Source: Candidatus Aminicenantota bacterium (GTDB taxonomy: Bacteria; Acidobacteriota; Aminicenantia; Aminicenantales; Saccharicenantaceae). From it: a stretch of 64,000 bases of DNA. Within the stretch, counting starts at the first letter, position 1. Each line of letters starts with the position of its first letter. A program made the translations under genes and the position numbers. This document shows positions 1 through 64,000 of the stretch, in pieces. The stretch lies in the NCBI GenBank assembly GCA_017999365.1, contig JAGNLW010000001.1:1000239-1064238 (forward strand). The letters run 5' to 3'. The notes under the pieces were generated by a model. It ran no database searches. It was not told the DNA's origin and saw only the letters and a list, made by a program, of their open reading frames with translations.

Positions 1-10
1 TGGTCGGCGC

Positions 11-46
11 GGAAGGAAGGAAGGAAGGAAGGAAGGAAGGAAGGAA
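11..46. repeat. GGAA tetranucleotide microsatellite, 9 copies
   Basis: Nine perfect tandem GGAA units lie in the otherwise unassigned first 160 bases. Tetranucleotide tracts in bacteria can vary in copy number by slipped-strand mispairing. No open frame runs through it that I can support, so any effect would be on spacing or expression of the flanking genes. Confidence 0.95.
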
Positions 47-160
47 GACACATCGGAAAAGAGAAGAAACAGGCGTTGCCTGAACAACTCGCCCATCATA
101 TGCCCTTAGGGCGGGAGATTATGCGAAAGGATTCATGAAGTCAATAGCCCCGGGACGCCT

Positions 161-189
161 TTGTTTTTTCTCCCCCGGCGTGATAAGAT
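161..189 (+). promoter_or_regulatory. sigma-70 promoter of the M20 hydrolase gene
   Basis: TTGTTT at 161-166, a 17-nt spacer and TAAGAT at 184-189. The start of transcription would fall near 196, which fits initiation at 223 rather than at the ATG at 199. Confidence 0.45.
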
Positions 190-222
190 TTCCCCCTCAT
201 GTCCGCATCCAGGAGCGACCGC

Positions 223-1461
223 ATGAATCTCCCCTCGAATTTCGATAAGCTGGCCCGCCGCATCGAGAGCTTCCGCGACGAGATGACCGACCTCCAGATG
301 AAGCTCTGCGCCATCCCGGCCATCGCCCCGTCGAGCGGCGGCGAGGGCGAAGCCAAGAAGGCCGCCTTCCTCGTCGATTGGCTCGGGGCCAACGGCTTCG
401 TCGACATCTCCCTCATCAAGGCCCCCGACCTCGACGCCCCCGACGGCTACCGGCCCAACGTCCTGGCCTACTACCGCGGCCTGACCTCGGCCCGGACCGT
501 CTGGATCATGACCCACACCGACGTCGTCCCGCCCGGCGAGATGTCGCTCTGGCGCGGCAACCCCTTCAAGGCCTGGGTCGAGAAGGGCCGCGTCTACGGC
601 CGCGGCGTCGAGGACAACCAGCAGGACATGGTCGCCTCGCTCTACGCCGTCAAGGCCCTCCAGGCCGAGGGCATCTGCCCGAACTGCGACATCGGCATCG
701 CCCTGGTCGCCGACGAGGAGACGGGCAGCCGCAAGGGCATCGACTACGTCCTCCAGAACCACAAGGTCTTCCGGCGCCAGGACCTCATCGTCGTCCCCGA
801 CGCCGGCAACGAGACCGGGACCATGATCGAGGTGGCCGAGAAGAGCCTGCTCTGGCTCAAGTTCAAGGTCCTCGGCAAGCAGGCCCACGGCTCGACCCCC
901 GAGCGGGGCGTCAACAGCTTCAAGGCCGGCAGCTTCTTCATCGCCGCCCTCAACGACCTCTACAAGATCTACCCCGGCAAGGACAAGCTCTTCGATCCGC
1001 CCATCTCGACCTTCGAGCCGACCAAGAAAGAGGCCAACGTCCCCAACGTCAACACCATCCCCGGCGAGGACGTCTTCTACACGGACTCGCGCATCCTGCC
1101 CGACATCAAGGTCCAGGACGTCGAGAAGACCATCCGGACGATGGCCTCGCAGATCGAGCGGAAGTTCAAGGTCAAGATCCACATCGAGGTCGTGCAGAAG
1201 GCCCCGGCCGCGCCGCCGACCTCGCCCCAGGCGCCCGTCGTCATGGCCCTGAAGAAGGCCGTCAAGGCCGTCTACCGGAAGGAAGCCCGGGCCATGGGCA
1301 TCGGCGGCGGAACCGTGGCCGCCGTCTTCCGCCGGGCCGGCTTCCCGGCCGCCTGTTGGTCCAAGCTCGACGAGACCGCCCACCAGCCCAACGAGTACTG
1401 CATCATCGACAACATGGTCGGGGACGCCAAGGTCTACGGCCACGTCTTCCTGCAGGACTGA
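223..1461 (+). CDS. M20 family metallo-hydrolase (ArgE/DapE/Acy1-type)
   Basis: Zinc-dependent amidohydrolase or exopeptidase of the M20 family, about 412 residues, cytoplasmic (no signal peptide). Metal-site motifs are visible: THTDVVPPG near residue 105, GRGVEDNQQD near 130, and DEETGSRKG near 165. The dimerisation region follows, with GKQAHGSTPERGVNS near 220. The GGGTVAAVFRRAGFP segment and the C-terminal ETAHQPNEY carry the last conserved ligands. The start at 223 is chosen because AGGAG at 211-215 sits 7 nt upstream; an ATG at 199 has no ribosome-binding site. The substrate cannot be told from sequence: an amino-acid deacylase or dipeptidase is the family expectation. The next gene is convergent. 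Confidence 0.9.
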   Translation: MNLPSNFDKLARRIESFRDEMTDLQMKLCAIPAIAPSSGGEGEAKKAAFLVDWLGANGFVDISLIKAPDLDAPDGYRPNVLAYYRGLTSARTVWIMTHTDVVPPGEMSLWRGNPFKAWVEKGRVYGRGVEDNQQDMVASLYAVKALQAEGICPNCDIGIALVADEETGSRKGIDYVLQNHKVFRRQDLIVVPDAGNETGTMIEVAEKSLLWLKFKVLGKQAHGSTPERGVNSFKAGSFFIAALNDLYKIYPGKDKLFDPPISTFEPTKKEANVPNVNTIPGEDVFYTDSRILPDIKVQDVEKTIRTMASQIERKFKVKIHIEVVQKAPAAPPTSPQAPVVMALKKAVKAVYRKEARAMGIGGGTVAAVFRRAGFPAACWSKLDETAHQPNEYCIIDNMVGDAKVYGHVFLQD

Positions 1462-1491
1462 GCCCCGGACGGGGCGCGAAGGCGCCGGCGC

Positions 1492-2487
1492 CTAGACCGG
1501 CCGGCGGACCGCGGCCAGCGGCGACGGCGGGTCGGGGTAGATCCGCTGCACCCTCTGGGCGATGCGCACCGTGTTGAGGTGGATGTCCACGGTGTCTTTG
1601 ACGTCGAGGGCGTAGCCCCCGGCCAGCGCCACGGCCACGGGGATGCCCAGCCGGCGGGCGTTCTCGACGACCAGCTTGTCCCGCTCCTTCAGTCCCGCCT
1701 TGGTCACGGCCAGGCCGCCGAGTTGGTCCTTCTCGAAGGGATCGGCCCCGGCCAGATAGATGACCAGGTGGGGCCGGAACTCCCGGTAGACCTTGGGGAT
1801 GTGGGCCCGCAGGCCGGCCAGGTACTTGGCGTCGCCGTCGCCGGCCCAGAGGGGGATGTCGAGCGTGCTCTTGGGCTTCTCGTTGGGGTAGATGTCCATC
1901 TGGTGGATGGACAGGGTGAAGATCTCCGGGAGGCCGGCCAGGGCCGCGGCCGTGCCGTTGCCCTGGTGGAGGTCGCAGTCGACGATCATGACCCGCTCGG
2001 CCAGCCCGTCGGCGACGACCTTGCGGGCGGCCACGGCCACGTCGTTGAGCAGGCAGAAGCCCTCGCCGTGGTCGGGGAAGGCGTGGTGGAAGCCGCCGCC
2101 GATGTGGACGGCCAGGCCGCACTCGAGGGCCTTGCGGGCGGCCAGGGTCGTCCCTCCGACCGAGAGCAGGGCCAGGCGGATGAGCTCGGGCGAGAAACGG
2201 ACCTCGAGGGCCTTGAGCTCGGCGGCGCTCAGGCTGCCGGCCTTGACGTGCCTGAGATAGCGGGCCGTGTGGACGAGAAGGATGTCCTCGTCGGGCGCCG
2301 GCCGGGGGCGCAGAAAGTTCTCCTTCTTGGCCCCCATGGCCAGCAGGTTCTCGTAGACGAGCCGGTACTTCTGGAGCGGGAAGACGTGCTTGCCGGTCTC
2401 GACCATCCAGTACTCGTTGCTGAAGACGAGCTGGAACGGGAAGCGCTTCCCGACGAGCACCTTGAAGAGGTCCAGAAGATCGCCCAT
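1492..2487 (-). CDS. Histone deacetylase/AcuC-AphA superfamily deacylase
   Basis: Zinc-dependent deacylase of the arginase/HDAC fold, 331 residues, cytoplasmic. Visible signatures are HIGGGFHHAFPDHGEGFCLLND (active-site His pair), VDCDLHQGNGTA with the Asp and His zinc ligands, LAGADPFEKDQLGG with the second Asp ligand, and the C-terminal ALAGGY glycine turn. In bacteria this family covers acetylpolyamine amidohydrolases, AcuC-like protein deacetylases and small-molecule deacylases; the true substrate is not evident. The ATG at 2487 follows a weak GAGG. Two palindromic repeats lie immediately upstream, before ppdK. It converges on the M20 gene with a 30-nt gap. Confidence 0.88.
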   Translation of the reverse strand: MGDLLDLFKVLVGKRFPFQLVFSNEYWMVETGKHVFPLQKYRLVYENLLAMGAKKENFLRPRPAPDEDILLVHTARYLRHVKAGSLSAAELKALEVRFSPELIRLALLSVGGTTLAARKALECGLAVHIGGGFHHAFPDHGEGFCLLNDVAVAARKVVADGLAERVMIVDCDLHQGNGTAAALAGLPEIFTLSIHQMDIYPNEKPKSTLDIPLWAGDGDAKYLAGLRAHIPKVYREFRPHLVIYLAGADPFEKDQLGGLAVTKAGLKERDKLVVENARRLGIPVAVALAGGYALDVKDTVDIHLNTVRIAQRVQRIYPDPPSPLAAVRRPV

Positions 2488-2544
2488 GAGGACCTCACGA
2501 TATCAAAAATCGGCACCCGAAGAAAGGCTCCGGCGGCAAGCATT

Positions 2545-2573
2545 GGGGACACGTACCCGGGGTACATGTCCCC
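2545..2573. repeat. 29-bp REP-like palindrome, copy 1
   Basis: Arms GGGGACACGTACC and GGTACATGTCCCC around CGG. It lies between the HDAC and ppdK genes and is preceded by GGCAAGCAT, a flank also found before copy 2. Confidence 0.9.
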
Positions 2574-2600
2574 CTGACCGCAGGCACCGGGGCAAGCATC

Positions 2601-2629
2601 TGGGACATGTACCCCGGGTACGTGTCCCC
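2601..2629. repeat. 29-bp REP-like palindrome, copy 2
   Basis: Arms TGGGACATGTACC and GGTACGTGTCCCC around CCG, with a single end mismatch. It shares the GGCAAGCAT flank with copy 1, so the pair looks like a short duplication. Confidence 0.88.
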
Positions 2630-2639
2630 ATAAACCGGG

Positions 2640-5423
2640 TCAGCGCTTGCGGGCCGGCTTTTTGGCGGCCTTTTTCGGGGCCTTATTGACGGGCTTCTTC
2701 GCCGCGGCCTTCGGGGCGTTGAGGATGGCCGCGCGGGCCGCCGCGAGGCGCGCGATGGGCACCCGGAAGGGCGAGCAACTGACGTAGTTCAGGCCGACGA
2801 GGTGGCAGAACTCGATCGAGGACGGGTCGCCGCCGTGCTCGCCGCAGATGCCGAGCTTGATCGCCGGCCGGGTCTTCCGGCCCCGCTCGACGGCCGTGCG
2901 CATGAGCTGGCCGACGCCGTCGCGGTCGATGACCTCGAAGGGGTCCTTGGCGTAGATCTCGCGCTCGACGTAGGGGACGAGGAAGCGGGCCGCGTCGTCG
3001 CGGCTGACCCCGAGCGTCATCTGGGTCAGGTCGTTCGTGCCGAAGCTGAAGAACTCGGCCACCGTCGCGATCTCGCCGGCGGTGATGGCGCCGCGCGGGA
3101 CCTCGATCATGGTCCCGACGAGGTAGTCGAACGTGATGCCCTGTTCCTTCATGACCGCCTCGGCCGTGGCCCGGACGAGCCGTTCCTGGTTCCGGAGCTC
3201 CTTGACGTTGCCGACGAGCGGGATCATGACCTCGGGCAGGACCGGGATCTTTTTCTTCTTCGTCGCCGCGGCGGCCTCGAAGATGGCCCGGGCCTGCATC
3301 TCGGTGATCTCGGGGTAGATGATGCCCAGGCGGCAGCCGCGGAAGCCCAGCATGGGGTTGAACTCGTGGAGGGAGGCGACCCGCTCGCGGACCTTCTCAT
3401 AGGGGATGCCCATCTGGCCGGCGACCTCGCGCTGGCCCTTCTCGTCGTGGGGCAGGAACTCGTGGAGCGGCGGGTCGATCGTCCGGATGGTCACCGGCCG
3501 GCCGGCCATGACCTCGAAGATGCCGGCGAAGTCCCGCCGCTGGAGGGGCAGGAGCTTGGCCAAGGCCGCGCGGCGCTGCTCGAGGGTGTCGGCCAGGATC
3601 ATCTCGCGCATGGGGCCGATCTTGCCCTCGCCGAAGAACATGTGCTCGGTCCGGCAGAGGCCGATGCCCTCGGCCCCGAAGGCCACGGCGTTGGCCGACT
3701 GGTCGGGCTGGTCGGCGTTGGTCCGGATCTTGAGGGTCCGGTGCTTGTCGGCCCAGGCCATGACCTTGGCGAAGGTCCGGTAGACGGGGGCCTTGGCCGG
3801 GTCGAGGGTCTTCTCGATGAGGACCTGGAGGACCTCGGAGGGCTTGGTCTGGAGGCGGCCTTCGATGACCTCGCCGGTCGTGCCGTCGATGGAGATCCAG
3901 TCGCCTTCCTTGACCGTCTTGCCCCTGACCGTCATCGTGTGGGCCGAGTAGTCGATGACGAGCTCGCCGCAGCCGGCGACGCAGACCCGGCCCATCTGGC
4001 GGGCGACCAGCGCCGCGTGCGAGGTCATGCCGCCGCGGGCGGTCAGGATGCCCTCGGCCGCGTTCATGCCCTTGATGTCCTCGGGCGAGGTCTCGATGCG
4101 GACCAGGACGACCTTCTCGCCCTTCTTGGCCCAGGCCTCGGCGTCGACGGAGTTGAAGACGACGCGGCCGGCGGCCGCGCCGGGCCCGGCGTTGAGGCCC
4201 TTGGCCAGGAGCCGGCCGGACTTGACCGCGGCCTGCTTCTCGGCCGGGTCGAAGATGGGCCGCAGGAGCTGGTTGAGCTGGTCGGGCTCGATGCGCGACA
4301 GGGCCTCGCGCTCGCCGATGAGCTTCTCGTCGACCATGTCGACGGCGATGCGGATGGCGGCGAAGGCCGTCCGCTTGCCCACCCGGCACTGGAGCATGTA
4401 GAGCCGGCCCTGCTGGATGGTGAACTCGACGTCCATCATGTCCGTGTAGTGTTTCTCGAGGGTGTGGCGGATCTTCTCGAGCTCGGCGTAGGCCTTGGCG
4501 TCGTCCTTCTTGAGCTGGACGATGGGCTTGGGCGTCCGGGTGCCGGCGACGACGTCCTCGCCCTGGGCGTTCATGAGGTACTCGCCGTAGAAGACGTTCT
4601 CGCCGGTGGCCGCGTCGCGGGTGAAGGCCACGCCCGTGCCGGAGTCCTCGCCCATGTTGCCGAAGACCATGAGCTGGACGTTGACGGCCGTGCCCCAGGC
4701 CTCGGGGATGTCGTACATCTTGCGGTAGGCGATGGCCCGGTCGTTCATCCAGGAGCCGAATACGGCGCCGATGGCCCCCCAGAGCTGCTGGCGGGCGTCG
4801 TCGGGGAAGTCCCGGCCGGTCTTGTCCTTGATGGCCGCCTTGAAGCGGGACACCAGGTCCTTGAGGTCGGCCGCGGTCAGGTCGGTGTCGCTGACGGCGC
4901 CGCGCTCGTGCTTCTTCCTCTCGATGATGGCCTCGAAGGGGTCGATGTCGTCCTTGTGGACGGGCTTGAGGCCCAGGACGACGTCGCCGTACATCTGGAC
5001 GAAGCGGCGGTAGGAGTCGTAGACGAAGCGCTCGTTTCCGGTCTTGGCGACCAGGGCCGCGGCCGTCTTCTCGTTCAGGCCGAGGTTGAGGATGGTGTCC
5101 ATCATGCCGGGCATGGAGGCCCGGGCGCCCGAGCGCACGGACACCAGGAGGGGGTTCTTGGCGTCGCCGAAGGCCTGGCCGACGGCCTTTTCGAGCTTCT
5201 TGAGGTTCTTCTCGACCTCGAGGCGGACGGCCTCGGGGATGCGCTGCTTGTTCTTGTAGAACAGGGCGCAGACCTCGGTCGAAACGGTGAACCCGGGGGG
5301 CACGGGCAGGCCGATCCCGGCCATCTCGGCCAGGTTGGCGCCCTTGCCGCCCAGGACGTCCTTCATCTTCATATTGCCTTCGGCGGCGCCGGCCCCGAAG
5401 AAATACACGTACTTCTTGGCCAT
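2640..5423 (-). CDS. ppdK: Pyruvate, phosphate dikinase
   Basis: Interconverts pyruvate + ATP + Pi and phosphoenolpyruvate + AMP + PPi, serving gluconeogenesis or PPi-linked glycolysis; cytoplasmic. About 927 residues. Domain order: N-terminal nucleotide-binding domain ([25 protein letters not shown]), swivelling phosphohistidine domain ([15 protein letters not shown], His469), and the PEP/pyruvate barrel ending [10 protein letters not shown] and [10 protein letters not shown] (Cys883). The start at 5423 is preferred: AGGAG at 5433-5437 is 9 nt upstream, whereas the ATG at 5432 abuts it. The last ~25 residues are an unusual Lys/Ala/Pro-rich tail ([20 protein letters not shown]) not expected in this enzyme. 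A clear promoter lies upstream. Confidence 0.97.
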
Positions 5424-5458
5424 CTCTGTCATCTCCTGATATAGAAAATATTTATGAA

Positions 5459-5487
5459 AATATACACGGATTCCCCCCGAAATTCAA
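5459..5487 (-). promoter_or_regulatory. sigma-70 promoter of ppdK
   Basis: On the minus strand TTGAAT (5482-5487), a 17-nt spacer and TATATT (5459-5464). The spacer contains GGGGGAATCCG, which is also found in the rpsU promoter spacer. Confidence 0.75.
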
Positions 5488-5502
5488 TTCGGTAATCCGG
5501 GC

Positions 5503-5531
5503 CGGGATACGTACCCGGGGTACATGTCCCG
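5503..5531. repeat. 29-bp REP-like palindrome, copy 3 (degenerate)
   Basis: Arms CGGGATACGTACC and GGTACATGTCCCG around CGG. It lies between the ppdK promoter and the DoxX-like gene, with copy 4 close by. Confidence 0.8.
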
Positions 5532-5541
5532 GCTCGTGTTC

Positions 5542-5570
5542 GGGGACATGTACCTCCGGTACGTGTCCCC
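5542..5570. repeat. 29-bp REP-like palindrome, copy 4, plus a half copy
   Basis: Arms GGGGACATGTACC and GGTACGTGTCCCC around TCC. A half copy (GGGGACATGTCCCC, 5581-5594) follows and lies inside the 3' end of the DoxX-like gene, whose stop codon touches copy 4. Confidence 0.9.
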
Positions 5571-6001
5571 TATCTTGTCGGGGGACATGTCCCCGTCCGC
5601 TCCTTGACAAGGAGCGTGAGGCCCAGAGCCAGCATCCCCAGGTCCTCGAGGATGACCCCCCAGCCGGACTTGCGGTTGAGCGAGCCGAAGCAGCCGCAGT
5701 CGACGTCGAGGCCGCGGAGCATGGTCACGGCCGTCAGGACGATGAAGAAGACGAGCAGGCCTGAGATGGCGAGCGCGGCGCCGCGCTTCCAGACGCCCAG
5801 CACCAGGAACGTCCCGGCCAGGATCTCGAGCCAGGGCAGGACGATCGCCGCGAGGAACGAGAGAGACTGGCCCACCAGGCGGTAGTTGCGGATGTCCTGG
5901 GCGAAATCGAGGGGCGCGGCAACCTTGACGGCGCCGGCGTAGATGAACAGCCCGCCGAGGACGAGGCGGAAGACCAGGAGGACGGCCTTATTCCTGAGCA
6001 C
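5570..6001 (-). CDS. DoxX/MauE-like membrane protein
   Basis: Small four-helix inner-membrane protein of about 143 residues (DoxX/MauE superfamily), starting VLRNKAVLLVFRLVLGG. The Cys pair in DVDCGCFGSLNRK after the third helix is typical of the MauE/redox-associated subgroup, which often supports thiol or sulfur chemistry in the envelope. The GTG start at 6001 has GGGGAG upstream and overlaps the end of the rhodanese gene by 14 nt, so the two are translationally coupled. Its final residues (TGTCPPTR) are encoded by a half REP element, suggesting that the original C-terminus was replaced by the repeat. The partner is probably the rhodanese; the exact role is unknown. Confidence 0.82.
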   Translation of the reverse strand: MLRNKAVLLVFRLVLGGLFIYAGAVKVAAPLDFAQDIRNYRLVGQSLSFLAAIVLPWLEILAGTFLVLGVWKRGAALAISGLLVFFIVLTAVTMLRGLDVDCGCFGSLNRKSGWGVILEDLGMLALGLTLLVKERTGTCPPTR

Positions 6002-6506
6002 CGCTCTCCCCTTGCGGCCCGCGCCCCTCGCCCTGCTCCTCGGGCAGGCCGGCCGCCCGCCACTCGTCCCAGCCGCCGGAAAAGACGCGGATGTCGCGGA
6101 AGCCCTCGTCGTGCAGGCGCCGGGCCAGGGCCAGGCTCGACTGGCAGTCGCCGCCCTCGCAGTAGACGACCAGGACCGCCTCGCGCGCCAGGGCCAGCAC
6201 CCCGGCCGGGACCTCAAAGCCGTCCCGGGCGGAGGGGATGTTCCGGGCCCCGGGCGCGTGGCCCAGCGCGAAGGCCTCGACCGGACGGGCGTCGAGGAGG
6301 ACGGTTTGGCCGCCGGCCCAGAGGTCCTCGGCCTCCTGAAGCGTGATCAGCCGAACCCCGGGGTAGCGCGCGGCCTCGAAGAAGGTCTCCCGGAACTCGC
6401 CGCGGACGAAGCGCTTGACGAGCGGGAAGTTGACGGCGGCGCCGACGACGGCGCCCAAGGCCACGAGGGCCGCGGCCTGGACGACGAGCCGCCGGACCTC
6501 TTTCAT
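5988..6506 (-). CDS. Membrane-anchored rhodanese-like protein
   Basis: 172 residues. An N-terminal signal/anchor helix (VVQAAALVALGAVVGAAVNF) is followed by one rhodanese domain with LLDARPVEAFALGHAPGARNIPS and an active-site loop YCEGGDCQSSLALARRL, whose second Cys is in the catalytic position. It would transfer or sense sulfane sulfur at the outer face of the inner membrane. It lies 17 nt downstream of the aminotransferase gene and overlaps the DoxX-like gene, so the three form an operon. The rhodanese + DoxX pairing suggests envelope sulfur/thiol handling (inference). Confidence 0.88.
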   Translation of the reverse strand: MKEVRRLVVQAAALVALGAVVGAAVNFPLVKRFVRGEFRETFFEAARYPGVRLITLQEAEDLWAGGQTVLLDARPVEAFALGHAPGARNIPSARDGFEVPAGVLALAREAVLVVYCEGGDCQSSLALARRLHDEGFRDIRVFSGGWDEWRAAGLPEEQGEGRGPQGESGAQE

Positions 6507-6523
6507 ACTCGCGCCCCCCGCCC

Positions 6524-7720
6524 TCAGCCGTGGGTGGCCCGGTACTTCTCGAGGGCGGCCTTGAAGATGCGGACGGCCTCGCGCAGGTCGTCCACGTTGA
6601 CGACGTAGGCGATGCGGGCCTCGTCCGTGCCCAGGCTGGGCGTCGAGTAGAAGCCGGGGGCCGGGGCGATCATGACCGTCTTGCCGTCGAGCGAGAAGTC
6701 CTGGAGCAGCCAGACCGCGAAGTGCTCGACGTCCTTGACCGGCAGCCGGACGATGACGTAGAAGGCGCCCTGGGGCTTGCGGATGACCAGACCGGGGATG
6801 TCCTTGAGGCCCTCATAAAGAACGTTGCGGCGCCGGTCGTACTCGGCCCGCACCCCGGCGAAGTAGGACATGGGCATGTTGTAGGCGGCCAGGGCGGCCA
6901 TCTGCTCGACCGAGGGCGGGCAGAGGCGGGCCTGGGCGAACTTGAGGGCGGACGCGTAGACGTCCTTGTTGCGGGTGATGATCATGCCGATGCGGGCCCC
7001 GCAGCAGCTGAAGCGCTTGGAGATGCTGTCGACGACGACGACGCGGTCCTTGATGTCCTCGAATTCGAGGATGCTCTTGTGCTTGAGGCCGTCGTAGATG
7101 AACTCTTTATAGACCTCGTCGCCGACGAGGAACAGGTCGTGCTTCTTGACCAGGGCCACGACCCGCTCGAGCTCCTCGGGCGTGTAGACCGTGCCCGTGG
7201 GGTTGTTGGGCGAGCAGAGCAGGATGGCCTTGGTCCGGGGGGTGATGCAGGCCTCGATAGCCGCGGCCGGGGGCAGGCGGAAGCCGTCCTCGACCGACAG
7301 GGGCAGGGGCACGATCTTCAGGCCGGCGAAGGCGGCGTAGCCGTTGTAGTTCGTGTAGTAAGGCTCGGGGATGACGATCTCGTCGCCGACGTCGCCGATG
7401 ACCGAGAAGGTGAAGTGGATGGCCTCGGAGCCGCCGGTCGTGATGAGGACCTCGTCCGGGCCGAGAGGGATGCCGTAGTCCGCGAAGTAGCGGGTCACGG
7501 CCTCCCGGAGCTCGAGGAAGCCCTGGGCGGGGCCGTAGGCCAGGACGGGCTGGCTCCAGTTGTGGAAGGTGTCCATCACCGGCCCCGGGGCCGGGATGTC
7601 GGGGTCGCCGATGTTGAGATGGAAGACCTTGACGCCGCGGGCCTTGGCCGCGTCGGCGTAGGGCTTGAGCTTGCGGATGGGCGAGGCCTGGATGTCGCGC
7701 CCGCGCTTCGAAACGTTCAT
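6524..7720 (-). CDS. Class I/II PLP-dependent aminotransferase (aspartate aminotransferase family)
   Basis: 398 residues, cytoplasmic. Fold-type I aminotransferase with NIGDPDIPAPGPV near the N-terminus, the CSPNNPTGTVY motif near residue 165, DEVYKEFIYDG near 205, and the PLP-binding lysine in SISKRFSCCGARIG near 235. The C-terminal Arg region (GTDEARIAYV) binds the substrate carboxylate. The family covers Asp, Ala and aromatic transaminases; the substrate is not resolved here. GGAGG lies upstream of the ATG at 7720, and a sigma-70-type promoter lies at 7762-7791. First gene of the operon with the rhodanese and DoxX-like genes. Confidence 0.92.
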   Translation of the reverse strand: MNVSKRGRDIQASPIRKLKPYADAAKARGVKVFHLNIGDPDIPAPGPVMDTFHNWSQPVLAYGPAQGFLELREAVTRYFADYGIPLGPDEVLITTGGSEAIHFTFSVIGDVGDEIVIPEPYYTNYNGYAAFAGLKIVPLPLSVEDGFRLPPAAAIEACITPRTKAILLCSPNNPTGTVYTPEELERVVALVKKHDLFLVGDEVYKEFIYDGLKHKSILEFEDIKDRVVVVDSISKRFSCCGARIGMIITRNKDVYASALKFAQARLCPPSVEQMAALAAYNMPMSYFAGVRAEYDRRRNVLYEGLKDIPGLVIRKPQGAFYVIVRLPVKDVEHFAVWLLQDFSLDGKTVMIAPAPGFYSTPSLGTDEARIAYVVNVDDLREAVRIFKAALEKYRATHG

Positions 7721-7761
7721 GGATGAGTCCTCCCTGGTGACGGGATGAATGCCTAGGGCCC

Positions 7762-7791
7762 ATTATAAGGAAGACGGCCCGGGCGGCGCAA
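7762..7791 (-). promoter_or_regulatory. Promoter of the aminotransferase operon
   Basis: TTGCGC (7786-7791), an 18-nt spacer and a perfect TATAAT (7762-7767) on the minus strand. Confidence 0.6.
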
Positions 7792-7806
7792 CCGTCTCGT
7801 CGGCCC

Positions 7807-9189
7807 TCAGATGGCGATACCGAAGATGAGCTTGTAGTTGGTGAAACGGAACTTCAGGTGGTCGAAGGGGTCCCAGACCTCGGAAAGGCCGCCGCGCTCG
7901 AGGACGTCGGGCCGGTTGCCGATCTCCCGCCGGCCGAGCGAGAGGCCCAGGCCGAAGGTCAGGGCCGTTCTCTTGATGAAGAACTCGGCCCCGGTGACGA
8001 CGTGGTGGATGTCCCAATCGGTCAGGGAGATGTTCGTGGCCGTCTCGGGGCCGCGGGCCGAGAAATCCGTCGTGTAGCTGGCGTAGCCCTTGAACCGGGA
8101 CGAGTAGAACCACTCCAGGCCGAGGCCGGCGTTGAAGACGGGCGAGAGCTCCTGGGTGACGTCCGTCGACAGGATCTCGCCGGTGCTCTGGGCGGCGAAA
8201 GGCATGGTGTCGACGACCGCGTAGGCCGGGACGCGGGCGAACCACTCGGCGCTGCCGTAGACGCGGACCTTGTCGATCTTGACCGTCAGCCCCGCCGCGA
8301 GCGAGACCGGCGTCCGGTAGGTCGTCCGCCTGTGGTCCTGGTAGTCGGCGGCGAGATAGTCGTCCGGGGCCCCGTCGCCGTCCATGTCGAGCCCGGCGAT
8401 CGTCGAGTTGGCTCCGGATGAGCCCGTCCCCGTCAGGGCCACGCTGGGTGTCGTCAGGGTCAGGCCGACGGTGATGTCGTCGTAATCGCAGGCCAGGCCG
8501 AACTTCCACAGGACCCTGATGTGGCTGTAGCGGTACTGGCGCGAACCCAGGGCCAGGGCGGCCCGGCCGGACCCGTCCAGCGCTTCGACCAGCTCCTGGA
8601 CGCTGGCCCGGTGGGAGCGGGCCGCGACGTACTGGGTCAGGCCGACGCCGGTGTTGCGGCCGATCTTGTACGACCAGGTCAATCCGAACCAGCTCTCGGC
8701 GATCTTCTCGTCGAGCTTGAACTGGGTGACGTAGTCCTCCGCCCCGGGCCGCTCGGGCAGGACATCGCGGATGCCGGCCGAGGATACGGAGACGCCCAGC
8801 TTGACGCTCTGGCGCAGGAGGAACGAATAGCCGAACCAGTGCTTGTCGAGGCCCCGGACGCGGATGGTCCCGGCCAGGAGCGAGGGGGCCGGGCCGAGGT
8901 TGGTCGAGTTCTGGGGAACGGCCTTGTGATCGTTCCCCGCCAGGGTCAGCCGGGGATACTGGAAGACCTGGGCGGCCATCAACGTGGCCGGCTTCTCGAG
9001 GAGGCTCAGGCCGCCGGGATTGTAATAGGTCCCCGAGAGGTCGAGGACGCTGCCGATGACCGCCCCGCCGAGCAGGGTGGCCCGCGTCCCGTAGTGGTTG
9101 GTCCAGTAGTGGGAGTCCTGGGAGCGGGCCAGGGGGGCCCAGGCCAGCAGGGAAACCACGGCCCAACAGGCGGCTCGGGGGATTCGCAT
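7807..9189 (-). CDS. Outer-membrane beta-barrel protein, OmpP1/FadL-like
   Basis: About 460 residues with a signal peptide (MRIPRAACWAVVSLLAWAPLARSQ). The mature start has the FadL-family layout: GTRATLLGGAVIGSVLDLSGTYYNPGGLSLL, an Asn-Pro-Gly plug-like segment, followed by alternating beta strands to the C-terminal strand (FRFTNYKLIFGIAI). The family moves hydrophobic molecules across the outer membrane. The ATG at 9189 is used because the promoter's -10 element ends 9 nt before it, leaving a 2-4-nt leader; the longer frame to 9228 would start upstream of transcription. The paralogue class is uncertain and the substrate unknown. Confidence 0.8.
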   Translation of the reverse strand: MRIPRAACWAVVSLLAWAPLARSQDSHYWTNHYGTRATLLGGAVIGSVLDLSGTYYNPGGLSLLEKPATLMAAQVFQYPRLTLAGNDHKAVPQNSTNLGPAPSLLAGTIRVRGLDKHWFGYSFLLRQSVKLGVSVSSAGIRDVLPERPGAEDYVTQFKLDEKIAESWFGLTWSYKIGRNTGVGLTQYVAARSHRASVQELVEALDGSGRAALALGSRQYRYSHIRVLWKFGLACDYDDITVGLTLTTPSVALTGTGSSGANSTIAGLDMDGDGAPDDYLAADYQDHRRTTYRTPVSLAAGLTVKIDKVRVYGSAEWFARVPAYAVVDTMPFAAQSTGEILSTDVTQELSPVFNAGLGLEWFYSSRFKGYASYTTDFSARGPETATNISLTDWDIHHVVTGAEFFIKRTALTFGLGLSLGRREIGNRPDVLERGGLSEVWDPFDHLKFRFTNYKLIFGIAI

Positions 9190-9198
9190 CGCCCGATA

Positions 9199-9228
9199 GT
9201 TATAGGCGATTCGGGCGCCCCCCGTCAA
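9199..9228 (-). promoter_or_regulatory. Promoter giving a leaderless mRNA for the FadL-like gene
   Basis: TTGACG (9223-9228), an 18-nt spacer and TATAAC (9199-9204) on the minus strand. The start codon lies at 9189, so transcription should begin almost at the ATG. Confidence 0.6.
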
Positions 9229-9401
9229 GCCGATGGATCGCCCCTAATACGCTGGTGGGGGAATTGATCTGCGATCTTCCCGGGGGTCCATCCTCTTATG
9301 GCCATCAACGGACAGTTCGAGCGGCTAACTGAAGTGAGCGAGCGATGGCCCCGGAGTTGCGAATATCAATTGAAACGGCCAGCTTCATATTCCGTAACAG
9401 T

Positions 9402-9899
9402 TTATTCGCCGCATTTGAATTCTATAGTCCTTATGAATGAGCCGTTGCCTAGATTCTCTGCCGGTATTCCTTCTAATCGTGCGATGATGACTATTGTTTC
9501 GCAACCGGTGCCATAAACGATGAAGGGCAGGAATAGCCTATCGCCGTCGTTTACCCATTTATCTAGCAGGAGCGTTTGATTTAGAAGGCATTTTTCACCT
9601 TCCTTAACCTCAAGAACAAGACGTCCTCCCGATATTTCATCGCTTGGTTCAGCGATCTCAACCGATAGCCATAAGGCCCCGGATGGCTCTCCTGCTTCAC
9701 CTTCGCCGATGATCGTGTTCCAAAGCTCGTGGCGTTTCCCGTCCAGCAAATCATATTTGGATATTTCTCCAGATGATTGATAAAAGAGATGTGCGTGCAT
9801 TGCAATAATTGAATACCTTTCTGGGGCCCTCTCCGTTGAGCTACAAAGTAACGAAAGAAAAAGAAATGCGAAACTGGCTAAGTGGACACGTTTTTTCAC
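9402..9899 (-). CDS. Exported 165-residue protein, candidate immunity partner of the Rhs tip
   Basis: No family recognised. It begins with a signal peptide (MKKRVHLASFAFLFLSLLCSS) whose C-terminal LLCSS could be a lipobox, so the product is periplasmic or a lipoprotein. The mature part is beta-rich (ALWLSVEIAEPSDEISGG, RLVLEVKEGEKC) with Cys residues near residues 104, 134 and 163. It starts 31 nt after the stop of the rhs gene on the same strand and shares the A+T-rich composition of the rhs tip: 26 of 60 bases are G/C in 9541-9600, against 40 of 60 in the rhs core at 12421-12480. Position, export signal and composition suggest an immunity protein against the peptidase tip; this is inference. 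Confidence 0.65.
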   Translation of the reverse strand: MKKRVHLASFAFLFLSLLCSSTERAPERYSIIAMHAHLFYQSSGEISKYDLLDGKRHELWNTIIGEGEAGEPSGALWLSVEIAEPSDEISGGRLVLEVKEGEKCLLNQTLLLDKWVNDGDRLFLPFIVYGTGCETIVIIARLEGIPAENLGNGSFIRTIEFKCGE

Positions 9900-9930
9900 A
9901 ATCCCTCCGTTAGCAAATAAGGACGAAGCT

Positions 9931-12900
9931 TCATTTCTTAGAGCTAGTCAGGTCTTTTTCAGCACCCCCGAAAACTCGCCAGGCTGCTTGTTCAGTGAAT
10001 ACGCCATACAAAATCCATAATTCGGTTGAACTGAGTCCTGTTATGCCAAATGCCAAATAATTTGTAACAGTCATTGCAGCGGTTTTAATGAGGGCAGCTC
10101 TATCCCCATTTGGCTCAGAGTAAAAATGAACGGGATCCCACTTTTTACTTGTTGGATCTGGCGAAAAGTCCATTCCGCTCTGAAGGCCAGAAAGTCGGGC
10201 AGCAATAAGCACGAGCATCTGAGAATCATCATCCAAACTGTTCCAGTTAATATCAATCGCCCAACCTGCGGAATGAAGGCTGTTTGGTACTTCTGAATTT
10301 ATATTTTTCTGATGAGCAATTGATCTATAAGCACTCGTAATTCGAACATCTACGCCTAGGTTATGGCAACAACTTATAAACTCACCGACATTATCTGCGA
10401 AATGTGAATCTAACCAAGAATGAACGGTTTCCGCTGTTCCACCTTTGGCGATCCCGGGCAAAGCAACGCGCACAAGTTCTCTGCCATCAGGATCCAGGCA
10501 AGACAGTGGATTGTCTGCACAATATGAATAATAATTCATGCCGATAGTATTATAAATCAGACTATTCGGCGGCCTTATTGGGTCAGGAGAAATAAACCTA
10601 TAAATATTCCTGTCATAGTACCTGGCCCCAAAGTAGTCGAGCTGTGACTCTGCGTCGCGCTCCTTGCCCGAGAACTTGAGCTGGGGGTCGTAGGTGCTGA
10701 CCAGGGTTTGCTGGATCCCTCCGTAGGGGTCATGAACCGCCGAATAGACCATATTTCCGTTCTGGTCGGTCACGACGCGGGTCGTATTGATCTGATCGGG
10801 GGTGTAGTAGAGAAGGCGCGCGCCGACGTGTTCGTACTCGGCGACGAGCCGGCTGCCCATGTAGATGTAGTCCTTAAGCAGTGTCCCGAAGACATCGTAA
10901 ACCTGGAGGAGCTTGCCGTCAAAGGAATAGATGTAGAAGTTCCCGACCGGAGAGGCCGACATAATCTTGGCCGTCCCGGACTGGGGCCCGTCGGACAAGC
11001 CGGCCTTACTGACCGAGCCGGCGACATCTCTTGGGACCTCCTGAGTCCGGTCTGCTAACGTCTCGATACCCTCCCCCTCCCGCTCGCGCCACAACTCGTC
11101 CACGAGACGGCTCCGGGAGACCAACTGGCTTTGAGCCGGGACCTGCCCCATGCCGATAGAGAAGCTCTCCTCGCTGACCCCGAAAGGCACCCGGCCCGGT
11201 AGGCTCAGCCGCTTGGTCAGGACGAGTTCTTTGGTTCCGTCCGTTCGGATGAACAACGATCGGAATCCGGTCGCCGAATCGGCCTCATCGATCACGGCTG
11301 TGCCGAACGTCAGGACCGCCGGGTCCATCACCTGAGATTCAGGCGTCCACCAGCCGCCCGGGGCAGGGAAGGTCCCGGTCTCGTAGCCTTCGAACGAGTC
11401 CTTCGAGAGCGTCTGGGAGACATCCTCGCCGGCGGTCTTGGGCTTCAGGACGAGATCCTTGTACCGGGCCTCGAAATCCTCGAGCCGGACCTCGTGCCCG
11501 GCCGTCCGGACCATGACCTCGGGCGACGCGCCCGCCCAAGCCGTCTGGACAAGGGGGATTCCGTCGAGAACCGGCCTCCCGTCGAGAACGAGCGTCGCCG
11601 ACTGCGCCAGAGGCCGGAGAACGAGCCCGATCGTGTGCCACCGGTCGAGGAACGCCTCGAGCGCGCCTGCGTCCGCGGCGGCGGCGTTGAGCTTTACCGT
11701 CGCCGCTTGCCTCATCGGGTCTCCCGAGAGCGTCAGCTCGGCCGTCCAGGCGCTCATGGTCGGAAGATCCGGGAAAGAGGCCCTGATCGAGATCGCGGGC
11801 GAGCCGGTCTCGACCTCGGACGGGATCTTGAGCTTAAACCCGACCATGAGCGTCTCGCCCTGGGCGGGCCGGCCGTCCGCCGCCGAGACCCGGATCAGGC
11901 ACAGCCCCGAGACCTCCGGAGGAACTAGCCAATCAAAGTTTCCCGAATTAGGGGCCCGGTCGGCAATCGTCCGGAAGCTCGTCCCGCTGTCCGCGGAGTA
12001 CTCGAGGCGGACCTCCTTCGTCTCCGGCGCGCCCCGCCAGGCGACGGTCTGGAACGAGCCCGCGGCGAGAACATCTCCCTCGGCGGGCGAGGTTATGACG
12101 AAGGCCGTGTCTTCGGCGATCTTATTCGGCCCGATGATGCCGGTCCCGGTCAGGGTGACGTCGTAGGGATTCTCGCTCCAATCGCTGTTGACGATCGAGA
12201 AGGAGACCGTCTTCAGGCCCTCGGAGTTGGCCGAGAAGCGGACGACGAAGCTCCTCGTGCCCCCGGGCGCGATGGTGACGGGCGGCGTCTCGGGATACGC
12301 ATAGGGTTGAGAGATGACCTCGAAGCAATCGGTGTCGGGGCCCTCGAGGACGACGACCGGATCGCCGGAGAGAATGAGGTCCTTCTCGCCGAGATTGCGG
12401 ATCGTGAAGGTCTGGTCCCAGTACTGGCCGATCTCGATCTCGCCGTAGTCCCAGTCGTCGCCGTCGGGGGCCTGGAGGATCTCGATCTCGGGGGCGTAGT
12501 TCCCGCAGAGGGTGATCTCGTAGTCGGCTTCGTCGACATCGGTCGAAGGGACGTGGAGGAGGGCGACCTTGTGACCGGCGCTCCGGGGATGGAAGCTGAC
12601 GGCGAGGCTCGCGCTCCCGCCGGGAAGGACCGGCGTCGAGGGCTGGACCAAGTCGAAGTTGTCCTCGGGATCGTCCGTGATCGCGACCGATCCGAGACTG
12701 AGGTTCGCGTCGCCGAGATTCCGGATGGTTAGGGTCTCGTCGAAAGTTTGGCCCACGGCGGCCGTGAAGTAGGCCTCGCCGCCCGAGGGGATCGCGACCT
12801 CGTCGTGCCTGATGTCGACCTCGGGAAGCGGCGGCAGGGCGGAGAGCCGCAGTCCCCGGTCGTCGTAGAGGTACTTGCCGATGACCGCGCCTGAGGTGTT

Positions 12901-15219
12901 TTGGATGTATTGAAGCCGGTTCTGGGCGTCCCAGTAGTAGATGTTGCCGCCCGAGGTGAGGAGGTTGCCGCGAGGATCATAGTAGAATCCCTCACTTTGA
13001 GGAACCTGGTTCTTGTTATTGTAGGTATGAGGGAAACCGATCCCGCCAGTGGCATTCAGCATGTTCCCGTACTCGTCATACTGGTAGGAATATGTTGAGG
13101 GGGAACCTGAAGAATAAGCCGCCGATATGAGGCGATCGAGAGCGTCATAGCCGAAGCTCGCAGTCAAGGCCGGCGCGGTCGAGGCGATGCTCAGGATATT
13201 CCCCGCGCCATCGTACTCGTAGCCGGCGTCGTAGAGCATCGTGCTCCCGCGATTGAGGGAAACCGAAGTCGGCATCCCGGCATTGTTGTAGCTCGCCGAA
13301 TAGGCCGTCCCGTTCCCGAAAGAGATCGAGGCCGGCATCTTATTGGGGCCATAGGACGCGCCGTTCACGACGGCCGATTGGTTGAAGCTGACCGACGAAG
13401 GCGCGTCGAGGGAGCTATGGCCGACCGTGACGCCCGTGTTGGGATTCGATGACTCCTTCCAGCCCGTGGGGTTGTTGTTCCAATCGTAGGAATAGACCAT
13501 CGTCTTGGGGGCAAGCCCCGGGATGGTGATCCTCTCCGAAGTCAGCCGGCCGAAGGGGTTGTAGACGATGTTCTCCCGCCGCCAGCCGGTCGTGGAGTCG
13601 ACGATCGATTCCACGCGGCCGGTGACGCTGTTGAAGGTGTAATTCACGACGTCGATCGGGCCTCCGGTCGTGGCCGTCGTCCGATAGAGCCGCCTCGACA
13701 GGTCGTAATCGAAGCCGAGCGTCGAGCCGCCCCATGTCTTCGAGGAGAGGAGATTCTCGCTGTTATAGGCGTAAGCGATGCTCCCGGTTTCCGGGTGGCT
13801 CTCGGTCAGGACGTTGTCGAGGCCATCGTAGGTGTATGTGTGCGTCCTTGTCCCGTTGAAGACGACCTGGGTCAACCGGCCGGCGGCGTCGTAAGAGTAG
13901 AGGGCGGTCTTGCCCATCGCGTCGGTGACCTGGGTCGGAAGCCCGGGCAGGTCCCCGTAAACATAGACCGTCGAATGGCCTTCGGGATCGGTCACCGTCT
14001 TGGCCGTCCCCTGATACGAGATCGTCGTCTCCTCGCCCCGGGGATCCGTTATGCTCGTGATCTGGCCTGCGGCGTTATAGGCGTAGGTATAGACGTGATC
14101 ATCATCGGTGCTCCCCTTGCTTTCGGTGAGCACCCGGCCCTCGGCATCCAGGGTCCGCTGTGAATGAAGCGTTAGGGCGATCCCCTCGCCCTCTTCGGTC
14201 GATCCAAGGTCCCGGCCCATCCCGTCCCAATACCTGGTAACCGTGTTATCGCCGTTGATCGCGTCTTCCCGGGTGACGGTCATGTGATTCGCGCCGGACG
14301 GCCAATCGTAGTGGATGTCGTTGTAGTTGCCAGTCAGTTCGATATCGGTGATGCGGCCGAGGTTGTCATAGGAATAGACCATGATTCCCTCGTCCTGGCG
14401 CTTTTCGCCAGCGACAGAGCTGTCCCGGTAGTTGATGGTCCTAGTTAGGCGGGAATAATCGGGGGCCGATGAACTGTTCTGGACGCCATAATTGTAGCCG
14501 GTCGTTTCCTTCTCGGCGACTCCCGGAGGATCGACTTTGACGGTCACCGTCGACGGGTTGGGCGACTCGTATTCGTAATCCCAAGTGAGATAGGTCGAGC
14601 CGGTCTTCCAATGTGTGACTTGTTTTAAAGCACCCCATTTGCCTGTCTCCTCATAATAACTGGTGTCCATCTTTTTCACGAGCTGGCTCTGGCTGGAACG
14701 GATGGCCTCCTGGCTTATGAAATCCATCATGTGGCGACTTTTGAATCCGGGATGAGCCTCATAATAATAAATGAGATAGGTCGCGTTCTTCAGGGGGCCG
14801 GACGCGCCAATGTAATTGTTGATCCTCGTCGGCAGGCCGTAGCGTTTCACTTCGGTCCGCTCATAGAGATACTCGGTCTTGCTAGAAGCGTCCCCTATCC
14901 GGTTCTCGATGACGGAGGAGGCCAGTGGCCCCTTGGCCGCGCCCATGTTCGTCCCGAGCACCATCCAGTTCGTTGAAGAGATCTGCTGGTAGGTCCATTC
15001 GTAGGAATCCGAGAAACTCCCGTCCGCGGCCTGATGAGAGGCGATGAGCCCGATCTTCCAGAGCGTCGAGGTTGTATAGGCGTTGTAGGTGGCGCTCGTG
15101 GTGTATACAGGGCCCTGGACCTGGACCGTTCCCATCGCGACGCCCTGATAGGTCGGATACGTGAAGTCCCAGACCGCGGCTGTTACGCCTGGATCGGACA
15201 CGATCCGCTTCTGGCTCAC
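9931..15219 (-). CDS. RHS-repeat protein, main part: YD repeats, Ig-like insertion, RHS core and M15-type peptidase tip
   Basis: 1762 residues from a GTG at 15219; the true gene starts at 16197 and is interrupted by an amber codon. Residues 1-795 are YD repeats (for example YDAAGRLTQV, YTYDGLDNV). Residues ~797-1420 are an insertion with two choice-of-anchor-D-like domains (FDETLTIRNLGDANLSLG, WDQTFTIRNLGEKDLILSG), a Kre9-like Ig fold and a LamG-like stretch. The RHS core resumes near 1420 and ends with FISPDPIRPPN and LDPDGREL (1575-1582). The tip has ITSAYRS, SLHSAGWAID (His1649, Asp1656) and DPVHFY (His1698), which match the zinc ligands of M15 D,D-peptidases. It is probably an exported polymorphic toxin attacking peptidoglycan (inference). 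Confidence 0.88.
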   Translation of the reverse strand: MSQKRIVSDPGVTAAVWDFTYPTYQGVAMGTVQVQGPVYTTSATYNAYTTSTLWKIGLIASHQAADGSFSDSYEWTYQQISSTNWMVLGTNMGAAKGPLASSVIENRIGDASSKTEYLYERTEVKRYGLPTRINNYIGASGPLKNATYLIYYYEAHPGFKSRHMMDFISQEAIRSSQSQLVKKMDTSYYEETGKWGALKQVTHWKTGSTYLTWDYEYESPNPSTVTVKVDPPGVAEKETTGYNYGVQNSSSAPDYSRLTRTINYRDSSVAGEKRQDEGIMVYSYDNLGRITDIELTGNYNDIHYDWPSGANHMTVTREDAINGDNTVTRYWDGMGRDLGSTEEGEGIALTLHSQRTLDAEGRVLTESKGSTDDDHVYTYAYNAAGQITSITDPRGEETTISYQGTAKTVTDPEGHSTVYVYGDLPGLPTQVTDAMGKTALYSYDAAGRLTQVVFNGTRTHTYTYDGLDNVLTESHPETGSIAYAYNSENLLSSKTWGGSTLGFDYDLSRRLYRTTATTGGPIDVVNYTFNSVTGRVESIVDSTTGWRRENIVYNPFGRLTSERITIPGLAPKTMVYSYDWNNNPTGWKESSNPNTGVTVGHSSLDAPSSVSFNQSAVVNGASYGPNKMPASISFGNGTAYSASYNNAGMPTSVSLNRGSTMLYDAGYEYDGAGNILSIASTAPALTASFGYDALDRLISAAYSSGSPSTYSYQYDEYGNMLNATGGIGFPHTYNNKNQVPQSEGFYYDPRGNLLTSGGNIYYWDAQNRLQYIQNTSGAVIGKYLYDDRGLRLSALPPLPEVDIRHDEVAIPSGGEAYFTAAVGQTFDETLTIRNLGDANLSLGSVAITDDPEDNFDLVQPSTPVLPGGSASLAVSFHPRSAGHKVALLHVPSTDVDEADYEITLCGNYAPEIEILQAPDGDDWDYGEIEIGQYWDQTFTIRNLGEKDLILSGDPVVVLEGPDTDCFEVISQPYAYPETPPVTIAPGGTRSFVVRFSANSEGLKTVSFSIVNSDWSENPYDVTLTGTGIIGPNKIAEDTAFVITSPAEGDVLAAGSFQTVAWRGAPETKEVRLEYSADSGTSFRTIADRAPNSGNFDWLVPPEVSGLCLIRVSAADGRPAQGETLMVGFKLKIPSEVETGSPAISIRASFPDLPTMSAWTAELTLSGDPMRQAATVKLNAAAADAGALEAFLDRWHTIGLVLRPLAQSATLVLDGRPVLDGIPLVQTAWAGASPEVMVRTAGHEVRLEDFEARYKDLVLKPKTAGEDVSQTLSKDSFEGYETGTFPAPGGWWTPESQVMDPAVLTFGTAVIDEADSATGFRSLFIRTDGTKELVLTKRLSLPGRVPFGVSEESFSIGMGQVPAQSQLVSRSRLVDELWREREGEGIETLADRTQEVPRDVAGSVSKAGLSDGPQSGTAKIMSASPVGNFYIYSFDGKLLQVYDVFGTLLKDYIYMGSRLVAEYEHVGARLLYYTPDQINTTRVVTDQNGNMVYSAVHDPYGGIQQTLVSTYDPQLKFSGKERDAESQLDYFGARYYDRNIYRFISPDPIRPPNSLIYNTIGMNYYSYCADNPLSCLDPDGRELVRVALPGIAKGGTAETVHSWLDSHFADNVGEFISCCHNLGVDVRITSAYRSIAHQKNINSEVPNSLHSAGWAIDINWNSLDDDSQMLVLIAARLSGLQSGMDFSPDPTSKKWDPVHFYSEPNGDRAALIKTAAMTVTNYLAFGITGLSSTELWILYGVFTEQAAWRVFGGAEKDLTSSKK

Positions 15220-15225
15220 GACCCG

Positions 15226-16197
15226 CTAAATAAGGGGGGTGGTGTTGAAGTAGAACGTCTGATCAGCGTAGGAGTATTCCAGCACTCCGCCGTAGCTCGT
15301 CGTCATCCGGGAAAGCTCATAGCAGCTCGCGCTGCCGTCGAGATATTCGAAGGTTGTCGGCGGGAGCATGGGCGGCGTGAAGCTGTCGAGCCGGTGATAG
15401 CCGTTGGAGTAATTGCCCACGGAGTAGCTGAAGATCCGGTCGCTGCCATTGGCATCCGTGACCACGATCTGTGTCAGCTTTTTGGGCGTCCCCGAGGCAA
15501 CGAACGTGACCACGCGGTCCGTGCTGTCGGTGATCGTCTGGATGGTCGGCAGTCCCGGGTCGTAGACGATATCGATATGATGGCCGTAAGGATCCTCGAT
15601 CCGGGTCACGAGGCGGACGGGATCCGAGGTGCCGTCGGCCCGCGTGATCGTCGCCGTCGCTCCGAAGGTCCAAACGACGCCGTTCTTGAAGTAGAGCTTC
15701 GGATAGATGAGTGGCGGCGCGCTCGTCTTGTCGTACTTCATGAAGTCCCGGGTCAGGCAGATATTGGAGCCCAGGCCGTAGTTATTCGGGTAGGCCGTTT
15801 CGAGCCTCCCGTCGGGGAACTCGATGACGGGGGTGCTCGAAGAGTAGTTATGGACCATGCCCATGTGCATCGTCCAGCCCAGGCCGACCCAGGATCGATG
15901 ATAAGCCTGGACCGAGGGATTGCCGGACTGGCGGTCCTTGAGGATCTTGGAGTTATAGACGCGCCAAACCTCGACATCGAGCCCGTTGGGGCCGGGGAGA
16001 TAGACATCCCGGTACCGGAGGGTGACATTCCCGGTGAAAAGGTCGATGTTCTCCTCGGAAAGCGATCCGAAAGAGCCATGGCCGGGGATGATCCCGGTCC
16101 GGTCGAAGATCCCGCTTTGGGCCTGGAGCAGGGTGCTTCCGGTCCAAACTAAAAAAATGAACAGGATGAGCAGAAGAGCCTTCAGGTTCTTGATCAT
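15226..16197 (-). CDS. RHS protein, N-terminal part ending at an in-frame amber codon
   Basis: Starts at ATG 16197 after a G-rich ribosome-binding site, with the signal peptide MIKNLKALLLILFIFLVWTG and cleavage near LQAQS. It continues with the usual start of secreted RHS/YD proteins (IDLFTGNVTLRYRDVYLPGPNGLDVEVWRVYNS). The frame ends at TAG (15226-15228), yet the codons immediately after it (CGG GTC GTG AGC) continue in the same frame into the 1762-residue part. A CAG-to-TAG change explains this: the full protein would be about 2085 residues. The possibilities are a fresh nonsense mutation, a sequencing error, suppression, or re-initiation at the GTG at 15219. The last would yield an unexported product. 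Confidence 0.82.
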   Translation of the reverse strand: MIKNLKALLLILFIFLVWTGSTLLQAQSGIFDRTGIIPGHGSFGSLSEENIDLFTGNVTLRYRDVYLPGPNGLDVEVWRVYNSKILKDRQSGNPSVQAYHRSWVGLGWTMHMGMVHNYSSSTPVIEFPDGRLETAYPNNYGLGSNICLTRDFMKYDKTSAPPLIYPKLYFKNGVVWTFGATATITRADGTSDPVRLVTRIEDPYGHHIDIVYDPGLPTIQTITDSTDRVVTFVASGTPKKLTQIVVTDANGSDRIFSYSVGNYSNGYHRLDSFTPPMLPPTTFEYLDGSASCYELSRMTTSYGGVLEYSYADQTFYFNTTPLI

Positions 16198-16571
16198 GAT
16201 CCCCCCCTTTTGCCGGATAAGGATGCGAGCCGTATCGGACAAGTTCTCTTTATATGGCCGATTTGGGGCGAGGAGTGGTGATGGGACGTAACTGCTGAAG
16301 GGCATACAAAATCGGCCTTATGGTGAAGAACCGCAAACTTAATGGGCGCTTCTCCACAAATAGAAATGTTCTGAAGGAGCCGAAGGCCCGTCCGGACGAC
16401 CGATGCTATGATCGCCGCGGTAGGTAGGTAGGTAGGTAGGTAGGTAGGTAGGTAGGTAGGTAGGTAACTAAAAGAAAATGAGCGTAGATTCAGTAACGCG
16501 CCCATCAACAAACCCTTCAGATGAAAGTATAGAATGGTGATTCCTGAAGGTCAAGTTGAATGAGATTCCGG
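16198..16571. other. Divergent intergenic region between rhs and pyrK
   Basis: Apart from the GGTA microsatellite and the pyrK promoter at its right edge, no gene or RNA is apparent. On the minus strand a weak TTGTCC/TATCCG pair with a 17-nt spacer just upstream of rhs could serve as its promoter. Confidence 0.5.
16419..16466. repeat. GGTA tetranucleotide microsatellite, 12 copies
   Basis: Twelve perfect GGTA units about 220 nt upstream of the rhs start and 165 nt upstream of pyrK. It is not inside a supported gene. Length change here could alter promoter geometry for rhs. Confidence 0.95.
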
Positions 16572-16601
16572 TTGCCAACGGCCGGGGGTTTCTGCTAGTT
16601 T
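16572..16601 (+). promoter_or_regulatory. Promoter of the pyrKDF cluster
   Basis: TTGCCA (16572-16577), an 18-nt spacer and TAGTTT (16596-16601). The expected start of transcription near 16608 favours ATG 16631 as the pyrK start. Confidence 0.5.
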
Positions 16602-16630
16602 ATGGGGCGAAACGAGCCCTTGGGACCCCC

Positions 16631-17416
16631 ATGACCATCGAACGCGACGCCCGCCTCCGCGAAGTCGAGAGCTGGGGCGGCTATTTCCGGTTCGCGATCG
16701 ACGCGCCCTCCCTCGGCGCCGGCGCCAAGCCGGGGCAATTCGTCATGGTCAAGGTCTCCGAGGGCGACTCCCCGCTTCTCCGCCGGCCCCTCGGCATCCA
16801 CGACGCCGGGCCGGGCGGCATCGAGCTGTTCTTCGCCGTCGCCGGCCGGGGCACGGAGATCCTGTCGCGGAAGAAGCCGGGCGACCGGCTGGACATCATC
16901 GGGCCGCTCGGGAAGGGCTTCACCGTCGGGGCCGCGCCGAAGGGCGCCCGGGCCCTCCTCGTCGGCGGCGGCCGGGGCATCGCCCCGCTCTATTTCCTGG
17001 CCCGCGAGCTCGTCAAGGCCGGGGCCAAGCCGGTCGTTCTTTACGGCGGGCGGACGGCCGCCGACATCCCGCTCCGCGGCCGGCTCGAGCAAGCCGAGCT
17101 CGAGGTCCTCTGCTCGACTGACGACGGCAGCTTCGGCTTCGCCGGGTTCGTCACCGCCCTGACCGACCGCGAGCTCGGCAAGGACAAGCCCGCCGTCGTC
17201 TACGCCTGCGGCCCGGACCCGATGATGAAGGCCCTGGCCGCGGTCACGGCGAAACACGGCGTCCCGGCCGAGTTCTCGCTCGAGTCCGTCATGGGCTGCG
17301 GCGTCGGCGCCTGCTGGGGCTGCGTCCACCGCATCAGGACCGAGGCCGGCGACGGCTGGGTCAAGATCTGCGAGGAAGGCCCCGTCTTCCCCGGGGAGCG
17401 CGTGATATGGCCGTGA
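16631..17416 (+). CDS. pyrK: Dihydroorotate dehydrogenase electron-transfer subunit
   Basis: About 261 residues; the FAD/[2Fe-2S] subunit that passes electrons from PyrD to NAD+ in class 1B dihydroorotate dehydrogenase. An FAD-binding segment (PGQFVMVKV, PLLRRPLGIHD) and an NAD-binding ferredoxin-reductase fold (LLVGGGRGIAPLYFLARELV, VYACGPDPMM) lead to the cluster ligands in VMGCGVGACWGCVHRI plus a later Cys in VKICEEGPVF. The ATG at 16631 (MTIERDARLREVE) matches the family's N-terminus; the frame is open further upstream to 16556. It overlaps pyrD by 10 nt, so the two subunits are made together. Confidence 0.95.
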   Translation: MTIERDARLREVESWGGYFRFAIDAPSLGAGAKPGQFVMVKVSEGDSPLLRRPLGIHDAGPGGIELFFAVAGRGTEILSRKKPGDRLDIIGPLGKGFTVGAAPKGARALLVGGGRGIAPLYFLARELVKAGAKPVVLYGGRTAADIPLRGRLEQAELEVLCSTDDGSFGFAGFVTALTDRELGKDKPAVVYACGPDPMMKALAAVTAKHGVPAEFSLESVMGCGVGACWGCVHRIRTEAGDGWVKICEEGPVFPGERVIWP

Positions 17417-18339
17417 CCGCCGCATCCGTCGACTTGTCCGTGGACCTGGGCTTCCTGAAGCTCCGCAACCCCGTCCTGACGGCCAGCGGCACGTTCGGCT
17501 ACGGCCTCGAGTTCGAACCCTACCTCGACCTCGAGAAGCTCGGCGGCTTCGTCGTCAAGGGCCTCTACTACGGGCCCCGCGAGGGCAATCCCCCGCCGCG
17601 CCTGGTCGAGACGGCCGCCGGGCTCATCAACGCCATCGGCCTGCAGGGCGTCGGCGTCGAGGCCTTCGCCGCCAAGGTCCTGCCCAAGCTGCGCGGGCTC
17701 GACACGGCCGTCGTCGTCAACGTCTGCGGCGCGGACGACGACGAGTACGCCCGAGTCGTCGAGTTCCTCGACCGCCAGGAGGGCATCGCCGCCTACGAGC
17801 TCAACATCTCCTGCCCCAACGTCAAGAAGGAGGGGGCCTGCCCGGCCCTCTCGCCGCGGACGACCTTCGACCTCGTCAAGCGCATCAAAGCCCTGACCCG
17901 GCGCCCCCTCATCACCAAGCTCTCGCCGAACGTCACCAGCATCGTCGAGATCGCCCTGGCCGCCGAAGAGGCCGGGACGGACGCCGTGGCCCTCGTCAAC
18001 ACCTTCCTGGCCCTGGCCGTCGACCTCGAGACGCGCCGGCCCAAGCTCGGGAACGTCTACGGCGGCCTGAGCGGCCCGGCCATCAAGCCCATCGCCCTGC
18101 GCATGGTCCACCAGGTGGCCTCGCGCCTGAAGGCGCCCGTCATCGGCATGGGCGGCATCATGACCGGCGCGGACGCCCTGGAGTTCATGGTCGCCGGCGC
18201 GGCCGCGGTCGAGGTCGGCACGGCCAGCTTCGTCGACCCCGACGCCGCCGTCCGGGTCGTCGAGGAAATGGAGGCCTGGTGCCGGAGCCACGGGGTCGCG
18301 GCCGTCCGCGACCTCGTCGGCACGCTCGAGACGCGCTGA
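17407..18339 (+). CDS. pyrD: Dihydroorotate dehydrogenase, class 1B catalytic subunit
   Basis: 310 residues, FMN-dependent TIM barrel oxidising dihydroorotate to orotate in pyrimidine synthesis. Motifs: LRNPVLTASGTFGYG at the N-terminus, GLINAIGLQGVGVE near residue 72, the catalytic-Cys segment ELNISCPNVKKEG near 134, NTFLALAVD and the phosphate-binding VIGMGGIMTGADALEFMVAGA near 240. The catalytic Cys, rather than Ser, places it in class 1, and the adjacent pyrK makes it 1B. It overlaps pyrK by 10 nt; pyrF follows after 26 nt. Confidence 0.96.
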   Translation: MAVTAASVDLSVDLGFLKLRNPVLTASGTFGYGLEFEPYLDLEKLGGFVVKGLYYGPREGNPPPRLVETAAGLINAIGLQGVGVEAFAAKVLPKLRGLDTAVVVNVCGADDDEYARVVEFLDRQEGIAAYELNISCPNVKKEGACPALSPRTTFDLVKRIKALTRRPLITKLSPNVTSIVEIALAAEEAGTDAVALVNTFLALAVDLETRRPKLGNVYGGLSGPAIKPIALRMVHQVASRLKAPVIGMGGIMTGADALEFMVAGAAAVEVGTASFVDPDAAVRVVEEMEAWCRSHGVAAVRDLVGTLETR

Positions 18340-18365
18340 CAACCCCTTTATAGAGAGGAACGCCC

Positions 18366-19091
18366 ATGACCCCGACCAACGCCGACCGCATCATCATCGC
18401 CCTCGACGTCCAGACCAAGGACGAGGGCATCGCCCTGGTCAGCCGGCTCAAGGACGCCCGGACCTTCAAGGTCGGGCTGGAGCTGTTCGCGGCCGAGGGG
18501 CCGGCCCTGTTCCGCAAGCTCAAGGCCCTGCGCAAGGACATCTTCCTCGACCTCAAGCTCCACGACATCCCCAACACCGTGGCCGGGGCCGTCCGCTCGG
18601 CCTTCAAGCACGGCGTCCAGATGACGACCATCCACACCTCGGGGGGGCGGGAGATGATGGCCAAAGCGGCCGAGACGGCCCGGCAGATCGCCGCCGAGAC
18701 CGGCCGGCCCAAGCCCATCCTTCTCGGGGTCACCGTCCTGACCAGCCTCAAGGGCCCGGACCTCGAGGAGGTCGGCCTGAGCGGGGACGTGGCTGCCCAG
18801 GTCCTGCGCCTGGCCGGGCTGGCCAAGGCGGCCGGGATGGACGGCGTCGTCTGCTCGCCCCAGGAGATCGAGGTCCTGCGAAAGGAATACGGTCCGGAGC
18901 TCCTCATCGTCACGCCCGGCATCCGTCCCGTCTGGGCGGCGGCCCAGGACCAGAAGCGGATCATGACCCCGGCCGAGGCCGTGGCCAAGGGCGCGGACTA
19001 CCTCGTCATCGGCCGGCCCATCACGGGCGCGCCGGACCCCAACGAGGCCTTCCTCAAGGTCGTCGCCGAGCTCGATCAGAGCCGGCCGTAG
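18366..19091 (+). CDS. pyrF: Orotidine 5'-phosphate decarboxylase
   Basis: 241 residues; converts OMP to UMP, the last step of the de novo route. The N-terminus (RIIIALDVQTKDEG) and the catalytic DLKLHDIPNT (Asp-x-Lys-x-x-Asp) near residue 59 are intact, as are VVCSPQEIEVLR, VTPGIRP and the terminal phosphate-binding ADYLVIGRPITGAPDP. AGAGAGGA lies 8 nt before the ATG. Third gene of the pyrKDF run. Its 3' end overlaps the convergent Yip1 gene by 16 nt. Confidence 0.97.
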   Translation: MTPTNADRIIIALDVQTKDEGIALVSRLKDARTFKVGLELFAAEGPALFRKLKALRKDIFLDLKLHDIPNTVAGAVRSAFKHGVQMTTIHTSGGREMMAKAAETARQIAAETGRPKPILLGVTVLTSLKGPDLEEVGLSGDVAAQVLRLAGLAKAAGMDGVVCSPQEIEVLRKEYGPELLIVTPGIRPVWAAAQDQKRIMTPAEAVAKGADYLVIGRPITGAPDPNEAFLKVVAELDQSRP

Positions 19092-19666
19092 CGGACGGCG
19101 AAGATCATCCGGACGAACCAGCCCAGGACGATGAAGAGCGCGACGGCGACGACGAAGCTGATCCCCAGGTAGGCAGGGACCTTGTCCTTGGGCGTTCCCA
19201 TCATCGGCGCCTCGAACCCCAGATAGAGGACATAGACGCCGTAGAGCGTCCCCAGGATGACCAACGGGGACAGCCCGGGGACGACATAGAGGATGCCGGC
19301 CACCCAGCCCGGGGTCATGCTGTAGGCGGCCAGCTTGAGCGCCGCGGTCATGTTCTTGGCCGAGGCGAAGCTCGGGGCCAGCTCATTGATGATCAAGGCG
19401 AAGAGGTAGACGGAGGCCAGGGCCAGGACGTAGGTCAGGATGGCGCTGGCCAGGGCGCTGCCGACCGGCCAGCGGTAGCGGCCGACCATGGGCAGGCGGG
19501 TGCCGACGATGATATGCCCGATGAGCTGGGCCGCGGCCGGGACGGCCGCCAGGACCATGATGTAGGTCTTGAACAAGCCCGGGACGGTGGCCGGTTCGGC
19601 CTTGATCCGGGCCCATTCCTCCTTGGGCTTGAGGACGATCGCCTGGACTCTCGCGACGATATCCAT
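19076..19666 (-). CDS. Yip1-domain integral membrane protein
   Basis: 196 residues with four or five hydrophobic helices (for example YIMVLAAVPAAAQLIGHIIVG, ALASAILTYVLALASVYLFAL, ISFVVAVALFIVLGWFVRMIF). The N-terminus, IVLKPKEEWARIKAEPATVPGLF, is the characteristic start of bacterial Yip1-family proteins. Function in bacteria is unknown. GGAGG precedes ATG 19666 and a good promoter lies upstream. The C-terminus overlaps pyrF tail to tail. Confidence 0.85.
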   Translation of the reverse strand: MDIVARVQAIVLKPKEEWARIKAEPATVPGLFKTYIMVLAAVPAAAQLIGHIIVGTRLPMVGRYRWPVGSALASAILTYVLALASVYLFALIINELAPSFASAKNMTAALKLAAYSMTPGWVAGILYVVPGLSPLVILGTLYGVYVLYLGFEAPMMGTPKDKVPAYLGISFVVAVALFIVLGWFVRMIFAVRYGRL

Positions 19667-19693
19667 GGGGGCCTCCTTCCGCGGTGCGGACCG

Positions 19694-19722
19694 ACTATAT
19701 ACCGGGGGCCGGGGGGAGTCAA
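19694..19722 (-). promoter_or_regulatory. Promoter of the Yip1 gene
   Basis: TTGACT (19717-19722), a 17-nt spacer and TATAGT (19694-19699) on the minus strand. Confidence 0.7.
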
Positions 19723-19780
19723 CGGCCGTCGGAGGCCGGCCTCAGCGGCGGCCGGGGACGGCAGGAAGGACGGGGAAGAA

Positions 19781-19856
19781 TGGAGGCGCGGGTCGGACTC
19801 GAACCGACGAATAAAGGTTTTGCAGACCTCTCCCTTAGCCTCTTGGGTACCGCGCC
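19781..19856 (-). tRNA. trnC: tRNA-Cys (GCA), CCA encoded
   Basis: Cloverleaf on the minus strand: acceptor GGCGCGG pairs with CCGCGCC, discriminator U, and encoded CCA (19781-19783). The anticodon stem-loop AGGTCTGCAAAACCT shows GCA. The T arm GTCGGTTCGAGTCCGAC is canonical. It lies 28 nt after tRNA-Gly in the same transcript. Confidence 0.97.
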
Positions 19857-19884
19857 GGTGTCATCATGGACGGAGGAAGATGCT

Positions 19885-19959
19885 TGGAGCGGGCGATGGG
19901 ACTTGAACCCACGACCTTCTGCATGGCAAGCAGACGTTCTACCACTGAACTACGCCCGC
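19885..19959 (-). tRNA. trnG: tRNA-Gly (GCC), CCA encoded
   Basis: Minus strand: acceptor GCGGGCG pairs with CGCCCGC, the anticodon loop CTTGCCATG gives GCC, the T arm is GTGGGTTCAAGTCCCAT, and CCA is encoded. It is first in a two-tRNA transcript. A GTCCTT/AAGGAC hairpin with a GAAA loop (19966-19981) sits just upstream in the leader. Confidence 0.97.
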
Positions 19960-19991
19960 CCGCTCGTCCTTTTTCAAGGACAGCACGCCTT

Positions 19992-20020
19992 AAACTAGCA
20001 GAATCCCGAGGGGCTGTCAA
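19992..20020 (-). promoter_or_regulatory. Promoter of the tRNA-Gly/tRNA-Cys transcript
   Basis: TTGACA (20015-20020), a 17-nt spacer and TAGTTT (19992-19997) on the minus strand, about 30 nt before the tRNA-Gly 5' end. Confidence 0.7.
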
Positions 20021-20052
20021 CCGCCGGATGATCCCTCGCTCGAGCAAAAAAG

Positions 20053-20081
20053 GGGGACACGTACCGAAGGTACATGTCCCC
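20053..20081. repeat. 29-bp REP-like palindrome, copy 5
   Basis: Arms GGGGACACGTACC and GGTACATGTCCCC around GAA. Copy 6 follows 18 nt later; each is preceded by an A-rich run (CAAAAAA). Confidence 0.93.
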
Positions 20082-20099
20082 CATCTCGGGCAAAAAAAA

Positions 20100-20128
20100 G
20101 GGGACATGTACCGAAGGTACGTGTCCCC
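20100..20128. repeat. 29-bp REP-like palindrome, copy 6
   Basis: Arms GGGGACATGTACC and GGTACGTGTCCCC around GAA, just downstream of the secreted-protein gene that ends at 20142. Confidence 0.93.
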
Positions 20129-20141
20129 CTGGAGATCGGGG

Positions 20142-20936
20142 TTACTTGGCCAGGTTGATCTGGACCTCGCTGCCGATGTCGACGGCGTCGCGGGCGGCCA
20201 GGATCTTGATGGTCGAGGTGGCGCCGCGGACGTCGATGATGATGGCGCTGGCGACGGCCTCGCGGGGCAGGTTCGGCTTGGCCCGGTGGAAGACGTTGAG
20301 CTGGTCGCCGATCTGGACGCAGTGCTGGCGGCCCATGTCGATCAGGGCCCACTGGCCGGTGGCCGAGATGTGGAAGTCGTTCTCGATGAAGATGACCTTG
20401 CCCTTCTTGCTGGCGTTGGGGTCCATGTCGCCGAAGCCGAGGTCCTTGCCGATCTCGCCCTCGCCCTCCTCGAACGGCAGGAGGAAGTCGCCGGCCTTGA
20501 TGGTGCCGCAGCCCTTCTCGACCTTGGCCGTGGCCGTGCCGTCGTCGAGCCGGACGATGCGGGCCCGGCCGTGGCGCTCCATGACCGTGCCGAGCTTGGC
20601 CACCTTGGCCCGCAGCCCGACCGTCAGGAAGAGCTGGCCGATCTCGATGCCGTCGGCGGCGCCCTTGTCGATGTAGATGATGTCGCCGTCGCTGAACAGG
20701 CTCTTCTCGTTCATCCGCTCGCCGCCGATGATGCGGATGTCGGGCAGGAGCTTGCCTTCCTCGTGCATGTAGAAGGAGCAGTTGAGGTCGGACTCGTTGA
20801 TGAGCTGGTAGGTCTCGTCGAAGATCTTGGCCTTCCGGATCTGGTCCTGGCCCCCGGGCTGTCCCGGCACGGCCAAGAGCAGGCCGGACAGGGCCAGCAG
20901 TCCCAGGCAGCCGTACAGGATCGGTTTTTGGCGCAT
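20142..20936 (-). CDS. Secreted protein with two FlgT-C-like repeats, function unknown
   Basis: 264 residues, signal peptide MRQKPILYGCLGLLALSGLLLAVPG. Two segments share one pattern: IIYIDKGAADGIEIGQLFLTVG (near residue 85) and ALIDMGRQHCVQIGDQLNVFHRAK (near 200), that is, D-x-G-x(5-6)-IGxxLxVx. This pattern resembles the C-terminal domain of FlgT and related periplasmic proteins; no flagellar genes are nearby, so a flagellar role is not implied. Each repeat is followed by a strand region ending in a charged VRLDDGTATAKVE or IIDVRGATSTIKI segment. The start at 20936 is chosen for AGAGGTG 8 nt upstream. A strong promoter lies at 20975-21004. Confidence 0.75.
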   Translation of the reverse strand: MRQKPILYGCLGLLALSGLLLAVPGQPGGQDQIRKAKIFDETYQLINESDLNCSFYMHEEGKLLPDIRIIGGERMNEKSLFSDGDIIYIDKGAADGIEIGQLFLTVGLRAKVAKLGTVMERHGRARIVRLDDGTATAKVEKGCGTIKAGDFLLPFEEGEGEIGKDLGFGDMDPNASKKGKVIFIENDFHISATGQWALIDMGRQHCVQIGDQLNVFHRAKPNLPREAVASAIIIDVRGATSTIKILAARDAVDIGSEVQINLAK

Positions 20937-20974
20937 CGTCACACCTCTCGGCCGTAGGAGTTCCACCCGGCGTT

Positions 20975-21004
20975 ATTATAGGGGCCGGTCCGAGCGGCTG
21001 TCAA
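20975..21004 (-). promoter_or_regulatory. Strong promoter of the FlgT-C-like gene
   Basis: TTGACA (20999-21004), an 18-nt spacer and TATAAT (20975-20980) on the minus strand; both boxes are perfect consensus. Confidence 0.85.
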
Positions 21005-21028
21005 CACATAGTTAGCACCCGCTCCCGA

Positions 21029-21057
21029 TGGACAAAGGGGCCCGATTTCCATAGAAT
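21029..21057 (+). promoter_or_regulatory. Promoter of ddl-ruvX-mltG
   Basis: TGGACA (21029-21034), a 17-nt spacer and TAGAAT (21052-21057), placing the start of transcription near 21064 and the ddl start 31 nt later. Confidence 0.6.
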
Positions 21058-21094
21058 GGCACCAGCCAATGGATTAGTCGTGCCGCGGGTCCAA

Positions 21095-22159
21095 ATGTCA
21101 AAAAAAACGGTCGTCGGCCTGATCTTCGGGGGGCGCTCGGCCGAGCACGAGGTCTCCCTGGTCTCGGCCGGCGCGGTCCACAAGAACCTCGACCGGGACA
21201 AGTACGAGGTCCGCTCGATCTACATCGCCCGGGACGGGCGCTGGAAGCCCGTCGCGGCCCCGTCGTCCGACATCCGGGCGCTCGAGGCGGGAGCGGCCTT
21301 CTCCTTCCTGCCCTGGGAGCCGGGCGCCCCTCTCGGGGGAGAGCCGGTCGACATCTATTTCCCGGTCCTTCACGGCCCCTTCGGCGAAGACGGGACCATC
21401 CAAGGCCTCCTCGAGATGGCCGGCGTCCCCTATGTCGGGACGGGCGTGCTCGGCTCCGCGGTGGGCATGGACAAGGCCGTGGCCAAGGCCGTCCTCCGCG
21501 ACCGCGGCCTGCCCGTCGTCCCTTCGACGGCGGTGCGCGAGATCGAGTGGCGCGAGAACGCCGGCCAGGTCGCCCGCCGGGTCCGCCGGGCCCTGCCCCT
21601 GCCGCTCTTCGTCAAGCCGGCCAACTTGGGCTCGAGCGTCGGCATCACCAAGGTCAAGGCGTATCCGGAACTCGCGGCCGCCCTCGACCTGGCCTTCCGC
21701 TACGACGCCACGGCCCTCGTCGAGAAGGGCATCGCCGGCCGCGAGCTCGAGGTCAGCGTCCTCGGCAACGAGGCGCCCGAGACGTCCCTCCCCGGCGAGG
21801 TCATCCCCTACAACGAGTTCTACGATTACGACGACAAGTACAAGGACGGCCGGACGACCTTCGCCATCCCGGCCCGGCTCGGCCCCAAGGTCACGGCCCG
21901 CGTCCGGGCCCTGGCCGCGGCCGCCTTCGAAGCCCTGGCCGGCTCCGGCCTGGCCCGGGTCGATTTCTTCCTGGAGAAGGGCACGGGCCGGCTCTATATC
22001 AACGAGATCAACACCATCCCCGGCTTCACCGAGATCAGCATGTATCCCAAGCTGTGGGCCGTCTCGGGCCTGCCCTTTCCGCGCCTGCTCGACCGGCTCG
22101 TCGCCCTCGGCTTCGAGCGGCACCGGGCCCGCAAGACCTGCGTCGAGAGAGCCCGCTGA
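21095..22159 (+). CDS. ddl: D-alanine--D-alanine ligase
   Basis: 354 residues; ATP-grasp enzyme making D-Ala-D-Ala for peptidoglycan. Motifs: GLIFGGRSAEHEVSLVSAGAV at the N-terminus, VLHGPFGEDGTIQGLLE near 100, FVKPANLGSSVGITKVK near 180, the omega-loop EFYDYDDKYKDG near 245 (the Tyr expected in D-Ala-D-Ala rather than D-Ala-D-Lac ligases), and metal-binding FYLEK-type INEINTIPGFTEISMYP near 310. The ATG at 21095 (MSKKTVVGL) fits the family; the frame is open back to 21056, which lies inside the promoter. The stop overlaps the ruvX ATG by 1 nt. Confidence 0.96.
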   Translation: MSKKTVVGLIFGGRSAEHEVSLVSAGAVHKNLDRDKYEVRSIYIARDGRWKPVAAPSSDIRALEAGAAFSFLPWEPGAPLGGEPVDIYFPVLHGPFGEDGTIQGLLEMAGVPYVGTGVLGSAVGMDKAVAKAVLRDRGLPVVPSTAVREIEWRENAGQVARRVRRALPLPLFVKPANLGSSVGITKVKAYPELAAALDLAFRYDATALVEKGIAGRELEVSVLGNEAPETSLPGEVIPYNEFYDYDDKYKDGRTTFAIPARLGPKVTARVRALAAAAFEALAGSGLARVDFFLEKGTGRLYINEINTIPGFTEISMYPKLWAVSGLPFPRLLDRLVALGFERHRARKTCVERAR

Positions 22160-22575
22160 TGCGGGTCCTGGGGATCGACCACGGCGACCGGCACGTCGGC
22201 CTGGCCCTGAGCGATCCCCTGCTCATCACGGCCCAGCCGCTCGGCACCTACCGGCTGACGGGGCGCGAAGCCGAGGACCGGCGCTTCTTCCAGGACCTCG
22301 TGGCCAAGCACGACGTCGGCGAGATCGTCCTCGGCGAGCCCCTGCGCATGGACGGCAGCGCCGGGACGCGGTCGGGCAAGGCCCGGGCCTTCGCCGCCTG
22401 GCTGGAGAAGGCCGTCGGGAAGCCGGTCGTCCTGTTCGACGAACGGCTGACGACGCAACAGGCCCTCAAGGACCTCGACGACGACCGTCTCCGCGGCCCC
22501 AAGAAGAAAGAGTGGGAGGACCAGATCGCGGCCGTCATCATCCTCTCGACCTACCTCGAAAGGAAGCGCGGCTAG
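22159..22575 (+). CDS. ruvX: YqgF/RuvX-type Holliday junction resolvase-like nuclease
   Basis: 138 residues, RNase H-fold protein implicated in pre-16S rRNA 5' end processing and in junction resolution. Starts MRVLGIDHGDRHVGLALSDP with the catalytic Asp in GIDHGD, then EIVLGEPLRMDGSAG, LFDERLTTQQA and the final acidic DQIAAVIILSTYLE. The length is the family norm. It is translationally coupled to ddl (TGATG overlap), and mltG begins 4 nt downstream; the yqgF-mltG pairing is common in bacteria. Confidence 0.93.
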   Translation: MRVLGIDHGDRHVGLALSDPLLITAQPLGTYRLTGREAEDRRFFQDLVAKHDVGEIVLGEPLRMDGSAGTRSGKARAFAAWLEKAVGKPVVLFDERLTTQQALKDLDDDRLRGPKKKEWEDQIAAVIILSTYLERKRG

Positions 22576-22579
22576 GCCG

Positions 22580-23593
22580 ATGGTCCTCCGCGCGCTCCGG
22601 GCCGCCCTCGGCATCGCCGTCTTCGCCGTCCTGTCCCTCGGCGGCTGGCTGGCCAGGGAACTGTCCGCGCCGGCGGCCGCCGCGGACGAGCCGGCCCTGT
22701 TCGAGGTCGGCCCGGGCACCAGCGCCCGGGGCGTCCTCGAGGCCCTCCGCGAGCGGGGCTTCGTGCGGGCCGCCCTGCCCCTGCGCCTGGCCTGCCGGCT
22801 CTATTATCCCGCGGAGACCTTCAAGGCCGGCGAATACATGCTCTCCCCCGCCCTGGCGCCGAAGGAGCTCCTGTTCCGCGTCTTCGGCGGCCGCGTCCAC
22901 CTCCGTCCCGTCACCGTTCCCGAGGGCTTGACCGGAGCCGAGATGGCCGAGCTCCTGCGTCCCGGCGACGCCGCGGGGGCCGAGGCCTTCCGCCGGGCCT
23001 TCGCCGACCCGTCGCCCATCGCCGACTGGGACCCGCGGGCCCGCGACCTCGAAGGGTATCTCTTCCCGGAGACCTATCGCCTGCCTCGAAGCGCCTCCGA
23101 GGCCGATCTCGTCGCCGCCATGGTCGAAGGCTTCCGCCGGGTCTTCGACGAGGGGAGGCGGCGCCGGGCCGCCGCCCTCGGTCTCAGCGTCCGCGACGCC
23201 GTGACCCTGGCCTCGCTCATCGAGGAGGAGACGGCCGTCGCCGGCGAGCGCCGTCTCGTCTCGGCCGTCTTCCACAACCGCCTGCGGATCGGCATGAAGC
23301 TCGACTGCGACCCGACCGTCGCCTACGCCCTCAAGCGCGAGGGCCGCTACACCGGCCGCCTGCTCATCCGGGACCTGGCCTTCCCGTCGCCCTACAACAC
23401 CTACCTCCATGCCGGCCTGCCGCCGGGGCCGATCTCGAACCCCGGACTGGCCTGCCTCGACGCCGCTCTCGATCCCGCGCCGGAGAAGTACCTCTACTTC
23501 GTCGCTCAAGGCGATGGGAGTCATTATTTCAGCCGGACGCTCGGCGAACACAACGACGCGGTGCGGCGGTACCGGGCGTTGAAAAATAATTGA
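22580..23593 (+). CDS. mltG: Endolytic transglycosylase
   Basis: 337 residues, YceG-like. One N-terminal membrane helix (ALGIAVFAVLSLGGWLARELS), a LysM-like segment (FEVGPGTSARGVLEALRERGFV), then the catalytic domain: LEGYLFPETYRLP, LASLIEEETAV with the catalytic Glu, FHNRLRIGMKLDCDPTVAYAL and the signature SPYNTYLHAGLPPGPISNPG near 270. It cuts nascent glycan strands at the periplasmic face of the inner membrane. Last gene of ddl-ruvX-mltG, an envelope-synthesis unit. Confidence 0.95.
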   Translation: MVLRALRAALGIAVFAVLSLGGWLARELSAPAAAADEPALFEVGPGTSARGVLEALRERGFVRAALPLRLACRLYYPAETFKAGEYMLSPALAPKELLFRVFGGRVHLRPVTVPEGLTGAEMAELLRPGDAAGAEAFRRAFADPSPIADWDPRARDLEGYLFPETYRLPRSASEADLVAAMVEGFRRVFDEGRRRRAAALGLSVRDAVTLASLIEEETAVAGERRLVSAVFHNRLRIGMKLDCDPTVAYALKREGRYTGRLLIRDLAFPSPYNTYLHAGLPPGPISNPGLACLDAALDPAPEKYLYFVAQGDGSHYFSRTLGEHNDAVRRYRALKNN

Positions 23594-23606
23594 AATTTGA
23601 TATATT
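23579..23606 (+). promoter_or_regulatory. Promoter of the secreted protein gene at 23785, with a long structured leader
   Basis: TTGAAA (23579-23584), a 16-nt spacer and TATATT (23601-23606). The implied leader is about 170 nt and contains the hairpin CATGCC/GGCATG at 23709-23729. Confidence 0.5.
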
Positions 23607-23784
23607 ACTTCATCCGTTCCGCCTCCCCGGACGCTGGCGTGAGCATCGAGCGAGGGCTGTAAAAGTCCTTTACACGATCCGCCATCCATCCCCGGTAGAG
23701 AGGGCGGCCATGCCGGGAAACTTGGCATGAGACTTGCTCTCTATGATTGCGGAAGTGAACGAGATGAATTTGTCAGGAGGAAAA

Positions 23785-24855
23785 ATGAAGACTTCCCGAA
23801 CGATCGCGGCCGCGCTCGCGCTCCTTTTCGTCGTCAGCGTCCTCACCGTTTCCGTGCAGGCGGCGCCCGGAATGCAGGGCAAGAAACAGGACCCCAAGGC
23901 CGCGGCCAAGGCCCCGGCCAAGTCCGGGATGCCCAAGGAGATTGCGGCTGTGATCCAGGAGGGATTGGCCACCCGTCAGGGCCGTCAGGACATCCCCTTC
24001 AGCTTCTTCAAGCAGCTCGTCCTCCCCGCCCGTGACAACAACCTGTATCCCGTGTTCTTCGTCAAGGCCAAGAACGGCGACCTCGGCTACGCCCCCTCGG
24101 CCTCCGGCTCGGGCGACATGGAGACCAACCTGGTCGCCTTCTTCCAGTTCTTCGAGCCCGCCGCCGACGGGACCATGGCGCCCAAGATGGGCGGCAAGTC
24201 GCAGGTCGCCCTGACCACGCCCGGCGCCGACTACAGCCCCGACAAGGAGGACTGGTACTCCTTCGGCCTGGGCATGCCGGCCGGCAAGTACACCCTGGCC
24301 ATGGTCCTGAGCACGCCCGACATGAAGAAGCTCAGCGTCGCCTACACCGACGTCACTCTGAACGGCCCCGCGGCCTATGAGACCGCCCTCTGGCCGACCG
24401 ATCCCGTCATCGTGACGGCCATGGAGCAGGGCGAACAGGACCAGCGGCCGACGCTCCACCGCGGCTACTTCACCTGGGGCGCCATCAAGTTCTCCGCCAA
24501 TGTGACCGGCGAGATCGCGACCGGCCAGGACCTCGAGGTCTTCTTCTTCGTCCTCGGCGCGGCCTACAAGGATCCTGCGGCCGCCCGTCCCGAGCTCGAC
24601 CTCGAGGTCAGCTTCGAGGTCCAGGACGAGGCCGGCAAGTCCGCCATCAAGTGGGCCCCCCAGACTTACCAGGCCTACTTCGTCAACCAGCCCCTGCCGC
24701 TCGTCCAGACCCTGCAGAAGATGGACGAGAAGGGCACGGTCCTGAGCACCGAGAAGAAGCCCCTGGGCGCCGGCAAGTACGGCCTCGTGGCCACCATCAC
24801 CGACAAGGTCTCGGGCAAGAAGGGCGAAGCCCGGATGGGCTTCACCGTCAAGTAA
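23785..24855 (+). CDS. Secreted protein of unknown function
   Basis: 356 residues with a signal peptide (SRTIAAALALLFVVSVLTVSVQAAPG). Not assigned to a family. After a Lys/Ala-rich linker (KKQDPKAAAKAPAKSG) the protein is beta-rich: an N-terminal portion (FSFFKQLVLPARDNNLYPVF), and a C-terminal half with ATGQDLEVFFFVLGA, LEVSFEVQDEAGKSAI and LGAGKYGLVATITDKVSGKKG. That half resembles the C-terminal beta domain seen in GWxTD proteins nearby (resemblance only). AGGAGG at 23775-23780 fixes the ATG at 23785. It ends in a strong terminator and is monocistronic. Confidence 0.75.
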   Translation: MKTSRTIAAALALLFVVSVLTVSVQAAPGMQGKKQDPKAAAKAPAKSGMPKEIAAVIQEGLATRQGRQDIPFSFFKQLVLPARDNNLYPVFFVKAKNGDLGYAPSASGSGDMETNLVAFFQFFEPAADGTMAPKMGGKSQVALTTPGADYSPDKEDWYSFGLGMPAGKYTLAMVLSTPDMKKLSVAYTDVTLNGPAAYETALWPTDPVIVTAMEQGEQDQRPTLHRGYFTWGAIKFSANVTGEIATGQDLEVFFFVLGAAYKDPAAARPELDLEVSFEVQDEAGKSAIKWAPQTYQAYFVNQPLPLVQTLQKMDEKGTVLSTEKKPLGAGKYGLVATITDKVSGKKGEARMGFTVK

Positions 24856-24880
24856 GCCCGGGTAACGAGAGAGACAGACA

Positions 24881-24914
24881 GGGCCGCCCCCGCGCGGGGG
24901 CGGCCCTTTTTTTT
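24881..24914 (+). terminator. Rho-independent terminator
   Basis: G+C-rich stem GGGCCGCCCCC/GGGGGCGGCCC followed by eight T, downstream of the gene ending at 24855. Confidence 0.93.
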
Positions 24915-24916
24915 GC

Positions 24917-25843
24917 TTATTTCTTGAGGAAGTCGAGGAGCTGCTTGGCGATGCCGGCCTTCTCGTGGTCCGGCGCGACGGCCAGGAACTTCTCCAGCGC
25001 GGCGATGGCCTCGGGCGCCTTGTTCTGGCCGATGAGGATGGTCCCCATCTGGTAGTAGGCGTCGGCGTAATCCGGCTTGAGCTCGACGGCCTTCTGGAAC
25101 TTCGGCAGGGCCGCCTCCGACTCGCCGAGGTTGACCAGGCAGACGCCGAAGTTGTACTGGGCGTCCGGGTCGTCGGGGCTGAGGCCCGCGGCCTTCTCGT
25201 AGAAAGGCTTGGCCTCGGCGTACCGGTCGGCTTTGGCCAGGGACTCGCCGGTCTCCTTGTTGGCGCTGTAGCTGTCGGGATTGAGCTCGACGGCCTTCTG
25301 GAACTCGGCCAGGGCCTCGGGGGCCTGGCCGGTCTTCTTGTGGGCCAGGCCGAGATTGAGCCGATAGGCCCAGTTGGCCGGATCGAGGCCGATGGCCTCG
25401 CCGTAGGCGGCGACGGCCTCCGCGAACTTCTGCTCGGCGAAGAGCTTGTTGCCTTTGATGAAGGCCTTGTCGGCGGCCGAATAGGACTTCTCGGCCTCGG
25501 CCTCGGCGGACTTGAGCCGGATCTCGAAGGCCTCCTCGGCGGCGACGCCGACGTGGGTCTCCTTGGAACCGGACACGAAGCCGGCCTTCTTGACCGTGAC
25601 CAGGTAATACCCCGGCATCAGGCCGATCTGGAGGAAACGGCCCTCCTTGTCGGTCTTGAGATCGTAGCGGACCGACGAGGTCTTCTGCGAGACGATGCTG
25701 ACCTCGGCCTTCTCGACGGGATTGCCGGCCGGGTCGACGACGCGGCCGGTGATCTTGCCCTGGAACTGGGCCCAGGCCGGGACGGACGCGGCCAGAGCGA
25801 GCGCGAGAACGAGGATGATGAGGGCGGATCGCTTGGATATCAT
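24917..25843 (-). CDS. Exported TPR protein with a carboxypeptidase-regulatory-like domain
   Basis: 308 residues. Signal peptide (SALIILVLALALAASVPAWAQ), then a CarboxypepD_reg-like beta domain at about 28-110 (GKITGRVVDPAGNPVEKAEVSI, GRFLQIGLMPGYYLVTVKKAGF), then four to five TPR units from about 125 (FAEAVAAYGEAIGLDPANWAYRLNLGLAHKKTG and repeats). Likely a periplasmic scaffold. AGGAG lies 6 nt before ATG 25843, and the upstream GWxTD gene ends 9 nt before, so the two are co-transcribed. The same regulatory-like domain opens both TonB receptors next door. Confidence 0.85.
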   Translation of the reverse strand: MISKRSALIILVLALALAASVPAWAQFQGKITGRVVDPAGNPVEKAEVSIVSQKTSSVRYDLKTDKEGRFLQIGLMPGYYLVTVKKAGFVSGSKETHVGVAAEEAFEIRLKSAEAEAEKSYSAADKAFIKGNKLFAEQKFAEAVAAYGEAIGLDPANWAYRLNLGLAHKKTGQAPEALAEFQKAVELNPDSYSANKETGESLAKADRYAEAKPFYEKAAGLSPDDPDAQYNFGVCLVNLGESEAALPKFQKAVELKPDYADAYYQMGTILIGQNKAPEAIAALEKFLAVAPDHEKAGIAKQLLDFLKK

Positions 25844-25852
25844 CGATGACTC

Positions 25853-27976
25853 CTATCGAAGCTCGGGACGTTTCTTCGCCCGGTCCTCCAGGGCCCGGAG
25901 GACCGGCTGGTCGGGAAGGAGGGCGAGGGATCTCTGGATGAGGGCCAAGGCCTGGTCGTTATGGCCCAGGGCCAAGCGGCACTCGGCGGCCAGGTTGAGG
26001 ACGGGGACCTCGGTCGCCTCGGCCAGGAGCTTGTCGAGATAGGTCAGGGCGGCCGCCCAGTCCTTCAGCCCGGCGTGGGCCAGGGCGGCCACTTTGGCGG
26101 CCTCGCGATCGCCGCCGCGCTCGTAGAGCGGCCCGGCCTGGTCCAGGGCTTCCCGGTAGCGGCCGAGGCCGTAGAGCGCCTTGGCCAGCAGGAGCCGGGC
26201 GCCCGGATCCTCCCGGGCCGCCAGCGCCTGTTCCAGGACGTCCCGGGACCGGTCGTACTCGCCCTTGAGGAAATATTGGGACCCCAGGACCCTCAGGTGC
26301 TCGGGACCTGGGAAGGGGCCGTGCAGGCGGGCGTAGACCCAGGGCACGACGGGAACGGGCTGGGCCAGGACGACGAAGTTGCCGTTCTCGGCGAGCAGCG
26401 TCTTCCCGTCGGGCGCCCGGAGCGAGACCTCGGCCCGGTAGTAGCCGGGACGGACGTCCTTGAGCGGAGCGGCCCCCGAGACGAGGAGGAGCGACGGATC
26501 GCCCGGGTCGGGCGCGACGCGGGTCAACGGGAAGGTCCCGGCCGTCTCGCCCGTGTCGAGGGAGACGAGGCTGAGCGAGAAGGCCGGCGGCGCGCCCGCC
26601 AGGACCCGGCCGGCGTCGAGGACTTGCGCGAAGACCTCGAGCGTCGAGGCCTGGGTGAACTCGTCGCGGGCTCCGGCGAGGTACTGCCGGCCGCCGAAGG
26701 CGAAGGCCTTGAGGTTCCGCCGTTGGGCCTCGGGCACGTCCTCGGCCGCGTGGGCCAGCAGGGGCGCGCCGATCCCCGACCGGCCCTCGCCGGCCGCCGG
26801 TACGACGACACGGGTCTCGAAGGACGAGAAGTCCTTGGCCGTCTTGTTCTTCAGCAGGAACAGGGCCTTGTACTCGCCGGGCGCCACCGCCAGAAGGTCC
26901 TGGAAAGAGAAGCGCTGGCGCTCGTGGGCCCGGTATTGCTCGGGCGTGAGGCGGAGGGGGATCTCCTCGGCCGTCTCGTGGACGAGGCGGCCGGCGCCGT
27001 CCTCGAGCCGCAGGATGAACTCGAAGCTGGCGTAGACCGTCTCGCCCTGGGCGGCGAAGTTCATCTTCTCCGGCTCGATGGCCCAGTGGAGGAAGGACTG
27101 GCCGGCCGTCCGGAAGACGCGGACCTGGAAGACGCTGGCGAGATAGTGGTCGGTGTAGTCGGTCTCGATGTAGTCCTTGTAGGTCATGTAGTTCCGGGCG
27201 TAGCTGTCGGAGAACTTCTTCTCCGGCAGCCCCCGGACGGAGGCGATGATGGAGTCGGAGGAGAACGAGGCCAGCCCCCCGCCCGAATCGCTCGGCAGAT
27301 AGCTCAGCGAGGCCCCGGCCAACTCGCCGTTGACGGCCTTGATGGCGTTCACGGCCGTGGACCGGGTCAGGGAGGTCCCGAGGTTGGGGATGACCAGCTT
27401 CTCCGGCCCCTCGACGGTCGGCGAATACAGCCGGAAGTCGCCGATGCCCTCGGGTTGGTAGAAGATGAGATAGAAATAGCTCGGCAGGCCGTACTCCTCG
27501 GCGCCCTTGTAGAACCACAGCTCCAGGGGCCAGAGGGACGACTGCGTCGTGTAGTAAGTCCGCTCGAGGGGCTTGCCCAGGACGACGTAGAAATAGCCCC
27601 GGTCGGTCTGGCTGCCCCGCTTCGGCGAGTAATGGCCGAAGTTCTGGTCGGCGAAACGGACCCGCTCCTCGTACTCCTTCTGGAACTCGTTCTCGGACGT
27701 GTCGGGGTAGGGATCGCGCATCCGCCAGAAGAAGCGGATGAACTTGGCCCGGTCGGCGTCCGAGCGAAGCTGCCCGAAGACGGCCCGCTCGGTCTTGGTC
27801 ATGATCGGCGAGACGTCCTCGAGCCAGGTCCGGAGCTCCGGGGCGAGGGCCGCGGGCTTCTGGGGAGCCGTTTTCTGGGTGACGGCGCGGGAGGCGGCCG
27901 GCAGGCTCAGGCCCAGGGCCAGGAACAGCGACAGGAGGGGGAACAGCCGATCGAGGACGGGGGTCCTTTGGGTCAT
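25853..27976 (-). CDS. GWxTD-domain protein with C-terminal TPR region
   Basis: About 707 residues, signal peptide LDRLFPLLSLFLALGLSLPA. The GWxTD domain follows: FIRFFWRMRDPYPDTSENEF, then RGSQTDRGYFYVVLGKP, where the eponymous Gly-Trp is Gly-Ser. The middle is a beta-rich segment with FEFILRLEDGAGRLVHETAEE and PLKDVRPGYYRAEVSL, and the C-terminus is TPR-like (LLLAKALYGLGRYREALDQAG). GWxTD proteins are a family of unknown function. The start at 27976 is chosen since the signal peptide begins there; the frame is open to 28027. Forms an operon with the TPR protein. Confidence 0.85.
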   Translation of the reverse strand: MTQRTPVLDRLFPLLSLFLALGLSLPAASRAVTQKTAPQKPAALAPELRTWLEDVSPIMTKTERAVFGQLRSDADRAKFIRFFWRMRDPYPDTSENEFQKEYEERVRFADQNFGHYSPKRGSQTDRGYFYVVLGKPLERTYYTTQSSLWPLELWFYKGAEEYGLPSYFYLIFYQPEGIGDFRLYSPTVEGPEKLVIPNLGTSLTRSTAVNAIKAVNGELAGASLSYLPSDSGGGLASFSSDSIIASVRGLPEKKFSDSYARNYMTYKDYIETDYTDHYLASVFQVRVFRTAGQSFLHWAIEPEKMNFAAQGETVYASFEFILRLEDGAGRLVHETAEEIPLRLTPEQYRAHERQRFSFQDLLAVAPGEYKALFLLKNKTAKDFSSFETRVVVPAAGEGRSGIGAPLLAHAAEDVPEAQRRNLKAFAFGGRQYLAGARDEFTQASTLEVFAQVLDAGRVLAGAPPAFSLSLVSLDTGETAGTFPLTRVAPDPGDPSLLLVSGAAPLKDVRPGYYRAEVSLRAPDGKTLLAENGNFVVLAQPVPVVPWVYARLHGPFPGPEHLRVLGSQYFLKGEYDRSRDVLEQALAAREDPGARLLLAKALYGLGRYREALDQAGPLYERGGDREAAKVAALAHAGLKDWAAALTYLDKLLAEATEVPVLNLAAECRLALGHNDQALALIQRSLALLPDQPVLRALEDRAKKRPELR

Positions 27977-28177
27977 GGGTATGCTCTCGACCTTATGGAT
28001 TCTACGATAGCATATGGGGGGAGGCATTACAAATGCCGGCCCCCGGCGCTCCGCCGGGGACGAAATATCCCTTGAAACCGTCCATTATTTTGGATAACAT
28101 TCAATCAAATGAATAAGCGAAGGGCGGGTTCTTCACGTATTTCTATTATTTTGAAGACGATATCTTCAGGGAGACTC

Positions 28178-28194
28178 TGGCACTCTTTTTGCTA
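28178..28194 (+). promoter_or_regulatory. sigma-54 promoter of TonB-dependent receptor 1
   Basis: CTGGCAC then five bases then TTGCTA: TGGCAC at 28178-28183 and TTGCT at 28189-28193, the textbook -24/-12 pair with correct spacing. The inverted repeat TGAAGA/TCTTCA (28152-28168) just upstream could bind a regulator. The RNA start is expected near 28205. Confidence 0.75.
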
Positions 28195-28287
28195 GCCATA
28201 TAGAGCACCAAGGAGGTGTGAATCGGCATACCCCAAGACCGTCATCCCCAGGCCTTATCCCCACAGCAAGGAAAGAAGGAGGTTGGA

Positions 28288-31038
28288 TTGAGAAAGCAAG
28301 TCATCACGTTCCTGGCCATCGCTCTCCTCCTCGCCCCGCTGGCGTTCTCCCAGTCCCGGGACACCGGCGCCCTCCGCGGCGTCGTGACCGACGACCAGAA
28401 CGACCCGCTCCCCGGCGTCGCCATCACGGTCACCAGCCCGAGCCTGATGGGCTCGCGCTCGGCCGTCACCGACGCCAACGGCGAGTACCGCATCCCGGCC
28501 CTGCCGCCCGGCGAGTACAAGGTCAAGGCCGAACTCCAGGGCTTCGGCACCATCGTCCGCGAGGGCGTCCGCGTGACCACGACGGCCACGCTGTCCGTGG
28601 ACATCCAGCTCAAGGCGGCCGCGGTGGCGGAGGAGGTCACGGTCGTGGCCCAGTCGCCGACCGTCGACGTCAAGTCGACCGAGACGGCGTCCGTCACGCT
28701 GTCGAACGAGATCCTCCGGAACATCCCCTACAACCAGTTCACGGCGGACATCGTCAACCTGGCCCCCGGCGTCACCGACAACGTCGCCTACGGCGCCTCC
28801 CAGAACACGGGCATCGCCTACACCATGGACGGCGTCAACGTGGCCGACCCCGAGGCCGGCTCGGCCTGGGTCTTCTCGGACCACAACATCATCGAGGAGG
28901 CCAAGGTCATGGGCATCGGGCTGCCGGCCGAGTACGGCAACTTCACCGGGGTCATCTTCAACCTGGTGACGAAGTCGGGCGGCAACGAGTTCTCGGGCCA
29001 CTTCGAGTTCAATTTCCAGGGCTACCAGGCCGACTCGAAGTTCTGGCAGGCCAACAATAACGCGGCCTACCTCGACGACTTCCCCAACCTGACCTCGGCA
29101 AGCTCGAAGCTCATGGACATCAACGCCCACGTCGGCGGGCCCATCGTCAAGGACAAGCTGTGGTTCTACGCCGGCGGCCAGTTCTACCGGACCCAGAACC
29201 GTCCGACGGGCTTCCCGGAGGACGTCGACTACAAGCAGCCGCGCATGTTCGCCAAACTGACCTCGCAGCTGTCGCCGACCCTGAACATGAGCGCCATGTT
29301 CCAGCGGACCAAGTACCAGGGCACGAACCGCGGCGCCGGCTCGACGGTCTCGCCGGAGGCCACGGTCACCCAGGACTCGCCCGACTGGCTGGTCGGCTTC
29401 AACCTGACCAAGATCTTCAGCTCCAAGACCTTCTTCGACCTGAAGACGAACTACTTCGAGGGCATCTACTACCTCGATCCCGAGGTCGGCTACGATACGT
29501 ACTCCCACTTCGTCTTCGACGACAACATGCTCTACGACAGCGCGGGGTACTTCTATTACGCCGACCGGGCCCGCTTCGGGACCAACCTCAGCCTGACCCA
29601 CTACGCCGAGGACTTCCTGGCCGGCTCCCACGAGTTCAAGTTCGGGGCCGAGTTCGAACGGTCCTTCGCCCGCAGCCGCTACGGCTTCACCGGCACGGGC
29701 GGCGAGCTGGGCGACCACGTCAACTATTACGACTACTACAGCTACGGGTATTCGGGCCCCTACCTGGCCTACCAGTACTCGGGCTACGACACGAACACCC
29801 GCTACACCCGCATCGAGACCTTCGTCCAGGACAGCTGGCAGATCGGCAAGCGCATCAACCTCAGCCTCGGCCTGCGCTACAGCATGAACTGGGGCGACGT
29901 CAAGGACATCAGCGGCTCGGTCTTCAAGTCCAACCGGCTGGCCCCGCGCCTCGGCTTCACCTTCGACGTCCTGGGCGACAAGACGACCGTCCTCAAGGCC
30001 CACTACGGCCACTTCACCGAAGCCATGCTGACCGTCTACCACGACAAGATGAACCCGTCGGCCAACTTCGGCGACTACGTCGGATACTACTGGGATCTCG
30101 ACGCCGAGGACTGGGTCGAGATGTTCCGGGACGTCCACCAGCCCTACACGATGGATCCCAACATCAAGCACCCCTACATGGCCCAGTTCACGGTCAGCCT
30201 GGAGCGCGAGCTCTTCAAGGACACCTCGTTCAGCGTGACCTACATCGACCGCAAGTGGAACGAGATCGTCGGCCACTACGACACCAACGGCGCGTACACG
30301 GAGAGGTTGTACTACTCCTCGGCCCTCGACCGGGACTTCACCGTCTACGAGCGGACCGCGGATACGCTCGGCGTCTCCACTTACCTCATCACCAACATCA
30401 AGAAGAACAGCGACTTCCCCAACATCCTGCTCGACCCCTACCGGAAGTTCCAGGGCCTCGAGGTCATGTTCAACAAGCGCTTCTCCAACCGCTGGCAGCT
30501 GCTGGCCTCCTACGTCTACGGCAAGGCCTCCGGCACGATCGACAACGGCTTCGCCGACGACATCGGCTACGGCGGCAACATCTACGATCCGAACTTCTGG
30601 ATCAACGCCGAGGGGAACCTGACCAACGACCCGACCCACATGCTCAAGATCCAGGGCACCTACGTCCTGCCCTTCGACATCAACTTCAACTTCTACTTCC
30701 GGGGCATCACGGGCGACGCCTGGACGACCCGCGTCCGGACCTCCCGCTTCAACCAGGGCCGGATCACGTTCTTCGCCGAAGAGCGCGGCTCGAACCACTA
30801 CCCGATGGCCAAGAACCTCGACCTGAGGCTGGAAAAGGTCTTCACCATCGCCAAGAAGTACCGCCTCGGCGTGATGGCCGACGTCTTCAACGTCTTCAAC
30901 GACGACACCATCACCTCCTGGGGCACGCGCATCGGCTACGACTGGAACGAGGGGGACTATCCCTCCACGGACGGCCACGAGCTCTACAGCATCGTCCGTC
31001 CCCGGCAGGCCCGCGTCGGCCTCCGGCTGATCTTCTAG
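28288..31038 (+). CDS. TonB-dependent receptor with carboxypeptidase-regulatory domain, paralogue 1
   Basis: 916 residues, outer membrane. Signal peptide (VITFLAIALLLAPLAFSQS), CarboxypepD_reg-like domain (ALRGVVTDDQNDPLPGVAITV), then a plug with the VVAQSPTVDVKSTETASVTL segment and MDGVNVADPEAG, then a 22-strand-type barrel ending RQARVGLRLIF with the terminal aromatic. This is the Oar-like class, which imports large or peptide-like substrates with TonB energy. The start is TTG at 28288, supported by AAGGAGG at 28276-28282. A sigma-54 promoter lies upstream. The closest relative is the next gene, with near-identical plug motifs, so a tandem duplication is likely. Confidence 0.92.
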   Translation: MRKQVITFLAIALLLAPLAFSQSRDTGALRGVVTDDQNDPLPGVAITVTSPSLMGSRSAVTDANGEYRIPALPPGEYKVKAELQGFGTIVREGVRVTTTATLSVDIQLKAAAVAEEVTVVAQSPTVDVKSTETASVTLSNEILRNIPYNQFTADIVNLAPGVTDNVAYGASQNTGIAYTMDGVNVADPEAGSAWVFSDHNIIEEAKVMGIGLPAEYGNFTGVIFNLVTKSGGNEFSGHFEFNFQGYQADSKFWQANNNAAYLDDFPNLTSASSKLMDINAHVGGPIVKDKLWFYAGGQFYRTQNRPTGFPEDVDYKQPRMFAKLTSQLSPTLNMSAMFQRTKYQGTNRGAGSTVSPEATVTQDSPDWLVGFNLTKIFSSKTFFDLKTNYFEGIYYLDPEVGYDTYSHFVFDDNMLYDSAGYFYYADRARFGTNLSLTHYAEDFLAGSHEFKFGAEFERSFARSRYGFTGTGGELGDHVNYYDYYSYGYSGPYLAYQYSGYDTNTRYTRIETFVQDSWQIGKRINLSLGLRYSMNWGDVKDISGSVFKSNRLAPRLGFTFDVLGDKTTVLKAHYGHFTEAMLTVYHDKMNPSANFGDYVGYYWDLDAEDWVEMFRDVHQPYTMDPNIKHPYMAQFTVSLERELFKDTSFSVTYIDRKWNEIVGHYDTNGAYTERLYYSSALDRDFTVYERTADTLGVSTYLITNIKKNSDFPNILLDPYRKFQGLEVMFNKRFSNRWQLLASYVYGKASGTIDNGFADDIGYGGNIYDPNFWINAEGNLTNDPTHMLKIQGTYVLPFDINFNFYFRGITGDAWTTRVRTSRFNQGRITFFAEERGSNHYPMAKNLDLRLEKVFTIAKKYRLGVMADVFNVFNDDTITSWGTRIGYDWNEGDYPSTDGHELYSIVRPRQARVGLRLIF

Positions 31039-31060
31039 CCTCTCCTCCCGCAAGACGCGC

Positions 31061-31096
31061 GAGGGCGGCGGGACCTCCCGCCGCCCTCTTTTTTTT
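31061..31096 (+). terminator. Terminator after TonB-dependent receptor 1
   Basis: Stem GAGGGCGGCGGGA/TCCCGCCGCCCTC with eight T. The same stem and an adjoining REP palindrome recur after receptor 2. Confidence 0.93.
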
Positions 31097-31097
31097 G

Positions 31098-31126
31098 GGG
31101 GACACGTACCTCCGGTACGTGTCCCC
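31098..31126. repeat. 29-bp REP-like palindrome, copy 7
   Basis: Arms GGGGACACGTACC and GGTACGTGTCCCC around TCC, touching the terminator's T run. Confidence 0.93.
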
Positions 31127-31136
31127 ATCCGTCCTC

Positions 31137-31166
31137 TTGACACCGGCCCGGCCGTTCGTCCATAAT
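31137..31166 (+). promoter_or_regulatory. sigma-70 promoter of TonB-dependent receptor 2
   Basis: TTGACA (31137-31142), an 18-nt spacer and CATAAT (31161-31166). The ~195-nt leader contains a perfect hairpin ACCGGCT/AGCCGGT at 31208-31225. Confidence 0.55.
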
Positions 31167-31366
31167 CGGCCTAAGCTCCATGCGCATCATTCCTTTCCGG
31201 GACAGGCACCGGCTGACAAGCCGGTTGGCCTACGTCCTCAATCCCGGCTTATAACCGCCCTTCCCGATCTCACGCCCGTTCCAAGGAGGTGACCCGCGGC
31301 GAATTCCAGATTCGAACATCCCTCGCATCGTTCCAGGCATTCATCACCACGGAATCGGAGGTTCCC

Positions 31367-34132
31367 ATGAAAAAAGCACTGACGGCGGCGGCGGTCCTGC
31401 TCCTCCTCGCTTCGCCCCTCCTGGTCGCCCAATCCCGGGACACGGGGGCCATCCGGGGGAAGGTCGCGGACGAGCAGGGCGCGCCCCTGCCCGGCGCGGC
31501 CGTGACCCTGACCAGCCCGAACCTGATGGGGACGCGGTCCTTCGTCACCGACGCCAACGGCGATTTCCGCTTTCCCGCCCTGCCGCCCGGCACCTACGCC
31601 CTCAAGGCCGAGCTGGCCGGCTTCGGCACCTACATCCAGGAGGCCATCCGGCTGACGACGACGACGACCCTGAACATCGACATCGTCCTCAAGCCGGCCG
31701 CCGTGGCCGAGGAGATCACGGTCGTGGCCCAATCGCCGACGGTCGACGTCAAGTCCACCGAGACGGCCTCGGTCACCCTGTCGAGCGAGATCCTGCGCAA
31801 CATCCCCTACAGCCAGTTCACGTCCGACATCGTCAACATGGCCCCGGCCGTCAACAACGACACGGCCTACGGCGCCTCCTCGGGCACGGGCGTCGCCTGG
31901 CAGATGGACGGCGTCGGGGTCGGCGATCCGGCCGGCGGCACGTCCTGGGTCTTCCTCAACCACAACACCATCGAGGAGGCCAAGGTCATGGGCGTCGGGC
32001 TGCCCGCCGAATACGGCGCCTTCACCGGGGTCATCTTCAACCTCATCACCAAGTCCGGCGGCAACAGGCTGTCCGGGCACGTCGAGTTCCTGTTCCAGGG
32101 CAAGCAGACCGACAAGCCGGCCGGCCTCTGGCAGACGTCCAACAACAGCGCCTACGCCGGGGACTTCCCCGACATCACCGCGCCCATCGACTCCATGCTG
32201 GACGTCAACTTCCAGCTGGGCGGCCCGATCGTCAAGGACAAGCTGTGGTTCTTCCTGGGCGCCCAGATGTTCAAGGAGTGGTGGTACGCCACCGGCTTCC
32301 CCGAGGCCGACAAGTACAACGAGCCGCGGGGCTTCCTCAAGCTGACGGCCCAGCTCAGCCCGAAGACCAACCTCAGCTTCTCCGTCGAGCGCGACACCTA
32401 CGAGCGGACCAACCGCGGCGCCTCGGCCACGACCCTGCCCGAGTCGACGGTCCTGCAGACGGGCCCCGAATGGGTCATGAACTTCAACCTGACCAACGTC
32501 CTCAGCACGAACTCCTTCTTCGACGTCAAGGGGGCCTTCTTCGACGGCACGTACAACCTGGAGCCCAAGGTCAGCCGCGACGTCGCCGGCCACTTCTTCC
32601 AGAACGACGACCCGGAGATGCCCGGCAGCGGCAACAAGCGGCATTTCAGCTCCGGCTACTGGGCCGAGCATCCCCGGACGCGCTACCAGGTCAACGCCAG
32701 CTTCACCCACTACGCCGAGGACTTCCTGGCCGGTTCCCACGACTTCAAGTTCGGGGCCGAGTTCGAGCGCTCCATCGTCCAGGACCACTACGGCTACACC
32801 GGGGTCAACCACCGCTACTACGTCGACTACTGGTACCCCGAGTACGGCTACAACGGGCCCTACCTGGCCTACGAGTACGCCGGCTACAACTTCGATACCC
32901 GCTTCGTCCGCCTGGAGGCCTTCGCCCAGGACAACTGGCAGGTCACGAAGCGCCTAAACATCAGCCTGGGCCTGCGCTTGAGCCAGAACTGGGGCACCGC
33001 CAAGGACGTGCCCGGCGTGCCCTGGAACACCAACCGCATCGCCCCGCGCCTCGGCTTCACCTTCGACCTGCTCGGCGACAAGACCACGGTCCTCAAGGGC
33101 CACTACGGGCAGTTCACCGAGGGCATGTACGCCTACATGTACGACCGCCTCAATCCCGACGTCGCCGACCGGATCGACTACTACTGGGACGGCGAGGGCT
33201 GGTCCGAGTACAACCGGACGACCCACGGCGTATGGCAGCTCGACGCGAACATCAAGCACCCCTACCTCAACCAGTTCACCCTTGGCCTGGAGCGGGAGAT
33301 GTTCAAGGACGCCTCTCTGTCCGTGACCTACGTCAACCGCCGCTGGAAGAACCCCATCGGGGCTTGGGACGACGCGGCCACCTGGGAGCCCGTCACGGTC
33401 TACAACTCGGCCCTCGACCGGGATTTCGAGATCTACCAGCTGACCTCGGGCGACGTCCACGACTACTGGATCGGCAACGTCGACGTGCCCCGCAACGGCA
33501 TCCCCGTCGGCCTGTACCGGAAGTACTGGTGCCTCGAGGTCCTGTTCAACAAACGCTTCTCCAACCGCTGGCAGCTGATGGCCTCCTACGTCTACGGCCG
33601 GGCCTTCGGCAACCTCGACAACGGCTCGTCGGACGACGTCGGTTACGGCATCGGCTCCGCCGACAACTACGTCTTCAATCCCAACTTCTTCATCAACGGC
33701 GAGGGCCATTCAACCAACGACCCAACCCACATGATCAAGCTCCAGGGCACTTACGTCCTGCCCCTGGACATCACCTTCAACGCCTATCTCCACGCCATCA
33801 CCGGCGACGCCTGGACGACCCGCGTCCGGAGCAGTCGGCTGGCCCAGGGCCGGGTGACCTTCCTGGCCGAGCAGCGCGGCCTCTACCACTACCCCATGGA
33901 CACCCAGCTCGACCTGCGGCTGGAGAAGACGTTCACCATGGCCGGCAAGTACAAGCTCGGCTTCATCCTGGACGTCTTCAACGCCCTGAACGCCGACACC
34001 GTCACGTCCTGGGGGACGCGGGCCGGGTACGACTGGTATTTCGATGGCGACTACCCGTCGACCGACGGGCACGAGCTCTACGGCCTGACCCTGCCTCGGC
34101 GGGCACGGCTCGGCATTCGGCTGACCTTCTAG
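31367..34132 (+). CDS. TonB-dependent receptor with carboxypeptidase-regulatory domain, paralogue 2
   Basis: About 921 residues with the same architecture as the preceding gene: signal peptide (LTAAAVLLLLASPLLVAQS), AIRGKVADEQGAPLPGAAVTL regulatory domain, plug with QSPTVDVKSTETASVTLSSE and MDGVGVGDPAGG, then a barrel ending RRARLGIRLTF. Extracellular loops differ most from paralogue 1, which implies a different ligand. The ATG at 31367 has GGAGG at 31357-31361; the in-frame GTG at 31289 is less likely. It has its own sigma-70-type promoter, while paralogue 1 has a sigma-54 site, so the two appear to be expressed under different conditions. Confidence 0.92.
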   Translation: MKKALTAAAVLLLLASPLLVAQSRDTGAIRGKVADEQGAPLPGAAVTLTSPNLMGTRSFVTDANGDFRFPALPPGTYALKAELAGFGTYIQEAIRLTTTTTLNIDIVLKPAAVAEEITVVAQSPTVDVKSTETASVTLSSEILRNIPYSQFTSDIVNMAPAVNNDTAYGASSGTGVAWQMDGVGVGDPAGGTSWVFLNHNTIEEAKVMGVGLPAEYGAFTGVIFNLITKSGGNRLSGHVEFLFQGKQTDKPAGLWQTSNNSAYAGDFPDITAPIDSMLDVNFQLGGPIVKDKLWFFLGAQMFKEWWYATGFPEADKYNEPRGFLKLTAQLSPKTNLSFSVERDTYERTNRGASATTLPESTVLQTGPEWVMNFNLTNVLSTNSFFDVKGAFFDGTYNLEPKVSRDVAGHFFQNDDPEMPGSGNKRHFSSGYWAEHPRTRYQVNASFTHYAEDFLAGSHDFKFGAEFERSIVQDHYGYTGVNHRYYVDYWYPEYGYNGPYLAYEYAGYNFDTRFVRLEAFAQDNWQVTKRLNISLGLRLSQNWGTAKDVPGVPWNTNRIAPRLGFTFDLLGDKTTVLKGHYGQFTEGMYAYMYDRLNPDVADRIDYYWDGEGWSEYNRTTHGVWQLDANIKHPYLNQFTLGLEREMFKDASLSVTYVNRRWKNPIGAWDDAATWEPVTVYNSALDRDFEIYQLTSGDVHDYWIGNVDVPRNGIPVGLYRKYWCLEVLFNKRFSNRWQLMASYVYGRAFGNLDNGSSDDVGYGIGSADNYVFNPNFFINGEGHSTNDPTHMIKLQGTYVLPLDITFNAYLHAITGDAWTTRVRSSRLAQGRVTFLAEQRGLYHYPMDTQLDLRLEKTFTMAGKYKLGFILDVFNALNADTVTSWGTRAGYDWYFDGDYPSTDGHELYGLTLPRRARLGIRLTF

Positions 34133-34157
34133 GCTCGCGTCCGAAGAACGATTCCGA

Positions 34158-34191
34158 GAGGGCGGCGGGACCTCCCGCCGCCCTCTTTTTT
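34158..34191 (+). terminator. Terminator after TonB-dependent receptor 2
   Basis: Stem GAGGGCGGCGGGA/TCCCGCCGCCCTC followed by six T, identical in stem to the one after receptor 1. Confidence 0.92.
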
Positions 34192-34220
34192 GGGGACACG
34201 TACCTCCGGTACATGTCCCC
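34192..34220. repeat. 29-bp REP-like palindrome, copy 8
   Basis: Arms GGGGACACGTACC and GGTACATGTCCCC around TCC, directly after the terminator as in the paralogous locus. Confidence 0.93.
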
Positions 34221-34297
34221 GTTCGTTCGCTCCCGCCCCCGGCGGCCCGGCCGCCCGGGGTTTTTTTATGCTAGAATGGGCTTCAGCGAGGTTCCCG

Positions 34298-36628
34298 ATG
34301 CGCAAGAGAACGCTGATCGCCGGCGCCGTCGTCGCCGCAGGAGCGGCCGCGGCCGCCTGGCTCGTCCTCCGGCCCGGGCGGGCCGATCTCGCCAAGCTCC
34401 GCGGCGGCAAGGACTTCAACGTCGTCCTCGTCACGGTCGACACGCTGCGGGCCGACAAGGTCGGCTGCTACGGCAATCCCCTCGTCCGCACCCCGGCCAT
34501 GGACGCCCTGGCCGCGGCCGGCATCCGCTTCGAGAACTGCGTCAGCCAGACCCCCCTGACCCTGCCTTCCCACACGACCATCATGACCGGGACCCTGCCG
34601 CCGTTCCACGGCGTCCGCGACAACGGCGGCTTCGTCGCGCCGGACGGCCTGTCCACCCTGGCCGAGTCCTTCAAGGCCGGCGGCTACGACACGGCCGCCT
34701 TCGTCGCCGCCTACGTCCTCGACTCCAAGTGGGGCCTCGACCAGGGCTTCGACACCTACTTCGACAAATTCGACCTCAGCCGCTTCGAGCGCATCTCCCT
34801 CGGCGAGGTCCAGCGGCCGGCCAACGAGGTCATGGACGAAGCCCTGGCCTGGCTCGGGGCCCGCAAGGGCGGCAAGTTCTTCGCCTGGATCCATCTCTAC
34901 GACCCCCACAGCCCGTACACTCCGCCGGCGCCCTACGACTCCGAATACGCCTCGAACCCCTACTTGGGGGAAGTGGCCTTCACCGACAGCCAGATCGCCC
35001 GCCTCGCGGACACCCTCGACCGCGAGGGCCTGCGGGACGACACCTTCGTCGTCCTGGCCGCCGACCACGGAGAGAGCCTGGGCGAGCACCAGGAGAGCAC
35101 CCACGGCTTCTTCGTCTACCAGGAGGCCGTCCACGTGCCCCTCATCGTCGCGACGCCCTTCGCCGGGCTGCGCGGCGTGACCTCGAAGGAGGTCGTCGGC
35201 CTGGTCGACGTCATGCCGACCGTCTGCGAGATGGCCGGCCTGCCCGTGCCCGCCGAGGTCCAGGGCCGCAGCCTGGTCCCGTCGTTCTTCGCGCCGGGGG
35301 CCGGGCCCTCCCGCCTGGCCTACGCCGAGACCTTCTATCCCCGCTACCACTACGGCTGGTCGGACCTGCGCAGCGTCCAGGACGGCCGCTGGAAGCTCAT
35401 CGTCGCCCCGGTGCCCGAGCTCTACGACCTCGAGCGGGACCCCGACGAGGAGAAGAACCTCGTCTACCTCGAGAAAGGGGTCTACGAGGACCTCTCGGCC
35501 CGGGCCCGGACCTTCATGGCCGAGGCCGAGCGGGGCGCGCACCAGGTCGATCTGGGCAAGATCGACGAGGAGACCCGCGAGAAGCTGGCCGCCCTCGGCT
35601 ACATCGGCTCGTTCACCGACCCCTCCCGGCTCCAGGGCCAGAAGCTGTCCGATCCCAAGGACAAGATCGGCGTCTTCAACCTGCTGTCCAAGTCGCGGGA
35701 ATCGGGCATGAACGGCAACATCGACGAGGCCGTGAGCACGATCGAGGCCATCATCGCCGAGGACCCGACCATCTCGGACGCCTACTTCTCGCTCGGCAAC
35801 GTCCTCTACAAGGCCCGCCGCTTCGAGGAGGCCATCGACGCCTTCGACAAGTCGCTCGAACTCAAGCCGGACGACTCCTTCACGGTCATCAACATCGCCA
35901 ACTGCTACCAGGCCATGGGCCGCTTCGACGACGGCGAGACGTTCGTCCTCGACTACCTGGCCCGGGGCTTCCAGGACTCCCAGCTGCTCTTCCTGCTCGG
36001 CAACCTCAAGGTCCACCAGGGCCAGCCCGAGAAGGCCATCCCCTATTTCGAGCGGACCCTCGAGGAGAACCCGCGCTCGGCTTCGGCCCACAACGCTCTG
36101 GGAGCGGTCTACATCAACCGCGACGGCGGCGCCGCCGACCTGGCCCGGGCCGAGGAGCACCTCCTGGCCGCCTCGGCCATCAATCCCACCCTCATGAGCG
36201 TCCGCTACAACCTGGCCCAGGTCCGCGAGAAGCAGGGCCGGATGGATGAGGCCGCCGAGCTCTACCTCCAGGAGGTCCGCGACCTGCCCAAGAGCTACAA
36301 GGCGCTATACAACCTGTCGCGAGTGTACCGGCTGACGGGACGGGAAGACGAGGAATACGAGACCCTGAAGAGGACGATCGAGGTCGAGCCCGACTTCCCC
36401 ATCGCCTATTTCTACCTGGCCCGCATCCACCTCCGCCGGGGCGCCGGGTACGAGGAGGCCATCGGCTGGGTCCGCAAGGCCATCGAGCTCAAGCCGGCCC
36501 CGGCCGACCTGCCGCTGGGGTATTTCCTGCTGGCCGACCTCTACAACCGCGTAGGGGACCAGGGCCGGTCCGAAGAGAACGCGAGGCTGGGCCAGGCCGC
36601 GGCGGCCAAGGCCAAGGCGAAGAGCTGA
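34298..36628 (+). CDS. Membrane-anchored alkaline-phosphatase-superfamily (sulfatase-like) hydrolase with TPR domain
   Basis: 776 residues. N-terminal anchor (LIAGAVVAAGAAAAAWLVL), a sulfatase-fold domain to about residue 430 and TPR repeats to the end (DAYFSLGNVLYKARRFEEAIDAFDKSLELKPDD and others). Metal ligands are visible in VTVDTLRADKVG (Asp48) and LAADHGESLGEH. At the nucleophile position, where sulfatases have Cys/Ser-x-Pro-x-Arg for formylglycine, it has Thr88-Leu-Pro-Ser-His, so it is probably a Thr-type phosphoesterase or transferase and not a classical sulfatase. The ATG at 34298 has GAGG 6 nt upstream. The context is surface-uptake genes. Confidence 0.85.
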   Translation: MRKRTLIAGAVVAAGAAAAAWLVLRPGRADLAKLRGGKDFNVVLVTVDTLRADKVGCYGNPLVRTPAMDALAAAGIRFENCVSQTPLTLPSHTTIMTGTLPPFHGVRDNGGFVAPDGLSTLAESFKAGGYDTAAFVAAYVLDSKWGLDQGFDTYFDKFDLSRFERISLGEVQRPANEVMDEALAWLGARKGGKFFAWIHLYDPHSPYTPPAPYDSEYASNPYLGEVAFTDSQIARLADTLDREGLRDDTFVVLAADHGESLGEHQESTHGFFVYQEAVHVPLIVATPFAGLRGVTSKEVVGLVDVMPTVCEMAGLPVPAEVQGRSLVPSFFAPGAGPSRLAYAETFYPRYHYGWSDLRSVQDGRWKLIVAPVPELYDLERDPDEEKNLVYLEKGVYEDLSARARTFMAEAERGAHQVDLGKIDEETREKLAALGYIGSFTDPSRLQGQKLSDPKDKIGVFNLLSKSRESGMNGNIDEAVSTIEAIIAEDPTISDAYFSLGNVLYKARRFEEAIDAFDKSLELKPDDSFTVINIANCYQAMGRFDDGETFVLDYLARGFQDSQLLFLLGNLKVHQGQPEKAIPYFERTLEENPRSASAHNALGAVYINRDGGAADLARAEEHLLAASAINPTLMSVRYNLAQVREKQGRMDEAAELYLQEVRDLPKSYKALYNLSRVYRLTGREDEEYETLKRTIEVEPDFPIAYFYLARIHLRRGAGYEEAIGWVRKAIELKPAPADLPLGYFLLADLYNRVGDQGRSEENARLGQAAAAKAKAKS

Positions 36629-36629
36629 T

Positions 36630-37571
36630 CTAGATCTCGAAGGCCCGTTCGACCGCGGCCTTGCTCCCGTCGGTGGTGTTGGTCACGACCGCCTTCAGGG
36701 TGTAGGCCCCCGGCTTGAGCGGCGCCACGGCCTCGACCGTGAAGTCCTCCGTCAGGACGGTCTTCAGCCGGTCGACCGGCACCTCGAGGGGGTACTTCCG
36801 GGAGAACACCCAGGCCTCGGCGCCGGAGGCGTCGAGGACCCGGATGTCCACGTCCAGGGCGCCCTCGAAGCGGTCGCCTTTGGACTTCATCCAGATATTA
36901 TTGTAGGGCAGGACCAGCGTGATCCGGGCCCCGTCCTCGCCCGACGGGTCGACGCGGGCCTCGAGGCCCGCCAGGGCGGCGGGCCGGGCCGACAGGGCGT
37001 AGCCCGGCGGCAGGTTCTCCAAGGGCTGGTTCCATTGGCGCTGGGCCTGGTTGAGGACCCCGATCTGGGTCGCGCTCGAGGGCTCGAGCCGGTAGTCGTC
37101 GACCCAGCGCTCGTCGACGAAGGTGATGGGGAAGAAGCCGTACCACCAGATCTCCGTCGGCACGCCGTAGAAGGTCACGCCGCGGGGGTAGGTCTCGCGG
37201 TTGTCGGGCGGCCCGAGGGTGATCCAGACGCGGCCGCGGTCCTGGAGCCAGCCGGGCGAGGCGCCGCCGGAAAAGAGCCGGTTGGACTGGTCGAGGCGCT
37301 TGAAGTACTCGATCTTGAACTCGTTCTCCTCGGTCTTGGGGGAGGGATCGCGCCGCCGCCAGAAGTCGGCGATGAAGTCCTCCCGGGCCTCGGGGGCCAG
37401 GGCCAGGAAGGCCTTCCGCTCGTCGGCCGTGATGATGTAGCGGACCTTGGAGACGAAGTCCCGGCTCTTGGCGTCGAGCCGCTTCTCGACGCGCGACGTG
37501 GCGCAGGCCGCCGCCAGGACCCCGGCGAGAACGACCGAAAGGACGGCGCTCGGGCGCGCGAGAGGGCTCAT
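36630..37571 (-). CDS. GWxTD-domain lipoprotein
   Basis: 313 residues. Lipoprotein signal (AVLSVVLAGVLAAAC, Cys at about 23), then the GWxTD domain: ADFWRRRDPSPKTEENEFK and PGWLQDRGRVWITLGPPDN, and a C-terminal beta domain (ARITLVLPYNNIW, LKPGAYTLKAVVTNTTDG). It is the shortest of the three GWxTD proteins here and lacks TPRs. Its ATG overlaps the stop of the upstream GWxTD gene (ATGA), so the pair is co-translated and probably works together. Function unknown. It converges on the sulfatase-like gene with a 1-nt gap. Confidence 0.85.
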   Translation of the reverse strand: MSPLARPSAVLSVVLAGVLAAACATSRVEKRLDAKSRDFVSKVRYIITADERKAFLALAPEAREDFIADFWRRRDPSPKTEENEFKIEYFKRLDQSNRLFSGGASPGWLQDRGRVWITLGPPDNRETYPRGVTFYGVPTEIWWYGFFPITFVDERWVDDYRLEPSSATQIGVLNQAQRQWNQPLENLPPGYALSARPAALAGLEARVDPSGEDGARITLVLPYNNIWMKSKGDRFEGALDVDIRVLDASGAEAWVFSRKYPLEVPVDRLKTVLTEDFTVEAVAPLKPGAYTLKAVVTNTTDGSKAAVERAFEI

Positions 37572-39637
37572 TTTTTCTCCTTCATCCGGTCCTGGAGGTC
37601 GGCCAGCTTCTTCTTGACCTCTTCCTGGGCCGGATTGAGCTCGAGGGACTTCTTCCAGGCCGTCAGCGCCCCGGCCAGGTCGCCGGTCTTGACGTAGCAG
37701 TCGCCGATGGCGTTGAGGACGACGAGGTTTGTGCCGAAAGAGGTCAGGTAGTCCTTGTAATAGCCGACGGCCTCGGCGTACCGGCCGAGGGCCTGGGCGC
37801 TCTCGCCGAGGAACTGGGCGAACTCGAAGTTCTGCTTGTCCCGGTAGAACGGCAGGGCCACGGACCGCACCCCGTCGTAGTCCTTGGCCGCCAGCAGGAC
37901 GCGGCAATAGTCCAGGGCGAACGGGGCCGACTCCGGGGCCCGGCGGTAGGCCGCTTCGAGCAGGGCCCGGGCCTTGGCCGCGTCGCCGGCCTGGAATTGC
38001 TGCAGGCCCAGGATGTGCGGGTAGGCCGGGTCGCCCGCGGCGGGCAGCGGCTGGTAGATGATCCAGGCCCGCGGCAGGGCCGTGGCCAGGCTGATGTAGA
38101 AATCCGACTTGGAGGACAGCACGGCCGCGCCGGCCGCGTCGAGCACGGTGACCTCGGCCGCGTAGTAGTCGGGCGGGAAGCCGGCCAAGGGGAACTCCTC
38201 GGTGATGCGGAACGGGTCGGCGGCGCCGCGCAGATCCTGGCTCCGCTCGACGACGGGCTGGCCGCCGCGGACGAGGGCCACGCGGACCCGGCCGCCCTCC
38301 CGCAGGGCCGGCGTCAGCCCGCCCAGCTCGGAGTACAGGGACAGGGTATCGGCGAGGACGAAGTCGTTGCGGGGCGAGGGCACGATCTGGACCTGGCCGA
38401 AGGTGAACGGCTTGATCTGCCCGGCGAAGGCGGGATTGCGCACGGTCCGGTTGCCCAGGACCGGCGGGCTCAGGGTCAGCGTCCGGGCCGGCGGGATGGT
38501 CAGCGAGGCCTCGATGGAGCTGAACTCCTTGGAGACCGTGTTCTTCCAGAGCAGGCTGAACTTGTAGTCGCCGTCGATGAGCGGGAAGGCGTCCTGGACG
38601 GAGACCTTGCGGTCCTTGATCTTGAGGAACTGGTCGCCCTGCAGCTCGATGGGGATGGTCCGGTCGAACTGGTAGACGGGCTTCCCCGCGGCGTCCGAGA
38701 CGATGCCGTTGATCTCGAAGGTCGTCCGGAACAGGTCGCCGACGCGTTCCAGGCTGAGCCGTCCCGGCTCGAGGAGGTAATGGACGAAGGCCCGCCCGGC
38801 GCCGTCGCGGGTGACCTGGACGAGGGCGTCGCTGTCGATGTAGTTGGCCGTGTACTCGACCTCGATGACGTCCTTGTAGCGGAGGAGCTTGTCGGCGTAG
38901 GCGCTGCGGACGGCGTCGTAGGCGGACTGGGGGATCTTCTGGCCGATCAGGATGTCGGAGGAGACCGAGGGCGTCGAGCCCATGACGTACTCGTTGGGGA
39001 TGAGGGTCAGGGAGACCTGGGCGATGAGGGGCTCGATCTGCATGAGCTGGCGGTAGGCGTCGATGTAGCTGGTCTGGTCCCCGCTGTAGAAGGGCAGGAG
39101 CTTCTGGGGCCCGTCCTTCATCGGCGAGTAGAGGATGTAGTCGCCGGCGTCGTTGGGCTTGAAGAAGACGATGTTGAACGAGCTGGGCAGGCTGGTCGTC
39201 GCCAGGCCCGAATAGAACCAGATGAGCATGGGGTAGACGTCGCTGAGGTTCTCGTACTTCTCGATCTGCTTGGGCTCGCCCAGGGTGATGTAGATGCGGC
39301 CCCGGTCCGAGCGCCAGCCGCCGGCGGCGAGGCCGCGGCCGAAGTTGTCGTTGGCGTACTTGATGCGCCGGTAATGCTCGTCCTTGGCCTCGTTCTGGGG
39401 AGTCGACGGGTCGGTGTCTCGGGCCTTCCAGAAGGCCTCGATGAACATCTCCCGCTCGCGGTCGTTGGAGAGCTGGAGGAAAACGGCCTTCTCCTTGGGG
39501 GAGATGATGTAGACGACCTCCTCCTGGAGCCAGTCGCGGTAGCGGGGCGGCAGGTCCTTGACGGCGGCCTTCTGGGCCGCGGCGGGCAGGGCGAAGAGCA
39601 GGACGCCGGCGAGGACGGCGGCGGTTCTCGGTCTCAT
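37568..39637 (-). CDS. GWxTD-domain protein with C-terminal TPR region
   Basis: 689 residues, signal peptide (TAAVLAGVLLFALPAAAQ). GWxTD domain: IEAFWKARDTDPSTPQNEA and GGWRSDRGRIYITLGEPKQIEKY. Then FNIVFFKPNDAGDYILYSP and a long beta-rich middle, and TPR-like helices from about 560 (FALDYCRVLLAAKDYDGV, GRYAEAVGYYKDYLTSFG, GDLAGALTAWKKSLELNPAQEE). It has the same domain order as the protein at 25853-27976. AAGGAA lies upstream of ATG 39637. First gene of a two-gene operon with the GWxTD lipoprotein. Confidence 0.87.
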   Translation of the reverse strand: MRPRTAAVLAGVLLFALPAAAQKAAVKDLPPRYRDWLQEEVVYIISPKEKAVFLQLSNDREREMFIEAFWKARDTDPSTPQNEAKDEHYRRIKYANDNFGRGLAAGGWRSDRGRIYITLGEPKQIEKYENLSDVYPMLIWFYSGLATTSLPSSFNIVFFKPNDAGDYILYSPMKDGPQKLLPFYSGDQTSYIDAYRQLMQIEPLIAQVSLTLIPNEYVMGSTPSVSSDILIGQKIPQSAYDAVRSAYADKLLRYKDVIEVEYTANYIDSDALVQVTRDGAGRAFVHYLLEPGRLSLERVGDLFRTTFEINGIVSDAAGKPVYQFDRTIPIELQGDQFLKIKDRKVSVQDAFPLIDGDYKFSLLWKNTVSKEFSSIEASLTIPPARTLTLSPPVLGNRTVRNPAFAGQIKPFTFGQVQIVPSPRNDFVLADTLSLYSELGGLTPALREGGRVRVALVRGGQPVVERSQDLRGAADPFRITEEFPLAGFPPDYYAAEVTVLDAAGAAVLSSKSDFYISLATALPRAWIIYQPLPAAGDPAYPHILGLQQFQAGDAAKARALLEAAYRRAPESAPFALDYCRVLLAAKDYDGVRSVALPFYRDKQNFEFAQFLGESAQALGRYAEAVGYYKDYLTSFGTNLVVLNAIGDCYVKTGDLAGALTAWKKSLELNPAQEEVKKKLADLQDRMKEKK

Positions 39638-39725
39638 GAAGGGGTTCCTTTCGTGTCCGACCCGGACGTTTCAGTGTACCCCCTCCGGGCCGCTTTTTCA
39701 AGGCGGCCGGACGGGCCGAAAGCGC

Positions 39726-39754
39726 TTGCAATCGCCCGTCGCTTTCTCTACACT
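39726..39754 (+). promoter_or_regulatory. Promoter of the EndoQ-type gene
   Basis: TTGCAA (39726-39731), a 17-nt spacer and TACACT (39749-39754). The ATG at 39767 follows with only about a 5-nt leader and no ribosome-binding site. Confidence 0.6.
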
Positions 39755-39766
39755 GGACCCTCCGTC

Positions 39767-41062
39767 ATGAAGTTCGTCGCCGATCTCCACATCCACTCCA
39801 AGTTCTCGCGGGCCACGTCCAGGGACATGTCCTTCGAGACCCTCTCGCCCTGGGCCAAGGTCAAAGGCATCTCCCTGCTGGCGACCGGCGACTTCACCCA
39901 CCCGGAGTGGCTGTTCCTGATGAAGGAGAAGCTCGAGCCGATGGGCAACGGCTTCCTGCGGTTCAAGAACGGGACGACCGTCCTCGACGCCCCGCCGTTC
40001 CGCGGCCTGCCCGTGCTGGGGCGGCCGCTGGCCTTCGTCCTGGCCTCCGAGCTGAGCTTCATCTACTCCAAGGGCGGCAAGGTCCGCAAGGTCCACGTCA
40101 TGGTCCTGGCCCCGGACTTCGAGTCGGTCGAACGGATCAACGCCCGGCTCCAGGCCGTCGGCAACCTGGCCTCGGACGGCCGGCCCATCCTGGGCCTCGA
40201 CGTCCGCCTGTTCTGCCGCATGGTCGCCGAGGCCGCGCCGCGGGCCGTCGTCATCCCCTCGCACGTCTGGACGCCCTGGTTCTCGCTCTTCGGGGCCAAC
40301 AGCGGCTTCGACCGCGTCGAGGAGTGCTTTGAGGAGATGACGCCCATGATCTTCGCCCTGGAGACGGGGCTGTCCTCCGACCCGGCCATGAACCGGCGCC
40401 TCTCGGCCCTCGACCGCTTCGCCCTGGTCTCCAATTCCGACGCCCACTCCCCGTCCAAGATCGGCCGCGAGGCCAACGTCTTCGACACGGACTTCAGCTA
40501 CCGCGGCCTGGTCGAGGCCCTGCGGGCCAACGACCCGGCCCGCTTCCTCTACACGGTCGAGTTCTTCCCGGAAGAGGGCAAGTACCACTACGACGGACAC
40601 CGCAAGTGCGGCGTCGTCAGCGCCCCGCGGGAGAGCCTGAAGACGGGCGACCTCTGCCCCCGCTGCGGCAAGAAGCTGACCGTCGGCGTCGCCCATCGCG
40701 TCGAGGAGCTGGCCGACCGCGAGCCGGGCGAGGGGCCGGCGGGACGGGTGCCCTTCAAGAACCTCATCCCCCTCAACGAGCTCATCGCCGAGGCCGTCGG
40801 CAAGACGCCCGAATGCCAGGGCGTCTGGGACCTCTACTTCCATTTCGTCCGCGAGTTCGGCGACGAGCACGCCATCCTGACCGAGGTCCCCGTGGCCGAG
40901 CTGGCCCGCGTCGCCCCCGAGCGCGTGGCCGAGGCCGTCGACCGGATGAGGCGGGGCCAGGTCCGCATCGAGCCCGGCCACGACGGCGAGTACGGGACCA
41001 TCCGCATCTTCGGCGGCGAGCCCGCGGCCGAGGCCTGCACGCCCCAATTGAGCCTGTTCTAG
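39767..41062 (+). CDS. Endonuclease Q family (PHP domain + zinc ribbon) DNA-repair nuclease
   Basis: 431 residues. PHP-type catalytic domain: ADLHIHSKFSRATSRDMSFETL, LLATGDFTHPEWL, VHVMVLAP, VIPSHVWTPWFSLFG, and SNSDAHSPSKIGREAN. These are followed by a zinc-binding element (HRKCGVV ... DLCPRCGKKL) and a helical end. This is the EndoQ family, which nicks DNA 5' to deaminated bases and is best known from archaea, sporadic in bacteria. The C-terminus is exactly QLSLF, the consensus for binding the bacterial sliding clamp; archaeal EndoQ works with PCNA. The start was chosen from the promoter and from MKFVADLHIHSK. Confidence 0.88.
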   Translation: MKFVADLHIHSKFSRATSRDMSFETLSPWAKVKGISLLATGDFTHPEWLFLMKEKLEPMGNGFLRFKNGTTVLDAPPFRGLPVLGRPLAFVLASELSFIYSKGGKVRKVHVMVLAPDFESVERINARLQAVGNLASDGRPILGLDVRLFCRMVAEAAPRAVVIPSHVWTPWFSLFGANSGFDRVEECFEEMTPMIFALETGLSSDPAMNRRLSALDRFALVSNSDAHSPSKIGREANVFDTDFSYRGLVEALRANDPARFLYTVEFFPEEGKYHYDGHRKCGVVSAPRESLKTGDLCPRCGKKLTVGVAHRVEELADREPGEGPAGRVPFKNLIPLNELIAEAVGKTPECQGVWDLYFHFVREFGDEHAILTEVPVAELARVAPERVAEAVDRMRRGQVRIEPGHDGEYGTIRIFGGEPAAEACTPQLSLF

Positions 41063-41067
41063 GCCAT

Positions 41068-41096
41068 TTGACAAGCCCGGACCCGGCCACTATATT
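41068..41096 (+). promoter_or_regulatory. Promoter of the bifunctional-nuclease-family gene
   Basis: TTGACA (41068-41073), a 17-nt spacer and TATATT (41091-41096); the leader is about 14 nt. Confidence 0.75.
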
Positions 41097-41116
41097 GGTG
41101 TCGGAACGAACCGGCC

Positions 41117-41602
41117 ATGCAGATCGAGATGAAGGTCAAGGGGCTCGTCGTCGACCCCATCTCCAAGATGCCCATCGTCGTTCTGGAGAACCCCCGCGAC
41201 GAGCAGATCCTGCCCATCTGGATCGGGGTCTTCGAGGCCAACGCCATCGCCCTGACCATCGAGAACGTCCCCACCCCGCGGCCGATGACCCACGATCTCC
41301 TCAAGAGCTTCCTGGAGAAGCTGGGCATCGCCATCGAGAAGATCGTCGTCAACGACGTCCGCAACAACACCTTTTTCGCCCTCATCCACTGCCGCCGGGC
41401 CGAGCAGGAGATCGTCATCGACTCCCGGCCCTCGGACGCCATCGCCCTGGCCTTGCGCATGGCCTCGCCCATCTTCGTCGAGGACGAGGTCGTCAAGAAG
41501 GCCAACGGCCTGAAGTTCGACGAGAAGGTCGAGTCCTCGGAGAAGCTGCGCAGCTGGCTCGAGGGTCTCCGGCCCGAGGATTTCGGCAAGTACAAGATGT
41601 GA
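41117..41602 (+). CDS. Bifunctional nuclease family protein (DUF151)
   Basis: 161 residues, the family's usual length. Conserved segments: VKGLVVDPISKMPIVVLE, LPIWIGVFEANAIALTIENV, RPMTHDLLKSFLEKLG, and SRPSDAIALALRMASPIFVEDEVV near residue 100. Members have reported DNase/RNase activity, and the fold is common across bacteria and plants. No signal peptide. It has its own promoter just after the EndoQ gene and converges on lptFG. Confidence 0.92.
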   Translation: MQIEMKVKGLVVDPISKMPIVVLENPRDEQILPIWIGVFEANAIALTIENVPTPRPMTHDLLKSFLEKLGIAIEKIVVNDVRNNTFFALIHCRRAEQEIVIDSRPSDAIALALRMASPIFVEDEVVKKANGLKFDEKVESSEKLRSWLEGLRPEDFGKYKM

Positions 41603-41605
41603 AGG

Positions 41606-41628
41606 ACGGGGACCCGGCCCCGTTCTTT
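41606..41628. terminator. Possible bidirectional hairpin terminator
   Basis: ACGGGG/CCCCGT with a 6-nt loop then TCTTT, between the convergent DUF151 and lptFG genes. The stem is short, so support is modest. Confidence 0.35.
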
Positions 41629-43984
41629 ACGTGCGCATCCTCGAGATCCCGACGATCCCTCCCAACCCGAACAGCAGATTGGCCCCCCACGCCCCCAAGA
41701 ACGGGCTTAGGACCCCCGCGGCGCCGAGGCTGCGGCAAAGGGCGAACGTCCCCCAGTAGGCCATGGCCAAGGCCAGGCTGAGGCCGAGGCCGACGAGCGT
41801 CCCTTTGCGGCCCATGCGGAAGCCGAACGGGACGGCCAGCAGCGACATGATCAGGCTGACGAAGGGCAAGGCGATCTTGCCGGCCAGGGCCGCCCGCAGC
41901 CGGACGGCCGGGAAGCCCATGGCCCGGACGTCGGCGACGTAGCGCCCGAGCTCGCCATACGTCATCCGTAGAGGCTCCCGCCAGGGCGTCCGGAAGACGG
42001 CGATGTCGCCGGTCACGTCGAGCCGGCCGGCCTCCGACCGCGACAAGGCCGGGCCGGGCCCGGCGCCGTAACGCCGGGTCCAGCCGTTCCGATAGACGAG
42101 CGCGTTCCCATCGAACGAGGCCGACTCGGCGAAGGTCCGGCTGACGAGGACCTCGCGCCCCGGCCCCGGCGGCTCCCGGCCCTCCCCGGGCTCCGGGAGA
42201 AAGCCGGTCTCGAGGACGGAGAGACGGCCGAAGGTCGACGCGCGGGGCTCGAAATAATCGAAATGGTAGATCCGGGCGCCGTACCGCCCGAGGACCCAGT
42301 TCCGGTTGAGATAGCTGGAGCGCCGCGGCGGCATGTCGTAGAGGTCGTTCCAAGCCGCCTCGGCCCGGAGGCGCGAGGCGGGAACGACGCGCTCCTGGAC
42401 GAGGAACGCGATCGCGCTCGCGGCCGCGGCCAGGGCCAGGACCGGGAGGACGGTCCGGTAGACGCTGACGCCGCAGGCCTTCAGGGCCGTGGCTTCGTTC
42501 GTCCGGGCCAGGAGGCCGAGGGCCAGGAGCGCCGCCGCGAGGACGGCCACGGGCAGGAGGAAGGGCAGGAGTTCGGGCAGCTTGGCCAGCGCGTAGCGGG
42601 CGGCGAGCCCGACGGGTTTGCCGGCGTAGCGGACCTCGTCCCAGGTCTCGAGGAACGTGAACAGGAAGGCCGCGGCGGACAGGGCCGCGAGAACGAAAGC
42701 CAGGAGAACAAGGAACTTCCGGGAGATATAGCGGTCGAGGAGGCCGGGAAAGCGGAAGGCCGGAAAACGGGACCTCGCGCGGCCGCCGTCGACCGCGGCC
42801 GGGCGCGATGGGGCCTCCGCCGTTTCCCGGGCGGCCGCCGGCCGCGGCGGGCGTCCGCGGGGGCCGGAGATCCGGCGTCGCAAGAGGAGCCAGACGGCCG
42901 CGACGGTGAGCAGGAGGTTCGGGCCCCACATGCCCGCCGGCGCGGACAGGCGCCCGTCCATGGCCGCCCTCTCGCCGGCCGTGATCAGGACGTAATAGAC
43001 GAGGACGAGGGCCAAGCCCAGGGAGAAGCCGCCCATGCGTCCGGCCCGGCCGGCCATGACCCCGAGGGGCAGCCCGAGCAGGGCAAAGACCAGGCAGGCG
43101 GCCGCCAGGGCGAACTTCTTGTGGATCTCGATCCGGTGGGCCCTGACCTGCCGGACCGCGTCCCCCGCCGCCGGTGGGGTGGCCTTCAGGGCCTCGAGAT
43201 CGCGCGTCAGCTCGCCGATGTCCTTTTCCCGGACCCTCTTCGCCGTGGCCAGGGAAGGGAACATCCCGGCGACGTCGATCTCCTCCTCCAGGCGGTCGAA
43301 CGCGGTCACGGTGTCATCTCCCGGCGAGGCCAGCGGACCGGAATAGGAGGTGCCGCCGGTGAGCTCCAGGATGGCCCGCCTCTCCTCCGGGAACAGGCGG
43401 ATCCGCCCCGAACGGGCCATGAGGAACCGCGGATTCTCCGGGTCCCGGCCCATGGACGCGAAGACGTCGCGCCAAGTCCCGTCGGGGTCGACATCCCGCA
43501 CCAGGAAGACCAGGCCGGGGAAGGTCTCGTTGAACTCGCGCGGCTCGACGTCGAGCTGAACGCGGGCGACGACCGATCCCGTCATGGCCCGGACCCAGGC
43601 GCCGTTGGCCCGGGGCGCGAGGATGAGGGCGAGGGGCAGGGTCGAGATCATGCCGGCCAGGCCGAAGACCGCGATCGGCCGGGCCAGCCCGCCCGGCCCG
43701 ACGCCGAGCGACCGGAAGGCGACGATCTCGGAGTCGGCCGAGAACCGGGCCAGCCCGCCCAGGACGCCCAAGAGGACGGCCATCGGCAGGGCGAAGACCA
43801 GGATCGAGGGGATGAGGAGGCCGAAGAGGCGCAGGGCCGCGAGGAGCGGCACGCCCTTGGCGATGAACAGGTCGGCCAGGAGCAGGGCTTCGTTCATCAG
43901 CAGGACGAAGGAAACGAGGAGAAGGCCGACGAGGAACGGCGGCACGACCTCCCGCAGGACGTACCGGTCGATGAGGCGGACCAT
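41627..43984 (-). CDS. lptFG: Fused LptF-LptG lipopolysaccharide-export permease
   Basis: 785 residues, about twice one LptF or LptG. The first half begins LIDRYVLREVVPPFLVGLLLVSF, has three helices, a periplasmic beta-jellyroll-like region (VARVQLDVEPREFNETFPGLVFLV) and three more helices ending near 370. After a Pro/Arg/Ala-rich linker (~370-412) the second half restarts with LLDRYISRKFLVLLAFVLAAL and repeats the plan (VLVSRTFAESASFDGNALVYRNG, then LPFVSLIMSLLAVPFGFRMGRKG). The two subunits normally form the LptB2FG transmembrane core; here one chain supplies both. A single transcription unit opposite DUF151; lptB and lptC are not in the window. Confidence 0.92.
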   Translation of the reverse strand: MVRLIDRYVLREVVPPFLVGLLLVSFVLLMNEALLLADLFIAKGVPLLAALRLFGLLIPSILVFALPMAVLLGVLGGLARFSADSEIVAFRSLGVGPGGLARPIAVFGLAGMISTLPLALILAPRANGAWVRAMTGSVVARVQLDVEPREFNETFPGLVFLVRDVDPDGTWRDVFASMGRDPENPRFLMARSGRIRLFPEERRAILELTGGTSYSGPLASPGDDTVTAFDRLEEEIDVAGMFPSLATAKRVREKDIGELTRDLEALKATPPAAGDAVRQVRAHRIEIHKKFALAAACLVFALLGLPLGVMAGRAGRMGGFSLGLALVLVYYVLITAGERAAMDGRLSAPAGMWGPNLLLTVAAVWLLLRRRISGPRGRPPRPAAARETAEAPSRPAAVDGGRARSRFPAFRFPGLLDRYISRKFLVLLAFVLAALSAAAFLFTFLETWDEVRYAGKPVGLAARYALAKLPELLPFLLPVAVLAAALLALGLLARTNEATALKACGVSVYRTVLPVLALAAAASAIAFLVQERVVPASRLRAEAAWNDLYDMPPRRSSYLNRNWVLGRYGARIYHFDYFEPRASTFGRLSVLETGFLPEPGEGREPPGPGREVLVSRTFAESASFDGNALVYRNGWTRRYGAGPGPALSRSEAGRLDVTGDIAVFRTPWREPLRMTYGELGRYVADVRAMGFPAVRLRAALAGKIALPFVSLIMSLLAVPFGFRMGRKGTLVGLGLSLALAMAYWGTFALCRSLGAAGVLSPFLGAWGANLLFGLGGIVGISRMRT

Positions 43985-44003
43985 CGGACGTGACTATAAC
44001 ATA

Positions 44004-44036
44004 AAAAAAGCCCCGGGCGGGAGGCCGCCCGGGGCT
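44004..44036 (-). terminator. Terminator of groESL
   Basis: On the minus strand a G+C-rich stem (AGCCCCGGGCGG/CCGCCCGGGGCT) followed by seven T, downstream of the groEL stop and just before the lptFG start. Confidence 0.9.
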
Positions 44037-44062
44037 GGCGATGCGTGGCGCGCGGGGCGCGA

Positions 44063-45679
<1,617 letters not shown>

Positions 45680-45697
45680 GGTGTCTCCTTCTGCTCC

Positions 45698-45988
45698 TTA
45701 CTTCTCGATGACGGCGAGGATCTCTTCCTCGCGGACGATGACGTGCTCGACGTTGTCGATCGTCACTTCGGTGCCGCTGTACTTGCCGATGAGGACGCGG
45801 TCGCCCTTCTTGACCGCCAGGGCGATCGTCTTGCCCTCGTCGTTGACCCGCCCCTTGCCGGCCTCGATGACCTCGGCCTCCTGGGGCTTCTCCTTGGCCG
45901 TGTCCGGGATGATGATCCCGCCTCTCTTGACTTCCTGTTCCTCGAGCCGCTTGAGGAGCACTCGGTCGTACAGAGGATGAACTTTCAT
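45698..45988 (-). CDS. groS: Co-chaperonin GroES
   Basis: 96 residues: [43 protein letters not shown] is the complete family N-terminal half with the mobile loop ([11 protein letters not shown]), and the C-terminal [14 protein letters not shown] is intact. It caps GroEL. AAGGAGG lies 6 nt before the ATG. First gene of the heat-shock operon under a sigma-70 promoter overlapped by CIRCE. Confidence 0.98.
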
Positions 45989-46015
45989 GGGTACCTCCTT
46001 GGGTTTACCTAAAAT

Positions 46016-46042
46016 TTAGCAGTCACAAAATGTGAGTGCTAA
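46016..46042. promoter_or_regulatory. CIRCE operator of groESL
   Basis: TTAGCAGTC, a 9-nt spacer, GAGTGCTAA: one mismatch from the HrcA-binding consensus (TTAGCACTC-N9-GAGTGCTAA). It sits just downstream of and touching the -10 box. hrcA itself is not in the window. Confidence 0.95.
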
Positions 46043-46070
46043 TAATACAAAAATCGGGCCCGTTTGTCAA
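46042..46070 (-). promoter_or_regulatory. sigma-70 promoter of groESL
   Basis: TTGACA (46065-46070), a 17-nt spacer and TATTAT (46042-46047), with CIRCE covering the start-site region. Confidence 0.92.
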
Positions 46071-46111
46071 GGGGTAATTTCGAAAATATTGGCAGTCTTG
46101 AGCGTTGACTG

Positions 46112-46348
46112 CTAATATCTTTTCTTGATCTTGAGGACCTTGATCCGGTTGTGGAGGGTGTTGCGGTGGATGCCGAGGGAGCGGGCCATCTTGGTCTGGT
46201 TCCCTTCGTGCTTGCGGGCCGTCTGCTCGTAGAAGATCTTCTCGAACTCGCGCAGGGCGTCCTTGAGGCTGATCTCCTTGTCGACCATGTCCCGGACGAT
46301 GAGCTCCATCCGCTGGTGGAGATTGAGGTCGCTAGATCTCTTGTCCAT
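46112..46348 (-). CDS. Small Fis-type helix-turn-helix protein
   Basis: 78 residues. The C-terminal half is a Fis/NtrC-type HTH: NQTKMARSLGIHRNTLHNRIKVLKIKKRY. The N-terminal half is helical (LHQRMELIVRDMVDKEISLKDALREFEKIFYEQ) and probably dimerises. There is no sigma-54 activator (AAA+) domain, so it acts as a stand-alone DNA-binding protein. It overlaps the cvpA 3' end by 17 nt and ends the purC-PHP-cvpA run. The same HTH type occurs on sigma-54 activators; whether it acts on the sigma-54 promoter at 28178 is unknown. Confidence 0.85.
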   Translation of the reverse strand: MDKRSSDLNLHQRMELIVRDMVDKEISLKDALREFEKIFYEQTARKHEGNQTKMARSLGIHRNTLHNRIKVLKIKKRY

Positions 46349-46862
46349 GTTTCCCTCCGCTCTCGCGGATCCTTTTGTACGAGGAGTTGAACCGGGCCCG
46401 CAGGTCCTGCGGGATCATGTTGACGACGGCCCGGGCCACGCCCAGGCAGGCCGGGGCCACGGCCGAGGTCTCCAGGGCCGGCTTGGCGACCTCGAAGGAG
46501 ACCAGGGCGAAGACGATGATGCCGCAGATGAGGACGGCCTTGAGAAAGCCGAAGACGGCCCCGAACAGCCGGTTGGCGAAGGCCAGCGGCCCTTTCATGG
46601 CCTTGGTCAGGAGGTGGCCGGCGACGGCCCCGGCGATCATGACCAGCACGAACAGCAGCAGGAAGCCGAGGAAGTTGCTGAGCAGGCGGTTGTGGATGAA
46701 GGTCTCGAAGAGCCCGGCCGTCCGCTCGTAATAGAAGCTGGCCAGGACGAGGCCCGCGACGACCGCGACCAGGCCGATGACCTGTTTGACGAAGCCCTTG
46801 AAGATGCCCACGACGGCCGTCACGACCATGATGGTCACGAGCAGGATGTCGAGCCAGTTCAT
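46332..46862 (-). CDS. CvpA family inner-membrane protein
   Basis: 176 residues. Starts MNWLDILLVTIMVVTAVVGIFKG with the family's Asp-containing first helix and Gly-Phe turn, then three further helices (VIGLVAVVAGLVLASFYY, FLGFLLLFVLVMIAGAVAGHLL, KAVLICGIIVFALVSF). CvpA proteins are linked to envelope stability and, in Escherichia coli, colicin V export; the exact function is unsettled. The ATG overlaps the PHP-gene stop by 4 nt, and the gene overlaps the Fis-like gene. Confidence 0.88.
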   Translation of the reverse strand: MNWLDILLVTIMVVTAVVGIFKGFVKQVIGLVAVVAGLVLASFYYERTAGLFETFIHNRLLSNFLGFLLLFVLVMIAGAVAGHLLTKAMKGPLAFANRLFGAVFGFLKAVLICGIIVFALVSFEVAKPALETSAVAPACLGVARAVVNMIPQDLRARFNSSYKRIRESGGKHGQEI

Positions 46863-47749
46863 CTCGCGCCTCCCCGTCTCTCCCGCAGCCGCTCGACCAT
46901 GCCGTAGTCCCCCTCGGCCAGGGCGCCGAAGGCGACGTGGGGCTTGATCCGGCCGTGGAAATCCGAACCGGCCGTGGCCACGAGATCGAGCTCCGCGGCC
47001 AGCCGGCGGTAGGACCCCGTCTGCTCGGCCGTGTGGTAGAACGTGTAGACCTCCATCCCGGCCAGGCCGTGCTCCCGGAGGACCCTGGCGTCCTCGGCCG
47101 TCGTCCTCTGGAAGTAGGCCCCGGGGTGGGACAGCACCGGCGCGCCCCCCGTCTCGGGGGCCGCCGCCAGGACGTCGAGCAGGGCCACGAACCGCTTGGG
47201 GACCCAGGCGGGCCGGCCCTCGGCGAAGTAATCCTTGTAGAACATGTAGGGCGCGAAGGGGCGGTTCTCCGGCCGGCGGAAGGCCTCCAGGGCCGGGTGG
47301 CCGGCGTTGGCCTCGCTGTCGAGGAGGATCTGGGCGATCTTGACGCCGAGGGGCGGCACGCCGTTGGACTTGGCCTCGACCTCCTCGACGGTCAGGGCGA
47401 AGCCGAGGCCGCGGAGCTTCCCGATCCGCTCCCGCGTCTCGTCCATGCGGCAGGCCGTCTGGCGCTCGATGATGCCGGCCAGGGCCGGGCTCGTCCAGTC
47501 GACGAAGGGCAGCAAGAGATGGAACTCGCGGCCGTCGAACAGGGTCGTCACCTCGATGCCGGGGATGACCTCGACGCCCGCCGCCCGGCCCAGCTCGACG
47601 GCCTCGGGATAGGCGGCCACAGTGTCGTGGTCGGCGATGGAGAAGGCCCTCAGGCCGCGCTCCGCCGCGAAGCCGACCAGCTCGGCCGGCGCAAAGTCCC
47701 CGTCCGAGCTCAGGTTCGAGTGGACGTGGAAGTCGACCCGTCCGCTCAT
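46859..47749 (-). CDS. PHP-domain metal-dependent phosphoesterase
   Basis: 296 residues. PHP motifs: VDFHVHSNLSSDGDFAPAELV, FSIADHDTVAAYPEA, EVIPGIEVTT, PVLSHPGAYFQR, and ATAGSDFHG. This matches the TrpH/YciV-like group, which includes 3',5'-nucleoside bisphosphate phosphatases and 5'-3' exonucleases acting on RNA ends. No signal peptide. The ATG at 47749 overlaps the purC stop (ATGA), so the gene is coupled to purC; the link to purine synthesis is unclear. Confidence 0.88.
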   Translation of the reverse strand: MSGRVDFHVHSNLSSDGDFAPAELVGFAAERGLRAFSIADHDTVAAYPEAVELGRAAGVEVIPGIEVTTLFDGREFHLLLPFVDWTSPALAGIIERQTACRMDETRERIGKLRGLGFALTVEEVEAKSNGVPPLGVKIAQILLDSEANAGHPALEAFRRPENRPFAPYMFYKDYFAEGRPAWVPKRFVALLDVLAAAPETGGAPVLSHPGAYFQRTTAEDARVLREHGLAGMEVYTFYHTAEQTGSYRRLAAELDLVATAGSDFHGRIKPHVAFGALAEGDYGMVERLRERRGGAR

Positions 47750-48639
47750 GCGATGTCGTCGAGCCCGGTCAGGAGCTTGTAGATCTCGAGGTATTTCTGG
47801 GACGTCTTGGCGACGATGTCCGGGGGCAGGTCCGGCGGCGGGGTGTTCTTGTCCCAGCTCGTCGTCTCGAGGTAATCGCGGACGAACTGCTTGTCCAGGC
47901 TGGGCTGGGACTTGCCGGGCTCGTACAGGGCCAGCGGCCAGAAGCGCGAGGAATCGGGGGTGAAGATCTCGTCGATGAGGACGATCTCGTCGCCGTCGCA
48001 GCCGAACTCGAACTTCGTGTCGGCGATGATGATGCCCTTGGAGACGGCGTAAAGGGCGGCCTTCTGGTAGAGCTCCAGGCTGGCCTTGCGGATCTTGCCG
48101 GCCAGCTCGGCGCCGATCTCCTTCTCGACGTCCTTGAAGGAGATGTTGACGTCGTGGCCGTGCTCGGCCTTGGTCGAGGGCGTGAAGATGGGCTCGGGCA
48201 GGCGGTCGGACTCCTTGAGCCCCTTGGGGATCTTGAGGCCGCAGATCTTGCCCGTCGTCTTGTACTCCTTCCAGCCGGAGCCGGAGAGATAGCCGCGGAC
48301 GACGCACTCGACGGGAATGACCTTGGTCCTCTTGACCAGCATCGAGCGCTTGGCCAGGATGTCGGCGAAGGGGGCCAGGGCGGCCGGGAACTCCTTGGTC
48401 TCGGTGGCCAGAAGGTGGTTGGGCAGGACCAGGCCGACGAAGTCGAACCAGAACTTCGACAGCTGGGTCAGGACTTTGCCTTTATAGGGGATGAGCGAGG
48501 GCAGGACCCAGTCGAAGGCCGAGACCCGGTCCGTGGCGACGATGAGGAGCTTGTCGCCGACCTCGAAGACGTTGCGGACCTTGCCTTTCTTGTGGAGAGG
48601 CAGACCGGTCAGTTCGATGTCGCCGATGGGGTTTTCCAT
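47746..48639 (-). CDS. purC: Phosphoribosylaminoimidazole-succinocarboxamide synthase
   Basis: 297 residues. Ligates aspartate to CAIR with ATP, giving SAICAR in purine synthesis. Motifs: KKGKVRNVFEVGDKLLIVATDRVSAFDWVLPSLIPYKGKVL at the N-terminus, VECVVRGYLSGSGWKEY, FTPSTKAEHGHDVNIS, IIADTKFEFG and VLIDEIFTPDSSRFWP. The yeast/plant-type C-terminal extension (SLDKQFVRDYLETTSWDKN) is present. GAAGGAG lies 5 nt before the ATG. Its promoter lies in the tail of pgeF. Confidence 0.97.
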   Translation of the reverse strand: MENPIGDIELTGLPLHKKGKVRNVFEVGDKLLIVATDRVSAFDWVLPSLIPYKGKVLTQLSKFWFDFVGLVLPNHLLATETKEFPAALAPFADILAKRSMLVKRTKVIPVECVVRGYLSGSGWKEYKTTGKICGLKIPKGLKESDRLPEPIFTPSTKAEHGHDVNISFKDVEKEIGAELAGKIRKASLELYQKAALYAVSKGIIIADTKFEFGCDGDEIVLIDEIFTPDSSRFWPLALYEPGKSQPSLDKQFVRDYLETTSWDKNTPPPDLPPDIVAKTSQKYLEIYKLLTGLDDIA

Positions 48640-48663
48640 GGATTCTCCTTCTGGAACCCGTCA

Positions 48664-48692
48664 AGGATAGCCAAATCGTTTTCAAAAAGCAA
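48664..48692 (-). promoter_or_regulatory. Promoter of purC
   Basis: TTGCTT (48687-48692), a 17-nt spacer and TATCCT (48664-48669) on the minus strand, inside the end of pgeF. Confidence 0.45.
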
Positions 48693-49419
48693 ATGGGCCG
48701 AGGCCGATGAAATTGACCATCCGGCGGGGGTCGGCGGGATTGCGACGGTAGGACAGGAGGCGCGGTTCGCAGTGTGCACAGGCCGGCCCGGCGGGAACGA
48801 TCCGGGCCCGGCCGAAGCCCAGGCGCTCGAGGAGCCAGGCGTTGGCTCCGCGGAGGTCGAGGATGTACTTGGGCCTAAGGAGGGGGACATGTACCTCCGG
48901 TACGTGTCCCCGGATCGCGAAGACCGCCTCGGGAAAGCCCGCCTCGAGGTAGGCCTCGCGGACCTCGGCGCCGACCTCGTAGCAAGCGGCGCCGATGCAG
49001 GGGCCGAGGGCGGCCGTAAGGTCGGCCGGTTTCGAGCCGTAGGCCTCCCCCATGGCCCGGACGGCCTTCTCCAGGATGCGCTTCGCGGTGCCGCGCCAGC
49101 CGCAATGGACGGCGGCCACCGCCCGACGCTCGGCGTCGAGGAGCAGGACGGGCAGGCAATCGGCCGTGCGGATGACGAGCAGGAGGCCCGGGACGTCCGT
49201 CATCAGGGCGTCGCCCTCGGGCTTGGCGGCGGGCGGGCCGTCCAGACGGACGACGGCGTCGCCGTGGACCTGGCGCATGACGACCGGGGTCATGCCCTTG
49301 GCGGCGGCGAAGGCCGCGAAGTCCTCCTCGCTCCAGCGCCCGTCGCCGAAGCCGTGGACGAGGCCGGGGACGGCGAGCCAGCGGGGCACGGTGAGGAAGG
49401 GGCTCTTGCTTTCGAACAC
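48682..49419 (-). CDS. pgeF: Laccase-domain protein, YfiH/PgeF family, with a REP insertion
   Basis: About 245 residues. Catalytic residues are intact: MRQVHGDAV, RTADCLPVLL and VAAVHCGWRGTAKRILE. The C-terminal region has CAHCEPRLLSYRRNPADPRRMVNFIGL. Family members act as purine nucleoside phosphorylases/adenosine deaminases or edit peptidoglycan precursors. Between AGFPEAVFAI and KYILDLRGANAW the peptide RGHVPEVHVPLLRP is encoded by a complete 29-bp REP element in frame (copy 9). The GTG at 49419 is taken as start because a promoter ends 9 nt before it and HGF follows at residue 22; the frame is open further upstream (ATG 49509). Confidence 0.85.
   Translation of the reverse strand: MFESKSPFLTVPRWLAVPGLVHGFGDGRWSEEDFAAFAAAKGMTPVVMRQVHGDAVVRLDGPPAAKPEGDALMTDVPGLLLVIRTADCLPVLLLDAERRAVAAVHCGWRGTAKRILEKAVRAMGEAYGSKPADLTAALGPCIGAACYEVGAEVREAYLEAGFPEAVFAIRGHVPEVHVPLLRPKYILDLRGANAWLLERLGFGRARIVPAGPACAHCEPRLLSYRRNPADPRRMVNFIGLGPFAF
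48883..48911. repeat. 29-bp REP-like palindrome, copy 9, inside pgeF
   Basis: Arms GGGGACATGTACC and GGTACGTGTCCCC around TCC. It is read in frame and adds roughly ten residues to the product. Confidence 0.93.
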
Positions 49420-49428
49420 GGCCCCCCA

Positions 49429-49457
49429 CTCATACCAGAAAGCCGGGGCCCGCTCAA
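49429..49457 (-). promoter_or_regulatory. Promoter of pgeF (leaderless)
   Basis: TTGAGC (49452-49457), a 17-nt spacer and TATGAG (49429-49434) on the minus strand, 9 nt before the GTG start. Confidence 0.45.
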
Positions 49458-49502
49458 GGTGCCGCCCAAGTATCCGGACGCGGCCGGAGGGCCGGCGGCG
49501 GC

Positions 49503-49531
49503 TTGTCATTTGGGGCCCGTCTCCGTATGAT
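49503..49531 (+). promoter_or_regulatory. Promoter of the P1 peptidase gene
   Basis: TTGTCA (49503-49508), a 17-nt spacer and TATGAT (49526-49531). Confidence 0.5.
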
Positions 49532-49540
49532 GAGGGGACC

Positions 49541-50728
49541 ATGACGTTCAAGGACAGAGCCATGACCGTCCCCGTTCTCGCAGGCTTCGCTTTCGCCCTC
49601 GCCGCCCTGGCGGGCGCCGCCGCGTTCGCGGCCGGGTCCGCCGCCGCGCCGGCCGGACCCGAGCGCCCCCGGGCCCGCGAATTCGGTCTCGTCGTCGGCG
49701 TCCTCGCTCCCGGCCCGCTCAATGCCATCACCGACGTCGCCGGGGTGGCCGTCGGACAGGTGACGCTCGTCGAGGGACGGGATGTCCGCACCGGGGTCAC
49801 GGCCATTCTCCCCCACGGCGGCAACCTCTTCCAGGACAAGGTCCCGGCCGGGATCTCGGTCGCGAACGGCTACGGCAAGCTCACGGGCGTCACGCAGGTC
49901 ATGGAGCTCGGCACGCTCGAGACGCCCGTCGTCCTGACCAACACCCTGAGCGTCCCGGCCGCGGCCGGCGCCGTCGTCGAGTGGACGCTGGGCCTTCCCG
50001 GCAACGAGCGCGTTCCATCGGTCAACCCCGTCGTCGGCGAGACCAACGACGGCTGGCTCAACGACATCCGCGGCCGGCATGTCACCGCGGCCCACGTTCT
50101 CGAGGCCATCCGCGGCGCCAAGGGCGGGCCGGTCGAGGAGGGCGCCGTCGGGGCGGGCACGGGCACGACCTGCTTCGACTACAAGGGCGGCATCGGGACG
50201 GCCTCGCGCCGCCTGCCCGAGGCCCGCGGCGGCTACACGGTCGGGGTCCTCGTCCAGACGAATTTCGGCGGGGTCCTGACCCTTCGCGGCGTGCCGTTCG
50301 ACAAACGTGATGCCGGCTCGGGGGCCGGCGGAGCGGGCGGCGCCGCCCCCAATCCCGGCGGCGACGGCTCCTGCATGATCGTCGTGGCCACCGACGCTCC
50401 CCTCGACGCCCGCAACCTCGAGCGCCTGGCCAAGCGGGCGCTCATCGGCATCGGCCGGACCGGCGGCTACTTCTCGAACGGCAGCGGCGACTACGCCGTG
50501 GCCTTCTCGACCGCGGCCTCCGTCCGCGTCCCCCATCGCTCCGAGGGCCCGACCCGGACGCTCACCGTGCTGAGGGACGACGCCGTCTCGCCGCTCTTCC
50601 AGGCCGCGGCCGAAGCGGCCGAAGAAGCCATCCTCAACTCCCTCTTCAAGGCCGTCCGCGCCGAGGGCAAGGACGGGCATGTCGCCGAGGCCCTGCCCCT
50701 CGACCGGGTCCGGGAGTTCCTCAAGTGA
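49541..50728 (+). CDS. Exported P1-family peptidase (DmpA/BapA-type aminopeptidase)
   Basis: 395 residues, signal peptide (VPVLAGFAFALAALAGAAAFAAG). Motifs: GPLNAITDVAGVAVGQVTL, the oxyanion segment NTLSVPAAAGAVVEW, GETNDGWLNDIRGRHVTA, and the self-cleavage site GGDGS-CMIVVATDAPLD with Ser277 as the predicted N-terminal nucleophile of the beta chain. The family cleaves N-terminal D-, L- or beta-amino acids from peptides after autoprocessing. Two ATGs are possible (49541, 49562); the first keeps the positive n-region. The stop overlaps the next gene's GTG. Confidence 0.9.
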   Translation: MTFKDRAMTVPVLAGFAFALAALAGAAAFAAGSAAAPAGPERPRAREFGLVVGVLAPGPLNAITDVAGVAVGQVTLVEGRDVRTGVTAILPHGGNLFQDKVPAGISVANGYGKLTGVTQVMELGTLETPVVLTNTLSVPAAAGAVVEWTLGLPGNERVPSVNPVVGETNDGWLNDIRGRHVTAAHVLEAIRGAKGGPVEEGAVGAGTGTTCFDYKGGIGTASRRLPEARGGYTVGVLVQTNFGGVLTLRGVPFDKRDAGSGAGGAGGAAPNPGGDGSCMIVVATDAPLDARNLERLAKRALIGIGRTGGYFSNGSGDYAVAFSTAASVRVPHRSEGPTRTLTVLRDDAVSPLFQAAAEAAEEAILNSLFKAVRAEGKDGHVAEALPLDRVREFLK

Positions 50729-51447
50729 GCCGGAGAAGGCTCAAGACGATCGGCGTCCTGGGCGGCATGGGCCCCGAAGCCGGGGCCGCTTTCCTCGAAC
50801 GGATCGTCCGCGAGACCGTCGCGGCCCGCGACCAGGACCATCCGCCGGTCGTCCTCTACAGCCTGCCCCAGGTCCCGGACCGGACGGCGGCCATCCTCCA
50901 CGGCGGCGAGGACCCGGTGCCGGCCCTCCGGCGCGGGCTGGCGGTCCTCGAGCGCGCCGGGGCGGATCTCGCCGTCATTTCGTGCGTCTCCGCCCATCAC
51001 TTCCTGCCCCGGCTCGCTCCCCGGTCGCCCCTGCCGTTCATCAGCCTGATCGACGAGACCGTCGCGGCCGCGAGAACGATGAAGCCCGTCCCCCGGTCCA
51101 TCGGGCTCCTGGCCACGGACGGGACCGTCCGGTCGGGGATCTTCGCCCGGGCCTTCGAGGCCGCCGGGATCGCCGTGCTCACGCCTCCTTCCCGCGAGCA
51201 GGCCCGGCTGATGACGGCCATTTACGGCAAACAAGGCATCAAGGCCGGTTTCAGTCGGGGCCCGGCCCGAGAGGCCGTTTTGGCCGTCGCCCGGGGGCTC
51301 GTCCGCCGGGGGGCCGGGGCGGTCGTCGCCGGCTGCACCGAGGTCCCCCTGGTCCTCGAGGCGGCCGACCTGGCCGTGCCCCTGATCGACCCCATGACCG
51401 CCGGGGCCCGGGCGGCCGTCCGCCGCTCCGGCGCCGTCCTCCGCTGA
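50725..51447 (+). CDS. Aspartate/glutamate racemase family protein
   Basis: 240 residues. Starts LKTIGVLGGMGPEAGAAFLERIV, the family signature. The two catalytic cysteines are in VISCVSAHHFLP (the usual Cys-Asn-Thr-Ala-His is Cys-Val-Ser-Ala-His) and VVAGCTEVPLVLE. It interconverts D and L acidic amino acids or a related substrate. The GTG start lies within GTGA and overlaps the P1 peptidase stop, so the two are coupled. A pairing of a D-amino-acid-acting peptidase and a racemase is biochemically plausible (inference). Confidence 0.9.
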   Translation: MSRRRLKTIGVLGGMGPEAGAAFLERIVRETVAARDQDHPPVVLYSLPQVPDRTAAILHGGEDPVPALRRGLAVLERAGADLAVISCVSAHHFLPRLAPRSPLPFISLIDETVAAARTMKPVPRSIGLLATDGTVRSGIFARAFEAAGIAVLTPPSREQARLMTAIYGKQGIKAGFSRGPAREAVLAVARGLVRRGAGAVVAGCTEVPLVLEAADLAVPLIDPMTAGARAAVRRSGAVLR

Positions 51448-51486
51448 ATGGGGACATTCCCCCGGAAACGGCCCCATTTCCCCGAT

Positions 51487-51515
51487 TTGACTTTGCCGGG
51501 GGAATCCGGTATAAA
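51487..51515 (+). promoter_or_regulatory. sigma-70 promoter of rpsU
   Basis: TTGACT (51487-51492), a 17-nt spacer and TATAAA (51510-51515). The spacer contains GGGGGAATCCG as in the ppdK promoter. Confidence 0.8.
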
Positions 51516-51552
51516 TCGGCGGTACTTTTCCCCTGTGAGGAGGTGAAAGTTC

Positions 51553-51759
51553 TTGGCTTTTGTACAGCTTGACGAAGGCGAAAATCTCGAGAACGCTCTC
51601 CGTCGCTTCAAGAGGAAGGTCCAGCAGGAAGCGATCATCAAGGAGATCAAGAAGCACTCGGTCTACTTCAAGCCCGGCGAGAAGCGCCGCATGAAGGAGG
51701 CCCAGGCCCGCAAGAGGATGCGCCGGCGCATCAAAAGAGAGCGTGACGTCGAGTACTGA
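51553..51759 (+). CDS. rpsU: 30S ribosomal protein S21
   Basis: 68 residues: FVQLDEGENLENALRRFKRKVQQEAIIKEIKKHSVYFKPGEKRRMKE, then the basic tail RKRMRRRIKRERDVEY. It binds the 30S platform near the mRNA exit channel. The start is TTG at 51553 with GAGGAGGTG at 51537-51545 ahead of it, a strong Shine-Dalgarno match paired with a weak start codon. It has its own promoter; lipA follows after about 90 nt. Confidence 0.97.
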   Translation: MAFVQLDEGENLENALRRFKRKVQQEAIIKEIKKHSVYFKPGEKRRMKEAQARKRMRRRIKRERDVEY

Positions 51760-51849
51760 GAACTTTCCAGACTCCTCGGATTCCCAACGTCCCGAACCGG
51801 CCCGACGACCGTATTGTGAGGCGGGGTCCATCGCGAGAGAGGGGGCGCC

Positions 51850-52731
51850 ACGGCGACTCAAAAACCCGCATGGCTGAAGGTGCGGCTCCCGTCGCACGGC
51901 GAGTATTTCCGCGTCGCGGGGGTCGTCCGCGCCGGCGGCCTGCACACCATCTGCGAGAGCGCCCGCTGCCCCAATATCGGCGAGTGCTGGGAGCGGCGGA
52001 CGGCCACGTTCCTCATCCTGGGCGACGTCTGCACCCGTAACTGCGGCTTCTGCGCCGTGGCCAAAGGGACGCCGCTCCCGCCCGACCCCGGCGAGCCGGC
52101 CCGCGTGGCCGAGGCCGCGGTCCGCCTGGGCCTCCGCTACGCCGTCATCACCTCGGTCACCCGCGACGACCTCGCCGACGGCGGCGCGGCCCATTTCGCG
52201 GCGGTCATCCGGGCCGTCCGCGAGGCCCGCCCCGGCACCCGGGTCGAGGCCCTCATCCCCGATTTCGGCGGCGACGAGGCCGCCCTCGGCACGGTCCTCG
52301 ACGCCTCGCCCGACGTCCTCAACCACAACCTGGAGACGACGGAATCCCTCTACCCGGCCATCCGCCGTCCCCGCGGGAACTATGGCCGCTCGCTCGGCGT
52401 CCTGGCCGCCGCCAAGGCCCGCGGCGCCCGGACCAAGTCCGGCCTGATGATCGGCCTCGGCGAGAGCGAGCCCGACATCCTGAGGACCTTCGCCGACCTG
52501 CGGCGGGCCGGCTGCGACCTGCTGACCGTCGGACAGTACCTCCAGCCGACGGCCGCCCATCCCCCGGTCGTCCGATACTACACCCCGGAGGAGTTCGAGG
52601 CCCTGGCCGCGGAGGCCCGCCGGGCGGGCTTCCGGGAGGTCGTCGCCGGGCCGCTCGTCCGCAGCTCCTACGAGGCCGGGCGCCTCTTCGACGCGGTCCG
52701 GGAAAAGGACGGAGCCCCATGCGCTACCTGA
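51850..52731 (+). CDS. lipA: Lipoyl synthase, apparently starting at ACG
   Basis: Radical-SAM enzyme inserting two sulfurs into octanoyl-protein; about 293 residues. Cluster motifs are complete: CESARCPNIGECW (auxiliary cluster), CTRNCGFCAV (radical-SAM cluster) and C-terminal VRSSYEAG. The conserved start KPAWLKVRLPSHGEYF lies upstream of the first standard start codon in frame (GTG 51880). Counting back, the frame meets stop TGA at 51817 and only ACG (51850) stands where the Met should be (ACG GCG ACT CAA AAA), with GAGAGGGGG just upstream. So it is either a rare ACG start or an ATG-to-ACG change. It overlaps the next gene by 13 nt. Confidence 0.92.
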   Translation, partial: TATQKPAWLKVRLPSHGEYFRVAGVVRAGGLHTICESARCPNIGECWERRTATFLILGDVCTRNCGFCAVAKGTPLPPDPGEPARVAEAAVRLGLRYAVITSVTRDDLADGGAAHFAAVIRAVREARPGTRVEALIPDFGGDEAALGTVLDASPDVLNHNLETTESLYPAIRRPRGNYGRSLGVLAAAKARGARTKSGLMIGLGESEPDILRTFADLRRAGCDLLTVGQYLQPTAAHPPVVRYYTPEEFEALAAEARRAGFREVVAGPLVRSSYEAGRLFDAVREKDGAPCAT

Positions 52732-53459
52732 TCTTCACCGACATCCACGGCAACATGGAGGCCTTCCAGGCCGTTCTCAAAGCCGTCCAGAAGAAGAAGA
52801 TCGACCATTACATCTTTCTCGGCGACCTCGTCGGCTACGGGGCCTCGCCGAACGAGGTCATCCAGAAGATCCTGACCCTCAAGCCCCTGTCCATCATCCG
52901 GGGCAACCACGACAAGGCCGTCTCCGGCCTCGACTCCGTCCAGACCTTCAATCCCATCGCCGCGGCGGCCATCTTCTGGACCAAGAAGACGATCGCCCGC
53001 AAGAACCTCGACTTCCTGGTCCGCCTCAAGCAGAGCCCCGAGGTCATCCAGGAGGCCATCACCATCTGCCACGGCGCGCCCTTCGACGAGGACTACTACA
53101 TCTTCGGCGAGTTCGACGCCGCCGAGGCCTTCTCCTACATCCAGACGCCGGTCTGCTTCTTCGGCCACACCCACTTCCCCTTCGTCTACACGGACAAGGA
53201 CGGCAACGTCGAGGGCACCTTCCTCGAGGGCAACGCCAACGAGGTCAAGCTCGAGAAGGGCGTCCGCTACCTCATCAACCCCGGCTCGGTCGGCCAGCCC
53301 CGCGACCGCAATCCCCGGGCCGCCTACGCCGTCTACGACTCCGAAGCCAGGACGATCAAGTTCGGCCGGGTGGAGTACGACATCGAAGAGGCCAAGCGGA
53401 AGATCATCGACGAGCGCCTGCCCCCGGCCCTGGCCGAGCGCCTCAGCCTCGGCATCTAG
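52719..53459 (+). CDS. YfcE/MJ0936-type metallophosphoesterase
   Basis: 246 residues. Full set of calcineurin-like motifs: FTDIHGNMEAF, FLGDLVGYGASPNEV, IIRGNHDKAV, TICHGAPFDE and FFGHTHFPFVY, followed by INPGSVGQPRDRNPRAAYAVYD. Cytoplasmic phosphodiesterase or nucleotide phosphatase; the substrate is unknown. The ATG lies 13 nt inside the lipA end. Convergent with the DUF1848 gene (4-nt overlap). Confidence 0.92.
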   Translation: MRYLIFTDIHGNMEAFQAVLKAVQKKKIDHYIFLGDLVGYGASPNEVIQKILTLKPLSIIRGNHDKAVSGLDSVQTFNPIAAAAIFWTKKTIARKNLDFLVRLKQSPEVIQEAITICHGAPFDEDYYIFGEFDAAEAFSYIQTPVCFFGHTHFPFVYTDKDGNVEGTFLEGNANEVKLEKGVRYLINPGSVGQPRDRNPRAAYAVYDSEARTIKFGRVEYDIEEAKRKIIDERLPPALAERLSLGI

Positions 53460-54313
53460 GCGATCCGGGGATTCGCGTAACAGTACACGCAGCCGTGGGG
53501 ACACGTCTGGGCGTAGCTGCCGATGTCCCGCGACTCCGTGCAGCCGCAATCCGCCCGCTGGCCGCGGTCCTTGCGGCGCGAGGCGGGCTCCCGGCGCGGA
53601 TGGAGGGCCTCGAGGAGAGCGCCGTCGACGCAGGCCGAGGCCCGGAGGCCGGGGACGCCCGCGAGGGCCGGCTGGCAACAGGCGTGAAGGGCCAGGCCGT
53701 ATCCCGCGGCGGCCGCCTCCAGATCCGCCGCTATCGCCCTCTTCTCCCCGTCCGGCGGATCGACGAAGGCGAATCCCGCCGCCGCGGCCCGGCGCGCGGC
53801 CCGGCCGTACCATTGAGCGAAGCTGAAACGGATGTCCCGGACGCCCGCCCGGGCGGCGGCCTCGGCCACCTCGGGGAAGCGGACCAGGTTGGATCGGACC
53901 CGGCCGCCCTCCCTCCAGAAGACGACGGGATCGAAGCGGACCGAGACCCGGCGGGGGTCGCCCGCGGCCCCGACGAGGCCGGCGATCTGGGCCAGGGCCT
54001 CCCGGCGGCCGGGCGCCCCCGGTTCGACCGCGGTCCCGCCCAGGCCGGTCACCGTGAAATGCAGATAGATCTGATCGTAAGCGGAGAGCAGGTCCTTGAG
54101 GCCGCGGGCGTTGCTCAGCAGGTTGTCGAAGTCCTTGGACCATAGCACGACCGTGTGGACCGTGTCGGGCGAGAGGTCGACCTCGTAAGCGCCCCCCCGA
54201 GGGCCCCGGACGATAGCCCGGCGGTCCCGCAGGGCCCCGGCCAACCACTCCGGAAAGCGGGCCACGAGGTCGGTGCGCCGGGAGGCGCCGACTACGGTCT
54301 TCAGGGGGTTCAC
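53456..54313 (-). CDS. DUF1848 family Fe-S protein
   Basis: 285 residues. Starts VVGASRRTDLVARFPEWL and contains VHTVVLWSKDFDNLL, LHFTVTGLGG and VSVRFDPVVFW. The C-terminus has CGCTESRDIGSYAQTCPHGCVYCYANP, a Cys set (CxC, CxxxCxxC) expected to hold a 4Fe-4S cluster as in distant radical-SAM relatives such as spore photoproduct lyase. Function unknown. The GTG start (54313) overlaps the upstream gene's stop by 4 nt, so it is coupled to the zinc-ribbon gene. Confidence 0.88.
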   Translation of the reverse strand: MNPLKTVVGASRRTDLVARFPEWLAGALRDRRAIVRGPRGGAYEVDLSPDTVHTVVLWSKDFDNLLSNARGLKDLLSAYDQIYLHFTVTGLGGTAVEPGAPGRREALAQIAGLVGAAGDPRRVSVRFDPVVFWREGGRVRSNLVRFPEVAEAAARAGVRDIRFSFAQWYGRAARRAAAAGFAFVDPPDGEKRAIAADLEAAAAGYGLALHACCQPALAGVPGLRASACVDGALLEALHPRREPASRRKDRGQRADCGCTESRDIGSYAQTCPHGCVYCYANPRIA

Positions 54314-56055
54314 TCCCGCGGGCGGAAGAGCCGGTCGCCCAGGGTCTCGCCGAGGAAGAACTTGAACAGGAAGAAGTAGAGGAAGACGAAGACCGCGTAG
54401 AGCAGGAGCATGGTCCCGGACATCGCGCCGAGGATCTCGAACAGGGTCATGTCCATCGAAGACGCGGCCAAGCCCAGGGCGACGAGCCAGAACAGGCCGA
54501 CGAACAGGACGTCGAAGGCCTTGGATTTGAAGAACACGGCGAAGCTGAAGGGCCGGCGCGTCTCCGCCTCCTCGCTCTCGTCGAGGGGCTCGATCCCGCG
54601 GCCCGTCTCCGGTGAGGCGACCGGGCCCCGCGGGGGCAGGATGGGCTCGCGCTGCGGGCGGACCGCTTCGGCTGGGGCTTCGCGGCCTTCCGGCCCCTCT
54701 TCCCTCCCGCCGGCCTCGGGCCCTGCTTCTTCAGCCTCTTCTTCCTCTTCCTCGGCGGGCGTGCGGTCGAAGGGCAGAGGCGACTGGGCGATGCGCTCGG
54801 GTAGGCCCATGGTGGAATCGGATGGCCTCCGGCGCGGGAAGATCTCGACCTCTTCCTCGGGCTCGGCCTCGCCGGCCGCGGGCCCGCCGAGGACCTTGCG
54901 CGTCTCGACCGGGCCTGTGTCGGCCGGGAAGGCCGGGGCGCCCTGCATGGACCGGGCCCAGGGTGGCAGGGTGCCCGTCGATGGCTCTCCGGCCGGCGGC
55001 TTCGTCCCGGCCCCGGCGGGCGCGGCCGGGGCTTCCGATCCGGGAGCCGCGGCGACGGCCGGAGGAACGGGCGCGGGCGGCGGGGGCAGAGGCTGCGGCG
55101 TCGCAGCCGCGGCCGAAGCCGCGGCCCGGGCCTCGACGAACCGGTCGACCTTCTCTTTCGCCAATTCGACGGTCCGGCCGAGCCCCTCGAACTCGCCGGT
55201 GTCGAAGGTCGGCGGCTTCAGGGCCGACTCGCCGGCGGTCGAGGCGAAGTCCGTGTCGGGGGGCTCGCTGATGTATTCGACTTCGACCTCGGCCTCCGAG
55301 GCCCCGAGCGGTTCGGGGATCTCGGTCGTGCCCTGACGGACCTCCTTCTCCCCGAGGTCTTCCTCGTCTATCTCGACATCCTCGCCGTCTTCTTCGTGCT
55401 CGTCTTTTTCGTCCTCGTCCTCGTCTTCGTCTTCGTCATCCTCTTCGCCGTCGGCCTTTTCGTCCCCTTCTTCCCGGTCTTTCTTTTCGTCTTCCTTTTC
55501 TTCGTCCTTGTCCAGGTCTTCCTTCCCGTCCTCGTCGTCCTCTTCGTCTTCCTCTTCTTCGTCCTCGAGGTCTTCTTCGCCCTCGTCTTCCTCTTCCTTT
55601 ACCTCGTCCTCGTCAAGGTCCTCCGCGTCGGGCTTGTCCGCGGCGGGGGCTTCGTCCGCGAGCTCGCGTGAGCCGCTCGTGCCTTTGGCTTCGGAGGCGG
55701 CGATCTCGTCGACCAGGATGATCTCCTCGGTGACGTCCTCCCCGAGCTCCTTGTCCTCTTCCTCGGCGATGAGCTCGTCGAGGGCCAGCTCCTCGGTCTT
55801 CTCGCGGACCTCCCGCTCGAGCTCCTCGTCGATCTCCGCGTCGGGGTCCTTGGCCGGGGCCGGGCGCTTCTCGTCCTCGGGCTCCTCGACCGTGTAATCC
55901 TTGTCCTCGACCTCGGCGTCGATGATCTTCTCGCCCGGGATCTCTTCCTCGATCTCCTCGTCCTCGGTGAACAGGAGCTGGGTGCCGCAGTTGTTGCAGT
56001 ACTTGTCGGCTTCGTCGATGATGGCGTGGCAGTAGGGGCAACGGGTGATGGCCAT
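54310..56055 (-). CDS. Zinc-ribbon protein with a long polyacidic region and C-terminal membrane domain
   Basis: 581 residues. N-terminal zinc ribbon (CPYCHAIIDEADKYCNNCG), then about 220 residues very rich in Glu/Asp (runs such as EEDDEDEDEDEDEKDEHEED), a Pro/Ala-rich stretch and another acidic stretch. The end is two or three membrane helices (DVLFVGLFWLVALGLAASS, LLLYAVFVFLYFFLFKFFL) and GETLGDRLFRPRE, which resembles the RDD family. Probably an inner-membrane protein with a disordered cytoplasmic tail; function unknown. The ATG at 56055 follows the -10 box by 7 nt. Coupled to DUF1848. Confidence 0.82.
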   Translation of the reverse strand: MAITRCPYCHAIIDEADKYCNNCGTQLLFTEDEEIEEEIPGEKIIDAEVEDKDYTVEEPEDEKRPAPAKDPDAEIDEELEREVREKTEELALDELIAEEEDKELGEDVTEEIILVDEIAASEAKGTSGSRELADEAPAADKPDAEDLDEDEVKEEEDEGEEDLEDEEEEDEEDDEDGKEDLDKDEEKEDEKKDREEGDEKADGEEDDEDEDEDEDEKDEHEEDGEDVEIDEEDLGEKEVRQGTTEIPEPLGASEAEVEVEYISEPPDTDFASTAGESALKPPTFDTGEFEGLGRTVELAKEKVDRFVEARAAASAAAATPQPLPPPPAPVPPAVAAAPGSEAPAAPAGAGTKPPAGEPSTGTLPPWARSMQGAPAFPADTGPVETRKVLGGPAAGEAEPEEEVEIFPRRRPSDSTMGLPERIAQSPLPFDRTPAEEEEEEAEEAGPEAGGREEGPEGREAPAEAVRPQREPILPPRGPVASPETGRGIEPLDESEEAETRRPFSFAVFFKSKAFDVLFVGLFWLVALGLAASSMDMTLFEILGAMSGTMLLLYAVFVFLYFFLFKFFLGETLGDRLFRPRE

Positions 56056-56062
56056 TGGATTT

Positions 56063-56091
56063 ATTATCACGGGGAAAGCGGCCGCTGTCAA
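56063..56091 (-). promoter_or_regulatory. Promoter of the zinc-ribbon gene (leaderless)
   Basis: TTGACA (56086-56091), a 17-nt spacer and GATAAT (56063-56068) on the minus strand. It is back to back with the SDR promoter; the two -35 boxes abut. Confidence 0.75.
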
Positions 56092-56120
56092 TTGAATTGC
56101 GGTCCGGATTCCCGTAGACT
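56092..56120 (+). promoter_or_regulatory. Promoter of the SDR gene
   Basis: TTGAAT (56092-56097), a 17-nt spacer and TAGACT (56115-56120). Confidence 0.65.
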
Positions 56121-56137
56121 GGCGGCCGGAGGAAGGC

Positions 56138-56935
56138 ATGCCCCCGACCCTTTATGCGCGCGCGCTCGTCACCGGGGCCTCGGCCGGCCTGGGCACGGAA
56201 TACGCCCGGCAGCTGGCGGCCCGCGGCACCGCTCTCGTCCTCTCGGCCCGGCGGGCCGACCGGCTCGAGGCGCTGGCCCGGGAGCTGCGGGCGGCGCACG
56301 GCGTCCCCGTCGAGGTCGTCCCGGCCGACCTCGAGACCGAGGAGGGCACGGCCCGCCTCGAACGGCTCCTGGCGGGCGGCCCGGCCGTGGACCTGCTCGT
56401 CAACAACGCCGGCTACGGCGGCCGGACGGGCTTCGTCCGCGGCGAGGCGGCGGACCACGTCGCCATGGCCCGCGTCCACGTCGAGGCCACCCTCCGCCTG
56501 ACCCGGGCGGCGTTGCCCGGGATGATCGCCCGGGGCCGCGGGGCCGTCGTCAATGTCGCGTCGGTGGCCGCCTTCTCCCCTTTCTCCGGAGCCATGTACA
56601 GCGGCACCAAGGCCTTCCTGGTCATGTTCTCGGACAACCTGCAGGGCGAGCTGCGCTCCAAGGGCGTCGCCGTCCAGGTCCTCTGCCCGGGCCTGACCCA
56701 CACCGAGTTCCACGCCGCGGCCGGGATGGACCTCTCGGGCGTCCCCTCGTTCGCCTGGATGACCGCCGGGCGGGTCGTCGCGATCTCCCTGCGGCGGCTC
56801 GGCCGGGGCGTCATCTGCGTCCCCGGGGCCGTGAACAAGGCCCTGGCTTTCCTGATGCGCTGCCCGGCGACGGCCGTCCTCGTCCGGGCCGTCGGGCGCT
56901 CCCGGGCCGTCCGCCGCCGGGGCGGGGGAAATTGA
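56138..56935 (+). CDS. Short-chain dehydrogenase/reductase
   Basis: 265 residues, classical SDR. Cofactor loop ALVTGASAGLGTEYARQLA with LSARRADRLEAL (Arg favouring NADP), LLVNNAGYGG, catalytic VNVASVAAFSPFSGAMYSGTKAF (Ser, Tyr-x-x-x-Lys) and VLCPGLTHTEF. The C-terminal VVAISLRRLGRGVICVPG and a basic tail match the DltE/YqjQ-like group acting on lipidic or unknown substrates. GGAGGA lies 6 nt before the ATG. The tRNA-Val promoter begins at its stop codon. Confidence 0.92.
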   Translation: MPPTLYARALVTGASAGLGTEYARQLAARGTALVLSARRADRLEALARELRAAHGVPVEVVPADLETEEGTARLERLLAGGPAVDLLVNNAGYGGRTGFVRGEAADHVAMARVHVEATLRLTRAALPGMIARGRGAVVNVASVAAFSPFSGAMYSGTKAFLVMFSDNLQGELRSKGVAVQVLCPGLTHTEFHAAAGMDLSGVPSFAWMTAGRVVAISLRRLGRGVICVPGAVNKALAFLMRCPATAVLVRAVGRSRAVRRRGGGN

Positions 56936-56959
56936 CTTCCCGGCCAAATCGGCTAAAAT
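56932..56959 (+). promoter_or_regulatory. Promoter of tRNA-Val
   Basis: TTGACT (56932-56937), a 16-nt spacer and TAAAAT (56954-56959). The tRNA begins 9 nt later, so there is almost no 5' leader. Confidence 0.7.
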
Positions 56960-56968
56960 GACGCCCGT

Positions 56969-57040
56969 GGGCGATTAACTCAGCGGTAGAGTGCTACCTT
57001 CACACGGTAGAAGTCAGAGGTTCAAGTCCTCTATCGCCCA
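56969..57040 (+). tRNA. trnV: tRNA-Val (CAC), CCA not encoded
   Basis: Acceptor GGGCGAT pairs with ATCGCCC, discriminator A. Anticodon stem CTACC/GGTAG with loop TTCACAC gives CAC. T arm CAGAGGTTCAAGTCCTCTA. The next bases are TTC, so CCA is added after transcription, unlike the two tRNAs at 19.8 kb. Confidence 0.96.
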
Positions 57041-57073
57041 TTCTCCCGATCCCCTCTCGTTCGATCCTGTGTT

Positions 57074-57564
57074 CTATTTCTGTCCGGCAGGGGCCAAGCG
57101 CTCGAGCTCCTCGAACCAGTTCAGCACCAGATCGATCTGCGTCGCGGGCTGCGGCGGCTCGACGGGCTGGATCATCAGGAAACGCCGTCCGTCCGGACTG
57201 ACTTCGTAGCCGGGATTGAACTGTCCTTCAAAAAGAAGCCTGGGCTTCTCCGCCGCGAAGGTCGGTCCCGTCTCGACGTCCACCGCCATCATCTTGTTCC
57301 CATAATAGTAGAACAGTTCCCGGCCGTCGCTGGCCCGGCGAGGCTGTAGATGGCCGCGATGTGAGGGGCGCTGAGGGCCGCCAGGATCTTCGCTTCACGG
57401 GAAAAACGGGCCTTCCGTTCCGGATCGGCCATGAAGTTCTCGGGCAACACTTTGACGGCCACGTCGCGATCGAGGCTGGTATCGCGGGCGCGGTAGACGA
57501 CGCCCATCCCCCCACGGCCGATCTCCTCGACGATCCGATAATGTCTCAGCGCTGTGCCGATCAT
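57074..57564 (-). pseudogene. Remnant of a serine/threonine protein kinase with C-terminal beta-propeller
   Basis: The N-terminal piece (from ATG 57564) is a clear Hanks-type kinase start: HYRIVEEIGRGGMGVVYRARDTSLDRDVAVKVLP, then RFSREAKILAALSAPHIAAIYSL. It then jumps frame into SDGRELFYYYGNKMMAVDV and GPTFAAEKPRLLFEG, and SPDGRRFLMIQPVEPP, the usual C-terminal end of the WD40-like propeller of such kinases. The catalytic loop, activation segment and most of the propeller are missing. An internal deletion of most of a gene, with a frame change at the junction near 57340, explains it. Confidence 0.85.
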
Positions 57565-57786
57565 AAGGATGCTGAGATATTATCATCGCCCAAACAGCCG
57601 GCCAACGGGAATAGGCGACCTCGCGTTCGTGCCCGGATCGCGCCGGCGCTTCCTGCGCACGGCAGGAGTCGGATGCTCAGATCCTCTCGGGTCGTCCTGC
57701 GAGGAGTTCGGGGACGGCGGGCCTCTGGCTCCCGGGCTATCGGGATAAAGCCCGGGCCCGAAGCGCCTGGGACGGCTCGGACATGC

Positions 57787-58251
57787 TCACCATTTCGTGA
57801 ACGGGCGGCGGACGAGGGCGGAGTTGAAATACCGGGGATCGCCCGAGACCTCCTCGCCGATCCAATCCGGGAGCTCGATCTTCCGCGCCTCGTCCTCGAG
57901 CTCGACCTCGGCCACGACCAGGCCGGCGTTCTCGCCGACGAACTCGTCGACCTCGAAGACCAGGCCCCTGAAGGGGACGCGGTAGCGGATCTTCTCGATG
58001 AGGGGCTTCTCGCAGAGGCGGTCGAGCAGGAGTTCGGCGTCCCCGACGGGGATGCCGCATTCGAACTCGGAGCGCGTGATCCCCCGGGTCAGGCCCTTGA
58101 TGGTCAGGAAGCCCTTGCCCTCGACCGCTCGGACACGGACGATCCGCTCTGCGACCGAGGACAGGTAGCCCTGGCGGTGGACGGCGCCCTTGGCCCCGGC
58201 CTTCCAAGCGTCGCTTTTGACCAGGAATTTGCGCTCGATCTCTTGGCCCAT
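57787..58251 (-). CDS. CYTH-domain protein (class IV adenylate cyclase/triphosphatase-like)
   Basis: 154 residues. The EIERKFLV (ExExK) motif at the N-terminus, then RVRAVEGKGFLTIKG, RSEFECGIP, IEKIRYRVPFRGLVFEVDEFVGENAGLVVAEVELEDE, the alternating charged strands of the triphosphate tunnel. It probably hydrolyses inorganic triphosphate or a nucleoside triphosphate; cyclase activity is a minority function. The ATG at 58251 has AAGGA 8 nt upstream; ATGs at 58260 and 58269 are too close to it. The gap 57565-57786 to the kinase remnant shows no gene. Confidence 0.9.
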   Translation of the reverse strand: MGQEIERKFLVKSDAWKAGAKGAVHRQGYLSSVAERIVRVRAVEGKGFLTIKGLTRGITRSEFECGIPVGDAELLLDRLCEKPLIEKIRYRVPFRGLVFEVDEFVGENAGLVVAEVELEDEARKIELPDWIGEEVSGDPRYFNSALVRRPFTKW

Positions 58252-58301
58252 GGTCTTCATCCTTGACAAGAGTCCGGGAGGAGACGATCCCCTTCTCCCG
58301 G

Positions 58302-58330
58302 ATTGTAGCCGGTGCCGGGGCGCCGCGCAA
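58302..58330 (-). promoter_or_regulatory. Promoter of the CYTH gene
   Basis: TTGCGC (58325-58330), a 17-nt spacer and TACAAT (58302-58307) on the minus strand. Confidence 0.6.
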
Positions 58331-58359
58331 GGACGGCCCCGTTTCGGGCCTCCGCTATA

Positions 58360-59493
58360 ATGGACGCGGAGAAATGGAAAGCTTCATTGCCCAAAAAGAG
58401 CTTGATCTATATGTCCCTGATCCTCGCCTTGGTCACGGGCCGCTGCCGGTACTCCCTCGATAAGGGCGGCTACGACCTGTCCGGGTTCCGCGACGAACCC
58501 GGGCTGACCGAGGTCCCCGAGGCGCTGCGCGGGCTCGTCGCGACCAACGGCGAGGCCGCCCGCCGGGTCGCGGCCGGGAGCGGCGGCGGGGCCCTGCGCT
58601 TCGTCGTCATCGGCGATACGGTCTCGGACGGCAACCGGACCTTCAAGGCCTTCCTCCGCGAGATCGCCGCGCTCGACCCGCCGCCGGCGTTCATCGTCCA
58701 CCTGGGCGACCGGGTCGTCTCGCCCGTCGTCGATTTCTACGGCGCGTACTTGAGGGACATCGCCGGCGCTCCCTTCCCCATCCTCCACGTCGACGGCAAC
58801 CACGACGTCCGCGAAGAGGGCGCCCGCATCTCGCGGGCTTTCTTCGGGGAGACCGACTTCTACCTCGACCGGGACGGGATGCGCTTCGTCCTCATCGACG
58901 ACGTCCACGGGGACGGCCGGTTCGGCTTCACGCCGGCCCAACTGGAGTGGCTCGACGGGGTCTTGAAGGAGCCTTGGCCGGCCCGGAAGTTCGTCTTCAC
59001 CCACGTGCCCCCGAAGGCCCCGTTCCGGAAGATCACGCCGTTCCCGGCCTCCCTGTTCACGCCTCGGCTCGAGAACGAGCAGGCCTTCCTCGACATCCTG
59101 GCCCGCCGCCGTGTCGTCATGGCCGCGTTCGGGCACCGGCACATCCACGCGTCTCTCGTCCACGACGGCGTGCTCATGGTCATCACCGGGGGCGGCGGCC
59201 AGCGGAACGTCCTGGAACCCGACGTCCAATCGCCCTTGTTCACGAAGAAACGCCATTACTCGCTCATCGACATCCCGGGACAGGGGCTGGGCGGGCCCTT
59301 CGAAGGGATCCTCTCCTGCGTGGGGAACGGGCCCGAGGTCCTGTTCCGGACGTCGTTCTTCCAGGCGGGACCTCTCACGGCCGAAGGCGCCGGCGGCGTG
59401 TCCCTCTGGCCCCACACGGCCCCGGCGGGCGCGCTCTCCGTGACCGGCCGCCCGGCGCCCGTGTTCTCCGGCGGCTCCAGCCGCATGCCCTGA
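58360..59493 (+). CDS. Exported or membrane-anchored metallophosphoesterase
   Basis: About 377 residues. N-terminal basic/hydrophobic segment (PKKSLIYMSLILALVTG), then calcineurin-like motifs: VIGDTVSDGN (the usual Asp-x-His is Asp-x-Val), VHLGDRVVSP, HVDGNHDVREEG, FTHVPPKAPF and FGHRHIHASLVHDG. Probably a periplasmic phosphoesterase. The start is uncertain: ATG 58360 lies inside a TATAAT (58356-58361), so if that is the -10 box, the in-frame TTG at 58387 (MPKKSLIY...) is the better start. Confidence 0.82.
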   Translation: MDAEKWKASLPKKSLIYMSLILALVTGRCRYSLDKGGYDLSGFRDEPGLTEVPEALRGLVATNGEAARRVAAGSGGGALRFVVIGDTVSDGNRTFKAFLREIAALDPPPAFIVHLGDRVVSPVVDFYGAYLRDIAGAPFPILHVDGNHDVREEGARISRAFFGETDFYLDRDGMRFVLIDDVHGDGRFGFTPAQLEWLDGVLKEPWPARKFVFTHVPPKAPFRKITPFPASLFTPRLENEQAFLDILARRRVVMAAFGHRHIHASLVHDGVLMVITGGGGQRNVLEPDVQSPLFTKKRHYSLIDIPGQGLGGPFEGILSCVGNGPEVLFRTSFFQAGPLTAEGAGGVSLWPHTAPAGALSVTGRPAPVFSGGSSRMP

Positions 59494-59537
59494 CCCGCCC
59501 TCACCGGCCCGACCGGCCGGCGCCCGACGCGCGGGCC

Positions 59538-59567
59538 TTGAATCCCGCCCCCCGGCCGGTGTAAAGT
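59538..59567 (+). promoter_or_regulatory. Promoter of the secreted protein gene at 59587
   Basis: TTGAAT (59538-59543), an 18-nt spacer ending in TG (extended -10) and TAAAGT (59562-59567). Confidence 0.5.
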
Positions 59568-59586
59568 CGCCTCCATAGGAGGCCCC

Positions 59587-60504
59587 ATGGCACGCTCCCT
59601 CCGCTCCGCGTCCCTCGCGACCGTCGCCGTGACGGTCCCGGTCCTCGTCCTGGCCGCGGCCCTCGTCTCCGCTTCGCCCGGCCGCAAGGACGCCCTCAAG
59701 GGCGCCGGCATCCGCAGCTCGACCTACGGCCGGCCGACCGATCCCGGCCCGGGCTACTGGGCCCGCACCGGCGCGGCCATCGCGGCCAAGTTCCCGGGGG
59801 CCAAGCCGGAGGCCGTCTGGATCGTCAGCCGCCTCGACGGCCGCGGCACCCGGATGTCCTTCCCGGTCCCGCCGGGGGGCGACCCGCTCATCACGGGCAT
59901 GGACGATGACCTCAGCGAGCCCGTCCTGCGGCTCTTCGACGCGTTGGGCTACCGCGTCTGGCTCCAGACCGAGCCGGGCTGGGCGCCCGTCGACAAGGCC
60001 TTCCACGTCATGCTCGACCGCTACGGACACCATCCTTCTGTCATCGGCGTCGGCGTCGACGTCGAATGGCACCGTTCGAACGATCCCGACAAGGGCGATC
60101 CGGTGACCGACGAGATGGCCAAGACGTGGCTGGCTGCGGCCCGCTCCCATAATCCGGCCTACCGGATGTTCCTCAAGCACTTCCGGGAGGAGGTCATGCC
60201 GCCGACGGCCCGCGAGGGCATCCTGTTCATCGACGACAGCCAGATCTACGAATCGCTCGGGGCCATGGTCGCCGAGTTCGCCAAGTGGGGCCGGACCTTC
60301 GCCCCGGCCCCGGTCGGGTTCCAGTACGGCTACCAGACCGACAAGCCCTGGTGGAGCCGGATGAAGGACCCGGTCAAGGAGATCGGCGACCGCATCCTGG
60401 CCGCCACGCCGAACGCGGAGACCCTCATTTGGGTCGATTTCTCGGTCCGCGACGTCTTCCCGCCCGATCCGGCCAAGGGCGACCGGCTGCCGCCGGGGAA
60501 GTGA
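59587..60504 (+). CDS. Secreted protein of unknown function, TIM-barrel-like
   Basis: 305 residues, signal peptide (TVAVTVPVLVLAAALVSASPG). Family not recognised by name. Alternating strands and acidic ends suggest a glycosidase-like barrel: AVWIVSRLDGRGTRMSFPVP, YRVWLQTEPGWAPVDK, VIGVGVDVEWHRSNDPDKGDPVTDEMA, REGILFIDDSQIYESL, PVGFQYGYQTDKPWWSRMKDP and ETLIWVDFSVRDVFPPDP. The Asp/Glu at the strand ends (DVEW, DDSQ) could be catalytic. AGGAGG lies 5 nt before the ATG. Followed at 29 nt by the MaoC-like gene. Confidence 0.75.
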   Translation: MARSLRSASLATVAVTVPVLVLAAALVSASPGRKDALKGAGIRSSTYGRPTDPGPGYWARTGAAIAAKFPGAKPEAVWIVSRLDGRGTRMSFPVPPGGDPLITGMDDDLSEPVLRLFDALGYRVWLQTEPGWAPVDKAFHVMLDRYGHHPSVIGVGVDVEWHRSNDPDKGDPVTDEMAKTWLAAARSHNPAYRMFLKHFREEVMPPTAREGILFIDDSQIYESLGAMVAEFAKWGRTFAPAPVGFQYGYQTDKPWWSRMKDPVKEIGDRILAATPNAETLIWVDFSVRDVFPPDPAKGDRLPPGK

Positions 60505-60533
60505 CGGGCGGCGGAAGGTCCGGAGGAGCGACG

Positions 60534-60995
60534 GTGTTCGGAAAGCGCCTGAGCCCGCGCAGGCTGAAAGCCATGCTCGGAAGAGAGATCGGCCTGTCGG
60601 ACTGGTTCACCGTCACCCAGGAGCGCATCGACGCCTTCGCCGGGGCGACCGAGGACCGGCAGTGGATCCACGTCGACCCGGAGCGGGCGGCCCGCGGCCC
60701 CCTCGGCGGCACGGTCGCCCACGGCTTCCTCCTGCTGTCGCTCGTCCCCTTTTTCAATTTCGAGAACGAGGTCTTTTCCGGCCGTTTCCGGATGGCCGTC
60801 AACTACGGCCTCGACCGGGTCCGCTTCCCCCACGCCGTCCGGGCCGGCTCGCGGGTCCGCAACCGGGCCGTCCTCAAGAAGATCGAGAAGCGCGGCTTCC
60901 GCAAGGTCCTGGTCGCGGTCGAGAACACGATGGAGATCGAAGGCGCCGACAAGCCGGCCATGGTCGCCGAGGTCCTGGCCCTGATCTACCTCTAG
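60534..60995 (+). CDS. MaoC-like (R)-hydratase, hot-dog fold
   Basis: 153 residues. Signature TQERIDAFAGATEDRQWIHVDPERA with the hydratase Asp/His pair, then GPLGGTVAHGFLLLSLVPFF, NYGLDRVRFPHAVRAGSRVRNRAVL, the standard single-domain enoyl-CoA hydratase 2 pattern. It hydrates enoyl-CoA to (R)-3-hydroxyacyl-CoA, or acts on a related thioester. The GTG at 60534 with GGAGGAG 5 nt upstream is chosen. Confidence 0.9.
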   Translation: MFGKRLSPRRLKAMLGREIGLSDWFTVTQERIDAFAGATEDRQWIHVDPERAARGPLGGTVAHGFLLLSLVPFFNFENEVFSGRFRMAVNYGLDRVRFPHAVRAGSRVRNRAVLKKIEKRGFRKVLVAVENTMEIEGADKPAMVAEVLALIYL

Positions 60996-61004
60996 GAGCC
61001 GTAC

Positions 61005-61616
61005 ATGCCCAGCGCCGAGACCATTCTCGCCCAGCTCCGGACCATCGCCGTCCAATGGAAGTCCCTGGCCATCCTCTTCCACGTCTATTTCGGGATCCTG
61101 GCCGCGGCCCTCGTCGCGGGCATCCGCCCGTCGCGCAGGAGCGCCGGCCGCTTGTTGGCTCTGCCGTTCGTGGCCGTGAGCGCCGTGGCCTGGGTCGAGG
61201 GCAATCCCTTCAACGGCGCCGTCTTTGCCCTCCTGTGGATCATGCTACTGGTCCTGGCCCGCCGTCTGCCCACGGACAGGCTCCGCCTCGCGCCGCCCGC
61301 GCTTTTAGTCCCCGGCATCGCCCTGTTCCTCTTCGGCTGGGCCTATCCCCATTTTCTGGAGGGGGAGCCGGCGTGGGTTTACCTCTACCGGGCCCCGACC
61401 GGCCTCATCCCGTGCCCGACGCTATCCATCGTCATCGGGCTCACGCTCGTCGCCGACGGATTCCGCTCCCGGGCTCTCGGCCTGACCCTGGGCCTGGCCG
61501 GCTTGCTCTACGGCGCCATCGGCGTCTTCCGCCTCGGCGTCGCCTTGGACGCCGTCCTCCTCGCCGGCGCCGTCCTGATGCTGGCCGTCGCTTTCCGGAA
61601 GCCCCCGGCCTTATAA
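61005..61616 (+). CDS. DUF6064 family membrane protein
   Basis: 203 residues with six predicted helices (SLAILFHVYFGILAAALVAGI, LLALPFVAVSAVAWVEG, VFALLWIMLLVLARRLP and others). The conserved WVEGNPFN, FGWAYPHFL and LIPCPTLSIVIGLTL segments are those of DUF6064; their function is unknown. It starts 9 nt after the MaoC gene, so it is probably co-transcribed. Confidence 0.82.
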   Translation: MPSAETILAQLRTIAVQWKSLAILFHVYFGILAAALVAGIRPSRRSAGRLLALPFVAVSAVAWVEGNPFNGAVFALLWIMLLVLARRLPTDRLRLAPPALLVPGIALFLFGWAYPHFLEGEPAWVYLYRAPTGLIPCPTLSIVIGLTLVADGFRSRALGLTLGLAGLLYGAIGVFRLGVALDAVLLAGAVLMLAVAFRKPPAL

Positions 61617-61644
61617 TGGGCCTATCGCCCCGGAGGAGGGAACC

Positions 61645-62127
61645 ATGGACATCAAATCCATCGCCGTCGACAAGCCCGAGGACATGAACTTCATCCTCGG
61701 CCAGGCCCACTTCATCAAGACGGTCGAGGACATCCACGAGGCCATCGTCACGACCGCCCCGCATGTGAAGTTCGGGCTGGCCTTCTGCGAGTCGTCCGGT
61801 CTGGCCCTCGTCCGCCGCTCCGGCAACGACGAGGCCCTGGTCGAGATCGCCGTCAAGAACGCCCTGGCCGTCGGGGCCGGGCATTCGTTCTTCATCTTCC
61901 TGACCGGCGGCTTCCCGGTCAACATCCTCAACGCCGTCAAGGCCGTGCCCGAGGTCTGCGGCATCTACTGCGCCACGGCCAATCCGGCCGAGGTCGTCGT
62001 CGCCGAGACGGACCAGGGCCGGGGCATCCTGGGCGTCGTCGACGGCGTCCGGACCAAGGGCGTCGAGGGCCCCGACGGCGTCGCCTGGCGCAAGGGCTTC
62101 CTGCGGCAGATCGGCTACAAGCTCTGA
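61645..62127 (+). CDS. Adenosine-specific kinase family protein
   Basis: 160 residues, the family's normal size. MDIKSIAVDKPEDMNFILGQAHFIKTVEDIHEAIVTT, then VKFGLAFCESSGLALVRRSGND, GAGHSFFIFLTGGFPVNILNAVK, VCGIYCATANPAEVVVAETDQGRGILGVVDG. The family phosphorylates or binds adenosine and is found mostly in archaea and thermophilic or anaerobic bacteria. GGAGGAGGG lies 5 nt before the ATG. Confidence 0.93.
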   Translation: MDIKSIAVDKPEDMNFILGQAHFIKTVEDIHEAIVTTAPHVKFGLAFCESSGLALVRRSGNDEALVEIAVKNALAVGAGHSFFIFLTGGFPVNILNAVKAVPEVCGIYCATANPAEVVVAETDQGRGILGVVDGVRTKGVEGPDGVAWRKGFLRQIGYKL

Positions 62128-62137
62128 ACGGCCGCCC

Positions 62138-63367
62138 GTGAAAGCGCCCTCGCCCCTCTCGAGGACCCTGGCCGCCCTCGCCGCGGCGCTCGTCGCCGCC
62201 CTGCCCCTCGCGGCCCAGTTACGGGACGACTTCACGATCCTGCGTAAGGACCCGGCCGGCGCGGCGGGGTGGGCGACGCGGACCGGAGAGGGGCGGGCCG
62301 TCATGGACATCCTGCCGGGAGACGGCTTCGCTGCGGTCTCGGTCGACGCGACGGCCGACCGGCGCAACGTCTGGTGGGCCGTCATCGCCCGGCGCGTCTC
62401 GGGGGCCCTCGACATGGCCCGCCTGGCCCGGCCCGGCACGGAGCTCCGGGTCGAGGCCCGGGTCCGGACCGACACGGCCCCGCGGCGGATCAACCTCAGC
62501 TTCAACACGCAGAAGACCACGGACTTCCACAGCCACCTCATGGAGTACGACCTGGCCGAGGCCGGCCGCTGGTATACGATCAGTCTGACGACGAGCGGCT
62601 TCGAAGCCGGCCCGGGCGACACCGTCAACGTCCAAATGGCCCTGATGGACTGGGGCCTCGGCCGCTACCGCGTCGACATCGACTATCTCGAGGTCGATGT
62701 GGTCGAGGCGGCGCAAGCCGGCCCCGATCTGGGCCCGCCCATCCCCTATCATCCGCCCGTCGCCGATCCTTCCGCCTTCGCTTTGGCCCTGCCGGCCGCG
62801 GCCGACCTGACCGTCGACACGGCCGAGCCCGGCGTCAGCCTCGACGACTGGAAGCTCGCGGACGGCGGCGGGACGGCCCGCGTCCTCTCGGCCGGCGGGA
62901 CGCGCCTCGTCCTGCTGCACTGGGACTTCACGGGCCTGGCCGGGCGCGAGGTCGCCGGTCCGGGCCTGCTCGAGCTGACGACGCGCGCCGTGGCCGTCCC
63001 GGGGACGGAGCGGCCCGATTTCGGCCAGCTCCGCGTCGTCGAGACGATTGGCGGCGATCCGGCCTGGGACGAGCGGACGGCGACCTGGACTTCGATCGCG
63101 GGGGGCCGGCCGCGCGACCTCGTCCTCAACCCACAGCCGATCATCGACGCCCCTGTCACGGCCGGCGACGGCGCGAAGACCTATCTGACCGTCCCGGCCG
63201 TCGTCCTGCAGCGCCTGCTCGACGGGAAAACCCTCGGCATCGCCCTGACCCCGCTGGGCTCGATCGAGGCCTCGTTCTACGCCCGCGAGGAGCGCGGCGG
63301 GACCCTGGCTCCGCGGCTCCTCTTCAACATCCTTCAGAAGCCATCCGGAAGCCCTGACTCGAAATGA
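62138..63367 (+). CDS. Secreted protein with carbohydrate-binding-like beta domains
   Basis: 409 residues, signal peptide (LSRTLAALAAALVAALPLAAQ), GTG start 10 nt after the previous gene. N-terminal half resembles a jelly-roll module (WWAVIARRVSGALDMARLA, ELRVEARVRTDTAPRRINLSFNTQ, YRVDIDYLEVDVVEA). The C-terminal half resembles the DNRLRE/CBM96-like repeats of surface proteins (LVLLHWDFTGLAGREVAGPGLLELTTRAV, WDERTATWTSIAGG). Probably binds a polysaccharide; no catalytic motif seen. Confidence 0.72.
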   Translation: MKAPSPLSRTLAALAAALVAALPLAAQLRDDFTILRKDPAGAAGWATRTGEGRAVMDILPGDGFAAVSVDATADRRNVWWAVIARRVSGALDMARLARPGTELRVEARVRTDTAPRRINLSFNTQKTTDFHSHLMEYDLAEAGRWYTISLTTSGFEAGPGDTVNVQMALMDWGLGRYRVDIDYLEVDVVEAAQAGPDLGPPIPYHPPVADPSAFALALPAAADLTVDTAEPGVSLDDWKLADGGGTARVLSAGGTRLVLLHWDFTGLAGREVAGPGLLELTTRAVAVPGTERPDFGQLRVVETIGGDPAWDERTATWTSIAGGRPRDLVLNPQPIIDAPVTAGDGAKTYLTVPAVVLQRLLDGKTLGIALTPLGSIEASFYAREERGGTLAPRLLFNILQKPSGSPDSK

Positions 63368-63383
63368 TGGCAGGGGGGACCTC

Positions 63384-64000
63384 ATGAACGAAAAAGCCGT
63401 GGCCAAGGACCGCCTGTTCTCGCTCGACGCCCTGCGCGGCTTCGACATGTTCTGGATCATCGGCGGCGACGCCTTCTTCCGTACGTTGGCCGAGGTGACG
63501 GACTGGGGCTGGGCCCGGGGCTGGGCGGCCCAGCTCGAGCACGCCGAATGGGCCGGCTTCCACTTCTACGACCTCATCTTCCCCCTGTTCATGTTCATCT
63601 CGGGCGTGGCCATGCCCTTCTCCCTCCTGGCCAAGGCCGAGACCGCCGCGGACAAGCGGCCGGTCTACATCAAGCTGATCAAGCGGGCCCTGCTCCTCGT
63701 CCTGCTGGGTTTCATTTACAACCACCTGACCGACCTCCGCTTCGCCACCCAGCGCTGGGCCAGCGTCCTCGGCCAGATCGGCCTGGCCTACCTCTTCGCG
63801 GCATTGATCATGCTCAACGTCCGCTCCCTCCGGGGCCGGCTGGCCGCGCTCGCGGCCGTTTTGGGCGGCGTGGCCGTCCTCCAGCTCCTCGTCCCCGTCC
63901 CCGGCGTCGGGGCGGGCGTGCTGACGCCGGAGGGCAGCATCAACGGCTGGCTCGACCGCCTGCTCCTGCCGGGCCGCCTCTACGACAAGGTCTTCGACCC
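63384..64000 (+). CDS. DUF5009/heparan-alpha-glucosaminide N-acetyltransferase-like membrane protein (3' end cut off)
   Basis: The first 205 residues are present; the window ends inside the gene. The family hallmark LFSLDALRGFDMFWIIGGDAFF opens the protein, followed by FYDLIFPLFMFISGVAMPFSL, KRALLLVLLGFIYNHL, RWASVLGQIGLAYLFAALIML and helices continuing to the edge. These are multi-pass transporter-acetyltransferases related to lysosomal HGSNAT; bacterial versions often sit with glycan-use genes. GGGGGG lies 6 nt before the ATG. It follows the secreted carbohydrate-binding-like protein by 16 nt. Confidence 0.85.
   Translation, partial: MNEKAVAKDRLFSLDALRGFDMFWIIGGDAFFRTLAEVTDWGWARGWAAQLEHAEWAGFHFYDLIFPLFMFISGVAMPFSLLAKAETAADKRPVYIKLIKRALLLVLLGFIYNHLTDLRFATQRWASVLGQIGLAYLFAALIMLNVRSLRGRLAALAAVLGGVAVLQLLVPVPGVGAGVLTPEGSINGWLDRLLLPGRLYDKVFD

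Follow-up and report, generated by a model that had tools for sequence, protein, structure and literature searches.

An Rhs protein with an M15-type tip, a candidate exported immunity protein and tetranucleotide repeats in a Candidatus Aminicenantota bacterium

The Rhs gene on the minus strand of a 64,000-nucleotide stretch of a Candidatus Aminicenantota genome (contig JAGNLW010000001.1, positions 1,000,239 to 1,064,238; this whole stretch is referred to here as the window) raises two linked questions: whether its C-terminal tip is a peptidoglycan peptidase of the M15 type, and whether the small exported protein encoded directly behind it is the immunity protein for that tip. Both had been put forward from the nucleotide sequence. 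Here we examine the gene, the tip, the downstream gene in other genomes, and the repeats and base composition around them.

An interrupted Rhs gene with an M15-type tip

The long Rhs frame (1762 aa, 9931-15219, minus strand) consists of YD repeats, an Ig-like insert, an Rhs-associated core and the tip. The YD/RHS repeats ahead of the tip are matched by PF05593 (E 2.4e-21) and the core domain (10483-10731, minus strand) by TIGR03696 (E 6e-18), while the choice-of-anchor D or HYDIN-type Ig domains inserted in the core (12139-12762, minus strand) are matched by NF012200 (E 1.1e-20) and PF22544 (E 2.7e-11). No PAAR or VgrG domain was found on this scaffold in a Pfam scan. Upstream of the long frame lies the N-terminal piece (15226-16305, minus strand) with a Sec-type signal and a DUF6531 domain (PF20148, E 1.1e-5); the likely start of the Rhs protein is the ATG at 16197. 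Signal peptides in this work were judged by hydrophobic N-termini alone, and the Rhs N-terminus is of this Sec-type hydrophobic kind, but an in-frame TAG (15226-15228, minus strand) divides the piece carrying it from the long frame, so that the Rhs gene as assembled is not one open frame.

At the position of this TAG, a paralogue in the same genome (C3) and the protein P0016 read through without a stop. The TAG may be real or an assembly error. Because one stop codon interrupts the assembled gene, this Rhs copy may be silent at present, and one could go further and regard the locus as a decaying toxin, in which the interrupted Rhs gene yields no exported toxin and the immunity gene alone is retained. 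The TAG does cut the signal-bearing piece from the remainder, and an uninterrupted paralogue is present in the same genome; however, the 1764-codon frame behind the TAG contains no further stop, the zinc-site residues described below are intact, and one stop codon seen in one assembly could reflect an error or a rare variant. Decay would moreover leave the tip chemistry uncontradicted. We consider decay unlikely on balance. As a separate observation, the second Rhs gene of the genome G006 is likewise split by an in-frame stop, at a different place (L128:2238-2240).

The tip (188 aa counted from LDPDG, 9934-10497, minus strand) was examined by motif, profile and predicted fold. The four motifs named in the original prediction, LDPDGREL, ITSAYRS, SLHSAGWAID and DPVHFY, are all present in the minus-strand frame that ends at 9931, and LDPDGREL with 180 further residues forms the end of the long frame. 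ITSAYRS (10321-10341, minus strand) is the M15 N-terminal motif, with its Arg invariant in 17 aligned sequences. SLHSAGWAID (10252-10281, minus strand) contains the first His and the Asp of the zinc site, and its S, H, G, A and D are invariant among 17 aligned M15-type sequences. DPVHFY (10120-10137, minus strand) aligns in its profile position with DYPHF of Ply500, and we take it to hold the catalytic-acid position and the third zinc-ligand His. The pattern SxHxxGxAxD is found in all nine aligned Rhs tips, and when the tip was shuffled, S.H..G.A.D followed later by [DE]..H arose in 12 of 200,000 shuffles.

A profile (A4) made solely from six Rhs tips finds the M15 endolysins Ply500, LysB4 and LysECD7 (E 4.5e-13). 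In its predicted fold the tip resembles M15 peptidases, peptidoglycan-cutting ones among them, and Hedgehog domains; the AF2 alignment (A6) includes 11 M15 rows that are not fused to Rhs and may pull the tip model. Taken alone, the window tip stays under the Pfam cut-offs (22.7 versus 25 bits for VanY, 20.0 versus 23.2 for M15_3), and as a single query it matched no PDB sequence; P0015, P0016 and P0017 carry PF13539 as precomputed annotation. Motif, A4 profile and predicted fold thus bear out the proposed class and support a tip of the M15 zinc-peptidase type.

The downstream gene and its relatives

The gene for the 165-aa exported protein, our immunity candidate (9402-9899, minus strand), has a GTG start with a GGAGG box upstream. 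As claimed, it lies 31 nt past the Rhs stop and encodes a hydrophobic N-terminus. Searches of Pfam, NCBIfam and PHROG gave no match to the protein, and when 15 members of its family (family A) were compared with the libraries, the sole match was a Stannin linker in two members at 0.017. A sequence search with the 165-aa protein found 13 proteins, the window's own included, and a profile of the family, whose alignment holds 14 relatives and the 165-aa protein, finds at least 206; no Pfam domain was seen among the best 120 of the 206 profile matches. Named sources of family A include Candidatus Aminicenantales, Terriglobales, Geobacteraceae and Pyrinomonadaceae. The 165-aa protein is modelled as a signal helix followed by an Ig-like beta sandwich (pLDDT 71.5, pTM 0.64). 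Judged from these searches, the protein belongs to a family that is unnamed in the libraries searched.

The surroundings of 12 family A loci were read, and two of the 12 lie behind an Rhs tip, namely the window and L016. The latter (QEVM01000072.1, in a record titled Proteobacteria bacterium) encodes an Rhs protein of the SpvB/TcdB type whose end scores as Peptidase_M15_4 (PF13539; 41.9 bits, cut-off 25), and a 159-aa homologue of the 165-aa protein, with 32% identity, overlaps the Rhs end by 14 nt. L016 was the only relative that the immunity query found among the 59 pattern stretches of its collection. Since it was found via the immunity protein and not via the tip, the M15 tip upstream played no part in its selection. 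As a sample of the distance between the two organisms, a neighbouring protein, which we take to be Mfd, is 53% identical to ours over its conserved part. Among the proteins found by the sequence and profile searches the contig was read for L016 only, so this synteny test consists of few loci. The proposed role of the neighbour as cognate immunity protein is plausible, because in another bacterium, on a different Rhs scaffold, the L016 homologue occupies the corresponding position behind a tip of the M15 type.

Occurrence of the neighbour without this tip in related genomes had been named in advance as a finding that would speak against the pairing, and it was observed in part. In G003, of the same genus, a homologue with 43% identity stands in a row of four small exported genes without an M15 tip; no Rhs core was found in the 19 kb read there, and the tip query found no M15 tip genome-wide. 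Nine distant family A members from phylum genomes also lie away from Rhs tips, and six of the nine are behind one gene type, presumably serine-carboxypeptidase-like. From sequence context, the G003 and distant loci fit either stand-alone immunity genes or an exported family with other uses. We had expected congruent tip and immunity trees and dropped this expectation: the window tip is 35% identical to the tips of G090, whose partners belong to another family (family B, below), versus 28% to the L016 tip with its family A partner. Tip phylogeny therefore does not predict the partner.

These loci raise the alternative that the 165-aa protein is not an immunity protein, but belongs to a general family of exported Ig-like proteins and was carried along with the module. 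The distant members behind the carboxypeptidase-like gene, the tipless homologue in G003 and the disagreement of the tip and partner trees would all be expected if this were so. Against it, the homologue in L016 overlaps an Rhs gene that ends in an M15 tip, the A+T-rich drop described below spans both the tip and the 165-aa gene, and the four-gene row of G003 resembles a heterogeneous polyimmunity locus as described in the portion of PMC3482391 considered here. Position and the L016 arrangement speak for an adjacent, tip-specific immunity gene, incongruent trees and tipless homologues speak against one, and we judge a passenger role for the 165-aa protein to be rather improbable.

M15-type tips recur on other Rhs proteins of this lineage, with other partners. 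Besides itself, the long frame found in a region search three Rhs proteins with an M15 tip (49, 40 and 36% identity). The tip query gave five matches in three of 99 related genomes, all at Rhs core ends (the window, C3 of the same genome, G090 twice and G019); Rhs core ends occur in 22 of the 99 genomes, and the query finds five of 63 such ends. The A4 profile matches 30 of 396 phylum genomes, and at class level 6 of 142 genomes match. The motif pattern is present in 25 of 30 A4 loci, with an Rhs core in two of the 25 (C3 and G019) and none in the other 23; this phylum count rests on the 25 loci and leaves out five loci and the matches without a locus.

The C3 Rhs has a diverged M15 tip (SLHELGLAID, EPWHWY) that is followed by a small exported protein of a different family, B. 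Family B also follows the two tandem tips of G090, where the second is a displaced module of core tail plus tip; in G097 it lies two genes behind an M15-like Rhs tip (HPQGWALD, HIHW) for which there is no Pfam match. It occurs without an M15 Rhs tip in G002, where there is no Rhs core match at all, and in G470, as the end of a larger protein. The family B places in G097, G002 and G470 were found by the immunity query, those at C3 and G090 were not. The G019 tip, which has no acid three residues before its last His, is followed by a third kind of exported neighbour. When 16 other tips were scanned, Tlde1 scored above the cut-off once and DUF5675 above it three times and once below, while nine of the 16 matched nothing. 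From these domain matches, some other tips of the lineage look wall-active (Tlde1, DUF5675).

It had also been argued that a periplasm-acting tip predicts an exported neighbour. A gene with a hydrophobic N-terminus follows five of five M15 tips and 15 of the 17 tips of other kinds, versus nine of 37 greedy frames of the window (the control covers 22 distinct sites, in 37 sources, at which the core end could be parsed; the measure catches membrane proteins too, and C3, C4 and G097 stand outside the control). The neighbour of C3 was read by eye, and the third Rhs gene of the same genome, C4, is followed by a 147-aa lipoprotein-like gene. Export is thus general, and we no longer count it in support of the M15 pairing, since 15 of the 17 non-M15 tips precede similar genes. 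This suggests that exported immunity may be a general rule of this lineage, because the Rhs protein bears a Sec-type signal and the toxin would cross the producer's own periplasm.

That the M15 tip is non-toxic and remodels, or anchors the protein to, the producer's own wall is very improbable. In its favor, the Rhs protein bears a Sec-type signal, and the phylum has many M15 domains that are not part of an Rhs protein, as in the 23 motif loci without a core. Against it, paralogues differ in tip on a shared core, G090 carries core-tail-plus-tip modules in tandem, each with a partner of its own, and most tips are accompanied by a separate small gene, which is the layout of polymorphic toxins.

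Base composition and tetranucleotide repeats

The core tail, the tip and the immunity gene together form an A+T-rich module (9301-10650) with a G+C content of 0.449. This value is matched by one of 1253 same-size segments in the 64 kb, and the lowest non-overlapping segment of that size has 0.566. The original prediction placed a sharp switch of composition at the start of the tip. Its count of 23 G/C in the 60 bases of 10261-10320 is correct; the change itself is located near 10650, which puts it about 150 nt upstream of LDPDGREL, within the conserved core tail and not at the tip boundary. We compared the DNA with that of the paralogous C3 Rhs in segments of 150 nt. Between 16200 and 10651, 15 of 37 segments have an identity of at least 0.80 (range 0.51-1.00), and past 10500 all eight segments are at 0.35-0.52. 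The insert part at 12000-10951 is at 0.51-0.67, and its segments at 11250-10951 (0.51-0.54) are as diverged as the tip. The low identity past 10500 fits a swapped module, though the core insert has diverged too. Compared with this own-genome paralogue, long core stretches are nearly identical and the tip varies.

Upstream of the Rhs start a repeat scan found a (GGTA)12 microsatellite (16419-16466); no other place in the genome sequence examined has five GGTA units in tandem. On three-frame reading, an upstream open frame of 103 aa (16194-16505, minus strand) runs through the repeat, and the TGA of this 103-codon frame overlaps the likely Rhs ATG at 16197. With the array in an upstream frame whose stop lies over the Rhs start, the copy number might set translational coupling. 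Both other full-length Rhs genes of this genome have (GGAA)8-9 upstream of their starts, and at both a comparable leader frame ends just past the array; a (GGAA)9 tract at 11-47 of the window lies upstream of an Rhs gene outside it (L009:8756-15121, minus strand). The signal-peptide codons of G015, G021, G024 and G026 contain tetranucleotide arrays of 5-10 copies, and G006 has six copies upstream of one Rhs gene.

Perfect tetranucleotide repeats are thus present at eight of 11 Rhs 5' ends examined, these being the long frames with a 5' end in reach, compared with 63 core ends in total; since G015 and G026 hardly differ at the repeats, the two are not independent. Arrays are absent at the 5' ends of G091, the second G006 Rhs and L016. 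Across 26 stretches totalling 406,761 bases, with a 3.3-kb overlap between two of them, no other arrays (unit 4-7, at least five copies) were found. A perfect short tandem repeat in the leader or the first codons is what is expected of a simple-sequence contingency locus. Since arrays occur at eight of the 11 5' ends and nowhere else in about 407 kb, repeat-driven phase variation of Rhs expression is likely, as read from sequence.

Proposed function and comparison with known systems

Taking these observations together, we think it probable that the M15-tipped Rhs protein cuts the wall peptides of rivals, that the 165-aa gene encodes the exported immunity protein, and that the two form a cassette with phase-variable expression. 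The Rhs protein would be exported by Sec, and its shell would enclose the tip. The tip would then be released towards a neighbouring cell and hydrolyze stem peptides there, possibly as an L-Ala-D-Glu endopeptidase or as a carboxypeptidase. The immunity protein, with its predicted Ig-like fold, would bind and block the tip in the producer's periplasm, as the toxin would cross this compartment. Tip and immunity gene likely move as one cassette, and the tetranucleotide tract upstream likely makes expression phase-variable.

A wider generalization can be offered only tentatively, and we would put it at somewhat short of an even chance: the Sec-exported Rhs proteins of this lineage might form a phase-variable cell-wall arsenal, with repeat switches, swappable tips (M15, Tlde1 or L,D-transpeptidase-like, and others) and their own exported immunities, here of a new Ig-like family. 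The locus offers an Rhs-borne toxin-immunity pair that can be put to the test, and its immunity candidate belongs to a family for which the libraries searched contain no model. Should the repeat tracts indeed switch these toxins, Rhs-based warfare between bacteria would be governed by contingency loci.

The tip shares its predicted M15 fold and the zinc-site motif with Ply500, LysB4, the L,D-carboxypeptidase BaLdcB and VanY/VanX. To our knowledge none of these is fused to an Rhs shell or has an immunity partner.

An Rhs tip with an adjacent immunity gene is an ordinary kind of system, and we did not find an M15 tip on Rhs reported. The portion considered of Zhang et al. (2012, PMC3482391) describes an L,D-peptidase domain in RHS toxins, NlpC/P60 domains in polymorphic toxins, and Imm65, an immunity family with a signal peptide and lipobox. 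The first 300,000 of its 354,187 characters contain no mention of M15, VanY, D-Ala-D-Ala or "phase variation". We searched the literature for repeat-driven phase variation of Rhs or polymorphic toxins and found nothing on point, and Neisseria reviews, in the portions considered, treat polymorphic toxins and phase variation separately.

M15 domains are found in predicted antibacterial effectors of T6SS, in Neisseria VgrG/LysM loci (PMC10210955) and in WHIX proteins (PMC12135965); these differ in their T6SS context, and the parts of the two papers considered contain no Rhs-M15 fusion. The excerpt of PMC12419801 considered names a VanY-like domain as a toxin of a polymorphic system, coupled to an immunity protein; there it is reported with a packaging domain of cystatin-like type, and here the tip follows an Rhs core. 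According to the part of PMC13183296 considered, where the mentions of VanY concern resistance genes, an Rhs tip and its immunity gene can be common to different species on different Rhs proteins. A similar architecture is that of the Sec/T2SS-type RHS polymorphic toxins described in PMC3482391, within the part noted above: our system shares with them a signal peptide, RHS repeats, a variable C-terminal tip, here a predicted toxin, and an adjacent small gene, here the immunity candidate, and it differs from them in its M15 tip and in a candidate immunity family without a Pfam, NCBIfam or PHROG match.

Tetranucleotide arrays at the Rhs 5' ends

Perfect tetranucleotide arrays were found at 8 of the 11 Rhs 5' ends examined, either in the leader or within the signal-peptide codons, and no such array occurs away from these ends in the approximately 407 kb read. 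The arrays lie at 16419-16466 and 11-47 of the window and, among the other loci, at L008:13441-13474, L122:433-472, L123:2545-2564, L124:7329-7356, L125:7185-7204 and L127:438-461. An upstream frame of the window (16194-16505) spans the array at 16419-16466 and its TGA overlaps the likely ATG of the Rhs gene, an arrangement that may allow translational coupling under repeat control. Elsewhere in the window (20039-20129) there are two imperfect direct repeats of 47 bp, the unit containing GGGGACA and TGTCCCC arms.

Interruption and core insert of the Rhs gene

The window Rhs is cut by an in-frame TAG (15226-15228) into a signal-bearing piece and a long frame; the genome also has Rhs copies without this interruption, and the related protein P0016 lacks it too. 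A second Rhs, in a related genome (G006), is likewise split by an in-frame stop (L128:2238-2240), at a site unlike that of the window. Within the Rhs core, the stretch 11100-12762 holds choice-of-anchor D/Ig domains and one more insert; it is flanked by the YD repeats on one side and by the Rhs-associated core on the other, and this insert is shared by the paralogue on contig C3, P0015 and P0016.

Tips and small exported genes of the lineage

In Pfam, the lineage's Rhs tips at L018, L079, L089 and L103 score as Tlde1 or DUF5675, and those of L127 and L128 carry GGC/SSGC motifs that by eye resemble L,D-transpeptidases. At L009:8272-9260, the tip of the genome's third full-length Rhs has no Pfam match; it carries HELAEAY, a zincin-like motif, and is followed by a lipoprotein-like gene of 147 aa. 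At a contig end of G090 (L017:1-2891), two modules of core tail plus M15 tip stand in tandem, each followed by its own exported protein of family B. Distant relatives of the 165-aa protein are found immediately behind genes that we take to be serine-carboxypeptidase-like (L031, L032, L034, L035, L037 and L038). In G003, a family A homologue belongs to a row of four small exported genes (L007:6006-8689) with no Rhs there, and this row looks like a polyimmunity locus.
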